A stretch of 64,000 nt of DNA from Cephalotus follicularis (Eukaryota; Streptophyta; Magnoliopsida; Oxalidales; Cephalotaceae), in assembly GCA_001972305.1 (NCBI GenBank), contig BDDD01000082.1, positions 665,627 through 729,626 of the forward strand, given 5' to 3'. Position 1 is the first letter of the stretch. The number at the start of each line of letters is the position of its first letter. Position numbers and translations under genes: made by a program. Under the pieces are notes generated by a model. That model worked only from the letters and a program-made list of their open reading frames with translations, was not told the DNA's origin and searched no databases. Of this stretch, positions 1-64,000 are shown piece by piece.

Positions 1-456
1 GAAGTGATATTTGAATGCTTATATGAATGATATTGCATCTTTTAGATTTTTGTGCTTCGAGGGGCTTTTAATTGTTGATCAATTCATCTATCTTTGTTGT
101 GATCGCTTAAGGTACGGATGTTTCATTCCTTCATACACTCCTACTGTTTTTATAGTAAAAAGATAGTTTTACTTTATTGAATAACGTACAGATTCCTATC
201 GTTCCTTGGCTATCTGTTTATCAAAGTAAAAGTAGTTTTATTTTATAATCTTGTTTTATAGCTTGGTTATGTTTTACGATATGTTATGAAATGATCATCT
301 CTTTATAGTGGAAAATAAATGAGTTGATGCTATGTAATGATTTTTGCTATGTCTAGAAAATGTTAGAAAATGTGTTTACGTTTTAAAAATTGTTTTTAGA
401 AATAAAACAATGTTTTCAAAATAAGTTTATACACAGAGATATTTCCTACCTATGGA
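1..456. other. AT-rich flank, no gene recognised
   Basis: No coding region longer than a chance ORF is visible. The stretch is AT-rich, with runs such as the A/T-rich block at 360-430. It does not match the corresponding part of the Gy1 3' LTR (sequence before 7256), so it lies outside Gy1 or replaced the missing part of its 5' LTR. It could be another degraded repeat; nothing here decides. Confidence 0.5.
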
Positions 457-775
457 ATTCTCCTTTTATAATTGAGTTGTTGAACATTTATCATGATATG
501 TATTTGGGATTATTTGTAACATGGTTTACATTGTTATCTCGTACTGATGTATTATTTCACGCTCCGTTTTGGGCGATCAACAGTTATGTTGGATTATCGG
601 GCATCACGTAGTATGGGATGCGTGATGTGTTTTTAAATTCGGCTCGTTAAGTTATTGCTTCCGCTATTGAAGTTTTTTTTTAATTGTTGGTAATTTTTGT
701 ATGAGGTGGATTACTTTTCGTTGATTGCTTTACCACTTATATGTTGTCTATGTTGTGGAAAGACGGGGTGTGACA
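457..775 (+). repeat. Gy1 5' LTR, truncated (3' 319 bp only)
   Basis: Homology to the 3' LTR begins at 457 (equivalent to 7256) and runs to the terminal TGTGACA at 775. The 3' LTR is 2136 bp, so about 1.8 kb is missing, including TATA-like box and splice donor. The copy keeps the conserved hairpin at 602-627. Confidence 0.9.
602..627 (+). other. Conserved LTR hairpin (Gy1, 5' copy)
   Basis: Stem CATCACG (602-608) pairs with CGTGATG (621-627) around loop TAGTATGGGATG. The stem ends 148 nt before the LTR end. The same loop with different but still paired stems occurs in Gy2, Gy4, Gy5 and Gy6. Function unknown. Confidence 0.75.
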
Positions 776-886
776 ACAGTGGTATCAGAGCATATTCCAT
801 ATATGCTAAGCTGGGATAAGTTTCTCGAAAAAAAAAATTAAGGGAATTGTTTCCTAATGATTTTGTCATTCCATATAGGAAACAGA
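776..886 (+). promoter_or_regulatory. Gy1 primer-binding site and leader, with splice acceptor
   Basis: TGGTATCAGAGC at 780-791 is complementary to the 3' end of plant initiator-Met tRNA and would prime minus-strand DNA. It overlaps a perfect 7-bp hairpin, AGCATAT (789-795) with ATATGCT (801-807), loop TCCAT. The leader ends in a pyrimidine-rich stretch and ATAG at 875-878, a good 3' splice site, 8 nt before the gag ATG at 887. Confidence 0.8.
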
Positions 887-3800
887 ATGGATCGAAGGAG
901 AGGAAGACGTGGAAGGCATAGAGCTGACGAGGTGAACGATGCCCCGCCTGTTCACGAAAATGCCACTCCAGTGCACGATGAGAGGAGTAACTTCGAACGC
1001 ATGGCTGATCTTTTCCAACAGCAGATCCAAGCCAATGCTGCACACATGGAACAGATGAGACAGATGTATGAGGCTACTCAAGCCCGACAGTGTGTTCCAG
1101 AAGTCAACCATGTTGGCGATTTTGGCAGAGACCTGGAGTGGTTCATGAGGCAGAATCCTCCTACATTCCTGGGAGAGTTGGATGCCAATGTAGCTGAGCG
1201 ATGGATGAGAGTCATGGAAAGGATATTTGACGCCTTGAGGTGTACCGATTAGCAAAAGATTACCTTTGCTGTGTACCGCCTATGGGGTGAAGCTACTCAT
1301 TGGTGGGAGATGGTTGAAGCAAAGTGGGAATCCCGAAATCTGGACAGAACTTGGGACCGATTTCAATCAGAGTTCTCAACAGCTTATGTTCCACAGATGG
1401 AGCGAGACAGGAGAGAGACAGAATTGATGGAGTTACGCCAAGGTGATATCACAGTAGCTCAATACCAGACCCGTTTTGTGGAGTTAGCTCGGCACACGCC
1501 CTATCTTGTAGAGGGTGAATCCAGAAAGATCTGGAGGTTTCTGAAAGGCCTTCGTCCGGATATCCGATCTAAGTTATTACTGTTGCAGCTAACATCTTTT
1601 GTAGATATTGCTGAGAGAGCTAGAATTCTGGAAGCTGATGCAAATGACAGAAGGATTGAGCGATCTCGTACTCAATCTAGACCAGCTTCTTCGAGATGGC
1701 AAAACGGTGGTTCTCCGAACAAGTCATCGAAGAACAAATCTGGGCAGACTGCCACTTTGGGGACTCCTAGTCAAGGGAGCAATGCAGGAACCGGAGCTTG
1801 TCACCACTGTGGTCAAAAGGGCCACTTGCAGAAGGATTGTTGGAAGATGAAAGGGCTATGTTTAAGGTGTGGAGCGTCTGGTCATTCGGTGAAGGACTGC
1901 ATGAAGAATTCTGCTACAGCGCCTACTGGGCCGGGGAGCAGCAGCGGCGCGGCTGTGGGACCATCACTGAGGAGAGATAACGACAAGGGCATCGCAAAAG
2001 GTAGATTTTTTGTACTTGCTCAGACTGAGGTTCCAGAGTCGACTTTCGTTGTTGGAGGTACTCTGTATATATATGGTTATTCTGCTAGAGTACTAATGGA
2101 TTCAGGTGCATCGCATTCTTTTATATCTGCATGTTTTGCATCTTGCTTAGATGTCACCCATGACTTCTTGTCCTATACACTTGATGTGAGTACACCGACT
2201 GGGACTTCCATGTATACCGACTCAGTATATAGGAGTTGCGAGATGTCTATGGCAGGCATTCCTCTATATGCAGATCTGATTGTACTACCTATCCGTGATT
2301 TCGATGTAATATTGGGGATGGATTGGCTATCGGTGTACCGTGCTCGTATGGATTGTTACCACAAGACTGTGGATTTTCGTCTGCCCGACGGAATGACTTT
2401 TCAGTTCAAGGGAGACAAGGGGTTCTCAACACCGATCATATCTTTTATCCGAGCATCGAGATACCTGGAGAAGGGATGCGAAGGATATTTGGCCTATGTT
2501 ATTGATCAGAGGAAGGAGAAAGGCTTGAGTTTGGAGGAAATTCCAGTTGTGTGTGAAATTCTGGATGTGTTTCCTGATGACTTGGGATCACCCAAGAGGA
2601 GTATGGAGTTCGTTATCGACCTTGTTCCTGGAACGGCTCCTATCTCTAAATCACCCTATCAGATGGCTCCGGCTGAGTTGCGAGAGCTGAAGCTGCAATT
2701 ACAAGACCTGGTTGATAAAGGTTTTGTAAGACCCAGTGTTTCGCCGTGGGGTGCACCTGTGCTGTTTGTCAAGAAAAAGGATGGGTCGATGAGGCTCTGC
2801 ATTGACTACAGAATGTTGAACAAAGAAACTATCAAGAACAAGTATCCTTTACCCCACATCGAAGATTTGTTCGATCAGTTGCAAGGAGCGAGAGTCTTCT
2901 CGAAGCTTGATCTGAGAATAGGATATCACCAGTTGAGGGTGAGGGAAGGAGATATCGAGAAAACTGCCTTCCGAACACGGTACGGTCACTATGAATTCCT
3001 GGTGATGCCTTTTGTGTTACCAATGCACCGGCTGCGTTCATGTCATTGATGAACGATGTGTTCTGACCGTACTTAGACCAGTTCATCGTTGTGTTTATTG
3101 ACGATGTACTTGTATACTCAAGAAGCGAGGAAGAGCATGCTTCCCACCTGAGGTTGGCTCTACAGATTCTCCGAGAGCACCAGCTATACGCCAAATTCAG
3201 TAAGTGTGAATTTTGTCTTGACCATGTGATCTTTCTTGGTCACATAGTATCTGGAGAGGGTTTGACGGTGGATCCGTCAACGACAGAGGTGGTACGAGAT
3301 TGGCCACAGCCGAGGAATGTGACGGAGGTATGCAGTTTTCTTGGTTTGGCGGGATATTACAGAAGGTTTATTCAAAATTTCTCAAGGATAGCTGAGCCTT
3401 TGACTAGACTAACCCAGAAGAAGACTTTGTTTGTCTGGGATGAAGGTTGCGAAGCTAGTTTCCGTGAACTGAAGGATCGGTTGGGTTCCGCTCCTATCTT
3501 GGCATTACCTGAAGGTAATGAGGGCTTTGCAATCTACAGTGCTGCATCGGGTAAAGGCTTGGGCTGCGTATTGATGCAACGAGGAAAGGTGATCGCTTAC
3601 GCTTCTAGGAAGCTGAAGCCATATGAAGAAAACTACCCGACTCATAACCTTGAACTTGCAGCTATCATCTTCGCCCTTCAGAAGTGGAGACACTATCTTT
3701 ACGGGGTGCAGTTTGAGATCTACACCGATCATAAAAGTTTAAGGTACCTGTTCTGCCAGGACACGCTGAACATGAGACAGCGTAGGTGGGTAGAGTTCTT

Positions 3801-5392
3801 TAATGATTATGACTGCAGTATCCAATACCACCCGGGGAAAGCGAATGTAGTCGCTGATGCCTTGAGCCGCAAGGCTATGCTTGCTAGTACGATGGTGTCA
3901 CAATGGGAGATGCTGGAAGACTTCCAAGAATGGTATCCATTTAATAAGTCACCAGGGATCATTCTAGCAGACATACGGGTAGAACCAGTGTTACTGCATC
4001 GCATCAAAGAGGCACAACCACATGATCCTGAATTACAGAGGATTCGAGAGAATCTGAATTCAGAGTCTGATTTTAGAGTACATGATGATGGTATTATGAG
4101 ATATCGGGGGCGTGTATGGCTTCCGAATGAGCCTAGAGTGAAGGATGAATTACTTCATGGGGCTCCTAAATCCATGTACAACATTCATCCTGGTAGCACA
4201 AAAATGTATCAAGACATGAAGACGTGTTATTGGTGGCCCGGTATGAAGAGGGAGATCGTCGAATATGTGGCGAAGTGTTGGACTTGCCAGATAGTTAAGG
4301 CCGAGCACCAGAGACCGGCAGGTTTGCTACAACCTTTGCCAATTCCTGAGTGGAAGTGGGAACATGTCACAATGGATTTTGTTTCAGGTTTTCCTCTGAC
4401 TCGGAACCGACATAATGCCGTGTGGGTCATCGTGGATAGACTCACCAAATCAGTGCACTTTCTGCCGACACACGTTACTGATTCTGCGAGCAAGCTGGCT
4501 CGACTGTATGTGAAGGAGATAGTGAGGCTACACGGGGTTCCAGTCAGCATCGTATTTGATAGAGATGCTATCTTCACTTCCAACTTTTGGAAGAGGTTTC
4601 AGTCAGCCTTCGGGACGAAGCTGAACTTAAGTACTGCCTTCCACCCTCAGACCGATGGGCAGTGTGAGCGTACCATCTAGACCTTGGAGGATATGCTACG
4701 GGCTTGCGTTATTGATTTTGCTGGTACCTGGGAGAATCATATTCCTCTGATAGAGTTTTCTTACAATAACAACTATCATTACAGTGTTGGCATGGCACCG
4801 TTTGAGGCATTGTATGAGAGGAAGTGCAGATCTCCTGTATGTTGGGATGAGGTCGGGGAACGACCTTTACTCGGGACTGAGCTAGTGGAGGAAACTTCGG
4901 AGAAGATCAGGTCGATCAAGAAGAAGCTGCTTGCTGCTCAGAGTCGATAGAAGAGCGACACTAACAGTGTGAAGAGAAGAGCTCTGATCTTTAACGTGGG
5001 TGATCACGTGTTCTTGAAAGTATCACCATGGAAGGGTGTGCAACGGTTCGGGAAGAAGGGCAAATTAGCTCCTCGCTACATTGGTCCTTTCGAGATTCTA
5101 GAGAGAGTTGGGGAGGTAGCCTATCAGCTTGCCTTACCTCCTGCACTGTCAAACGTTCATGATGTCTTCCACATATCTATGCTAAGGAGATACATCCCGA
5201 ACTCGTCACATGATGTCTTATCACCCGAATGTCCTCCTCACGCAACCTGTGCGGAATCTCGACCGGAAGACGCAGACTTTGAGGAACCAAACCATTTCCA
5301 TGGTCAAGGTTCAATGGCAGTTTCACAAACCTGATGAGGCAACATGGGAGCGTGAGGAGGACATCCGAGAACGCTACCCGCACTTGTTCTAG
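887..5392 (+). pseudogene. Gy1 gag-pol polyprotein, broken
   Basis: The start at 887 (MDRRRGRRG) lies just after the predicted splice acceptor and matches starts in Gy2, Gy5 and Gy6. Visible in order: gag core; two CCHC zinc knuckles (about 1797-1905); aspartic protease motif [10 protein letters not shown] (about 2090-2125); RT with FIDD box (about 3094); RNase H (about 3530-3880); integrase zinc-binding region (about 4180-4300) and catalytic core from about 4373, with Asp at DFVSG, Asp at FDRDAIF and Glu at GQCERTI; and a C-terminal chromodomain motif ending YPHLF. Breaks: TAG at 1250, a 1-base loss near 3011, TGA at 3064, TAG at 4678, TAG at 4948 and a frame change near 5215-5280. The RNase H Asp in the expected YTDASGKG is Ala here. 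The product cannot be made whole. Confidence 0.92.
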
Positions 5393-5424
5393 ATTGATTT
5401 TAAATTTTGAGGACGAAATTTCTT

Positions 5425-5438
5425 GAAGGAGGGGTGGA
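5425..5438 (+). other. Gy1 polypurine tract
   Basis: GAAGGAGGGGTGGA directly precedes the LTR start TGTAACG at 5439. This is the expected primer for plus-strand DNA synthesis. Equivalent tracts sit at the same place in Gy2 (32666-32679), Gy3 and Gy5. Confidence 0.85.
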
Positions 5439-5612
5439 TGTAACGCCCGGTATTTTCCTGAATGTAATATTTCGATTTATGATGTAATCATTAAACTTGA
5501 TTTAATAAGAATGTTGAGTTTTTGAACTCAAAGGATGCTCACAAACCCTACTTATGACTTTGGAAATGGAATGAGTGTTAAAAAGCTTGAAACGACGCTG
5601 TTTTGGGAGAAA

Positions 5613-5765
5613 GACATCGACGTCCTTGGAAAGACGTCGACGCCTCTGTGAACTAGGGTATACGTGATTGCACAGCCGTGCACGTCGACCTTGAGGGAAG
5701 GCATCGACACCTTCTTACAAAAGGAGAAAAGACATCGATGTCTAAGGAAAGACATTGACGCCTTT
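5613..5765 (+). repeat. TCGA-centred microrepeat array (Gy1 LTR, U3 part)
   Basis: About six copies of a 10-mer of the form CRTCGACGYC occur in 150 bp: catcgacgtc near 5617, cgtcgacgcc near 5635, cgtcgacctt near 5682, catcgacacc near 5702, catcgatgtc near 5732 and cattgacgcc near 5753. They lie upstream of the TATA-like region. The same words recur in other elements of this window, including copia elements. Confidence 0.8.
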
Positions 5766-6287
5766 GTAAGAATGGCCATCACGTTCTTCGCCGGCAGAGT
5801 AACATGCAAGGGGGATTTTTATGGGGCTTTTCCAGACGCATTTTCAAGAGCATTATGACGTGTTGGACATGTCGGTGTATTGCCAGGAATACTAAAACCT
5901 GCCCTCACGTGGAACATGCAAGGAATATACAGCGTAACATGCAACCTGCAAAAAGGGAAGAATAGAAAACAAAAAGAAATGCAGAAAGAAGGAAAGTGGG
6001 AGAGATCTCGGGGATGACCTGTTAAATGTCAGCAGAAGGGTGTTTGGGGGAGCCATCTGCATAAGAATATCCCTCCCCACTTATCTCTCTCGTTTTAAAA
6101 CACCAGAAGAAAGAAAAGGAGAAAAACCAGTGAGTGTGTGGAAGAGAGAACCACCATTGTTGAGCTTGGAATAAGCTGGAAGATTGGAGCTCGTGGGTAG
6201 CAGTTGCTTAGGAACCTTGGAGTGCTGATAGCCAGAACTTGGGAACTTAAAGAGGTGGACTTTCCAGTTCCTAACTTGGAACATAAG

Positions 6288-6294
6288 GTAGGGG
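6288..6294 (+). promoter_or_regulatory. Putative splice donor in Gy1 3' LTR
   Basis: The sequence AAG/GTAGGGG, with the intron starting at 6288, follows a block shared with Gy2, Gy4 and Gy6 (AGGTGGACTTTC, then GTTCCTAACTTGGAA). It lies about 230 nt after the TATA-like stretch. In Gy1 itself the 5' LTR copy of this donor is deleted. Confidence 0.5.
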
Positions 6295-6793
6295 AAAGTG
6301 ATGGATTTATATATGCATTTTGAGTTCTAAGTTAATGAATAGCATGGTGAATTGCATGTTAATGATTGAATTGAGATTCTGGACTTGTTGTAGTGTTACT
6401 GTGATTTGCATTATGGTTGCTTTCCTGAAAGTGTTAAACCATTTTGAAAAGTTTGCATGATTATTATGATCATTTGGGTACGAAAATGTATATTTGTCAA
6501 CATATGAATTTATATATTTTTGAAATGATTGGGGAAGTATTTCCAATGACAGAGAAATGTTTTAAAGGTTCGATTATGAAACCAAATGAAATTTGCGCAA
6601 ATGTATAAATTATGAATGTATATATTTTCGAAATGATTGGGGAAGTATTTCCAAAAACGAGAAAAATGTATTGTTTTAAGTTTATGACTTATTACAACCT
6701 GTGAACAGAAAAGTATATTTTACACAAATATATTTGATCAAGTAATTATATGTAATTGCTTGACCTGTACTGTGAAATGCTTGTGCTTGTTGA

Positions 6794-6876
6794 TTATTAG
6801 CCGCCGTGCTAATAACCTGTTGATTACTTAGCCACTGTGCTAGTAACCTACTGTTGGTTTAGCCGCCATGCTAAAC
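6794..6876 (+). other. Three small hairpins in tandem (Gy1 3' LTR)
   Basis: Hairpin 1 is TTATTAGC/GCTAATAA (6794-6815), hairpin 2 is TAGC/GCTA with an outer TTACT/GTAA (about 6824-6848), and hairpin 3 is GTTTAGC/GCTAAAC (6857-6876). Each has a 6-nt loop of the type CRCYRT. Gy6 has the same trio at 62084-62166. There hairpin 2 changes to CAGC/GCTG, a paired change. Confidence 0.6.
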
Positions 6877-7400
6877 AACTTACTGTGACTTGCTCCCGGG
6901 GGTGGAGTAAGAGCGCATGACGTTGGGGCCAGGAGGTGGCGACGGTCATGACGATTGGATTGTCTGGTTCCTTTTTGGGAAGATATTTACTGCTTGTGTT
7001 GATATAACTTATGAGTTATACCTGTACTGTGAGCATGCATATATTTTTATACAAAGGTATACTTACTGAAAAATTACATGTCATGGCTCATCATTATGCA
7101 TTCATTCATGATACTCTTTATCTTATGACTTGAACTGCATTTTATGGGTTTATTCACTTAGCTGAGTGAGGACAAAGGCTAATCCCTACTGTAACAGATT
7201 GATGGAGTAGTCTTGATATGGAGTATGCACGGAGACTTAAAGAGAAGGCTTGGATATTCTCTTTTTATAATTGAGTTGTTGAACATTTATCATGATATGT
7301 ATTTGGGATTATTTGTAACATGGTTTACATTGTTATCTCGTACTGATGTATTATTTCACGCTCCGTTTTGGGCGATCAAAAGTTATGTTGGATTATCGGG

Positions 7401-7426
7401 CATCACGTAGTATGGGATGCGTGATG
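7401..7426 (+). other. Conserved LTR hairpin (Gy1, 3' copy)
   Basis: Stem CATCACG/CGTGATG around loop TAGTATGGGATG, identical to the copy at 602-627, ending 148 nt before the LTR end. Confidence 0.75.
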
Positions 7427-7574
7427 TGTTTTTAAATTCGGCTCGTTAAGTTATTGCTTCCGCTATTGAAGTTTTTTTTTTAATTGTTGGTAATTTTTGT
7501 ATTAGCTGGATTACTTTTCGTTGATTGCTTTACCACTTATATGTTGTCTATGTTGTGGAAAGACGGGGTGTGAC

Positions 7575-7967
7575 TGCCATGTTAGGACCCCTATTAGAAC
7601 TATGTTATGTCTTTCGGTTTATGACTTAGAATTATGTTTAAGCTTTTGGTTTATGTTTAACTTTCCAAGATTATGTTTAAGTTTTCATATTATGAATAAA
7701 GTTCTAGACCATGTTTTTAGATTTGGATTAAAGTTGCTAGACTATTATTAGATTATATATATATTGACCATCACGCAATTTGAATTAAATATAAGTTAAT
7801 AATTTGATAGTGAGAATAAAGGTGAACCTTGAATTATAGTTAAATAAGAATACATGCTAAGTTAATATCTTGTTAAAAAGAATAAAATTGAGCCATGTTA
7901 TAAGATAGATTATGTTTAGTCTCGGATTAGGAACCGTAACGACTCCTGCCGATCCGGGGGTGTTACA
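7575..7967 (+). repeat. 3' end of a gypsy LTR (Gy3-like family), partial
   Basis: The last bases read GGATCCGGGGGTGTTACA at 7950-7967, matching the LTR terminus type seen in Gy3 (GGATTCGGGGCGTTACA on the minus strand at 43317) and LTR-X (9968). Upstream it is AT-rich, with TTAAATAAGAATA, also found near the Gy3 LTR end. It abuts the Gy1 3' LTR end. No PBS follows; an Athila-like fragment in opposite orientation does. No gene seen. Confidence 0.6.
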
Positions 7968-9967
7968 TTTAATATGTCCACATACCATGGTTCACAATCA
8001 ACATGCATAAGCTGCTCATCAGGGAAATTCTCACTAATCGAACCCTTGACCTCTGGCGAATTGGGGAGACGAGATATGTGGTCGGCCACCAGATTCTCAG
8101 TTCCTTTCTTCTCTCTTATTTCCACATCAAACTCTTGAAGTAGGAAAACCCAAAGGATAAGACGCGCTTTTGCATCCTTTTTGCCCACTAGTTACCGAAT
8201 CGCAGCATGATCAATATAGACAATGACATGTGACCCTAGTAAGTGCGATCAAAATTTTTTGAGTGCGAATACCACGTCTAAAAACTCATTCTCAGTGGTA
8301 GTGTAATTTAATTACTTATCGGAAAGGGTTCTACTTGCATAGTAAATGACGTGAGGCAATTTATTCAGCCATTGCTTGAGAATAGCACCTATTGCACTAT
8401 CGGACGCATCACACATAATCTCAGAAGGCTCAGTCCAGATGGGAGCCTGAATGATAGGAGCCGAGGTGAGCGCTTTCTTTAAGTGATCAAAAGCATCTCG
8501 ACACTCATCAGAGAAAACAAATTCTTGATCTTTCTCTAGAAGAGATGTCAAGGGTCAAGCCACCTTTCTAATATCCTTGATGAACCTTCGATAAAAACCA
8601 GAATGTCCAAGGAATGCTCAGATGTCTTTCACATTACGAGGTGGAGGAAAATGCTTGATCACATCGATTTTGGCTTTATCTGCTTGAATTCCTTCTTTGG
8701 ACACTACATGTGCAACAACAATCCCCTTCTTCACCATGAAATTGTACTTCTCCCAATTAAGCACTAAATTCTTCTCCCTACTTCTTTCGAGTATTAATTT
8801 CAGATGATGAAGGCATTCAGAGAACGAGGAACCATGAACAGAGAAGTCATCCATAAACACTTCAAGAAAATCTTCCACCATATCAGAGAAAATACTCATC
8901 ATTCATCTTTGGAAAGTTGTGGGGGCATTGTAGAGGCCAAACAGAATGCGTCGATAGGCAAATGTTCCAAAAGGGCATGTGAACATAGTTTTCTCTTGAT
9001 CTTTAGGAGCGATGGGACTTTGATTGTGTCCGGAGCACGCATTAAGAAAACAGTAATACTTATGACCAGCCAACCTATCCAGTATTTGATCGATAAACGA
9101 AAAGGGAAAATGATCTTTCCAGGTGGCTGTATTCAACTAGCAGTAGTCGATGCACACCCTCCATCCTGTTTGAATCTTGGTCGGGATTAAGTCTTTGGTG
9201 GAGGATTGCACTACCATTACTCTGGATTCCTTTGGAACTACGTGGACTAGACTCACCCATTAACTATCTGAAATGGGATAAATGATCCCATTGTCCAACC
9301 ACTTCAAGATTTCATTTTGTATGGCTTCTTTCATCATGGGATTGGTCCTTCACTGAGGTTCTCTAGAAGGTTTGGATACTTCTATGAGATTTATATGATG
9401 CTCACAAATAGATGTGCTAATTCCCTTGATGTCGGCCATAGTCCAGCCAATTGCCTCTTTATTTTCTTTGAGTAGGTGAATAACCTCCTCTTCTTGACTT
9501 GGAGTGGGATTCGAGGACAAAATAACATGAAGAGTTTGGTTTTCACCTAAAAATGAATATTTTAGAGTAGAGGGAAATTCCTTTAATTCGAGTTTCGTAG
9601 GCTCTTCTATTGATGGTTTAGGTAGAGATATGGACAAGGGGCCCACTGATTCCAATGCCTGCATACTAAACATATCAAAGAAATTTCCTCCTTCTATATC
9701 CTCTAATTCCCACATACACTTATTGAAGTTTTTCTCAAAATCAATGTCAAAGTACGTATCAATGTGGTCAGGAATTGAATGCATCGCATTGACTTCATCT
9801 AGGTTAGCTGGACGCTTTCCCAAGCGGAAGACTTTAAAGTCCACTGAGGTATATTCAAAACTCAACCTCATCAAACCATTTCGACAATTGATCAGAGCAT
9901 TAGTAGTCGCTAGGAATGGTCTACCAAGGATAACTGGGATTTGGTCATTGATATTCCCGACAGGCTG
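7968..9967 (-). pseudogene. Athila/Tat-like gypsy pol fragment (protease end, RT, RNase H)
   Basis: Reading leftward, the fragment opens in the last part of an aspartic protease, with ILGRPFLATTNALIN encoded just left of 9967. It runs through a linker, RT (fingers at about 9260-9000, VFMDDFS box at about 8850) and RNase H (DASDSAIGA at about 8405; terminal [10 protein letters not shown] at about 8090). It stops at PWYVDILN, where LTR sequence begins. Gag, integrase, PBS and polypurine tract are absent. Several in-frame stops interrupt it. The PFLAT and DHISRLPN motifs and the order fit Athila/Tat gypsy, not chromoviruses. It is bounded at both ends by LTR termini of a different family. Confidence 0.8.
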
Positions 9968-10409
9968 TGTAACACCCCCAATTCAGAACCGGGATCACTC
10001 CCGATTCGGGATCGGTGTGTCACACAAAACTGAACTAAAACATATCAATGATCTTAATCTTAATCATCATCAATACGTGGTGGTTCTAAAAATCTGAAAA
10101 CATGTATCATCATGGAACATAAACTGAATCTGAAACATAATCTGAAAACTTTATCATAACCCAAAATGTCATAATCCAAAAATCACAATATTGTTTAGAT
10201 AACTGGCCTATACCCGACCATAACACTACTAGAAACCTAACCAGGTCAAACTCCTAGATGATCCTCTGACATAGGGTAACTCTCTCATCACACTAGCCCA
10301 TGCTATCCCTGAAAACCTGCCGCATGGAAACAAAAACGCGGCTGAACAAACCTTAGTATGGATATAGAATCATAATACAGTTTGCGACAGTTTATGAAAA
10401 AAATCAGTT

Positions 10410-10620
10410 ATGAAACAACATAAATACGAATCAAAACAGATACGAATCAAAACAGAACGATTTACAAAACAAAACAGAACAGTTACGAATCATAACAGAT
10501 CAGTTACGAATCATAACAGAACGAAACAAAACTGTATCCGAAATAAAACAGTTTACCAAAACGAAACAGTATCCAAAACAAAACGATATCATGCTCAATA
10601 CAGTATCTGAAACAAACACG
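10410..10620. repeat. A/C-rich short tandem repeats in LTR-X
   Basis: Degenerate repeats built on ACGAATCAAAACAGA or ACGAATCATAACAGA, about 15-22 bp each. The clearest neighbours are CAGTTACGAATCATAACAGA at 10489 and 10501-10520. The 66-residue ORF read across it is a by-product of the repeat. Confidence 0.6.
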
Positions 10621-10924
10621 ATACGAATAACAAAGGCACTGAAAGCGTCGATGTTTAACGCAAAGCATCGACGTGAATAACAAATAAACTAACGAAAGTG
10701 CACTAACAATGTCGTGAGCGTCGACGCTCTGTCACACAGCATCGACATTTACGCGAGCAGACTCGAATTTAAGCTATTTTACCAGAAACCTAAAGCATGC
10801 AAATCTATTTATCAACAAGGCAAAATAAAAACTAGAGAAAAGAAGTAATATTAAATTATGTGTAGGGCATCATAGATTATATTGAATAACTCTCTTACTT
10901 TAATGATCAAACCTTGGTAACCAA

Positions 10925-11085
10925 CGGCAGCTAGGTTGATACGGAGTGTGACTATGATGACAAATCGTAGGAGTAGTCATACTAGGTCTATACAGAGTGT
11001 GGCAGCGACGACAAATTGTATGAGTAGTCATGCCAGGTCTATACAGAGTGTGTTCGGCATGACAAACCGTATGAGTATACTCCAT
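10925..11085. repeat. About 55-60 bp tandem repeat, three copies, in LTR-X
   Basis: Three copies share the words CAGAGTGTG (or CGGAGTGTG), a GACAAAYYGTA segment, and AGTAGTCATRCYAGGTCTAT as spacer (the last truncated). They start near 10938, 10992 and 11042. The repeating translated pattern on the minus strand reflects the DNA repeat, not a gene. Confidence 0.65.
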
Positions 11086-11867
11086 TGACCGCGTTAAAAA
11101 CTATTCATTCAAAAATTTTCTTATTCACCGATAAAGTGTTTGTGGATTTTAATCAGACAGACGAAGTGTGTGTGAAGGCAGAAAAATTGAACAACAAATC
11201 AAAGGTTCAAGGATTATTTTAATGGAGTTGAATCAATATAATCTAATGGATTGTTCTAACCCTAAAAACCTTGAAACATGATCTAGAGAACATTGCAATA
11301 AAACTAAAAACTAAAGAAGAAGAAGAAGAAGAAGAGGGCGGCTGGCAAAGCTTACACACTGTTATGGTCGGCCTCACAATGTTTTTATACTGTAAAACAT
11401 TCATAAAAACAGAAGAAAATCTAACCTAATCGTTTAAGGAAATAATTACAATCTTAATAAAAAATCCAAAACTTTCAATCTTGCTATCTGGCATCGTAAG
11501 CGTTGACGCTTTTCCTTTGGGAGTCGACGGTTTGTTGCTTGGGCATTGATGCTTTGATGTTATGACGTGAACTCTTTCCGCACTTTAGTTGGCAAGCGTC
11601 GACTATAATGAGCAAGGCGTCGATGCTTAAAGTGTGTAATTCAGTTGCTAAACATATGTACCAAAGCGTTAATGCTTTTAAATTAACAGCTGGCGTTTTA
11701 CGTCTATGCGTGGACGCTCATGTTGAAGCCGTCGTCGCTTTGTTCTATTTTCCACAGAAATTTTTCTTCAAGCTTTGATCTTCTTGTCTTCATTTCTTAC
11801 AGATTTGACTAGTATTTATGCATTTTGATCCTTTTGTCCTTGTACCTGAAAATCAAATAAAGAAAAC

Positions 11868-12096
11868 TGTTGACGATTCAGTCCTAATCCTTGTTTTGAT
11901 GATAACATATTTGCATTTGACAAGTTTACTTGATGTGCAAGAAATTACAAAGTTCAATACCAAGGAAAACACTCATCTGTAGAGAAGACATCGACCTTCA
12001 AGAAATAACATCGACGTCCATACAGAAAGACATCGATCCCTTTCAAGAAGACATCGACGTCTTTAAGTTACAAGATCAAATTACAATGAAGACATC
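11868..12096 (+). repeat. Si1 5' LTR remnant fused to gag
   Basis: From TGTTGACGATTCAG at 11868 this matches the 3' LTR from 19265 with few differences, through about 12066 and more weakly to ATGAAGACATCG at about 12085-12096. After that it becomes gag. The 3' LTR continues for several hundred bases more, so most of the 5' LTR, the PBS and the leader were deleted. ATGAAGACATCG occurs in the LTR and probably near the gag start, so short homology may have guided the deletion. Confidence 0.8.
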
Positions 12097-13651
12097 GTCC
12101 TTCTTTATTCAAGCTCTTGACTCCAACCTATGGGACATCATTATTGACGGCCCGGAACTTCCTCACATCATCTCGCAAGAAGGTATCAAAACCCTCAAAC
12201 CGAGAAGCTCATATACGGATGATGATCGAAAGAAGGTACAATTAAATGCTAAAGCAAAACATGTTATTATATGTGCCTTAAATTCAAATGAATTCAATAG
12301 AGTATCATCATGTGCTACCGCAAAAGAGATGTGGGATAGATTAGAGGTTACCTATGAAGGAACCAACCAAGTCAAGGATGCAAAAATAAATATGCTTGTA
12401 AGAGAATACGAAATGTTCTCTATGAAGGAAAACGAAAACATTTTCGGTATGTTTGTTAGATTTAAAACTATTATTAATTCTTTACAATCTTTGAATAAAT
12501 GCTACACTAATAGTGAGATGGTAAGAAAGATACTTAGGTGTCTACCAAAAAGTTGGATGCCTAAAGTTACGGCTATAGAGGAAGCAAAAGACCTCAATAC
12601 CTTGCCGCTTGAAGAACTTCTTGGATCACTCATGACACATGAAATGACCATCAAAAATCATGAGGATGATGAAGAACAAGATAAAAAGAAGAAGAAAGTC
12701 ATTGCATTCGAGTCCTCTACAACGGACTCAAGTGAAGATGATAGTGACGATGAAATGGCATTAATCACAAGGAGATTCACAAAGTACCTAGCAAAGAAAA
12801 AGTTTGGGAACAAACACTTCAAGAAGACTTTACCATCGAAATCTAAAACAAAGAAAGAAGAGATAATTTGTTTCGAATGAAACAAACCCAGACATTACAA
12901 GAGTGAATGTCCAAGATTGAAGAAAGCAAAAGACACTATCAAAATGAAGAAAGCTATGCTTGCTACTTGGTCGGATAGTGATGAATCAAGTTCCGAAGAA
13001 GAAGAAGACCAAGAAGTAGCACAAATAGCAATGATGGTAATCAATGATAGTGATAAAGATGAAGATGAAGATGAAGATGAAGATGAGAATGAGGTAAGTG
13101 AACTTCTTGAACTACTTGAGAAATTTAGTTTAGAAAACACTTCTCTTAAAAAGACCATTAAAGCTCTTAATAGAGAAAATGCTAGTCTAAAACTTGATCT
13201 AGAATGTTTATCAAATAAATCCTTTGATGATAAGACTACTTCTTTAGAAAAAGAAAATGAAGCTCTAAAAGTTCAAATTGATTCTCTTAAAAAGACTTTT
13301 TCAAAATTTTCAAATAGTAGTGAAAAACTTGATAGACTCTTAGGTCTTCAAAGATGTGTTTTCAACAAGGCTGGCCTAGGTTATGATGAGATGAACAATG
13401 TTAAACATTTTCAAAAATATCTTGAAAAGAACGATAATGAAAAGATGTCATCTAGCATGACTTGTAATTATTGCAATAGACATGGCCACACTACACACAC
13501 CTACTATCGCAAAAGAAATGACATGCACAAAAGAAATTTGTTATTGAAAAATAAATTGTTGAAATTAAGAACTATATGGGTTCCTAAAGGAACATTTTTT
13601 ACTAACCCCCTCGGACCCAAAGCAACTTGGGTACCAAAGTCTTCAACATAA
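11933..13651 (+). pseudogene. Si1 gag, N-terminus replaced by LTR-encoded residues
   Basis: The reading frame starts in the LTR (ATG at 11933) and runs in frame into gag near 12090, so about the first 50 residues are read from LTR DNA. True gag follows with the conserved LWDIIIDGP segment (about 12130), the copia gag core (to about 12640), a K-rich region and one zinc knuckle at about 12868-12916, whose second Cys codon is a TGA stop (12878-12880). The same frame continues through a Glu/Asp-rich stretch (about 12980-13100), a coiled-coil-like Leu/Lys/Glu repeat (13100-13340) and a second knuckle (about 13465-13515). It ends TAA at 13651. SIRE gag normally starts upstream of this point; the missing part is an inference from family length. 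Confidence 0.85.
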
Positions 13652-13668
13652 ATTCTCTTGTTTTGTAG

Positions 13669-16600
13669 GTGTCACCAAAGAGAAATCGTTGGTACCTCGA
13701 TAGTGGATGTTCCAAGCACATGACAGGTAATAAACGCCTATTTATAACTTGGAAACCAAAAGACGGAGGAAACGTAACCTTTGGAGACAATACAAAAGGA
13801 CAAATCGTTGGAACCGGCTCCATAGGTAATAAAGATATTTCTATTTCTAATGTATTGCATGTAAAAGGACTCAAACACAATCACTTGAGCATAAGTCAAT
13901 TATGTGAAAAGAATTGTAGAGTTATTTTCGAAAATACTTCATGTAGAGTTGTAGACAACAACTATAACGCTACTAAGTTTATTGGACAAAGAGAAGGCAA
14001 TGTTTATGTTAATAATTTAAATGACCTTCAAAATCAAAATGTAAAATGCCTTGTCTCCTTAAATGAAGATAGTTGGACATGGCATAGAAGGCTTGGACAT
14101 GTGAGTATGAGAACAGTTGCAAAAATTTTGAAACATGACCTAGTCAAAGGTCTTCCAAAATTGAGTTTTCAAAAAGATAAATTGTGTGATGCTTGCCAAC
14201 AAGGTAAACAAATAAGAGAAAGTTTTAAACCTACAAACATTGTTGCAACTTCTAGGCCACTCGAACTACTCCATATGGACCTTTTTGGACCAATAAACAC
14301 AAGAAGCTTAGGAGGTAAATCTTATGCCTGTGTTATTGTTGATGACTACACTAGGTACACATGGGTTTGTTTTTTAGCACACAAAAGTGAAACTTTTACA
14401 ATCTTTGCCAATTTTTGTAAAATTGTTCAAAAGGAAAAAGGACTTTCAATTTTGAAAATTAGAAGTGACCATGGCAAAGAATTCGAAAATAATATTTTTG
14501 ATGATTATTGCATTAAAAATGGTTTTAAACATGAATTTTCAACACCTAGGACTCCTCAACAAAATGGAGTTGTTGAGAGGAGAAATAGAACATTAGAAGA
14601 AATGACAAGAACAATGCTTTGCGAAAATGATTTACCAAAGTATTTTTGGGCCGAAGCCACAAACACCGCATGTTATATTTTGAATAGAACATCAATAAGG
14701 CCTATTCTCAAAAAGACTCCATACAAGTTATGGAAGGAGAGAAAGCCTAACATTAGTTACTTTCGTGCCTTCAGATGTAAATGCTTCATACACAACAATG
14801 GAAAAGATCAACTTGGTAAGTTTGACTCCAAAGCGAATGAAGGTATATTTCTTGGATACTCCCTCACTAGTAGAGCTTATAGATGTTTCAATAAACGTAC
14901 TATACTTGTAGAAGAATCTATGCATATTGTATTTGATGAGCTACATGATTCTACTTCACATGTGCATGATAGTATCGATTTTCATGAATCATCGGAGGAC
15001 CTAGATGTAGAAGCTAAGGATAGTTATCAAAAAGAACTTATAGATAAGACTTAGAAGGTAGTTAGAGACCACCCACATGAAGCTATCATTGGTGACATTC
15101 AACAAGGTATTAGAACTAGGTCTAGAGCAAACACTTGTAACTATGTTGCATTCCTTTCACACCTAGAACCCAAGAACTTTGTAGAAGCGGAAAAAGATGA
15201 AAATTGGATTGTAGATATGCAAGAAGAGCTAAACCAATTTGAAAGAAACAAAGTTTGGTTTTTAGTACCTAGACCAAATGACCATTCGGTTATAGGAACT
15301 AAATGGGTTTTTAGAAACAAAATGGATGATCAAGGGATCATTATTAGAAACAAGGCTAGACTAGTTGCCCAAGGCTATTCACAAGAAGAAGGAATAGACT
15401 ATGATGAGACATATGCACCGGTTGCTAGACTAGAATCCATTCGTTTGTTGCTTGCATTTGCTTGTTTTAATAATTTTAAGTTATATCAAATGGATGTGAA
15501 AAGTGCCTTTTTAAATGGTTTTATAAAAGAAGAGGTATATGTTGAACAACCTCAAGGTTTTGAGGATCCTCACTTTCCAAATCACGTTTTTAAATTGAAG
15601 AAAGCTTTATATGGACTCAAACAAGCCCCTCGTGCTTGGTATGAGAGGTTGACAAAGTTTTTAATTGAAAATGATTTTAAACGAGGTAATGTTGATATTA
15701 CTCTTTTTACAAAATCTAAAGGTAATGACTTACTTATAGTTCAAATATATGTTGATGATATTATCTTTCGATCTACTAATGACTCTTTATGCAAGGAATT
15801 TTCAAATACCATGAAATCTGAATTTGAAATGAGTCTAATGGGAGAGCTGAACTACTTTCTCGGACTACAAGTCACACAAAACAAAGATGGGATCTTCATC
15901 AACCAAATAAAATATACAAAGGATATTCTCAAGAAGTTTGGGATGGAGAATGCTAAAACAAGCAAGACTCCTATGAGCACCTTTACAAAGCTTGACAAGG
16001 ATGAACAAGGTAAACATGTCGATCAAAAGCTTTATAGAAGTATGATAGGATCTTTATTGTACTTAACCGCAAGTAGACCCAATATTTTGTTTAGTGTGTG
16101 CTTGTGTGCCCGTTTTCAATCAAATCCAAAAGAATCCCATTTATTTGCTATGAAACGCATTTTTAAATATCTTGCATACACACCTATATTAGGCTTATGG
16201 TATTCCTGAGATTCTAATTTTGATTTACATTCTTACTCGGATGCCAACTTTGGTGGTTATAAAGTTGACCGCAAGAGCACTAGTGGCTCATGCCAATACC
16301 TAGGGAGCATGCTTGTCTCTTGGTTTATCAAGAAGCAAAATTCAGTAGCTTTATCCACCACTGAAGCTGAATATATTGTAGTAGGTAGTTGTTGTGCGCA
16401 AATTCTTTGGCAAAAGCAACAATTGGTTGATTATGGTATATGTGTTAAGGATGTATCTATTAAATGTGATAATACTAGTAGTATTTGCCTAGCTAAGAAC
16501 CCAGTTCATCATTCTAGGATAAAACACATTGACATTAGATATCACTTCTTAAGAGAACATGTAGAAAGTGGTGACATTGTTTTAGAGTATATTCCCACCG

Positions 16601-16692
16601 AAAAACAAGTGGCGGATATTTTCACCAAACCCTTAGATGAAAATTCTTTTTCTAAGTTTACAAGAGAATTAGGTTTATGTGAGCTTGAATGA
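13669..16692 (+). pseudogene. Si1 pol (protease, integrase, RT, RNase H)
   Basis: This lies in a different frame from gag, and an in-frame TAG precedes it at 13666. Order: protease WYLDSGCSKHMTG (about 13690); GAG-pre-integrase with WHRRLGH and C-x2-C (about 14080-14195); integrase core (about 14260-14740) ending in the RTPQQNGVVERR region; RT from GTKWVFRNKMD (about 15300) with IYVDDIIF at about 15745; RNase H with ALSTTEAEYI (about 16350) and the SRIKHIDIRYHF tail. The usual Gly after YVDDIIF is Arg. Stops: TAG at 15052 (aligned Trp) and TGA at 16207 (aligned Arg). Otherwise long open stretches remain, so decay is moderate. Confidence 0.9.
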
Positions 16693-16796
16693 TGTTTATT
16701 ATGTCTGAATGATTGTTTTAATTGAATGCATATTTGATGTGATGATTGATTTTTGGTTATTGTTTTGTTTTTGCTTGATTTTCTACTCTGTTTACA

Positions 16797-17075
16797 AAAA
16801 CGTCGACTTCTTTTTTGGAAAATTCTATCCTTTACAAAAACACGTCCACTTCTTTTCTGCAAAAATTTATGACTTATGAAAATCACGTCGATCTCTTTTG
16901 AAAAACATCGATCTCTTTGTGTTTCCCTGAAACACGTCAACTTCGTTTCAAACGTGTCAATGCTTTTTCAAAACACATCGTTTTCTGGCTTATTTTTAAA
17001 GAACGCGTCGACTTCTTTTTAATCACGTCGACGTCTTTCACTTAGAAATCGACTTCTTCATAAAAACGTCGACCT
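16797..17075 (+). repeat. TCGA-centred microrepeat array after Si1 pol
   Basis: About ten copies of a word like ACGTCGACTTCTTTT spaced 25-60 bp apart, with decay variants cgtcgatctc, catcgatctc, cgtcaacttc and cacgtcgacgtc. The array lies between pol and the env-like ORF. It belongs to the same class of TCGA-centred words found in the LTRs. Confidence 0.75.
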
Positions 17076-17281
17076 TATGTTCATTTCTCACCTTACCCCC
17101 ATTTCTGGACATTTCGAAAAAAATTTCTACTCTTTTTTTTTCTTTCAAAAATCATTCTATTTGATCGTAAACAATCCTCTGAATCTTTCTCCAACTTCAA
17201 AATCTTTTTTCATCTCCTCAAATCCATCTGTTTTTATAACTCTCTGTGTTTATCCTTTGTGCTCACCAACTGTTTGTAAAA

Positions 17282-18601
17282 ATGGTTAGGTCAAAACAAG
17301 CTGCCAAAAAGAAGGCTGCATCATCCTCTCAGCCGAAGAAATCTGCTAAAAGGCAGAGGCTTGAGATTAGAGATCGTTCTCCTGACCCTGCTCTCCTATC
17401 GGATTCCGAATCCGAAGAGCAAGACCCTCTTAGAAATGTGGTTTTTGTTGATAAAAGGGTTATGGGAGGCAGGAACATAGATTTAGACTTCTGTTCTTCT
17501 GAATTTTCATTTCTTTCTTGGTTAGATGACCTCCATCTTCTTCCTCTTGTACAAATCCAGGACCCTTTTTCATTAAATTGGTCAAGGAATTTTACATGAA
17601 CCTTCGGATTGTTTCAAGCCCTAGTGAGGAATTTGCACTCTCCTCTTCGGTTAAAGGGCAGAGAATCTATCTAGATGCTAGGATTCTAGCCTCTATTCTA
17701 CACATTCCACATACCGGCTTATACATTTTTGAACATAAAAAATGGCCGGAGGTTGAGGGTTTTCACCCAAATCATATTTTGTCACTTCTCTACCCAAATG
17801 ATCCAAATATTCATCCCAACATGGCACTGACTACAAATAGATTATCAGTTGACCATAGGCTACTCCACCATCTCATTGTATACCAATTTCTACTCACTGG
17901 TGGAGGGTATGCAAAGTTGTCTCGGATGCAATCTTTTCTCATGTGGTGCATCCTCTCCAAAATTTAATTCTGTTTTCCCCTTCTCATGCTCAAGACTATG
18001 GTAAGAGCATTCTCTCAAAAGAAATCTGTTCTACCCTTCGGATCAATCCTCACCAAAGTCTTCCAACATCACCAAATTCGGCTAGAAGGAGAAATTGCAA
18101 CGAAATTGAAGAAAGAGGACACTTACAACAAGAGCACTATGAATCAGATGGGGTGGAAAAAGCAAGAAGGCATTTGGACTTATTGCCCCAAAGTTGATCA
18201 AGGGCCAAGGGTTGAAAGAATTGAAGAGCAAGAAGAGAACCCTCCTTGGGAAGCTCAAGAAGAAGCTGCACCAGCTCAGGCTCAAGCTCAAAGCTCCTCA
18301 TCCACCACTGATTTTGACAGGGTGATGGAGTTTATGCGCTCTCAATTTGATTCTATGCAAGCTTTGCTTGAACAGAAATTTTGAGCAAGTCAACACGCGG
18401 CTCACTAGCTTGGAAAAAGATCATGTGACGATTCGCTCCGATTTCGATAACATCGATGACACTATCTACTACGACCTAAAAGTCGTAAGGAGATGTCTCA
18501 AAATAATGGAACGAAAACTCGCCGATTCCAAGACTATTGATGCTTACGAAGAGACTACGGGCGATGACTCCGATTCTGATGCCCCTCCTGCTGCTACTTG
18601 A
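17282..18601 (+). pseudogene. Si1 env-like third ORF, frameshifted
   Basis: It opens at ATG 17282 (MVRSKQAAKKKAASSSQPKK) with a basic Lys/Ser-rich N-terminus, then an acidic Ser/Asp stretch. A frame change at the T-run near 17570 leads to a conserved central region (KEFYMNLRIV onward, 17578-17967), interrupted by TAA at 17965. The same frame continues with an Ala/Gln/Ser-rich segment to about 18380. A further one-base shift leads to a Leu/Asp/Lys-rich coiled-coil-like tail ending at 18601. Position after pol and the central motif fit the env-like or putative plant transposon protein found in SIRE elements. I see no signal peptide or convincing membrane segment. The name env-like reflects position only. 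Confidence 0.65.
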
Positions 18602-19264
18602 TCCTTCTGCTGTTTTTGATTTGTTTCTTGCTGTTTTTGTTTTGTTTGTTGTAATGAACCTTGGTGTTCATTTGTATTTCTTTTATGAATTTTGTGTAAA
18701 GACAAAGTTTGTTAATGAAATTATATGTTTTTATGATTGTGTTTATGAAATGATGTTTATACAGTTTTATGTTTATGATATATGTTTATGAATTGTGTTT
18801 ATGATATGGTTGTATGAATGTGTATTTGGTTTATGATATAATTGTGTTGAATGAATATGTTCTCTCAATTATTGCCGATATTTTGATATTTTATGCATAA
18901 TGCCTATGTTCATATTTCTTTTACCCTTACTTTTATTAAGGGGGAGCTAATGATTTATGCCTTTTGTACAACTTTTTGATGCTATACAAAAAAGGGGGAG
19001 AAGTGGCTCAAAAGAATATGCTGAACATGAGAGATAAAGGCTCAATGCTAGAGTTTTTTTAATATGGGAGATAGAACTCTCAACAGCATAACTCATTGTT
19101 TATTGATATTGCACATGATATTGCACAGCAACTTTCTTATTGAACATTACCATTGCTTACATTTTAAGATATATCTATTGGTATTTACTTATGTTTTTAA
19201 ATTAGTATTACTTTGGCTTATGCCTTTTTGAGCAAATTTTTGTCATCATCAAAAAGGGGGAGAT
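18602..19264 (+). other. Si1 3' region with three polypurine tracts
   Basis: Non-coding and T/G-rich, with repeated ATGATWTGTTTATGA-like words at 18740-18840. Three purine tracts occur: AAGGGGGAG (18938-18946), AAAAAAGGGGGAGAAG (about 18987-19003) and AAAAAGGGGGAGAT (19251-19264). Only the last abuts the LTR and should be the working primer. The other two resemble internal tracts described for SIRE elements. Confidence 0.7.
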
Positions 19265-20160
19265 TTTTGACGATTCAGTCCCAATCCTTGTTTTGATGAT
19301 AACATATTTGCATTTGACCAGTTTACTTGATGTGCAAGAAATTACAAAGTTCAATACCAAGGAAAACACTCATCTGCAGAGAAGACATCGTCCTTCCAGT
19401 AATGACATCGACGTCCGTACAGAAAGACATCGATCCCTTTCAAGAAGACATCGACGTGTTTAGTGCCAGAAGTTACAGGTCTATTTTCAATGAAGACATC
19501 GATCCCTACATGCAAAGACATCGACGTCCGTACAAAAGACATCGATGCCTTTCCATAGACATCGACACCTTTCTAGAGCTACCTGCATTTCCCAGAAAAT
19601 ACATCGACCCCTACAGAAGAAGTCGATGTGATGCTCAAAGATTCAAATGCTAGAGATTTCCCAGAAATGACATCGACGCCTTTAAAAAGACATCGACGTC
19701 TTTTTAAATAGTTTGACCCGGGAAACATGGAACGGCTAGTTGGTGCACTTTCAACGGCTAATAACAAAAAAGACATCGACGTCTTTTGAAACACATCGAC
19801 GTCTTTATGTCAGCAAAGTCAAAAATTCAAGGCTGCACTAACACATTTTTAAATCAAAAGCTTCCATGAATTATGCAACGGCTACAAATATTTTATGCCT
19901 ATAAAAGGAAGACTGAAACCTCAGAAGAATAACAACAATTCAGAATTATTAACATCAATCTCACAACATCAAGAGAGATTTCATATTCAAGCATTCTAGC
20001 GTGCAAAAAGCTCAAAGTGCTCTATAGTGTTCCAAAAAGCTTCTAAGCTCTATCCTTTGAGATTATCTGAGTGTTTCATATTGTGAGCTGTATTATCCCC
20101 TCCTTGTATATTGCAAGAGTGTTTATTTCAACAACCACAGTAATATGTTCCAAGAATAAA
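19265..20160 (+). repeat. Si1 3' LTR (right end approximate)
   Basis: It begins TTTTGACGATTCAGTCC, where the 5' copy has TGTTGACG, so the terminal TG is mutated. It carries a dense TCGA-type array at 19385-19805 (catcgacgtc, catcgatccc, catcgacgcc and variants, about 14 copies) followed by TATA-like CTATAAAAGG at about 19900. The end is placed near 20160 because the next sequence matches an inverted Co LTR from about 20190 and AAAAC recurs at about 20158. No coding potential is trusted here. Confidence 0.7.
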
Positions 20161-20189
20161 AACATCGTAAATAATCCTTAAAAATAACA

Positions 20190-20816
20190 CATTTTTATGC
20201 TAAACATAGGTGTATCGGTCGTTAGGCATTTAGCCGGTACTTTATCCCGTCATAGGTTTGCGTGCAGTCTTACCATTGTCATTCTTGGCTTTGATTGCAG
20301 ATTAGGGTTTGGATAAATGTCAACCCTAGGTAATAGCATGATAATTAAAAATCTATGAACGCACTTAGACTACCTGCAAACCTCTCCGGAAACCCCGTTT
20401 TCAGTCTTCCTACACCTGGCTAGGATTTTAAGTATGTAATGGTCACAGATATTATAGAGTCGATCATCCTTAATACAGGTGTGGCGATCCCATGTTGCAC
20501 CAACTCTCTCTTACACCCATGCAGCTCCCACAAGGCCCAAAGACAACCCGTTTTCCAGCTTGTGGTTAGAGCTGGGGAGGCAAAAATTAAAGCCAAGCGG
20601 CTACTACACGATGCATGCCAGCTGCTCAGGTCTAGGGAAACATCGTAGGTCACGTATGGCCTACTGGACTCCATAGGCTATACAATACCGAGACCAATAG
20701 GAATCCTATTGACACAGGTATTACCTATCCAAATAGGGGTAATGGTGGGTCAGTTCAGTGTACATGCCTCTCGGCATCCACCTCGCACCAGCTTTAGGGT
20801 AAACCCAAATGGTAAT
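20190..20816 (-). repeat. Co2 3' LTR, distal part (left of Co1)
   Basis: Reversed, this matches Co1 LTR positions of about 21180-21770. Shared words include GATCCCATGTTGC (20487), CTCAGGTCTAGG (about 20625) and TCAGTTCAGTGTACATGC (about 20751). It joins 39201 exactly when Co1 is removed. The short ORFs at 20420-20676 are not genes. Confidence 0.8.
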
Positions 20817-22917
20817 TGTTAGAGAGAGTGTGACCTGTCAAGCCACTAGATGGCTGGATGTACTTGTACTCTGCTCATTTTATATACAGTCTTGTTCTAT
20901 CCATGTTACATTGTGCAAATTTTATTTTATTAATGGCATAACTATATATGTTTCATCACATAATTGAAGCATGTCACTGTTTACATCTATGGTGCCCCGT
21001 CACATGAAAAGGTTGGTTGTCGAGCCAAGGGCTATGAGAGTGACTTCTTTATTCCCTGTGACTAAACGGTTCCAAGTCATAGGTTCACTTACTTAGGGCA
21101 TTTGTGAATCGGATAGACTTGTCGTTTTATGCTTGCTCTCACGAATGGGAGGGTGGAGTATCTCATTGCCACTTGAGTTGAACCCTAAAGCTAAGGCGGG
21201 GTGCGTGTTGGGAGCATGTACACTGAACTTGACCAAGCATGCGAATTCTATTTGGATAGTCACATATCCCGTGTCAGCAGAGTTTCCCATCTGAGACAGT
21301 AGTGTATAGACTCTACGAGTCTAGCAAGTTCTTAATGGACTTGTCTGATCCTTAGACCTGAGCGACTGCTGTAAATTGTATAGAGACGGTTTAACTTTTA
21401 TTTCTGCCCTACCAAGTCCTTTCGCGGGGCTGGCAAACAGGCAGCTTTTGGGTCTTGCAGGATTTATGTGAATGTAAGTGAGTTCGCAACATGGGATCGT
21501 CACACCTGACGTGAGGGTGATTGGCCCTATAGTAACTGTATTCATTATGAACTTTGGAATACCTGGCCAAGTTATGGCCATCTGGAACCTAGGGTTTTCA
21601 GAAAGGCTTCTCGATAGTCATTATGGCATATATATAGACTTATAGATACCGGCATATCTAGGGTTGCACGTATCCTTACCCTAGGCCGTGACTGGAGTGG
21701 AGGATGACGATGAATTATAGTACACGATAACTGTCGTCAAGATAAAGTATCGGATGTACCAGAAATAGACTTAATTGTGGAAATTAATCAACAGATTAAT
21801 TTACACACCTGGAATATGATAGTCATAGGTTCAGGGCCTTAAAATTAGTCAAGGACTATTTATGGTTAGTTTACTTAAGAGCAAGGCGTCTTAGTAACAT
21901 ACCATCATTACCGATTTAATTCTGGACTGTCGATCCCCACCTCACGAGTATATGTATTAGATACATATATCGTATCGTTTTATAACGTGTGATGGCACAT
22001 GTTATATTGTTGTGTATTAGGTGTGTTACGTGACTGACTAGTTGACGCAACATACTAATGTGATTATGGTATTAAATAATAATTGGATTATTATTTTTAA
22101 TCTCTTATCTCTCATTCTCACTTCTCATTATTTGGAATCAAGCTTACATGAAGGCACATCTTTCTTAATCATGGGCTACTGTTGGAAGAGAACACGTTTT
22201 ATTCCTTGCATGACACGCGTTTTCATTGTTTGGAAAATGCAAGAGTCATGCAACGGGAAAATGGTAATGCCATATATCATGGTGCAATGAAAGGAAACTG
22301 GATGGCATTCAAGGAATGAAATCCATATAATAAGTTTTCTTGATTGCTGGCTTTAGATGACCCACTTTTGGTGGATCATGACATTGGTTGCATAATAGCA
22401 TAAAAGAGAGAACCTGGACATTTTGTAAATGTGGTTGGTTCCTAGTCTACAAAACGTGTTCTTGCAAAGAGAGAATTGCACTGGTTGTTCTTAGGAAACA
22501 AAACAGAGAGAAGAGAAAAGCAATACCATACACACACCACTTCTTGATTTCTATAGGTGGTGTACTGCTTATATTGAGCATTACATTTCCTGTATTAACC
22601 GTAGATTTGGATTAGAAATATAGGACTTGTATTTACATTGGTTATTCCGCTGTTGTCCGTTCTTGAGTTAAAGCTTGAAATCTCAGAACAGATTCTTGAA
22701 GGAAGGAGTTTGGTAGCTCGGTATAAACTCAATCCTTCTATGAATGATTGTATTGTTTGATTGGGTTGTTGATTAGCGATCTTATGATGTTTATGATTGT
22801 TTATGGAGTTAGAATGTGGGACGTTCTTTGTGTTTGAACAACTTTAATGAAAATTAAAGTTGAACATCCTATGTACCTAACGCCTAAAATGACTATAAAC
22901 TTGTTTTTGTTCTTACA
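20817..22917 (+). repeat. Co1 5' LTR (2101 bp)
   Basis: Bounded by TGTTAGAG and TTCTTACA. TATA-like TTTTATATACAG lies at about 20877-20888, 60 bp from the start. It matches the 3' LTR throughout with scattered substitutions and small indels. It contains no TCGA array. ORFs inside differ between the two LTR copies and are not called. Confidence 0.9.
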
Positions 22918-24589
22918 ATTGGTATCAGAGCCAACTAATCAACCCAGTTAAACTTTGGTTTTGGTTTTTGCTTGCTGTTTTGGATTAATTTCGTGGCTTT
23001 TGGTCATTGAATACTGTCAAAATGTCGACGGTTTCTTGCAAACAGTTGACAGTTAGACGTTAAGCGCTGACATAGTGTTGTTGAGCGATGGAGGTAACCA
23101 TGGAGTGTTGGCGCTTTGAGAAGAGCATCGACGTTTAATGGCTTAACCTCCGACACTTTGTCTAAAGCCCATCAAGTTACGCGTTGACGCTTATGATAAA
23201 GCGTCGACGCTATCATCGGGTTGATATGCAAAGCTTTGTTTAAAGCGCGCTTGTAATAAAGCATCGACCATCGACGCTTATAATAAAGCGTCGACGCTTT
23301 CGACTGGGTAAAACGAATATGGTGTGTAATTCGTGTGATGCTGGATTTTGATTAATCTAGTGGGAGTTATACCATATTATGCCATATTCGATTCGATTAG
23401 CCATTGAAAATTAAATTATTAAGTGTTCATTCAAAATTTATATTAGATATATTTTTGGACGTGATATGCATGATGGTAGGCTGTGGGACTTGACCTAAAT
23501 TTTTGTTTCTTTTGTGGATGTTTAATTCACTTTATTATTGGGTTTGTAATTTGGTGGCCTACGAGCACCTTAATTCGTTGTCTTTAATTCCTCTCTAGGA
23601 TAGATTCTCCTCTCTGTATATATGTATTTCTCTTTTTTAAAATTAAAAAGTAATTTTAGTAAAAGTTTGTAAGAAAAGGAGGAGAATCACATGGTGCTTG
23701 GAAAGGAACATCAAGGAAGTTGCAAGACCAAGAAGAAGACCATGGATGCATGGTACATTACGTAATAAAGTAGAATTAAATGGTTCACCTAGGAGACCCA
23801 GTGATCACATTGGCTCATGCAAATCACTATAGAATTGTCCATAAGCCTAGCCATTTTTATTTTATGATGGACATTGGTCCAAATACGCCATTGCATGTAA
23901 TATGTCATTAATTGATTTGGCTATGGAAACCAATGAATTAATTAATGGATCGCTAAGTAATATGTGAGACCTAAAATCCCTCCAAGTTTTAAATAATAAG
24001 TCTAAAATGCTAGGGACACTAAGAGTGACCTGATGTGGCCTTCCATAGTTCTCATTGAATGGCATGGACAGACTGTGGGTTTGTCAAGCTATATCTGAGG
24101 CCTGCTATCTGTCAGATGTCATGTCAACGTTAGTAGTAGATACTGTAAGGAAATCACAATGTTTTGCACTTGGACACGTAAACGTGTGTATTACTTTGAG
24201 GATGGTGGGTGTAGACTTATGCTGGCTCTAATGGTTTGTCAAGCTATAGCCGAGATCATATTGGGCTGGTAGACCGAAGCTATGATTGGATTTTACACGA
24301 GCATGGGTGGGATAGGATCCCGAGCTATGTAAATTGGCAGGTGAGCCTACCTATCTTAGGTGTTATGGTTTGTCAAGCTATTGCTGAGGCTATAATATGC
24401 TGAGATAGATTTGAATCCCCATTAGGATATTAGATCTCCCAAATTCCACATGGAGGTGTGGGATACGATTAGAATAGTGGGAGGAACCATAAGCACTAAA
24501 GACCAAGTGTTATGGCAGTAACATAATAAATGGAATATTTTCTAATAATCTATATTGTTTCCTATAGGTTATATAGACTTTGCTAGAAA
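22918..24589 (+). promoter_or_regulatory. Co1 primer site and long leader
   Basis: TGGTATCAGAGCC at 22920-22932 is the initiator-Met-tRNA primer site. The 1.66 kb leader has a TCGA array (about 23030-23300, e.g. gcgtcgacgct and gcgttgacgct) and three copies of GGTTTGTCAAGCTAT followed by YGAG (about 24078, 24232 and 24366). It ends in a splice-acceptor-like TTTCCTATAG at 24558-24567, 22 nt before the ATG. The Co2 leader has the matching acceptor on the minus strand at 47439. No gene. Confidence 0.75.
23030..23300 (+). repeat. TCGA-centred microrepeat array in Co1 leader
   Basis: Words include gcatcgacgt (about 23125), gcgttgacgct (about 23183), gcgtcgacgct (about 23201 and 23288) and gcatcgacc with atcgacgct (about 23263). 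Two copies are joined by TTATGATAAA, a spacer also seen as TTATGATGGA between gypsy Gy2 LTR copies (26445-26475). Confidence 0.75.
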
Positions 24590-25458
24590 ATGTCTGTCAG
24601 CGCCGCTATTGCCAGAGTCTTAGAGAGTAATAAACTGGATGGGCCTAATTTCCTTGACTGGTAGCACAATCTACGCTTGGTTCTGACATCAATGAGATTG
24701 TCGCATGTGATGACGGAATCACCCCCGATACTAGGTCACGATCCATCTTTGGAAACTTAGGCCGCTGTTGCAAAGTGGCTTGATGATGATGAGCTGGCTC
24801 GGTGCCTTGCTATAGCTAGCATGGTGCCGAAGCTACAGCGACATCACGAACATATGGAGAGCCTTGGTGCTATACTTCTTCGTCTCAAGGAGTTGTATGG
24901 CACACGGTCTAGGACTGCTAGGTTCAATCTCTCTCATCAGCTTTTCTGTTCAAAGATGAAGGAGGGAACTTTGGTCCATGAGCATGGACTGAAGATGATA
25001 GATCTTATTGAGCAGTTGGCTTAATTAGATTTGACTATGGATAACGATTTCTACATAGATCTCATTATGTCATCCCTCCCTCGGTCATTTGCGCAGTTTG
25101 TTACGAACTTCCACATGAACAAGGTGGATTGTTCATTGCCTAAGCTAGTGGATATTCTCAGAACTGTGGATGTGGATCTTGACATTGGTAAGTCAAAATA
25201 TGTTGTTATGTTTCTTCCCTATTCTTCAAAGACTACCCAGGAACAGGGTGGGTTTAAAATGAAAGGCAAGGCCAAAAACAAGAAGAAGAAGAACATAAAG
25301 GATGAAAAGCCACTTGGAGTGGTTAGGGGAACTATCAAGGAAAAGCTCAAACAACTAATGGAGGAAAAAGCTTGTTTCTTTTGTGGAAAACAAGGTCATT
25401 GGAAAAAGGACTGCAAGGAGTTTCTTGCTTCCACTGCTGGTGCCTCTGGTTCAGGTAT
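24590..25458 (+). pseudogene. Co1 gag, interrupted by Gy2
   Basis: It starts MSVSAAIARVLESNKLDGP at 24590. The same frame runs to the Gy2 junction with stops at about 24662 (aligned Gln), about 24758 and 25022 (aligned Gln). It covers the copia gag core (LVLTSM, KLQRHHEHMES, NLSHQLF, LPRSFAQFVTNFHMNK) and one CCHC knuckle CFFCGKQGHWKKDC (about 25375-25416). It stops at GASGSG where the Gy2 LTR begins; the next codons resume at 35233. Predicted role is the capsid and nucleocapsid of copia particles. Not functional. Confidence 0.85.
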
Positions 25459-27985
25459 TCTAACGCCCAAGATTTTCATTTGATGTACTATTATGATTCT
25501 CATTGTAAATTATCAGGAATCAATGAGAAATGATGGATTTTTTCAATTTATAATGTTGAATTGGAGTGTAGGAATGATAAGTGTGTTATATGGATTTGGA
25601 AACAGTGGAAATGGTCCTAAAGAGTCAGCTCCTTGAAGCAAAGCATTGACGCCTAAGGAGAAAAACGCATGTTCAAGGCGCATACACTTAAATCGTTGAC
25701 GCCAGCGATAAGCGTTGACGGCAATGCATACACAGGGTAAACCGGCGACGCTACATGCAAACCGGTCAAGGCCAGTAAAACGTGTCAAGGGCACTAAAAC
25801 GTGTCCTCAGCTGTTGCATGCAGGGAGAGTGGTGTTCTTAGTGCATGCAAACCTGTAAAATAGAAGAGAAAAGGACAAACATAGGGAGAGAAAGAAATGG
25901 ACAAGTGGGTATCCATGCATGCGGCTTGAGAAGGAGGAAGAGAAATGCAACTTGCATAAACACCTTCCTTCATCTTCTCCATAACCGTACCTGGAAACTA
26001 GAAGGAACTGAAAAGAATTGAGAGAAAATAGTAAGGAACTAGAGAGAAAAATAGAGGTTAAACCTCCATTGTTGGACCAAGCTTCGAGCTTGGAGTGAAC
26101 TTGGATTGGAGCTACTGTGGCCGAACTTGGGAACTGAAATTACTGGACGAAAACCTTAAAGAGGTGGACTTTCGGTTCCTAACTTGGAATCAAAGGTAGG
26201 GGATTTATACATGTAAATTTGAGTTCATAGTTAGTGTATGGCCATTAATGAAGTGCATGAATTGCATGATTGTTATGGATTGATTGGACTGTGTGATTGA
26301 TGCCATGATTACCTTGATATGTAAACTGTCAATGCCTTTCATATTTTGGATAAATATTGAACTGGTTTGCATGTGTGTTTTGGGTTGAACCCGGCTGGTA
26401 TTGTGTGTAAACGATGAAGGTGACGTTCTGGGTCGCCTAAACGTCGACGCTTATGATGGAAGCGTCGATGCTTTGACACGCCATGCTAAGAATGTGCACT
26501 GAATTGTCGGTAAACGTCGATGCTTAGAGAAAGGGTCGACGCCCTATTTCAAAAATGAGTAAGGATGGACATGTGGACATTGACGCCTAAGGTCGTACCT
26601 CAAAGCATCCATGCCAAAGGATAAGCGCCGACGCTCAAGGATCCTTAACTTGAAGCGTCAACGCCAAAGGACTACTGTTGACGCGTCTATTTCTGGTTAA
26701 AGCGCTGACGCCATGGAGTTGAGTGTCGATGCTTACAGGACGTAAGCGTTGACATCTAGAGGATAAACATCGATGCTTAAGCTACTGTTTTGGACGATTC
26801 TGCTTAGATCATGTACGTTGACACCGAAATGACTATAGATGCATTTGAGCATATGTTTGCATTGCACTTCCTATGAATTGGGATTGTGTACTGGATGGAA
26901 TTGTGGATTGGATTGAATTGTGAACTGGATTGTTATTGCTTCTAAAATGTTTTACCATTTTAGGAAGTTGCATTCATGATTTATTTTAAATCATTAATTT
27001 TACATAAAATGTTATGTTCAAAATTGATATACGTTTTCAAAGGATTGAGACATATTTTGAGTGAATATGTTGTGTCAAGTATTTTATGAATCATAAACTA
27101 CTTGAAAGAGGATTGTTATATATTTGAATAAATATATGTTTTCAAGTATTTATTTATATAAATGATTGAATTGGATTGTGATTGGATTGTGCCGTATTAT
27201 TCGTGGTGGCGGAGATTACCACTGACGCTAATAGGAAGGGTTGGACTCCAGGGGCCAGGAGATGGCTGGAGGAACCCATGATGTTGGTTACTTAGCCTTA
27301 GTGCAAAAGTAACATTGGATTGTGACCTACTTCAAGTCGTTCGGAGACGGGACTGGAGTGAGGAGTTGTGTATCTGGGCCAGGAGATGGCGATGCCTTCG
27401 TGTATTGATGGATTATTGGTTGTAGCCACTTGGCATGGTTGCTCACCTATTGATAGATATACATATATAGATATATATGTATATATTGTTATACACTATG
27501 TATTGCAGCATGATGAATTCATACATGACATTCATTATCATTAACCCCAAAATGTATTTATAATTTCTCTACTTAGCCGAGTGAGGACAAAGGCTAACCC
27601 CTACAATTTCAAATTGATGCAGCGGGATTTGTACAGCGTATGTTGGAGGATTGAAGAATAGACTGAATTATTCTTTTATGTAATGTTAAATTGGATAATG
27701 TATTGAGCGGTGTTTTAAATTTGGATTTCTGTATTGATGAACTTATGAAATTTGATTAAATATTAGCTCATGCTCCGTTTAAGGGTAATTGACAATGATA
27801 ATATTTTACTATTGTAACATGTAGTATGTGATGCATGTTACGTGTTAATTCAGCTTATGTGTTAAGGCTTCCGGAATGTTATATGTGTTGGAAAAGTTTT
27901 AAATTTTTCGTATTTTATATAAGCTGGATATTTATATATGTTTATTGCAATGACCTAAGTGTTAATATAGAAACAGGGTGTGACA
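25459..27985 (+). repeat. Gy2 5' LTR (2527 bp)
   Basis: It starts TCTAACGCCC (TG decayed to TC) and ends GTGTGACA at 27985. Landmarks: TCGA array 1 at 25625-25760; TATA-like CATAAACACC at about 25955; splice donor CAAAG/GTAGGGG with intron from 26196; TCGA array 2 at 26440-26790; GGGGCCAGGAGATGGC (27251-27266), repeated near 27376; conserved block GTGAGGACAAAGGCTAACCC at 27581-27600; hairpin 27814-27841. No gene. Confidence 0.9.
27814..27841 (+). other. Conserved LTR hairpin (Gy2, 5' copy)
   Basis: GTAACATG (27814-27821) pairs with CATGTTAC (27834-27841), loop TAGTATGTGATG. It ends 144 nt before the LTR end. The stem sequence differs from Gy1 but remains fully paired. Confidence 0.75.
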
Positions 27986-27989
27986 GCAC

Positions 27990-28017
27990 TTGTATCAGAG
28001 CATATTCCATATATGCT
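27990..28017 (+). promoter_or_regulatory. Gy2 primer-binding site and adjacent hairpin
   Basis: TTGTATCAGAGC (27990-28001) is the initiator-Met primer site with one change from TGGTATCAGAGC. The hairpin AGCATAT/ATATGCT follows (27999-28017), loop TCCAT, exactly as in Gy1 and Gy6. Confidence 0.8.
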
Positions 28018-28099
28018 TAGCTTGGACAAGTTCCTTGGCAATTAATAAATCGTTTTTCCTAAAGATGTGACTTATCGTCATCTTTCTTATAGGAGATAA

Positions 28100-31000
28100 A
28101 TGGACGGAAGAAGAAGACGGGGAAGGGCTAGAACTTTTGAGGAGAATGTTCCTCAAGAAGCAAATGTTCCATAAAATGCCAATGAATGGAGAGATCAGAT
28201 GGATCGCATTGCTAATTACTTTCAACAGGATATGGCTACTAATGCGTCTCATATGGAGGAGATGCGTCGATATTATGCTCAGGCTCAGCCTCGACAGGTG
28301 GCTCCTAATCATTTTCTTGGGAGGAACCTTGAAAGATTCATGAGGTAGAATCCTCCTAGTTTCAAAGGGGATCTTCATGCTTCTATTGCGGAAAGATTGT
28401 TACAAGATCTTGAGAAAATCTTTGAACTGATGGACTGCACGGATGACCAAAAGTTGAAGTTTTCCATGTACCATTTATTGGGAGAGGCCACTTACTGGTG
28501 GGATATGGTCAAGGAAAAGTGGGAGTCAGTTGGAGTCGATAGTACTTGAGAAAGGTTCCAAAAAGAATTCCTTGCAGCGTATATACCCCGGATAGAGCAA
28601 GAGCGGAGAGAGATGGAACTCTTGGAGTTACGTCAAGGAGAGATGACTGTGGTTGAATATCAGGCCAGATTTATGGAGCTAGCCAGACACTCAGCCTATC
28701 TGGTAGCCGATGAAGAGAAGAAGATACGGAGGTTCTTGATGGGTCTACGACCGGATCTTCGGTCACGGATTAGGGCCATGGAGCTAGGGACATTTGTAGA
28801 AGTCTCTCAGAAAGCGAGGTTGATGGAGATCATTTCAAATGAGGACCGTGCCGAGAGGGCTCGTACATAGCAGAGCAAGCAAAGCCCTACCAAGTCTAGG
28901 CCAGCATCGTCAAAATGGCAAGGCAGTGGTTCCTCAATGAAATCATCAAAGAACATATCTCAACAGACTGAAACTCAGGGTACTCCTAGCCAGGGACGCA
29001 ATGCGAGATCTGGGGCTTTTTTTTCCATTGTGGACGTTCAGGCCATCAGCAGAAGGATTGTTGGAAGATGAATGGATTGTGCTTGAGGTGCGGGACAGCA
29101 AGACATTTAGCGAGGGATTGTCCGAGGGGTCAGGCGACAGTGCCTACTAGACCCGCGAGTAGTATTGGTACTGCGGCTGGACCGTCACTTCGGAGGGATA
29201 CCGGCAAGGGCATCATGAAAGGTAGAGTTTCCACCCTTACACAGACAGAAGTTCCGGAGTCTACTTCTGTTGTTGGAGGTACACTGTATGTTCATGGTTT
29301 TACTGCTAGTGTATTGATGGATCATGGAGCATCTCATTCGTTTATTGCCTCACGATTTGCATCATGCTTAGATGTAGCACCTGAATGTATGCCATATATT
29401 TTGGATGTGAGTATACCTGCTAGAGATTCCATGTGTACGGACTCAGTGTATAGGAGTTGCGAGATGTCTATGGCAGGCATTTCATTGTATGCGGATTTGA
29501 TTGTATTGCCCATTCATGACTTCGATGTCATTATGGGAATGGATTGGTTGCAAGCCCATCGTGCTCAGATGGAACGCTACAGCAAGACAATGGATTTTAG
29601 TCTTCCCGATGGTACTACTTTCCAATTTATGGGAGACAAGGGATTTTTGACACTGAATATATCCTTCATTCGTGCATCAAGGTATCTTGAGAATGGGTGC
29701 GAAGGGTATTTAGCTTACGTGATTGATGGCAGGAAGGAGAAAGGTATGAACCTTGAGGAAATTCCCATTGTAAATGACTTTCCTGATGTATTTCATGCAG
29801 ATTTAGTGTCTTTACCACCGAAGAGGAGTACGGAGTTTGTCATCGATCTTGTACCTAAGACAACGCCTATTTCTAAGGCATCGTATAGAATAGCTCTTGC
29901 AGAACTGAGAGAGTTGAAACTGCAGTTGCAAGATTTGACCTACAAGGACTTTTGTCGACCTAGTGCTTCCTCGTGGGGTGCACCGATTTTATTTGTGAAA
30001 AAGAAGGATAGGTCGATGAGGCTATGCATTGATTATCTAATGTTGAATAAGTCGACGATCAAGAACAAGTATCATCTTCCACACATTGAGGAATTGTTCA
30101 ATCAACTGCAAGGATCAGGGGTATTCTCTAAACTTGATTTAATATTGGGTTGTCATCAACTGAGGGTACGGGAAGGAGACATTGAGAAGATTGCCTTCCG
30201 AACACGGTATGGTCATTACGAGTTTATGGTAATGCTGTTTGGTGTGACCAACGCACCAGTAGCATTTATGTCATTGATGAATGACGTGTTCTGACCATAC
30301 CTAGACAAGTTCGTTGTAGTGTTCATTGATGATATATTGGTATCTTCGAGGTACGAGAAGGAGCATGCGTACCACCTGAGAATAGTTTTACAGATTCTCA
30401 AAGAATAGAAGATGTACGCCAAATTCGATACGTGTGAATTTTGGCTTGATCATGTGATCTTTCTTGGTCACATAGTATATGGTGAGTGCTTGGCGGTGGA
30501 TCCGTCGAAGACTGAGATGGTGTGAGATTGGCCACGATCGAGGAATGTGACCGAGGTACGTAGTTTCCTTGGATTTGCAGGGTATTATCGGCGGTTCATT
30601 CAGAATTTTTTGAGAATAGTCGTGCCTTTGACTAAGTTGATCCAGAAGAAGACTTTATTTGTCTGGGATACGGATTGTGAAGCAAGCTTTTGGGAATTGA
30701 AGGACATGTTGATTTTCGCTCCTATCTTAGCATTACCTGAGGGTAATGAGGATTTTGTAGTTTATAGCAATGCTTCAGGTAAGGGTTTGGGTTGTGTGTT
30801 GATGCAACGGGTTACAGTGATTACTTATGCATCACGAAAACTGAAGCCATATGAAGAGAATTATCCAACGCATGATCTCGAACTGTCAGCTATTGTGTTT
30901 GCTCTTCAGAATTGGAGACACTATTTGTATGGAGCCCAATTCGGGATATTCACCGATCATAAGAGTTTGAAGTACCTGTTCTGCCAAGATGAACTGAACA

Positions 31001-32634
31001 TGAGGCAGCGTAGATGGGTGAAGTTCTTCAATGATTATGATTGTAGCATCCAGTACCATCCTGGGAAGGCGAATGTTGTTGCTGATGCACTGAGTCGTAA
31101 AGCTATGATAGCTAGTACGATGGTGTCTCAGTGGGGGATGTTGTAGGATTTCCAGAGATGGACTTCGTTCATGTGATCACCTAGGGTCTTTGTTGCTACT
31201 ATTCAAGCACAGCCAGCGTTGCTTGACGAGATAAAAAGTGCTCAAGCGTATGATCCCGAATTGCAGGAAACCCTAGAGGCTTTGGAGTTGAGACCTGATT
31301 TCCAGGTACATGTTGATGGTATATTGAGATTTCAGGGACGAGTGTGTCTTCCGGATGATGATGGGTTGAAGAGTGAGTTACTTTATGAGGCTCACAAATC
31401 TCAGTACAGTATCCTTCCTGGTTGTAATAAAATGTATCAGGATATGAAGAGGAATTATTGGTAGTCTAGCATTAAGCGGGGAATTGCGGAGTATGTTGCT
31501 AAATGTTTGAATTGCCAGAAAGTCAAGGCTGAACACTAGCGGGATTGTTGCAGCCATTGCCAATTGCGGAATGGAAGTGAGAGCACATGACCATGGATTT
31601 CATTTCGGGTTTCCCTCAGACTCCAAATCATCACCATGCAGTGTGGGTTATTGTTGATAGACTCACGAAATCAGCTCATTTTTTGCCTACGCATGTCACA
31701 GATTCAGCGAGAAAGTTAGCTCGGCTATATGTAAAGGAGATTGTGAGACTGCACGGTGTTCCAGTGAACATCGTATGTGATAGAGACTCGATTTTCACTT
31801 CCAACTTTTGGAAAAGATTCCAGACAGCCTTTGGGACAAAGCTGAACCTCAGCACAGCTTTTCACCCATAGATAGATGGTCAGTCAGAGTGTACCATCCA
31901 GACCTTAGAGGATATGCTCTGAGCCCGTGTGATTGACTTCGCTGGCACTTGGGAAGACCATATTCCCCAGATTGAGTTTTCCTAAAATAGTAGCTATCAT
32001 TCGAGCATTGGTATGGCTTCGTACGAAGTTCCTTACGGACGGAAATGTAGATCGCCTATCTGTTGGGATGAGGTTGGCGAGTGACCGATGCTTGGGTCGG
32101 ATCTGGTTGAGAAGACTTTTGAGAAAGTCAAGGTTATCAAGGAAAAGTTGTTTGCAGCTAAGAGTCGGCAGAAGAGTTATCTCGATAGTATTAAAAGGAG
32201 ACCTTTGACTTCCGATGTTGGATATCATGTGTTTTTAAAGTTTCTCCTTGGAAGGGTGTACAAAGATTTGGGAACAAGGGCAAGTTAGCTCCGTGCTATA
32301 TTGGTCCTTTTGAGATTCTGGAAAGAGTTGGGGAAGTGGCTTATCAGCTCACTTTACCTCATGCACTGTCAAATGTGCACGATGTCTTCCATGTGTCTAT
32401 ACTGAGAGGATATATCTGAGACCCATCGCATGTCTTGGATTATGACTCAGTTACCGTGTGAGATGACCTTTCTTGCGAGGAGTTACCGGTAAGGATTTTG
32501 GACTAGAAGATGCATGTATTGAGGAACCGAACCATTTCTATGGTGAAAGTTCAATTGCAATTCCATTGTCCTAATGAAGCGACACGGGAACGCGAAGATG
32601 ATATGCGAGAGTGTTACCCTCATTTATTTCATTA
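28100..32634 (+). pseudogene. Gy2 gag-pol, heavily decayed
   Basis: It starts MDGRRRRGRARTFEE after the predicted acceptor. Gag core to about 28870; a T-run frame change at 29018-29026 in the first zinc knuckle; second knuckle at about 29080-29115; protease [11 protein letters not shown] (about 29313), where the catalytic D-S/T-G triad is DHG; RT (about 29870-30600); RNase H (about 30750-31090) with Asn where Asp is expected; integrase zinc region (about 31380-31540), core (about 31590-31890) and chromodomain motif to about 32630. Stops include 28349, about 28548, 28868, 30292, about 30406, about 30523, 31144, 31462, 31537, 31870 and 31920, plus frame changes near 31545 and 32240. The protease change and many stops mean no activity. 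Confidence 0.9.
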
Positions 32635-32665
32635 ATGTTTTAAATTTTGAGGACGAAATTTTTCT

Positions 32666-32679
32666 GAAGGAGGGCTGGA
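32666..32679 (+). other. Gy2 polypurine tract
   Basis: GAAGGAGGGCTGGA immediately precedes the 3' LTR TGTAAAGC. One C interrupts the tract relative to Gy1. Confidence 0.8.
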
Positions 32680-35232
32680 TGTAAAGCTTGGGATTTTCAT
32701 TTGATGTACTATTATGATTCTCATTGTAAATTATCATGAATTAATGAGAAATGACAGATTTTTCCAATTGATAATGTTGAATTGGAGTGTAAGAATGATA
32801 AGTGTGTTATATGGATTTTGAAACAGTGGAAATGGTCCTAAAGCATCGGCTCCTTGAAGCAAAGCGTCGATGCCTAAGGAGAAAAAAGCACGTTCAAGGC
32901 ATATACACTTAAAGCGTTGACACCAGGGATAGGCGTTGACGCCAATGCCTACACAGGGTAAATTGACGATGATAGATGCAAACTGGCAACGCTTTACACA
33001 CAGGTAAGTGTGTAATACTTGTCGATTGGAACTGAATGGTGGCATTATGGCATTGTAACTTGAACAGGTACTAAGAGACGTGTCAAGGGCACTAAAACGT
33101 GTCCTCAGTTGTTGCATGCAAGGGAGAGTGGTGTCCTTAGCACATGAAAACCTGCAAAATAGAAGAGAAAAGGACAAACATAGAGAGAAAGAAATGGACA
33201 AGTGGGTATGCATGCATGCGGCTGGAGAAGGAGGAAGAGAAATGCAACATGCATAAACACCTCCCTTCATCTTCTCCATAACCGTACCTGGAAACTAGAA
33301 GGAACAGAAAAGAATTGAGAGAAAATAGTAAGGAACCAGAGAGAAAAACAAAGGTTAAACCTCCATTGTTGGACCAAGCTTGGAGCTTGGAGTGAACTTG
33401 GACTGGAGCTATTGTGCCCAAACCTGGGAACTCAAATTACTGGATAGAAAGCTTAAAGAGGTGGACTTTCGGTTCCTAACTTGAAATCAAAAGTAGGGGG
33501 TTTATACATGCAAATTTGAATTCAAAGTTAGTGTATGGCCATTAATGAAATGCATGAATTGCATGGTTGTTATGGAATTATTGGACTGTGTGATTGATGC
33601 CATGATCACCCTGATATGTAAACTGTCCATGCATGTCATATTTTGAATGAATATTGAACTGGTTTGCATGTGTGTTTTGGGTTGAACCATACTGGTATTG
33701 TGTGGAAACGATGACAGTGACGTTCTGGGTCGCCTAAACATCTTGACACATCATGCTAAGAATGCGTACTGAATTGACGGTAAACGTCAACGCTTAGAGA
33801 AAGCGTTGACGCCCTGTTTCGAAAATGAGTAAGGATGGACATGTGGACGTTGACGCCTGAGGTCCTACCTCAAAGCGTCGACGCCAAAGTAATGAACGCT
33901 GACGCTCAAGTATCCTTACCTTGAAGCGTTGACGCCAAAGGACAACTATTGACGCGTTTATTTCTTGTTGAAGCACGACGCTATAGAGTTGAGCGTTGAT
34001 GCTTAGAGGACATAAGCGTCGACCCCTAGAGTATAAACGTCGTCACTTAGGCTACTGTTTATGACGATTTCGCTTAGATCGTGTACGTTGACCCCAAAAT
34101 GACTATAAATGCATTTGACCATATGTTTGGATTGCACTTGCTACGAATTGGGATTGTGTATTGGATTGGATTGAATTGTGAATTGGATTGTTATTGCTTC
34201 TAAAATGTTTTACTATTTTAGGAAGTTGCATTCATGATTTATTTTAAATCATTAATTTTACATAGAATGTTATGTTCAAAATTCAAATACGTTTACAAAG
34301 GATTGAGACATATTTTGAGTAAATATGTTGTGACAAGTATTTTATGACGCATAAACTACTTGAAAGAGGATTGTTATATATTTGAATAAATATATGTTTT
34401 CAAGTTTTTATTTATATAAATGACTTGAATTGGATTGTGCCGTATTAGTCGCAGTGGCGAAGATTACCACTGACGCTAATAGGCAGGGTTGGACTCTACG
34501 GGCCAGGAGATGGCTGGAGGAACCCGTGATGTTGGTTACTTAGCCATTGTGCGAAAGTAACATTGGATTGTGACCTGCTTCTAGTCATCCAGAGATGGGA
34601 CTGGAGTGAGGAGTTGTGTATTTGGGCCAGGAGATGGTGATGCCTTCGTGTATTGATGGATTGCTGGTTGTAGCCACTTGGGATGGTTGCTCACATATTG
34701 ATACATAGACATATATAGATATTTTTGTATATATTGTTATACACTATGTATTGCATCACGATGCATTCATACATGACATTCATTATCATTGACCCCAAAA
34801 TGTATTTCTAATTTTTCTACTTAGCCAAGTGAGGACAAAGGCTAACCCCTACAATTTCAGATTGATGCAGCGGGATTGGTACAACGTACGTTAGAGGATT
34901 GAAGAAGAGGCTGAATTATTCTTTTATGTAATGTTAAATTGGATGATGTTTTGAGAGGTGCTTTAAATTTCGATTTCCATATTGATGAACTTATGTAATT
35001 TGATTAAATATTAGCTCATGCTCCGTTTAAGGCAATTGACAATGATAATATTTTACTGTTGTAATGTGTAGTATGTGTTGCATGTTACGTGTTAATTCAG
35101 CTTATGTGTTAAGGCTTCCACAATGTTATATGTTTTGGAAAAGTTTTAAATTTTCTTTATTTTATATAAGCTGGATATTTATATATGTTAATTTCCATGA
35201 CCTAAGTGTTGTTATACAAATGGGGTGTGACA
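32680..35232 (+). repeat. Gy2 3' LTR (2553 bp)
   Basis: It matches the 5' LTR through its length with many substitutions and several indels. TCGA arrays at about 32860-32960 and 33780-34060, donor copy weakened (AAA/GTAGGGG near 33492), conserved block at about 34819-34852, hairpin 35061-35088, end GTGTGACA at 35232. The ORF at 32734-33279 (-) is not preserved in the other LTR and is rejected. Confidence 0.9.
35061..35088 (+). other. Conserved LTR hairpin (Gy2, 3' copy)
   Basis: GTAATGTG pairs with CATGTTAC through two G-T wobble pairs; loop TAGTATGTGTTG. Relative to the 5' copy, both stem changes keep pairing. It ends 144 nt before the LTR end. Confidence 0.7.
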
Positions 35233-36975
35233 GGTGCCTACATGATTAAGATTCAAGTAGCTTCTAATATTAGTTGTACGTGGGTGTTAGACACTGGTTG
35301 TGGTACTAATATTTGCAATTCTTGGTAGGGTCTAAGAAGCACAAAGCAGCTTATAGCTGAAGAAGCGGTGGACCTACGACTAGGTGATGGATCAAGGATA
35401 GAATTGTAGGAGTTTATGATTTACATTTGCCTAGTTTTTTGGTAATCAGTTTGAATTGTTGTTATCTTATTGAGAACTTAATATGGAACATTGTGAGTGT
35501 TTCATACCTTTATAAATTTGTCTTGGAGCTTAATTTTGATGTGAATGGTTGTTCTCTTTTGTTTGGTGACAAAATTTTATATGTGATGGACATATAGAAA
35601 ATGGGATTTATATTTTGAATACTGATCAAAATATGGCATTGTCAATCGAGCAAGGAACTAAAAGACAAAGTGAGAATAATAAAATTAATAAATCCTAAAC
35701 TTGGCATTGCAGATTGGGTCATCCTATTAAGGCAACGATGTCAAAGTTGGTTAAGGATGGTCTTTTGGACATTCAAGGCTTAGTCTTTTCCAACATGTGA
35801 ATCTTGCCTGCTTGGAAAAATGACCAAATCTTCGTTCTCCGGTTATGGAGAGAGGGTGGTGAATTTACTGGGTTTAACCCACACCGATGTCAATGGAACT
35901 ATGTCGGTCAGTGCACAAGGAGGATAACTTTACTTCATTACTTTTACCGATGATTTGTCATGGTATGAGCATGTGTTTTTCATGAGACACAAATCAGATT
36001 CCTTTGAGATGTTCAAGGAATTTAGAAATAAAGTAGAGAAGAAAACATGTAAGCCCATTAAAACACTTCGATCAGATCGAGGGGGCGAATACATGTCTCC
36101 TGATTTCCAAGATTATCTTAGAGATAATGGCATTCTCTCGCAGTGGACACCTCCAGGAACACCACAGAATAATGGTGTGCCTGATTGGAGGAATCGGACC
36201 TTGATGAACATGGTTCGGTCCATAATATATTTTGCAAATCCCCCTTCTTCCTTTTGGGGCTATGCACTGGAAACAGCTGCATATGTCCTTAACTGGATTC
36301 CTTCAAAATTCGTTCCCTCCACTCCATACCAGGTATGGACAGGGAGGTAGCTCAGCCTAAAACATTTGAGAGTTTAGGGTTGTCCAGCTTACGTTAGAAG
36401 GTTGGAGCCTAGTAAGCTGGAGACACGATCAGATTGGTGCCAGTTTGTGGGGTATCCCAAAGAACTAATGGGATATTATTTCTACCATTCCAAGGAACAA
36501 AAGGTATTTGTTTCGCGTACTGCAGTATTCCTGGAGAAGAAATTCCTATACGCAGAAAGTAGTGGAAGCAAAGTGGAACTCAAGGAATTGCCATCGGGAG
36601 AAACACCATAGAACGGAAAGGAATTAGAGGCTGATGCCTCTACAGACACACCTGGAATTAGATTCCGGCATGAGATTAGATCTCATTCAGGCACCCGTAC
36701 ATTGAGGAGATCAGGCAGACTCTAGTATGGAAATAGAGTATATAGCAACGTCATATGTTGCAAAGGAGGGTGTTTGGATGCGTATGTTCATAGTTGAACT
36801 TGGAGTGGTTCCAGCCATTAGCAGTCTTGTAGTGCTCTACTGTGACAATAATGGGGCTGTTGCACAAGCCAAGGAACCCAAGTCTCACCAACGGTCCAAA
36901 CATATATTGCGGCGTTATCATTTTATTCGAGAGATCATTGATAAAGGAGACATTATATTAGAGAAGGTTGCCTAA
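35233..36975 (+). pseudogene. Co1 protease, integrase and RNase H tail; RT deleted
   Basis: Co1 coding resumes at GGTGCCTAC (35233). Protease WVLDTGCGTNIC (about 35280); degraded GAG-pre-integrase with WHCRLGHP (about 35700-35760); integrase core 35955-36350 with TLRSDRGGEY and TPPGTPQNNGV; C-terminal integrase to about 36720. The sequence then jumps to an RNase H tail at 36727 (EIEYIATS, CDNNGAVAQAKEP, SKHILRRYHFIREI). The whole RT and most of RNase H are absent, whereas Co2 keeps them. Many stops and frame changes. Deletion junction about 36722-36730. Confidence 0.8.
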
Positions 36976-37073
36976 GAGGCAAATTTGGCAGACCGACTCA
37001 CTAAAGCTCTTTGTAGTCGAGCGTCATAGTAGTATGATGAGCTTGAACTATAGGGCTTCGTGGCTTGAGCGCC

Positions 37074-37084
37074 AAGTGGGAGAT
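37074..37084 (+). other. Co1 polypurine tract
   Basis: AAGTGGGAGAT directly precedes TGTTAGAG at 37085. Co2 has GAAGTGGAGAAT in the same place on the minus strand (39589-39600). Confidence 0.8.
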
Positions 37085-39200
37085 TGTTAGAGAAAGTGTG
37101 ACCCGTGAAGCCACTAGGTGGCTGGATGTACTTGTACTCTGCTCATTTTATATACAGTCTTGTTCTCTCCATGTTACATTGTGCAAATTATATTTTATTA
37201 ATGGCATAACTATATATGTTTTATCACATAATTGAAGCATGTCACTGCTTACATAAATGGTGCCCTGTAACATCAAAGGGTTGGTGGTCCAGCCAAGGGC
37301 TATGAGAGCAACTTCCTTATTCCCTGTGACTAAACTGTTACAAGTCATAGGTGCACTTACTTAGGGCATTTGTGAACTGGATAAACTTGTCGTGTTATGC
37401 TTGCTCTCGGTTATGGGAGGGTGGAGTATCTCATTGCCACTTGGGTTGAACCCTAAACCTAATACGGCGTGCGTACTGGGAGCATGTACACTGAACTTGA
37501 GCCGCAATGAGAATTCTATTTAGATGGTCACATATCCCGTGTCAGTAGAGTTTCCCATCTTAGACAATAGTTTATAGACTCTACGAGTCTAGCAAGTTCT
37601 GAATGGACTTGTCTAATCCTTAGACCTGAGCGGCTACTGTACATTGCATAGAGACTGTCTGACTTTGATTTCTGCCCCACCATGTCCTTTCGTGGGCTGG
37701 CAAACAAGCAGCTTTTGGGTCTTGTAGGATTTATGTGAATGTAAGTGAGTTCGCAACGTGGGATCATCACACCTGATGTGAGGGTGATTGGTTCTATCGT
37801 ATTTGTACTCATTATGGACTTTCAAATACCTGGCCAGGTTATGGCATGCTGGAACCTAGGGTTTTCGGAAAGGCTTGTCGATAGTCATGATGGTATATAT
37901 ACAGATTTATAGATACCGAAATATCTAGGGTTGACGCGTATCCCTACCTTGGGCTGTGATCAGAGCCGAGGATGACGAGGGATTATAGTACATGGTAAAT
38001 GTCGTCAGGATTAAGTATCAGATGTATCAGAAACGAACTTAATTGTGGAAATTAATCAAGGGATTAATTTACACACCTGGAATATGATAGTCATAGGTTC
38101 AGGGTCTTAAAAATGGTCAAGGACTATTTATGGTTAGTTTACTTAAGAGTAAGGCATCTTAGAAACATACCATTGTTACCGATTTAATTCTGGACTTTCG
38201 GGTCCCGCCTCACGAGTATATGTATTACATACATATATCTATAGTTTTATAACCTGTGATGGCACATGTTATATTGTGGTGTATTAGTGGTGTTACGTGA
38301 CTGACTAGTTGACGCAACATACTAATATGATCATGGTATTAAATAATAATTGGATTATTATTTTTAATCTCTTATCTTTCATTCTCTCTTATCATTGGCT
38401 AGCTGATTTGCAATCAAGGTTGCATGAAGGAAGACACGTCTTTCTTAATCATTGGGTGTTGTTGGAAGAGAACACGTTTTCTTCCTTGCATGATAACACG
38501 GTTTTCATTGTTTGGAAAATGCAAGAGTCATGCAACGGCAAAATGGTAAAGCCATATATCATGGTGCAATGAAAGGAAACTAGATGGCATTCAAGGAATG
38601 AAATCCTGGTAATAAGTTTTCTTGATTGCTGGCTTTATGATGATCCAGTTTTGGTTGATCATGACATTGGTTGCATAATAGCATAAAAGAGAGATCCTGG
38701 ATGTTTTGTAAAGGTGGTTGGTTCCTGGTCTACAAAACGTGTTCTTGCAAAGAGAGAATTGCACTGGTTGTTCTTAGAGAACAAAACAGAGAGAAGAGAA
38801 AAGCAATACCATACACACACCACTTCTTGATTTCTATAGGTGGTGTACTGCTTACATTGAGCATTACATTTCCTGTATTAATCCTAGATTAGGATTAGAA
38901 ATATAGGACTTGTATTTACATTGGTTATTCCGTTGCTGTCTGTTCCTGAGTTAAAGCTTGAAGTCTCAGAGCGGATTCTTGAAGGAAGGAGTTTGGTAGA
39001 TCGGTATAAACTCTATCCTTCTATGTCTGATTGTATTGTTTGATTCGGTTGTTGATTAGCGATCCTAGGATGTTTATGATTGTTTATGGAGTTAGAATAT
39101 GGGACGTTCTTTGTGTTTGATCTACTTTAATGAAAATTAAAGTTGAACATCCTATGCACCTAATGCCTAGAATGGCTATAAACTTGTTTTAGTTCTCACA
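37085..39200 (+). repeat. Co1 3' LTR (2116 bp)
   Basis: TGTTAGAGAAAG to TTCTCACA, aligned along its length with the 5' LTR. TATA-like TTTTATATACAG at about 37144-37155. It is followed at once by inverted Co2 LTR sequence. No gene. Confidence 0.9.
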
Positions 39201-39588
39201 TCAATGAGATACTCCACCCTCTACTGAACTCGGGAGCAAGCATAACACGACAAGTTTATCCGATTCAACAATTGCCCTAAGAAAGTGAACCTATGACTTG
39301 GAACGTTTTGTCAGAAGGGAGTATGGATCTCATTCTCATAACCTCCGAGGCACGAGATCCAACCCCTCGAACGACAGGACGTTATATGTGTATTCAGTTA
39401 ATGAGTTAATTAAGTTGATCCATTGAGATGGTTTGGGATGCATACATATAACAAATTCCATTTTTACCGTAACATGCACATAAAAACATAAATAGAATTC
39501 AGAATGTTATTAATTAAGAGTGTAATGTATATATAATACATACGTGCAGAGCCACCTCGTGGCTTGCAGGGAAACCCCTATTCTAACA
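39201..39588 (-). repeat. Co2 3' LTR, proximal part
   Basis: On the minus strand it starts TGTTAGAATAGGGG (39588) after a polypurine tract, with GCCACGAGGTGGCTC as in Co1 (GCCACTAGGTGGCTG) and TATA-like ATATATACAT. It runs to 39201, where Co1 is inserted; the rest is at 20816 leftward. Confidence 0.85.
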
Positions 39589-39589
39589 A

Positions 39590-42500
39590 TTCTCCACTTC
39601 GCCCTCAAGCCATGAAGAATTATAGCCTAAGCCCATCCCACTCCTATGTCTCTCAAGTACAGTGGAGCTCATGGCTTTGGTCATTGGGTCTACTAGGTTC
39701 ACTTCTGATGCAACTCTCTCAAGGGTGACGGCTCCTCTGTCGATGATCTCCCTAATCAAGTGATACCACTGTTGTATATGTTTAGAGCGGTGATGAGACA
39801 TGGGCACCTTGGCTTATGCAACAACCCCATCATTGTCCCAGTACCCCATAACTGGACGGGTGATGGATGGAACCACTCCAAGTTCAGCAATGAACTCCCA
39901 TATCCAAACAGCTTCCTTTGTGGCATCAGAGGATGCAACATATTCTGTTTATGTGGTGGACTCGGTAGTAATTTCCTGCTTTGAACTCCTCCAGCTGACA
40001 GCACCACCGTTTAGGATAAAGACATATCCTAAAACGGATTTGGGATTATCTAGATCACTATTGAAACTAGAGTCGGTATAACCATCAAGTTTCAACTCAT
40101 TATCTCCTCCATATATCAAGAAGGTATCCTGAGTCCTTCTCAGGTATTTTAGAATCCCCTTGACAACTTCCCAATGTTTCTCACCAGGATCGAACTGAAA
40201 TCGACTACCCATACCCAAGGCATATGCAACATCAGGCCTAGTACAGAGCATGGCATACATGATGGAGCCTACGGCCGAAGCATAAGGCTTCCTACTCATG
40301 CGATTCCTCTCCTTAGAAGTCTGTGGTGACATCCTCTTGAATAGGTGAATTGCTTGGCCAATTGGTAGTAGGATACCTTTGGAATTCTCAAGGCCATACC
40401 ATTTCAGCACCCTACTGATGTACTAGCTTTGGGATAGCCCAAGCAACCCATTAGATCTATCTCTATAGATCTTTATTCCTGATATATAGGAGCCTCTCCC
40501 AAATCCTTCATGGAGAAGTTCTTGGCTAACCATACATTAACAAATTGCAACATACCTACGTCATTCCCAATGAGTAGTATGTCATCCACGTATAGTACCA
40601 AGAAAGTGATACCAGGGTCATCCTCATTCTGGTAGACACATGGCTCATCTATGTTTTTGATGATGCCAAATGATTTAATGGCCTCATCAAAATGGATGTT
40701 CTAGCTACGAGATGCTTGCTTAAGGCCGTAGATAGATATTTGGAGCTTGCACACCATGTGCGGATGCTCATTGAATGTGAACCCTCGGGTTGGGCATATA
40801 TATGTCCTCTTCAAGATAGTCATTAAGAAGATCTATCTTGAAATCCATTTGCCATATCTCATAATCATATTGAGTGGCAATAGCAAGCAATATCCGAATT
40901 GAGTTTAGCATTGCTACTGGTGAGAAAGTTTCAGTATAGTTGACCCCGTGTCTTTGTCTATACCTTTTCGCGACCAATCTCGCTTTATAGGTTTCCACCT
41001 TACCATCACGCTGATATTCTTCTTGAAGATCCATTTGCAACTTATAGGAACTATGCCCTCAGGTGCATCAACCAAGGTCCACACTTGGTTGGCGTCCATG
41101 GAGTCCATCTCGGATTTCATGGCTTCTAGCCATGCCATGGAATCAGTGCTCTTCACTAGTTACTCGTAGCTGACAGGCTCGTCGTCATCAACATCATTAG
41201 GTTCACCAGTGCCTTATCTCTCAGGCGCTGTCGAAACCCTGCTTGACCTCCTCACATGAATATGGCCTAACTGATATTCCATCTCAGGTTGGGATCCAAC
41301 CCCAACAATGTCTCTAGAGGTACCCAACTCTAATTCCTCATCGTCCCGTGGGTCTTCACCCGGTGGTAACTCTCTAAGTTCAACCTTACTCCCACTGCTT
41401 CCTACAAGCAGGAATTCCCTTTCTAGGAATTTAGCAGTACACAAAACAAATACCTTTTTTTCACTGGGATGGTAAAAGTAGTATCCTAAGCTCTCCCAAG
41501 GATATTCCACAAACCGGCAACGGCCCGATCGCTCCTCCAGCTTAGAAGGTCCCTCCTTTCTAACATATTCTGGACACCCCAAACCCTCAAATGGTTAACG
41601 CTGGGTTTCTTCCCTTTAAACACCTCGTAAGGTATGGAGGGGACAAATTTAGAAGGAATTCGGTTTATGATGTACGCTCTCGCATGCGGCGCATAACCCC
41701 AGAATGAGATTGGAAGATCAGTAAAAGACATCATGGACCGGACCATATTCATCAAGGTCTGATTCCTCCTTTCGGATAGACCATTGTGTTATTGTGTTCC
41801 AGGAGGTGTTCATTGAGAGAGAATTCTATTATCTCTCAGATAACTCTTGAATTTTGCAGACAGATGTTTGCTACCTCGATCCAACCAAAGTATTTTAATG
41901 GGCTTACCTGTTTGCTTCTCTACTTCTTGTCTGAATTCCTTGAATTTCCCGAAGGATTCAGACTTGTGTTTCATTAGAAACACGTACCCGAACCGTGAGA
42001 AGTCATCGGTGAAGGTAATGAAGTAGGGAAAACATCCACATCCCATTGACCGACATTGGTCCACAAACGTCGGTGTGGACAAGTGCTAGTATGTCCACTG
42101 CCTTTTCTGCATGCCCGGAAAAGGGAGATTTGGTCATCTTGCCAATCAAACATGGCTCACACGTAGGAAAGGACTCCACATCCTAGATGTCCAATAGTCC
42201 ATCCTTAACCAAATGCGTTAGTCTAGGATCGCTAGTATGACCTAATATACAATGCCACATATACGAAGGGTTTACGTCATTTAACTCTCTTGGTTTTTTA
42301 TTATTAGTTCCTTGTTGAATTGTTAAGGCCAAATTTTGAGTAATGTTTAAACCATAGATTCCATTCTCAATGTGCCTCATACATACATGAACTTTGTTAT
42401 GCATAAGACTACAAGAATTTGCAGTAAAATTGAGCTCCTAGCCCATCTTATACAAATAAGAAACTGAAATATTATTTCTTACAAGGTTTTTGACATAATA

Positions 42501-43316
42501 ACATGGATCAAGTTTTAGTGCATGGCCATCCGCAAAATACAACTCAAAAATGCCTATATGACTAGTGTGAATCCTCGATCCATCACCTAGGCGTAAGCCC
42601 AATGCTTATGCAGCTCCCAACTGCCTAGCCCCTCTTAGCCCCTGCAAAGAGTTACAAATGTTGGTTCCACAAACTGTGTCCAGTACCCAAGTTGAACTAA
42701 CATTATAACCTAGAAAAGATTCAATCGTGAAAGTACCTGATCCTGAGGCACCTCCGGAAGTGGACTTGATAAACTCTCTACATTCCTTCTTCCAAAGGCC
42801 TGGCTTGCCAGAATAAAAGCAGGCCTTCTAATCTGAAAGCTCTTTGATCCTCTTTTGGATGGCATCCCCCACAACCATCAGTGGCTATTTTCCTTTCTTC
42901 TTCCCTTTCTTTTTAAAGGGCACCTTGCCCTTGGACTTGGATCCGCTCTTTTTATGGAATGTCTAGGAAGAAGTGGAAGGAAGTAGCATCACAGTTGACT
43001 TGGACTTCCCATAGTCCATGTTTGCTTCTGTCGTACGAATCATTTCGACAAGTTCAAGTTGAGTACACTCCGCCTTGTTCATGTGGAAGTTTGTGATGAA
43101 TTGGGAGTATGACCGAAGAAGGGATGAAAGCATTAGGTCAATGTAAAACCCATTGTCTATGACAAGATCCAACTGATCCAACTTCTCAATTAGATCAATC
43201 ATTTTCAGCCCATGCCGGTGGACTAATGCTTCCTCAGCCATTTTCATCCAAAAGAGCTTGCGAGATAAGTTAAACCTCTCGGTCCTCCACTAGGCACCAT
43301 ATAACTTGTAACGCCC
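39590..43316 (-). pseudogene. Co2 gag C-terminal part and pol
   Basis: Reading leftward: gag from 43316 (NLSRKLFW, FITNFHMNKAEC) with a decayed knuckle at about 42835-42785 (second Cys is Ser); protease WVLDTVCGTNIC (about 42700); GAG-pre-integrase with WHCILGHTSD (about 42260); integrase (about 42100-41500); RT from KWIFKK (about 41030) with LYVDDILLIGN at about 40600-40565; RNase H from VLGYVFILNGG (about 40020) to AEYV, DNDGVV and SKHIQQWYHLIREI (about 39790). It ends at about 39590 next to the polypurine tract. All five copia pol domains are present, unlike Co1. Frames change repeatedly and stops are many. The protease DTG is intact; the following Gly is Val. Confidence 0.85.
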
Positions 43317-45565
43317 CGAATCCGAGTCTACTTTATGCTCAAAGCGAACTTCGGGGAGTCAGTGCGTTACGTGGTGGTGAAACCTATAATCCTTTAACAA
43401 TCCTACTAATTGCTAATATCAATAAATAACTTGATATACTAAACCTTAAAATTTTATATTCTTATTTAAATCATCATACATCATAACAATTATAGTCAAC
43501 ATCTTACATCTCCACAGGATCTATCAAGAGGCATTATATAGAGGAAAACATTAGTTTATAATGTCATAAACTATTACACAAAACTATATTTCGTAACATA
43601 ATCCGTAACATAATTTCTTCTCAAAATTATCACTTATGAGCTCCTGCCAAAGCTCGACTTTCCTCGTTCAATCTTTTCCTGGAAAATTTTAGTTGAAAAC
43701 AAAAACATTGAAAGGAGTGAGCACCAAAATAGCTCAGTAAGAACTATCGAAATAAAACATTATTCAAATCCATTTTCTAGTATTTTTATAAAACCAGTAC
43801 ATTTCACATTCATTCATTTCTTTTTTGATCATATCTCATGAATCAGAATATTTCATAAATACTGAGAAGTTAATAAAATTAAATAACCCTATTGAACCAT
43901 TGCTTCACCGGGGCATTGTGCACTCCCCGATTACTATCCTTACATCACATGCATGTCCGAGAGCACTCTCCGCTCTTTAACATTAATATTTTACTAGATT
44001 AATCCACCCTGGATCGCAATCAATTCGTTGTTCATCTCAGTTTGTTGCCTTTTCTCATTTCGTAAAAATAATCATTTCTTGATACGTTGAGTGATCAGCT
44101 CAAAGCATTCATAAATAATTTTGTACAACATTTTCTAGAATTTATATTTCAAACGAAAATATTTTAAAATGGTAATATATAATTTCGTTAAGAAATTGGC
44201 AGCAATTCAACATAGAATTTAAGAATTTACATAAATTTAATATAGACATTTACCACGAATATTTATACCGATCATGTCGATGGGAAAGTTAAATTAAATT
44301 GAGTTAATAAAATAAACGGTTGCAACGAGCATAAAATTGCTTAATTAAAATATTAACTTCCTCCACTTAGTCAGACGGATATACCGATCATGTCGATGGG
44401 AAAGTTAAATTAAATTGAGTTGATAAAATAAACGGTTGCAAAGAGCATAAAATTGATTAATTAAAATATTAACTGAAAATTAACTTCAAATTAACTTCCT
44501 CCACTTAGTCAGACGGATATACCGATCATATCAATGGGAAAGTTAAATTAAATTGAGTTGATAAAATAACCGGTTGCAACGAGCATAAAATTGCTTAATT
44601 AAAATATTAAATGAAAATTAACTTCAAATTAACTTCCTCCACTCAGTCAGACGGTTATACCGATCATGTCGATGAGAAAGTTAAATTAAATTGAGAAGAA
44701 TACTAAAAAAAATACTTTAAAAGAGTGAGTAGAAATTCTTTACATAAAATACTAGCATAAAATATATTGACAAAGTGGCAAAAAATCCTTACTAATATAA
44801 AGTACTTTTAGAAGAAGACTAGGGATCCTTACCTTGCTTTATCTCCTTCTCTCTTTTCTCCACACTGAAGAAATTACTATGCTGAAATCCCAACAAAATT
44901 CTCTTTTCTCCTCTTCCCTTCTTTCTCTCTTTCTCTCTTCCTTCTCTTCTTTCTCTTTCTCTCTTCCTTCTCTCAGTAAACACACTCTCTCAATTATTCT
45001 TTACCTCTCGCTCAACATTACACATATATATAGGGTAAAAACGCCGCCTCCATTTTTGTCATTTTTGCCCATTTTTACCGCGTCCGTTCGTTGCTCGACA
45101 CGTGGCGCACAAAACGTCAAAAATGACTCAAAGCGTCGACGTTTAATGCAAAGTGTCGACGGTTTGCCCTCAAAGTGTCGCCAGTTAACAGGATTATCAA
45201 AGAAAATAGGCTTTAAGCATCGGCGGTTTAGAAATAACAAAGGAATAAGCGTCAGCGCTTTTGGCCTCAAAGTGTCGCCAGTTGTGTGTGTTTTAACAAA
45301 GTCAATGAAAATGAAGGAAAGTGTCGCCGCTTTCTAGCCAACTGTCGACGCTTTACTCCTTTAAAATGGACATTTTTATCGCCGCAAAACATACAACACA
45401 CCATACAACATTTAGAACAATAACTTCAACCAAGCGTTAGGGTCCCTTACCGGGGAGCGGAACCCCCGACCCCCCCGAGCATTAGGGTCATAGAACTGGT
45501 CCCTTAAAATATTTCCCTATCTCAACAATGGTAATAAAATTTTACAAAATTTTCCGGTCATTACA
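43317..45565 (-). repeat. Gy3 3' LTR (2249 bp)
   Basis: Minus strand: TGTAATGACCGG (45565) to GGGGCGTTACA (43317). TCGA-type array at 45125-45350 (gcgtcgacgt, tgtcgacgg, tgtcgccag), TATATATA at about 45020-45030, a long purine run on the minus strand (44880-44985), splice-donor-like GCAAG/GTAAGGATCC with intron from 44832 leftward, and four tandem repeats at 44267-44690. ORFs at 44834-45337 come from the pyrimidine run and LTR and are not genes. Confidence 0.9.
44267..44690. repeat. Tandem repeat in Gy3 LTR, four copies
   Basis: The word ACCGATCATGTCGATGGGAA starts at 44267 and 44383, and near-copies at 44521 and 44659. Spacing is 116, 138 and 138 bp; the longer units contain an extra AACTGAAAATTAACTTCAA segment. 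The region is AT-rich and lies in the transcribed part of the LTR, after the donor. Confidence 0.85.
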
Positions 45566-45604
45566 TTCTACCCTCCTTACAAAAATTTTGTCCTCAAAAT
45601 TTGC

Positions 45605-46618
45605 TTATTCATCAGTTTTAAAAAGATGAGGGTGTTCCTTCCTTAAGGTTTCCTCCAATTCCCATGTGGCTTCCTCGACTCCATGATTCCTCCATAGCAC
45701 TTTTACCAAAGGAATTGTCTTGGTCCGTAGAATTTGTTCTTTATAATCCAAGATTTCTACTGGTTGTTCGTCATAGGATAAGTCTTGCCGTACTTGTATT
45801 GGTTCAGCTCTTAAAACATGAGATGGGTTAGCCATATATTTCCGAAGAAGCGATATATGGAACACATTGTGAATGTGAGAGAGATCTGGTGGTAATGCGA
45901 GCTTATATGCAACTTTCCCGATTCTTTCCAGAATCTCAAATGGTCCAATATATAGTGGACTAATCTTTCCCTTCTTGCCAAATCTCATCACTCCTTTCCA
46001 TGGTGATACCTTTAGAAATACGAAATCTCCCACTTCAAAGTGCAACTCCCTTCATCTTTTATCTGCATAGCTCTTCTGCCAACTTTGGGCTGTTAAGAGG
46101 CGTTTCCGAATCAGCTTTACCTTTTCAGTTGTTACTTGTACCATTTCTGGTCCTAATAGTTTCCGTTCTCCTACTTCTTCCCAACATATAGGTGTTCGAC
46201 ACCTTTGTCCATATAGTGCTTCAAAAGGTGCCATCTGTATGCTGGCTTGGAAACTATTATTGTAGGCAAATTCAATCAGGGTGACATGCTGCTCCCAATT
46301 TCCTTGAAAATCTATAACACAAGCTCTTAACATCTCTTCCAATGTTTGAATAGTTCGTTCGGATTTCCCATTTGTCTGTGGGTGGTATGCTGTACTAAAA
46401 TTTAATCTTGTACCCAAAGCATTCTGTAGACTCTTCAAAAAGCGTGACGTGAAGCGGGGGTCTCGATCAGAAACAATTGATACTGGTACGCCATGTAATC
46501 TGATAATTTCTTGTTCATATATCCTAGCCAGTTGGCACAGCGAATGACTGTCTTTGATCGGTAGAAATGAGCATATTTCGTTAATCGGTCCACAATTACC
46601 CATATAGCATTACCCATA
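45605..46618 (-). pseudogene. Gy3 integrase core and chromodomain fragment
   Basis: Reading leftward from 46618: integrase core with AIWVIVDRL, SDRDPRFTSRF (second catalytic Asp) and GKSERTIQ (catalytic Glu); then the C-terminal region ([27 protein letters not shown]) and a chromodomain-like end (EEATWELEETL, EHPHLF). The first catalytic Asp and zinc-binding region are lost. One stop at about 46048 (aligned Arg, CGA to TGA). A 14-bp word, acccatatagcatt, is duplicated at the 5' junction (46601-46628). Confidence 0.88.
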
Positions 46619-46624
46619 TAGCAT

Positions 46625-47106
46625 TATTTCCAACAAAATTCTATTTTCTCCTCTTCCATTCTTTCTCTCATTCTCTCTTCCTTCTCTTCTTTCTCTTTCT
46701 CTCTTCCTTCTCTCAGTAAACACATTCTCTCAATTCTTCTTTACCTCTCACTCAACATTACACATATATATAGGGTAAAAACGCCGCCTCCATTTTTGTA
46801 GTTTTCTGCCCATTTTTAACGCGTCCGTTCGTTGCTCGACATGTGGCGCACAAAACATCAAAAAGGACTCAAAGAGTCGATGTTTAACGCAAAGTGTCGA
46901 CGGTTTTCCCTCAAAGTGTCGCCAGTTAACAGAATTATCAAATAAAAAAGGCTTTAAGCGTCGGCGGTTTAGAAATAACAAAGGAATAAGCGTCAGCGCT
47001 TTTGGCCTCAACCCCCCGAGCGTTAGGGTCATAGAACGGGTCCCTTAAAATATTTCCCTATCTCAACAATAGTAATAAAATTTTACAAAATTTTCCGGTC
47101 ATTACA
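46625..47106 (-). repeat. Gy3 5' LTR remnant (482 bp, U3 side)
   Basis: It matches 3' LTR sequence near 44885-45565 in order, including the pyrimidine run, TATATATA and TCGA-type words at 46865-46990, with a deletion near 47008 relative to the other LTR. It ends abruptly at the integrase junction. Confidence 0.88.
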
Positions 47107-47411
47107 TAACTCCTGAAGCCTCATAAGTATGGCGCAAACGGTTTCAAGCTTTTCATGCTGTCTTTGCAATTCTGGGACCATACTTGCAATCGTTAAGAAT
47201 CGAGCTTGCTTATCCTCATCATACCATTTGGACACCCTGACCTTTTGCTCTTCGGATGGATTAAGTCCCAATTTAGGGGGTCCTCAGTCATGACATGATT
47301 GAGATTCATGCTCGTTAGAACTAAGTGCAAATTGCACTGCCAGTCCAAAAAGTTTGGACCCTTAAGCTTGTTGGTTCCCAAAATTCTTCCAATTGCGGTG
47401 CTTATAGACAT
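47107..47411 (-). pseudogene. Co2 gag N-terminal part
   Basis: Starts MSISTAIGRILGTNKLKGPN at 47411, matching Co1 MSVSAAIARVLESNKLDGP. It runs with one or more frame changes near 47270 to QRQHEKLETVCAILMRLQEL at the Gy3 junction. It continues at 43316. Confidence 0.85.
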
Positions 47412-47952
47412 TATAGTGGTATATATAAATCTAGCAACCTATAAGAGGAAACAAAAAGTAAGAAATTATCAAATCATTCCATTTTGTTATTACCTTTAAC
47501 TCTTGGACTTTAGTAATTATGGTTCCTCCCAATATTCTAATCGTATTCCACACCTCCATGTGGAATTCAGGAAGCACCCGCCTCCTAGTGGCGATCAGAA
47601 TCTATCCAGATTATTATAGCCTCAACTGTCGGTGTAAGAGACATAATACCCAGATAGGTAGACCATTAGGTCAATTTACATTTCGGGCCCCGCCCTCAAT
47701 GTAAGATCCGATACAACATTCGGCTTCCCGGTTCAGTATGATCCCAACTGTCGCTGTGCAAACCATAAGCATCCTGTATAACTCCAAACCCACAATCCTC
47801 AAAGAAATTGACTTGTTTTGAAGCATCCACACGTGTCCATGTCCTGATGCCAAAACAAAGCCATTTCCTTCCAGTTCTCGCACTCTGAAGTTGAACAACA
47901 ATGGTCATACGGGGGACCTCTGCTGTCACAGTGCCATCCCCGATATGTTCAT
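47412..47952 (-). promoter_or_regulatory. Co2 leader, cut by Gy4
   Basis: Non-coding leader aligned with the Co1 leader (shared words TTCCACATGGAGGTGTG and GGGAGGAACCATAA). A splice-acceptor-like TTTCCTCTTATAG lies with its AG at 47440-47439, 28 nt before the ATG. It ends at 47952 where Gy4 LTR begins, so the PBS and 5' LTR are not in view. The small ORFs at 47519-48007 are not genes. Confidence 0.7.
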
Positions 47953-48781
47953 TGTCACGCCCCCATTTTCGAGAAGACAACATTAAAGTGGTAAAGGCAA
48001 TTAACATATAAATACAGCTTATGCAATACCATCAAATTTAAACTGATAAACAGAAAGTCAGTAGCGGAAGCATAAGAATTCATAAGCTGTAAACATGTAA
48101 CGTGCATCCCAAACTACACGCTACCAAATACAAGTCGGTCATTGTTAATCGCCCACAAATGGAGCATGATCACAATACAATATTAAATCCCATCATTAAA
48201 CAAACCATAGTACAGTACATTAGTCCTTAAATAAAACTCGGTTCATTACAAAACATGAGAAAAGTAAAACCAAGAACAAACATCATAACATCTTGTCCTT
48301 TGCCCATGCCAGTCCAACCGATCCACTGCATCAATCTGTAAAGTAGGGGGTTACCCTTTGTCCTCACTCGGCTAAGTCATAAAAGTAGCTCAGGATCAAC
48401 ATTAAATGCCTGTCATGTAATGTATGCATAAATGATGCAGTGTAGGAAATGTCAGTGTGTATATATATATATATATATATATATGAGAAATATATATATA
48501 TTTAGCAGTACAGTAAAATAACGGTAGGTACATATATAAGAAAATATATGTAACAATAACAATACAGTAGTGATCCAGCCAGGATCAAATCCACAAGCAC
48601 AGTAATGTCTGAAAAGGAGCAACAGGCAGTACTGTATGTCCATAAAGGACCACAACAGTCAGGCAGTATGTGTAACGCCGCCAACTCCTGGCCCCATGCT
48701 ACACTCCCACTCTGGTCCCTACTCCAGGCAACTGAGTAAGGCAACAGTACAGTATAGTGAGTCACCCAGCCATACTCCTAG
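47953..48781 (-). repeat. Gy4 LTR, 3' part
   Basis: Hairpin at 48097-48124 (ending 144 nt from the LTR end), conserved block as complement GGTTACCCTTTGTCCTCAC at about 48349-48367, a (TA)n run at 48460-48500 and the complement of GGGGCCAGGAGTTGGCGGCG at about 48676-48695. No gene; ORFs at 48452-48765 are repeat by-products. Confidence 0.8.
48097..48124 (-). other. Conserved LTR hairpin (Gy4)
   Basis: On the minus strand, GTAGCGTG pairs with CACGTTAC (one G-T wobble), loop TAGTTTGGGATG. Third distinct stem sequence, 144 nt from the LTR end. Confidence 0.7.
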
Positions 48782-51328
48782 TGTCACACCCCGCCTTTCA
48801 ATGCGTTGACAAACATATAAGGTGATATCAGAAATAAGCATAAAATAATATTCCAGCATTTCAATTAATAACCATAATTAAATTTTGCGGAAGCATTCGA
48901 TAAGCCAGAATATAAAATAAGCCGTCCGTACGCATCCCATACTACGTGCGGGTAAAACCACAATTATCCTTACATAAAAGGAAAATACAACACTACGAAC
49001 CGTTCAATTTTAAACTACAGTACAACACCATAAATAACAACCTTAAATCAAAAATAAGAAGCTTTCCAAGCTTCAGCAGCAGTCTCCAAATGTCCTTGCT
49101 TAATCTAAAATGGTAGGGGTTAGCTGTTGTCCTCACTTGGCTAAGTAGAATGATAATGTATGATAAGGAGTATATGAATGCAACATGTATGATAGTTTAT
49201 ATCAAAATAACATTTAATTGAGCCAATATATAAGCAATCATGCCAAGTGGCCATAAACAATCCATATGCAAGAATACCGCACAAGGGTACAATCAATCAG
49301 TCCAGTGGTTTGTCCGAAGAGCAGTATTGGGCTCAAGACGCCGCTAACCCCTAGCCTACGTCGAGCCACCTAGCTATCATCCCAACTCCACTGATGATAG
49401 GAGGCAAACAGTACTACCGGCATTTAGTGGGTAGCTAACAATCAGTTCTTCATTTGCAGACAGTATGGGTGGATGCTCTAGCCAACTCCTGGAACATAGG
49501 ACCACCTCCGTAGTCAGTGATGGCTCCTATCACTCGACTAACGGCAGTAAACATAGACAACCAATTCAATCAGTGCAATCCAATGTAATATTACATATGT
49601 GTATAATATGCAATATGAAAATTGTTTTCTTTAGAAACATTAACAATTCAGTAATCGTACCTCTCATAAGAGGAAAACGATATCAGTAACAGTAGTGGTT
49701 TCCAGTTGGAAACAAAACAGTAGGCAGTAAAACAGTAGGTGATAAATCAGTAGTTTCTTGTAATGATAGTTTTTCATTTGAAAACAATAGTTAACCTTAA
49801 TTGTGCATTTGATGAATAACTTCGTTCAATCGTTGAAATATAATAGTAGCAATGTTAAATAACATCAAACAGTAGATACTATGTAATGGTAGCATATGCA
49901 ATTCAATAACAGTACCAAACAGTAGCAATTCGATCAATTTATGCAATTTCTACCCAGAACAGTCGGCTGCCCTCAAGAACCAGTCGGTTGTTGGGTTGTG
50001 TAGTCGATTGCTTTGCCTTGGCAGTCGACTGGATAGGTTGAGTATTCGACTGTCAAGGGTGGCAGTCGACTGCCTCTGCCCAGAAAATGCAGGCAGTAGC
50101 ATGTCATGCAATGTAATTTCAATTTCCAATCAATTCCACACATGTAATCATGCAGAAAATAGACATACGTAATATGCATACTCATATCTTCCATAACATA
50201 TCGTTACCCCTACCTCAAATCGCTATCCCAAGATCAATTGAATTTGATTTTTCTCTTTGAGTTCCAAGTCACTTTTCATCAATCACTCTTTCACTTCCAG
50301 CGGAATCAATCTATGCATGTTTGTTTATGAATGCATGTATGAATATCAGTAGGTTTCAATGATTTTAATAGTGGTTTAATCATTAATCCATTTAAGTCTT
50401 AACTTTCCTCTTACCATTCTATCACTTTGTTCTTTGAATTCTATACCAATATCATTAAATCTCGGTTTCATTGATCTTAATTTATTTGACAGTAGGTATA
50501 TGCATACTTAGGAACCATTAAGCATATATCCTATCACTAATAACAATTAGAATCCATTTATAATCACTAATTCCATTGATCCCATTGCTACTTTCCATTT
50601 CAATTCCAAAGGTTGTTAATTATTATCCATTAACAGAAGATATACAACTTTTCCTACTCATTTTATCATCAAAATAACAAAGAATTCAGATTGAGAACTT
50701 ACCAAGAGTCTAAAGCCTCAAAGTCCTCCTTTTTGAGCTTTCTAACATCTCCAATGTAAGCCTTCCACAATCCTTAGTAACTCTCACTCCACTCTATGTT
50801 TCTAACACTCCTAACACCATTCAACATCTGATATAAAACCTGAATTCGTCAGATTCCATCCAAGTCATATGCACTCACATTCCATTCTTCTTTCCACCAC
50901 ATGCATTGTCCTCTTTCACTTTTCTCTCATAATATATTAATTTGTAGGTTTTAGAACTGCAGAGAACATGCAAACATTCCCCTTTTGCATGTTCTGGCAG
51001 GTGGTCGACGCATGTGCCCATACCTACCAATCATTCTTGTCCCTGTACATGCCAGGCATCTGTCCTGGAGCAATCCAGTCGACTGGATTTAGTAGGCAGT
51101 CGATTGCCTTCTTCACATGGCAAACAGTCGACTGTTGCTCTGTGACAGTCGGCTGTTTGGGTTAGATTAGGGTTTCCTAGTGTTTGATACTTCACCAATT
51201 GCACTTCCAATCAACCCCAAGCAATTATCAATCACAAAAATCAGTATAATTGGACAGATAACTCAATCAAAATATATTTTGTTTCGATTTTGGATCAATA
51301 TACATTAATTGAAGTTACGGTTATTACA
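48782..51328 (-). repeat. Gy5 3' LTR (2547 bp)
   Basis: Minus strand TGTAATAACCG (51328) to GGTGTGACA (48782). TCGA words of the CAGTCGACTG type at about 51080-51150 and 49965-50080, TATA-like AATATATTA at about 50930-50940, donor CTTG/GTAAGTTCTC with intron from about 50702 leftward, conserved block at 49113-49148, hairpin 48926-48951. ORFs inside are not conserved coding sequence. Confidence 0.92.
48926..48951 (-). other. Conserved LTR hairpin (Gy5, 3' copy)
   Basis: CCGCACG with CGTACGG on the minus strand, one C-A mismatch; loop TAGTATGGGATG. The 5' copy is perfect. The stem ends 144 nt from the LTR end. Confidence 0.65.
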
Positions 51329-51374
51329 TTTCCCCCTCCTTACAGAAAATTCGTCCTCGAATTTAGCCCTTACA

Positions 51375-54300
51375 TCACATTTTGAATAGGTGGGGAAATG
51401 TCTCCCTCATTTCGTCCTCACGCTCCCACGTAGCTTCCTCAGCTCCGTGAAAATGCCACAGCACTTTGACCATAGGGATGGTCTTGTTCCTTAGAACCTT
51501 TTCCTTGCGATCCATAATCCTCGTCGGTCTCTCTTCATAAGTCAATCTCGGACTAATGAATCCAGGGTCGTAGCTCAAAATGTCAGATGGGTCGGGTACG
51601 TATTTCTGTAACATGGAAACATGAAATATGTTATGCACGTCCGACAAGCTAGGCGGTAGTGCAATTTGGTATGCTACCTCCCCCACTCTCTCCAATATTT
51701 CGTAAGGTCCAATATATCTTGGAGCTAACTTCCCCTTGAGGCCAAAACGGTGTATCCCTTTCGAAGGCGAAATCTTCAAGAACACATGATCCCCCTTCTC
51801 AAATTCCAACTTCCTCCTCTTGTTGTCGGCGTAACTCTTCTAACGACTCTATGCGGCTAGCAGTCTCCTCTTGATCATCTCCACTTTATCAGTGGTCTCT
51901 TGTACCAAATCAGGTCCAAGCACTTGTCTCTCACCTACCTCATCCCAGCAAATAGGTGATCTGCACCTTCTTCCGTACAAAGCCTCATACGGAGCCATTC
52001 CAATGCTGGTGTGAAAACTGTTATTGTAGGAGAATTCAATCAATGCTAGATGATCCTCCCAACTCCTAGCAAAATCAATCATGCAAGCCCGTAACATATC
52101 CTCCAGTGTCTGGATAGTACGCTCGGACTGTCCGTCAGTCTGTGGATGAAATGCAGTGCTAAAGTTTAATGTTGTTCCCGTAGCTGCTTGGAACTTCTTC
52201 CAGAACCTTGAAGTAAATCTAGAATCTCGGTCGCAGACAATACTGACCGGCACTCCATGAAATCTCACTATCTCCCGAATATATAATCGAGCAAGCTTCT
52301 CGATAGAATATGTCATGTTCATCGGAAGAAAGTGTGCAGACTTAGTAAGTCTGTCCACAACAACCCATACCGCCTCATGCTGGTTTCGTGACCTTAGCAA
52401 TCCAGACACAAAGTCCATGGTTACGTGTTCCCATTTCCATTCAACCACTGGTAGCGATTGTAGCAGTCCGACAGGTTTCTGATGTTCAGCCTTCACTCTC
52501 TGACAGGTCAAACATCTTGCTACATATTTAGCAATTTCCCATTTCATACCACTCCACCAGTAATTCTTCTTCAGGTCGTGCCACATCTTGGAACTTCCTG
52601 GGTGAACACTGTATCTCTATTTATGAGCTTGTTGCAATAGTTCATTCTTGATACTATCGTCATCTGGAACACATATCCTTCCTCGGAACTTCAATATGCC
52701 ATCGGTATGTATGGAGAATTCAGAATCAGTGTCTAGGTTCTCACGAATACTCCAAAATTCAGCATCACTATACTGAGCAGTTAAAATACGCTCGAGAAGT
52801 TCCGGTTGTGCTCTCATACTTGCCACAATCACTCCTCGGGAAACCATGAACGGATTCCAACTCTGAAATTCTTCCAATAGCTTCCACTGTGAAACCATAG
52901 CTCCAGCAATCATCGCTTTGCGACTCAGCGCATCAGCCACTACATTCGCCTTTCCCGGGTGGTGTTGAATATTGCAGTTGTAATCATTGAAGAATTCCAC
53001 CCATCGCCTCTGTCTCATGTTGAGCTCTTTCTGGGAAAACAAATACTTCAAGCTCTTGTGGTCAGTGAAGATTTCAAACTGAGCACCGTAGAGATAGTGT
53101 CTCCATTTCTGCAAAGCAAACACTATGGCTACCAATTCAAGATCGTGTACGGGATAATTTTCCTCGTACGGTTTTAAATTCCTCGAGGCGTATGCAATTA
53201 CCCTACCATGTTGCATCAGAACACATCCCAAACCTTTTTCCAAAAGCATCGGTGTAAACAGTAAATCCCTCATTCCCTTCCGGTAATGCCAACACTGGTG
53301 CCGAAATCAACCGACTCTTTAACTCTTGGAAACTCGCTTCACAGGAATCATCCCACACAAAATTGGACTTCTTCTGAGTCAACTGTGTCAGTGGTGCAGC
53401 AAGCTTCGAGAATCCCTTGATGAATCTCCGATAATAGCCAGCCAATCCCAAGAAACTACGAACCTCCGTTACGTTCTTCGGTTGGGGCCAATCAACAATG
53501 CTCTCAATCTTCGCAGGGTCCGCTGACAATCCTTCACTCGACACTATGTGACCAAGGAACGTCACATGATCTAGCCAGAATTCACACTTGCTGAATTTGG
53601 CATACAGTTGTTCCTTCCGTAGTGTATGCAGTACAATTCTCAAGTGCTGCATGTGTTCCTCAGTGCTTTTTGAGTAGATCAGGATGTCATCTAAGAATAT
53701 AACGACAAACTGGTCCAGATAGGGTTGGAACACCTTGTTCATTAAGCACATAAAAGCTGCAGGAGCATTAGTCAAACCAAACGGCAGTATCAGGAACTCA
53801 TAGTGCCCATATCTGGTTCGAAATGCAGTTTCTCCACATCGCCTTCTCTAATCCTCAACTGATGGTAACCTGTTCTCAGGTCAAGTTTGGAGTATACAGT
53901 TGAGCCTTGCAGCTGGTCGAACAACTCCTCAATATGTGGTAGAGGATACTTGTTCTTCACAGTCACTTGATTAAGCAGCCTGTAATCAATGCATAGACGC
54001 ATCGATCCATCCTTCTTCTTTACAAACAGAACCGGTGCGCCCAACGGTGATACACCCGGTCTGATAAACCCTTTGTCAAGGTAATCTTGCAATTGAATTT
54101 TTAACTCCTTCAGCTCAGTAGGAGCCATTCGGTATGGCGCTCTGGATATAGGAGCAGTTCCAGGCAATAGCTCAATGCTGAACTCGACATCTCTCTCCGG
54201 TGGCAACGAAGTGAGTTCATCTGGAAACACATCAGGAAATTCACATACAACAGGCACTTGTTCAATATTAGGCGTACCTTTCGTATGATCAATCACATAC

Positions 54301-55946
54301 GCCAAGTAACCTTCGCATCCATGCTCGAGATATTTTTGTGCTCGTGTATATGGAATGATCGGAGTAGTAACATTCTTCTCCCCGATAAACTTGCACTCCG
54401 TCCCATCTTGCAGATAAAAGGTCATCATCTTGTTATAGCAATCCACACAAGCATGATGAGCATACAGCCAATCCATCCCCAAGATTACATCAAAATCTCG
54501 GATAGGTAATACTATCAAGTTAGCGGATAGTTCAATCCCAGCTATCATGATTTCACAGCCTTTCATAACAGTGTCAGATAAAAGACAAGTACCCGCAGGA
54601 GTACTCACTTCCAAGACATATGATAGTCTAGTAGTAATGCCATGCAAATTGCGCGCAAATTCAGATGCAATGAATGAATGCGTCGCACCAGGATCAATTA
54701 ATACATGAGCTAATATGCCATATATATAGATAGTACCTCCCACAACAGTAGTAGATTCAGGTACATCATCTTTAGATAGGGTATAGACCCTACCTTTCAT
54801 AATCCCCTTCCCGGTGTCTCTTCGTGGTGGAGCCGCCGCAACACTGCCACTAGCGCCAGCACTTCCTTGTTGGCCGCGTACTTGTTCCCTTGTCATTGGG
54901 CAATTCATCACTTTGTGACCTTGTGAACCACACCTTAAGCACTTTCCCGTCTTCTTCCAGCATTGAGACTCATCATGATTCGGACGACCACAGAAAGTAC
55001 ATCCGCTTGCATTCGGTTGACTATTTCGGTTAGGTGTCCTTGATCGTGTGCGTTGAGAATTCCATTGCCCTTTGTTGTCAAATCTGGTTGACTTAGCAAG
55101 ATTATTGCTTCCCTACCCCCTTGACTGTGTAGCCCTCGATGGAACAACTCAAGATCGTTCTGCTCTCCTTTCATTCGCGTCAGCTTCCAGAATCATTGCT
55201 CTTTCAGCAACATCAACAAAAGTGGTCAGCTGTAACAATAACAATTTGGACCTGATATCTGGTCGAAGGCCTTTCAAGAACCTTTGTATCATCCGTGACT
55301 CACCCTCAACAAGATAAGGCGTGTGTCTCGCCAGCTCCACGAATCTAGTCTGATATTGAGCTACCGTCATCTCTCATTGACGTAACTCCATCAGCTCTGT
55401 CTCCCGACGATCTCGTTCAATCTACGGTACGTAAGTACCAAGAAACTCGAACTGGAATCTGTCCCAAGTCCTGTCAAACCCACGGTTTTCCCATTTCGCT
55501 TCAGTTCTCTCCCACCAATAAGTTGCCTCGCCCCATAAGCGGTACACAACAAAATTAAGCTTTTGGTCATCAGTGCATTCTAGGGCAGCAAATATCTTTT
55601 CTAGGTCTCTGATCCACAGTTCAGCTATGGTAGCATTCAACTCACCATTGAAAGTTGGAGGATTCTGTCTCATGAACCGCTCCAGGTCTCTGCCAAAATC
55701 ACCGACATGATTGACTTCTGGAACACACTGTCGGGCTTGAGTAGCTTCATACATCTGTCTCATCTGTTCCATGTTCGCTGCATTGGCTTGGATCTGCTGT
55801 TGGAAAAGATCAGCCATGCGTTCGAAGTTACTCCTCTCATCGTGTACTGGAGGAACATTCACCTCCGGGGCATTTTCGTGAACAGGCGGGGCATTGTTCC
55901 CCTCGTCAGCTCTACACCTTCCACGTCTACCCTTCCTTAGATCCAT
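51375..55946 (-). pseudogene. Gy5 gag-pol, nearly intact frame
   Basis: Starts MDLRKGRRGRCRADEG at 55946. One frame holds gag core, two knuckles ([14 protein letters not shown] and [14 protein letters not shown], about 54990-54900), protease [11 protein letters not shown] (about 54700; D-P-G replaces D-S-G), RT with FLDDILIYS (about 53690), RNase H with YTDAFGK (Asp kept, about 53245), integrase zinc region and DDE core (about 52590-52080), and a C-terminal chromodomain motif (EEATWEREDEM, FPHLF). Stops: 55419, 55374, 55149, 55113, 52614, 51849 and 51840. A one-base loss near 53822 and a one-base gain near 53240 cancel, leaving about 190 codons out of frame. The DPG change may disable the protease, so it is probably non-autonomous. 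Confidence 0.93.
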
Positions 55947-56020
55947 TTCGTTTCCTATATGGAATGACAAAAATCATTAGGAAACAATTCACTAAATTTC
56001 CGAGAAACTTATCCCAGCTT

Positions 56021-56048
56021 AGCATATATGAAATATGCTCTGATACCA
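56021..56048 (-). promoter_or_regulatory. Gy5 primer-binding site and adjacent hairpin
   Basis: The complement of 56037-56048 is TGGTATCAGAGC, the initiator-Met primer site. AGCATAT/ATATGCT hairpin at 56039-56021, loop TTCAT. The splice acceptor CATTCCATATAG ends at 55955, 8 nt before the gag ATG. Confidence 0.85.
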
Positions 56049-56051
56049 TGC

Positions 56052-58558
56052 CGTCACACCCCGCCTTTCGATGCGTTGACAAACATATAAGGTGATATCA
56101 GAAATAAGCATAAAATAATATTCCACCATTTCAATTAATAACCATAATTAAATTTTGGGGAAGCATTCGATAAGCCGGAATATAAAATAAGCCGTCCGCA
56201 CGCATCCCATACTACGTGCGGGTAAAACCACAATTATCCTTACATAAAAGGAAAATACAACACTACGAACCGTTCAATTTTAAACTACAGTACAACACCA
56301 TAAATAACAACCTTAAATCAAAAATAAGAAGCTCTCCATGCTTCAGCAGCAGTCTCCAAATGTCCTTGCTTAACATTTAATTGAATGCAATGATAAGGAG
56401 TATATGAATGCAACATGTATGACAGTTTATATCAAAATAACATTTAATTGAGCAAATATATAAGCAATCATGCCAAGAGGCCATAAACAATCCATATGCA
56501 AGAATATCGCACAAGGGTACAATCAATCAGTCCAGTGGTTTGTCTGAAGACCAGTATTGGGCTGAAGACGCCGCTAACCCCTAGCCTACGTCGAGCCACC
56601 TAGCAATCATCCCAACTCCGCTGATGATAGGAGGCAAACAGTACTACCGGCATTTAGCGGGTAGCTAACAATCAGTTCTGCATTTGCAGACAGTATGGGT
56701 GGATGCTCTAGCCAACTTCTGGCACATAGGACCACCTTCGTAGTCAGTGATGGCTCCTATCACTCGACTAACGACAGTAAACATAGACAACCAATTCAAT
56801 CAGTGCAATCCAATGTAATATTACATATGTGTATAATATGCAATATGAAAATTGTTTTCTTTAGAAACATTAACAATTCAGTAATCGTACCTCTCATAAG
56901 AGGAAAACGATATCAGTAACAGTAGTCGTTTCCAGTTGGAAACAAAACAGTAGGCAGTAAACCAGTAGGTGATAAATCAGCAGTTTCTTGTAATGATAGT
57001 TTTTCATTTGAAAACAATAGTTAACCTTAATTGTGCATTTTATGCATAACTTCGTTCAATCGTTGAAATATAATAGTAGCGATGTTAAATAACATCAAAC
57101 AGTAGATACTATGTAATGGTAGCATATGCAATTCAATAACAGTACCAAACAGTAGCAATTCGATCAATTTATGCAATTTCTACCCAGAACAGTCGGCTTC
57201 CCTCAAGAACCAGTCGGCTGTTGGGTTGTGTAGTCGACTGCTTTGCCTTAGCAGTCGACTGGATAGGTTGAGTAGTCGACTGCCAAGGGTGGCAGTCGAC
57301 TGCCTCTGCCCAGAAAATACAGGCAGTAGCATGTCATCCAATGTAATTTCAATTTCCAATCAATTCCACACATGTAATCATGAAGAAAATAAACATACAT
57401 AATATGCATACTCATATCTTCCATAACATATCGTTACCCCTACCACAAATCGATATCCCAAGATCAATTGAGTTTGATTTTTCTCTTTGAGTTCCAAGTC
57501 ACTTTTCATCAATCACTCTTTCGCGTCCAACAGAATCAATCTATGCATGTTTGTTTAGGAATAGATGTATCAATATCAGTAGGTTTCAATGATTCTAATA
57601 GTGGTTTAATCATTAATCCATTTAAGTCTTAACTTTCCTCTTACCATTCTATCACTTTCTTCTTTGAATTCTATACGAATATCATTAAATCTCGGTTTCA
57701 TTGATCTTAACTTATTTGACAGTAGGTATATGCATACTTAGGAACCATTAAGCATATATTCTATCACTAATAACAATTAGAATCCATTTATAATCACCAA
57801 TTCCATTGATCCCATTGCTACTTTCCATTTCAATTCCAAAGGTTGTTAATTATTATCCATTAATAGAAGATATACAACTTTTTCCTAGTCATTTTATCAT
57901 CAAAATAACAAAGAATTCGGATTGAGAACTTACCAAGAGTCTAAAGCCTCAAAGTCCTCCTTTTTGAGCTTTCAAACATCTCCAATGTAAGCCTTCCACA
58001 ATCCTTAGTAACTCTCACTTCACTCTGTGTTTCTAACGCTCCTAACACCATTCAACATCTGATATAAAACCTGAATTCGTCAGATTCCATCCAAGTCATA
58101 TGCACTCACATTCCATTCTTCTTTCCACCACATGCATTGTCCTCTTTCACTTTTCTCTCATAATATATTAATTTGTAGGTTTTAGATCTGCAGAGAACAT
58201 GCAAACATTCCCCTTTTGCATGTTCTGGCAGGTGGTGGACGCATGTGCCCATACCTACCAATCATTCTTGTCCCTGCACATGCCAGGCATCTGTTCTGGA
58301 GCAATCCAGTCGACTGGATTTAGTAGGCAGTCGACTACCTTCTTCACGTGGCAAACAGTCGACTGTTGCCCTGTGACAGTCGGCTGTTTGGGTTAGATTA
58401 GGGTTTCCTAGTCTTTGATACTTCACCAATTGCACTTCTAATCAACCCCAAGCAATTATCAATCATAAAAATCAGTATAATTGGACAGATAACTCAATCA
58501 AAATATAATTTGTTTCGATTTTGGATCAATATACATTAATTGAAGTTGTGGTATTACA
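56052..58558 (-). repeat. Gy5 5' LTR (2507 bp)
   Basis: Very similar to the 3' LTR, but lacking about 40 bp near 56368 that contains the conserved GTGAGGACAAAGG-type block. TATA-like AATATATTA at about 58162-58172; donor CTTG/GTAAGTTCTC with intron from 57933 leftward; TCGA words CAGTCGACTG at about 58305-58385 and 57180-57305. The terminal base next to the leader is mutated (complement of TGACG instead of TGACA). Confidence 0.92.
56196..56221 (-). other. Conserved LTR hairpin (Gy5, 5' copy)
   Basis: Minus strand CCGCACG pairs perfectly with CGTGCGG, loop TAGTATGGGATG, 144 nt from the LTR end. Confidence 0.75.
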
Positions 58559-59916
58559 CCTAGCCCCTAGGTCAACCCTACCACTAGCCGGCGATGGCAG
58601 CCTCCGCCATGCAACTAGTGGCTCAAGCACAAACACATAGAAATTCATAGAGCAACCAGTGAATCAAACAGTAAACAGTACAGTAACAGTATGGTAGTGA
58701 TCGTTTAGATCGACAACAGGCAGTTCATTTCAAAATGTTTTTGAAGGTCATAAAAATTTGAAATATGTATGTTCAGTAGTTGAAAATGCCTTTGGACAAT
58801 TTCAATAGTGTAAATTGTTTACCAGTTCGTTCGAAAATACATTATTAACCAGTACATAGTTTCATATTCAAAATAGCACATTCCGAGTTCACATATGCAT
58901 TTCTAAACATCATAACTTTAGAAATCACAAGCAATTTACAAACAGTAACCAAACAGGCAGTAAACAGTGTATATGCAATGCATACAAATGCTCTAATGCA
59001 TCCTAAGCGAAGTCGGGATCATCGCGCTTTATTTTAAGCGAGAAGGGACCAAACAGTAGCTTGGCAGTCAGCTAGATTCTCCACCAGTCGGCTGTTCTGA
59101 GAATTCAGTACATGAGTAGTCGGCTGGTTCCTTCTACCAGTCTGCTTATTCGTCAGGCAGTCGACTATTATCCTTCAACAGTCAACTATTTCGGTTGAAT
59201 AGTCGGCTGTCTTCCTTCGAAAGTCGACTGTTCTGGGAAACAGTTGCATGCAATCCGAAATGCACTACTTAAGCAGATCATTGCAAGCATCCAAAATGTA
59301 TTCTCAAGGCAGAAAATCACCATTCAGTCTTCCACAGTCTCATAGAACACAACAGTAGCATGCACCTTATCCAGAAATCCAATACCAAGATAAGACTCAA
59401 CATGCATGTACATAAGTTCAAAGATTCTCAACAGTAAACATGGCATACGTAAAACCGGTAATAATCATGGTCACATCCACTGAGCATCGTGGCTTATACT
59501 AGTAGACAACAAATCTCATAACATGCAGTAATATTGAACTCCAAAATACAATCATAACTTCCCCTACCTTTTGATTCCAAGTTAGAAATCTGTAAGTCCA
59601 CCTCTTTGTGTTCCAACAACGACGTTTTGAGCTCCCCAGAAGCCCCAACCCTAACATGGCACCCCTGACCACTCTCTACAGGGACACCTTCCCTGCTCCC
59701 ATGCCAAAGCCTAACATTATCATGACCCTGGGGACACCCTGCCTCCCCAAGGTAAAGCTCTTTAAAAAAAACCCATGCTCCCAAGCATAAACATAACACC
59801 CCTGTTGGGCTATCCCCCGCTAGAAACCCAAGGGCTCCCCAGCACCTGGGACAGACCTGACAACTAAAAACACATAACATGAAAAGTCCATAAAAACACG
59901 AGGTAAACACATCTAT
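58559..59916 (-). repeat. Gy4 LTR, 5' part
   Basis: Continues Gy4 from 48781. TCGA-type words at 59065-59230 (CAGTCGGCTG, CAGTCGACTA, AAGTCGACTG). The block CTAACTTGGAATCAAAAG/GTAGGGG (minus strand, about 59592-59567) is the same donor context as Gy1, Gy2 and Gy6. The 138-residue minus ORF at 59494-59910 lies in this LTR and is not called a gene. Gy6 is inserted at 59917. Confidence 0.7.
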
Positions 59917-61616
59917 TGTAACACCCGATATTTTCCTGATTGTAATATTTCGTTTTTAGATGTAATGTTAAACTTGAATTAATAAGAATGTTGAAATTTC
60001 AAACTCAAAAGATGTCTACAAACCCTAAATATTGATTAGGGAAAGAAATGTGTGAGTCAAACTTGAAAACGGCACAATTTTGGAAGAAACGCGTCGATGT
60101 CTTTGGAAAGATGTTGACGCCTATGGGAACCAAGGTACACGTGAATGCATGGGCATGCACGTCGACATTGAGAGAAGGCATCAACACCTTCTGGTGAAAA
60201 AGGAAATGACATCGATGTCTAAGGAAAGACGTCGACGCCTTTGTAAAGAACATCTGTCACGTTATACACTGACTGAGTAACATGCAATGGGGGATCTTTG
60301 AGGCACCATCCAAATGCCTTAACATGCACAATGCAACGTGTTGATCATGCTAGTGCGTTGCCAGGCATGCTCCAAACATGTCCTTCACATGGTGCATGCA
60401 AGAGGATATTCCATTTTACACCTGCAACCTGCAGAAGAGAAGGAAATGAGCCAAACCATAGAGGGAGAAGGGTGGACACGAGAATGTGTGGTTATCTGTG
60501 AAACAAGAGAGAAGGGGAGGGTTGCTGCCATAATAAAAACACCTCCTCCTTCACCTCTATCTCTCGTTTAAAACACAAAGGAAAGAAAAGGAGAAAACCA
60601 GTGAGTGTGAGGAAGAGAGAACCACCATTGTTGAGCTTGGATTGAGCTGGAGAATTGGAGCTCGTGGGTAGCAGTTGCTGAGAGGATCTTGGAGATGCTG
60701 TGGCCAGAACCTGGGAACTTAAAGGGGTGGACTTTCCAGTTCCTAACGTGGAACAATAAGGTAGGGGAAAGTGATAATCTTATACATGCATTTTGGGTTT
60801 TAAGTTAGTGAATAACATGATGAATTGCATGTTAATGGTTGAATTGTGATTTTGGACTTGTTATGGTGTTTACTGTGATATACGAAGTTAGCATGCAAGT
60901 GTAAATTACATGGATATTGAACTGGGTTATGTATGGATGATTTTGATAATGGCTGCTGTGTTAAAAACTATGGAGCAAACGTTCTGGGTTGGTTAAACGT
61001 CGACGTCTACCTGAAGACGTCGATGTCTTCGCGTTCGTATGAAAAAGACATCGGTGTTTGAGTAAAAGCATCGACGCCTTTTCTGGGTAATCATAGAACT
61101 GTGATGTTTATTCCAGATGGCAAAGTAGCCACTTGGGATTACACGTTTGTTTACGAATTGACGTTCTGGTTACATACTATGATAACCAGTAGATTTTCTT
61201 ACGCCTTGAGAGGTTAAGTTTCGACTTTATGAGGATTTAGAGACTGGATTCTTCCCTCCAGAATCCAGACTCACGCACTGATACCTTCTGGTATCATAAA
61301 GACATCGATGTCTTTGGAAAGACATCGATGTCTTTGGAAAGACATCGACATCTTTGACCCAAAAACGCCTGGGAATAACTGAACATAGGATCGACGCCTT
61401 AGGGAAAAGTCGTCACGCCTTAGGGATAGACATCGACGCCTATGTCCCTGTTTAATGGAATTTCACTCCAATGGGACCCGAAACAACTCTAGGAACGATC
61501 GTAGATGCATTCTGAGCATATGTTTGCATTATTACTGTGATCTGCATTATGGTTGATTTCGAAATAGTGTTAACCATTTTGAAAAGCTTGCATGATTTTT
61601 ATAATCATTATTGTGC

Positions 61617-61870
61617 AAAAATGTATATTTGTCAACATATTAATATATATATTTTTGAAATGACTAGGGAAAGTATTTTCCAATGATGGAGTAATGTTTT
61701 AAAGGATTGATTATGAAATCAAATGTATTGTGCGAAAATGTATATTTGTCAACATATTAATATATATATTTTTGAAATGACTAGGGAAAGTATTTTCCAA
61801 TGATGGAGTAATGTTTTAAAGGATTGATTATGAAATCAAATGTATTGTGCGAAAATGTATATTTGTCAAC
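61617..61870. repeat. 117-118 bp tandem repeat in Gy6 LTR
   Basis: Units start with AAAATGTATATTTGTCAACA at 61617 and 61735. A third, diverging unit starts at 61852. The first two are almost identical, so the duplication is recent. Gy1 has the related unit, diverged, at about 6484-6660. Confidence 0.88.
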
Positions 61871-62083
61871 ATATGAATTTATATATTTTCGAAATGATTG
61901 GGGAAGTGTTTCCAAAGACGGAGAAATGTTTTAAAAGATTGTTTATACAATCAAATGTATTGTTTTAAGTTTTATAACTTATCACAATTTGTGAACAGAG
62001 TAATATATTTTAAACAAATATATGTGATCAAGTAATTATATTTTATTGCTTGACTTGTACTATGCAATGCTTGTGCTTGTTGA

Positions 62084-62166
62084 TTATTAGCCGCTGTGCT
62101 AATAACTTGTTGATTACTCAGCCGATGTGCTGGTAACTTGCTGTTGGTTTAGCCGCCGCGCTAAAC
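62084..62166 (+). other. Three small hairpins in tandem (Gy6 LTR)
   Basis: TTATTAGC/GCTAATAA (62084-62105), CAGC/GCTG (second), GTTTAGC/GCTAAAC (62147-62166). Compared with Gy1, the second stem changed both partners (TAGC/GCTA to CAGC/GCTG). Confidence 0.6.
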
Positions 62167-62726
62167 AACATACGGAGGACTTGCTCCAAAACCGTTCGCA
62201 AACGGGGATAGGGTAAGAGTGCATGACGTTGGGGCCAGGAGGTGGCGACGGTTATGACGACGTGCTTGTCTGGTTCCTTTTGGGACATACTTATCGCTTG
62301 TGTTGATATAACTCATGAGGTTATACTTGTATTGTGAATATGCATATATTTTTGTATATGTATATACGAAGATATAATTATTGTGAAAATTACATGTCAT
62401 ATTGCATCATAATGCATTCATTCATGATACCCATTATCACATGACTCGAACTGTATTGATAAGTTTATTCACTTAGCCGAGTGAGGACAAAGGCTAACCC
62501 CTACTGTAACAGATTGACGGAGTGGATTTGACACGGAGCATGCGCGGAGACTTAAAGAGAAGACTTAGCTGTTTCTCTTGTTTTCCTGTATTAAGTTAAT
62601 GAACTTTGATCATGTTAATTTGGATTATTGTAACAAAGGTTATTTTGTTATCTCGTACTGTATATTTTCACGCTGCGTTTTTGGGCGATCGACAATGAGG
62701 TTGGGTTTATTTATAAACTTGTTAGG

Positions 62727-62752
62727 CATCACGTAGTATGGGATGCGTGATG
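62727..62752 (+). other. Conserved LTR hairpin (Gy6)
   Basis: CATCACG/CGTGATG with loop TAGTATGGGATG, as in Gy1, ending 144 nt before the LTR end. Confidence 0.75.
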
Positions 62753-62896
62753 TATGTTTAAATTCAGCTCATTTATGTTATTGCTTCTGCTATTGAAGGT
62801 TTTTATTTATTGGTAAATTTGCATGAGCTGGATTATTTTATGTTGATTGCCATACCACTTTATATGTTGTCTTAATTGGGAAAACGGGGTGTGACA

Positions 62897-63009
62897 ACGT
62901 GGTATCAGAGCATATTCCATATATGCTTAGCTAGGATACTTTCCTTGGCAATCAATACATTGTTTTCCGAATGTCATGACTAACCGTCATCCCTCTTACA
63001 GGAAACAAT
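62897..63009 (+). promoter_or_regulatory. Gy6 primer-binding site, leader hairpin and splice acceptor
   Basis: TGGTATCAGAGC (62900-62911) primer site, hairpin AGCATAT/ATATGCT (62909-62927), acceptor CCTCTTACAG ending at 63001, ATG at 63010. With the donor at 60761 this predicts a 2241-nt leader intron. Confidence 0.7.
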
Positions 63010-63369
63010 ATGGATAGAAAAGGAAGAGCTAAGGCTGTTGAGGGGAGTGCTCCTCAGGGAACAAGTGAAGAGAGAGATCCGCTGGATTGAATGGCTGACT
63101 ACTTTCAACAGCAGGTGGCTGTGGATGCGGCAAACCTAGAAGACATGTGGCGATGGTACACAGATCGTGTAAATGACCATTTCCATCGACATGTGGTTGC
63201 TAATACCACGCGCTTGGAAGAAATGCGGTAGCTGTGTATTGAAACACAACAAGCTAAACGGACTAGGCCAGCTCCACTAGAGTGGCAAGATGGAGACTCT
63301 TCAAGGAAGTCATCAAAGAACAGTTCTCAGCAAACGGCCGCTAAGGAAGCTTCGAGTCAAGAAGGTGAT
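63010..63369 (+). pseudogene. Gy6 gag, internally deleted
   Basis: Starts MDRKGRAKAVEGSAPQ like the other chromovirus gags, followed by the N-terminal Gln/Met-rich helix (ADYFQQQ, LEEMR). After IETQQAKR it jumps to the linker that normally follows the gag core (PAPLEWQDGDSSRKSSKNSS), so the core of roughly 200 residues is missing. It ends at SSQEGD where LTR sequence starts. Stops: TGA 63088 (aligned Arg) and TAG 63229 (aligned Gln). Confidence 0.82.
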
Positions 63370-64000
63370 TGTAACGCCCGGCATTTTCATGAATGTAATA
63401 TTTCCATTTCTGATGTAATCATTAATCTTAATTTAATGAGAATGTTGAGTTTTGGCTTGAAAGAGGCTTGCAAACCCTAATTATGGACTTAAAAATGGAG
63501 TGTGTATGTTAAAGCCTGAAACGGCGCTGTTTTGGACAAAAGACATCGACGTCTTTTGGAAAGACGTCGACTCCTTTGTGAGCCAGGGCACACGTGAATG
63601 CATGGGCATGCACGTCGACTCGGGAAGGAAGCCTCGACACCTTCTTACCAACTGGAAAAGACATCGACGTCTAAGGGAAGACGTCGACGCCTTTTGTGCG
63701 AATGGACAGCATGTTCTTCGTCGACAGAACATCATGCAAGGGGGAATTGTTTAAAGGCTACCTAACGCCTTTTCTGGTGCGATTCAACGTGTTGTGCATG
63801 TCTGTGTATTGCCAGGGATGCCCAGAACATGTCCTCACATGGAACATGCAGAGGAATCCTCACCTACCATATGCCACCTGCAGAAGGAAAGAAAGAAAAT
63901 GAAAAAGAATTGCAGAAAGAGAGATAGTGGGAGAGATTTCGGGAGTGGTTGTGTAAAGACAAAAGGAAAAGGGCAGGAGGAAGCTATCTGCTTAATACCA
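63370..64000 (+). repeat. LTR start (Gy1/Gy6 family), continues past window
   Basis: TGTAACGCCCGGCATTTTC matches the Gy1 LTR start, followed by TCGA-type words at 63540-63690 (catcgacgtc, cgtcgactcc, cgtcgacgcc). Cut by the window end before the TATA-like region. ORFs here are LTR by-products. Confidence 0.88.

Follow-up and report, generated by a model that had tools for sequence, protein, structure and literature searches.

A covarying hairpin in the LTRs of likely chromoviruses of Cephalotus follicularis and its candidate contacts with the primer tRNA-iMet

Described primer-tRNA contacts and the elements of the window

The closest described systems are Ty1 and Ty3 of Saccharomyces, which use tRNA-iMet as the primer. 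In the sections of the two papers drawn on here, segments of their genomic RNA besides the PBS pair with the T and D arms of this tRNA, and these extra segments matter for packaging and initiation (PMC4974528, PMC5371799). As far as the same excerpts go, these segments are located in GAG, on the 3′ side of the PBS, in Ty1 and in U3 or the 3′ UTR in Ty3. In HIV-1, an A-rich loop is reported, in the part of the source cited, to contact the anticodon loop of the primer tRNA-Lys3 (PMC7793103).

The window, by which the whole analysed stretch of 64,000 nucleotides is meant (positions 665,627 to 729,626 of contig BDDD01000082.1, assembly GCA_001972305.1), carries retroelements termed Gy1, Gy2, Gy4, Gy5 and Gy6, whose LTRs share a hairpin, H1. 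Like Ty1 and Ty3, the H1 elements have tRNA-iMet as the primer and a further RNA segment complementary to its D arm. Unlike in Ty1 and Ty3, the complementary words are located in hairpins within the LTR, on the 5′ side of the PBS, one of them is for the anticodon loop, and the matches listed for the 16 loci of the H1 superfamily (from 298 nt before the PBS start to at most 200 nt beyond it) include no T-arm match of at least 7 nt. Shared with HIV-1 is a candidate pairing between a leader loop and the anticodon loop, UAUGGG with CCCAUA, known here from the sequence. The H1 elements differ from HIV-1 in the tRNA and the sequence used, in a long covarying stem about 140 to 175 nt upstream of the PBS, and in a D-loop partner. 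No description of the H1 hairpin, or of D-loop or anticodon contacts in plant LTRs, was found in a literature search that reached few subscription papers; as far as these sources go, the combination of anticodon-loop and D-loop words in LTR hairpins 5′ of the PBS is new, although extended primer-tRNA contacts are known.

The bacterial T-box riboswitch reads the anticodon, the elbow and the acceptor end of one tRNA with separate RNA parts. The likeness to it is one of analogy only, since the H1 domain belongs to a eukaryotic retroelement and would serve another purpose, and Rfam gave no T-box match in window positions 453 to 830. The same scan, which covered this one LTR, returned only a sub-threshold bacterial sRNA (26.6 bits, with a gathering score of 81), and a known Rfam family was rejected for want of a match at the gathering score. 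In retroviral leaders, the kissing loops of dimerisation (DIS) likewise combine a conserved loop with a variable stem. A DIS-type dimer kissing loop was rejected by inspection, and a loop-loop homodimer is not expected, because UAUGGG has no stable self-pairing.

The Pfam hits in Gy1 follow the gypsy order of gag, PR, RT, RNase H and IN, and some homologs are named Ty3-gypsy. SH3_Tf2-1 is strong in three elements. The Chromo domain (PF00385) scored 24.5 and 20.3 bits in Gy1 and Gy5, respectively, against a cut-off of 25.1, and none was found in three pieces of the Gy2-region element. The elements are likely chromoviruses in the strict sense. A 416-nt inverted repeat, 83% complementary, lies at window positions 959 to 1374 and 55444 to 55859; leader and gag sequences of Gy1 and Gy5, facing opposite ways, make up this repeat, so that in this part the two families are related despite their different H1 stems. 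Self-alignment also revealed short tandem repeats, about 116 nt in period, at 44264 to 44763.

Occurrence, covariation and fold of the H1 hairpin

Eight copies of H1 occur in the window. Those on the forward strand lie in the 5′ LTR of Gy1 (602..627, loop core TATGGG), the 3′ LTR of Gy1 (7401..7426), the 5′ LTR of Gy2 and a Gy2-like 3′ LTR (27814..27841 and 35061..35088, both with the loop core TATGTG), and the 5′ LTR of Gy6 (62727..62752). Those on the reverse strand lie in Gy4 (48097..48124, loop core TTTGGG) and in the 3′ and 5′ LTRs of Gy5 (48926..48951 and 56196..56221). The original prediction had described all eight, and their coordinates and stems were confirmed, including the single C-A mismatch of the copy at 48926..48951. 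It had also assigned them a 12-nt loop, which proved too long, since the outer bases pair and leave GUAUGGGA with the core UAUGGG. Across 47 aligned copies, positions 1 and 12 of the supposed loop form U-G in 39 rows, U-A in 5 and C-G in 3, positions 2 and 11 form A-U in 44 and G-C in 2, and positions 3 and 10 pair (G-C or G-U) in 9. RNAalifold, applied to these 47 LTR 3′ parts, gave H1 unaided, as a stem of nine base pairs capped by an 8-nt loop, and the hexaloop has a predicted mean probability of being unpaired of 0.81. The distance from the 3′ foot of H1 to the LTR end, counted to the base after ..GTGAC, is 144 nt in six window copies, as had been described, and is not fixed more widely: it is 148 and 149 nt in the two Gy1 copies, and among 48 selected copies the distance ranges from 118 to 162 nt (the filter allowed 110 to 170 nt).

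The loop word is more abundant than expected by chance. The exact loop 12-mer TAGTATGGGATG has 29,402 matches in the 1.58-Gb assembly, compared with 116 for the reversed word, and the flanks of all 23 exact loop words in 20 fetched stretches pair at no fewer than 5 of 8 positions. To sample independently of the loop, 60 loci were taken in list order from the 40,906 places where the PBS word TGGTATCAGAGC occurs exactly, and were grouped into 19 clusters by how similar they are over the 360 nt around the LTR end, H1 included. The H1 superfamily is one cluster of 16 of these loci, with the LTR end GGGGTGTGACA or one change from it. H1, with a pairable stem, is present in 15 of the 16, and TATGGG is exact in 13. 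At the remaining locus, L058, the LTR is interrupted just upstream of the second hairpin described below, H2, and H1 is present in an inverted copy of the LTR within that stretch. Locus L090, which belongs to a different cluster, has the LTR end GGGGTGTGACA yet lacks H1.

For the alignment, 114 matches resembling the LTR end were collected, 86 of which match the loop in 8 or more of 12 letters, and many of these 86 lie off the LTR; 48 were kept that had at least 9 of 12 loop letters, 5 of 8 stem pairs and 5 of 6 core letters, and a foot 110 to 170 nt from the LTR end. Copies of H1 for which no LTR end was recognised, L019+4470 and L025+3046 among them, were left out, and L040 was dropped as the same place as an L015 row, giving 47 distinct rows. 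The exact loop word had selected the stretches of 24 of these rows and the PBS word those of 15, among them the inverted L058 LTR; the window supplied the other 8. All 47 passed the loop and stem filters, come from one genome, and are not independent within a family.

Covariation persists in this larger set. In the 47 rows, 84 cells of H1 and of a second helix, P1, show double-sided changes, 81 of them in H1; shuffles gave 35.1 (sd, 4.8), and sliding the arms gave at most 13. The arms of H1 pair at 7.0 of 8 positions within the same copy compared with 5.0 of 8 between families. H1 is nearly certainly a real conserved RNA structure. Of the earlier proposal that selection acts on a structure, the compensating stems around a fixed loop thus stand, and the 12-nt loop and the fixed spacing do not. 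Chance or plain inheritance of a repeat without structural selection is scarcely credible: copies within a family are indeed related, but between families both arms differ in a compensating way while the loop stays, and H1 is kept in 15 of 16 PBS-chosen copies.

As to the role of H1, the original prediction had listed candidates without choosing among them, and had missed both the larger domain closed by P1 and the match of the loop core and a second motif to a tRNA. One candidate can be judged from the loop itself. The loop has AUGGG, complementary to the initiator anticodon loop, and could present an AUG for translation or for a short upstream ORF; this is highly improbable, as the ORFs that open at the loop AUG share no common length and vary between 1 and 53 codons, and an upstream ORF was rejected on these lengths.

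The larger domain around H1 and its complementarity to tRNA-iMet

H1 sits inside a larger domain, in which P1 joins the LTR end to a motif upstream of H1 and H2 carries GCUUCCGC. P1 was also given by RNAalifold, as a long-range helix. Its upstream arm, a putative part of the element RNA, starts 52 to 68 nt before the H1 loop and is found at the homologous place in 40 of the 47 copies, 38 of which form at least 10 of 11 pairs. When the best place anywhere is allowed, at least 10 pairs are possible in 45 of 47 copies compared with 13% of shuffled flanks. The covariation support for P1 is weaker than that for H1, because its changes are mostly one-sided. In the 5′ LTR of Gy1, on the forward strand, the 5′ arm TCACGCTCCGT (557..567) pairs with the 3′ arm ACGGGGTGTGA at the LTR end (763..773). 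The corresponding arms on this strand lie at 7356..7366 and 7563..7573 in the 3′ LTR of Gy1, at 27768..27778 and 27973..27983 in the 5′ LTR of Gy2, at 35016..35026 and 35220..35230 in the Gy2-like 3′ LTR, and at 62668..62678 and 62884..62894 in Gy6. In Gy4, on the reverse strand, the 5′ arm (48159..48169) forms 9 of 11 pairs with the LTR end (47955..47965). No P1 5′ arm was found in either Gy5 copy.

H2 likewise pairs better within copies than between families. Its pairing score is 21.8 for native arms, 17.1 (sd, 3.4) for cross-family arms and 15.5 (sd, 2.8) for shuffled arms, and the arms vary in sequence, as in CAGCTTATG/CATAAGCTG, ATTCTGGC/GCTGGAAT and ATCCAGTAT/ATACTGGAT. At least seven copies (L010, both L011 rows, one L016 row, L021, L051 and the window copy at 56052) have their best H2 stem at another place. 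On the forward strand, the 5′ and 3′ arms are located at 636..644 and 703..712 in the 5′ LTR of Gy1, 7435..7443 and 7504..7512 in its 3′ LTR, 27848..27861 and 27916..27929 in the 5′ LTR of Gy2, 35095..35108 and 35163..35176 in the Gy2-like 3′ LTR, and 62763..62772 and 62823..62832 in Gy6. On the reverse strand, they are located at 48081..48091 and 48013..48023 in Gy4 and at 48904..48913 and 48848..48857 in the 3′ LTR of Gy5; in the 5′ LTR of Gy5 they were placed by homology to the other Gy5 copy, at 56174..56183 and 56118..56127, and are not the best-scoring stem.

Between the arms of H2 lies the D motif, TGCTTCCGC, 24 to 30 nt beyond H1 in the window copies. It is unchanged in both LTRs of Gy1 (656..664 and 7455..7463, forward strand), in Gy4 (48064..48072, reverse strand) and in the 3′ LTR of Gy5 (48887..48895, reverse strand). 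It has one change in the 5′ LTR of Gy5 (TGCTTCCCC, 56157..56165, reverse strand) and in Gy6 (TGCTTCTGC, 62782..62790, forward strand), and it is altered in the 5′ LTR of Gy2 (GGCTTCCGG, 27866..27874, forward strand) and the Gy2-like 3′ LTR (GGCTTCCAC, 35113..35121, forward strand). The fold predictions do not clearly expose the D motif as a single strand: its mean probability of being unpaired is 0.40 compared with 0.39 overall and exceeds 0.5 in 15 of 47 copies, and in 31 copies it is 0.45 in the free fold and 0.52 with H2 imposed.

The PBS TGGTATCAGAGC is the complement of the 3′ end of tRNA-iMet. The 12-nt match is complete in Gy1 (780..791, forward strand), Gy5 (56037..56048, reverse strand) and Gy6 (62900..62911, forward strand) and has one mismatch in Gy2 (27990..28001, forward strand). 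A search of the same genome for tRNA-iMet genes gave six hits to the core, and L033 and L034 are the expected 72-nt gene letter for letter. At a further hit, L032 (G000:C2098, near 63046 to 63070), a partial tRNA-iMet, from the D arm on, runs into CCA and then into an LTR end in antisense. This junction resembles the fossil remains of strong-stop DNA to which a reverse-transcribed tRNA primer is still attached.

Besides the LTR end, the longest nearly invariant column runs of the 47-row alignment are the H1 loop and TGCTTCCGC, and both match this tRNA. UAUGGG is the complement of CCCAUA in the anticodon loop of tRNA-iMet. The GCUUCCGC of H2 is complementary to the D loop, and GCTTCCGC is the complement of GCGGAAGC, which comprises the D loop and the adjoining stem. 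The complementarity of these two most conserved stretches to two loops of the primer tRNA suggests that the tRNA is captured. UAUGGG occurs in 41 of 47 rows, comprising 13 of the 15 PBS-chosen rows, 5 of the 8 window rows and the remainder among the 24 rows whose stretches had been chosen by the exact loop word. GCTTCCGC occurs in 30 of the 47 rows, and TTCCGC in 35. The candidate contact words lie about 90 to 175 nt upstream of the PBS, with the H1 loop at about 140 to 175 nt. Counting UAUGGG itself, only 4 of 4096 hexamers equal or exceed its binding to the anticodon loop, and 36 of 4096 (about 1 in 114) bind any of four tRNA loops as well; among 2000 shuffles of the D motif, 0.4% bind the tRNA as well as the D motif does. 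Taken alone, the 6-nt anticodon match is modest.

A protein could also account for H1. A fixed loop on a covarying stem is also the usual mark of protein recognition, and H1 might be a protein-binding hairpin, for example a packaging signal for Gag or nucleocapsid, whose loop matches the tRNA by chance, with the D motif perhaps still contacting it. The shortness of the anticodon match, 6 nt, and its absence from 44 other iMet-primed loci favor such a hairpin. Opposed to it are the place of the loop core among the 4 of 4096 hexamers that bind the anticodon loop of the primer so well, and the second conserved block, which independently matches another loop of the same tRNA. We regard protein binding as unlikely, though to be reckoned with.

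A partner for the loop within the element RNA was also considered. In many copies the PBS is followed by a hairpin (AGCATATTCCATATATGCT) whose UUCCAUA can pair with UAUGGGA, and a kiss between the two might serve as a strand-transfer or priming switch. At L048, the loop (UAUGAG) and the partner (TTTCATA) are both changed and still pair. However, L014, L026, L059, L077 and L087 lack TTCCATA and keep the loop core or one change from it, and in the Gy5 copy at 56196 the partner is changed (TTTCATA) and the loop is not. The partner thus varies and the loop mostly does not, which makes the kiss very improbable; it was rejected because the partner is not kept, despite the double change at L048.

The location of H1 could also be R, and stem-loops are known in the long R regions of retroviruses, according to the portion of the source cited (PMC3601003). 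A role in 3′-end formation, transcription or strand transfer, like that of a poly(A) hairpin and unrelated to the primer, is nevertheless improbable, as it leaves unexplained the complementarity to tRNA-iMet, the closure of the domain beside the PBS, and the contrast between iMet- and Asp-primed LTRs that is described below.

The D-loop word in other LTRs and the proposed capture of the primer

The core of the D-loop word is not confined to the H1 superfamily. Within 299 nt before the PBS, TTCCGC occurs in 15 of 44 non-H1 iMet-primed loci and in 6 of 18 clusters. The 60 letter orders of this word occur in about one cluster on average, and none of the 59 others reaches six. The background of 0.041 per 299 nt, estimated from both strands of 26 loci (218,150 nt, H1 copies included), predicts about two of 44 loci by chance. 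The neighboring D-loop words CTTCCG and TCCGCT are not enriched (2 of 18 clusters each). Elsewhere in the 60 loci, TTCCGC occurs once further upstream (200 nt each) and, within 188 nt on the downstream side of the PBS, at 4 loci. In the whole genome, it precedes the iMet PBS with a gap of 60 to 90 nt 2,335 times, compared with 16 times for the single control word CCTCGT, and with a gap of 91 to 121 nt 12,533 times compared with 13 (40,906 sites). Large families inflate such genome counts, and the cluster counts are therefore the safer measure.

LTRs primed by tRNA-Asp provide a contrast. TTCCGC lies 91 to 121 nt before a tRNA-Asp PBS only twice among 1,641 sites (counted for this gap only), and no D-loop or anticodon contact with tRNA-Asp was found in the 10 Asp-primed loci L097 to L106. 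Since these LTRs show no equivalent, extra tRNA contacts are not a universal rule. Their PBS match is longer, at 13 to 18 nt, and there may be a trade-off between PBS length and extra contacts.

TATGGG occurs in none of the 44 iMet-primed loci outside the H1 superfamily, so an anticodon contact, if real, is confined to this superfamily. Its presence there could equally be due to common descent or to a protein ligand.

The 44 non-H1 loci (L036 to L095) were also scanned with 70 antisense-tRNA 6-mers, each against at most a few hundred permutations, so that about one word with no permutation as high is expected by chance. Without correction for the 70 words, TGGGAC (the complement of tRNA positions 45 to 50) was found in 7 clusters, and no permuted word was as high; GATCCT (50 to 55) was found in 6 clusters, as for 1.1% of permuted words, and GGCCCA (27 to 32) in 3 clusters, as for 1.7%. 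As multiple words were tried, the D-loop claim rests on the effect size, the genome-wide counts and the Asp control. In another iMet-primed cluster, four of six loci (L042, L072, L073 and L088) carry CCAGGTTT(C), which is complementary to a part of the T arm, next to the PBS, about 17 nt upstream of it. Two tRNA-iMet PBS words lie 150 nt apart at L091 (C2:546469 and C2:546619).

We propose that the LTR leader domain captures and positions the primer tRNA-iMet by docking it at three points, which we consider on balance probable given the covariation of H1, the potential of P1 and H2 to pair, the complementarity to the tRNA-iMet genes of this genome, and the enrichment of the D-loop core in other iMet-primed but not in Asp-primed LTRs. 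The last 215 to 236 nt or so of the LTR would form the RNA leader domain. The LTR end ACGGGGUGUGA would pair with UCAYRCYYCGU in P1, closing the domain about 5 to 6 nt before the PBS. H1 would offer UAUGGG to kiss the anticodon loop (CCCAUA), H2 would present GCUUCCGC to the D loop GCGGAAGC, and the 3′ end of the tRNA would lie on the PBS beside the base of P1. By holding one tRNA at three places, the domain may allow specific primer selection, packaging or initiation despite a PBS of only 12 nt. If these pairings form between the RNA and the tRNA, they may serve primer capture.

A broader reading is more tentative. TTCCGC lies upstream of the PBS in 7 of the 19 iMet-primed clusters sampled, of which one or two loci may be background. 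Plant LTR families might share a tRNA-reading code of which TTCCGC is the word, to which one chromovirus-like superfamily would have added the anticodon-loop hairpin, turning its leader into a three-point receptor for the acceptor end, D loop and anticodon loop of the intact tRNA, comparable to a eukaryotic T-box, that would select or trap the primer; we hold this as a possibility that falls short of an even chance.

How plant LTR retrotransposons choose and load their primers is presumed from yeast. In the part cited here, a 2025 review deals only with acceptor-PBS pairing and with tRNA fragments as primers (PMC12786077). Pairing with the D loop and the anticodon loop would need an intact tRNA, which makes the question of intact or fragmented primers directly testable; a three-point receptor, if true, implies full-length tRNA primers and not only 3′ tRNA fragments. 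The H1 loop word, present 29,402 times, provides an entry point to repeats that are very abundant in a large plant genome, and the hairpin provides a structural marker for LTR annotation beyond TG..CA and the PBS.
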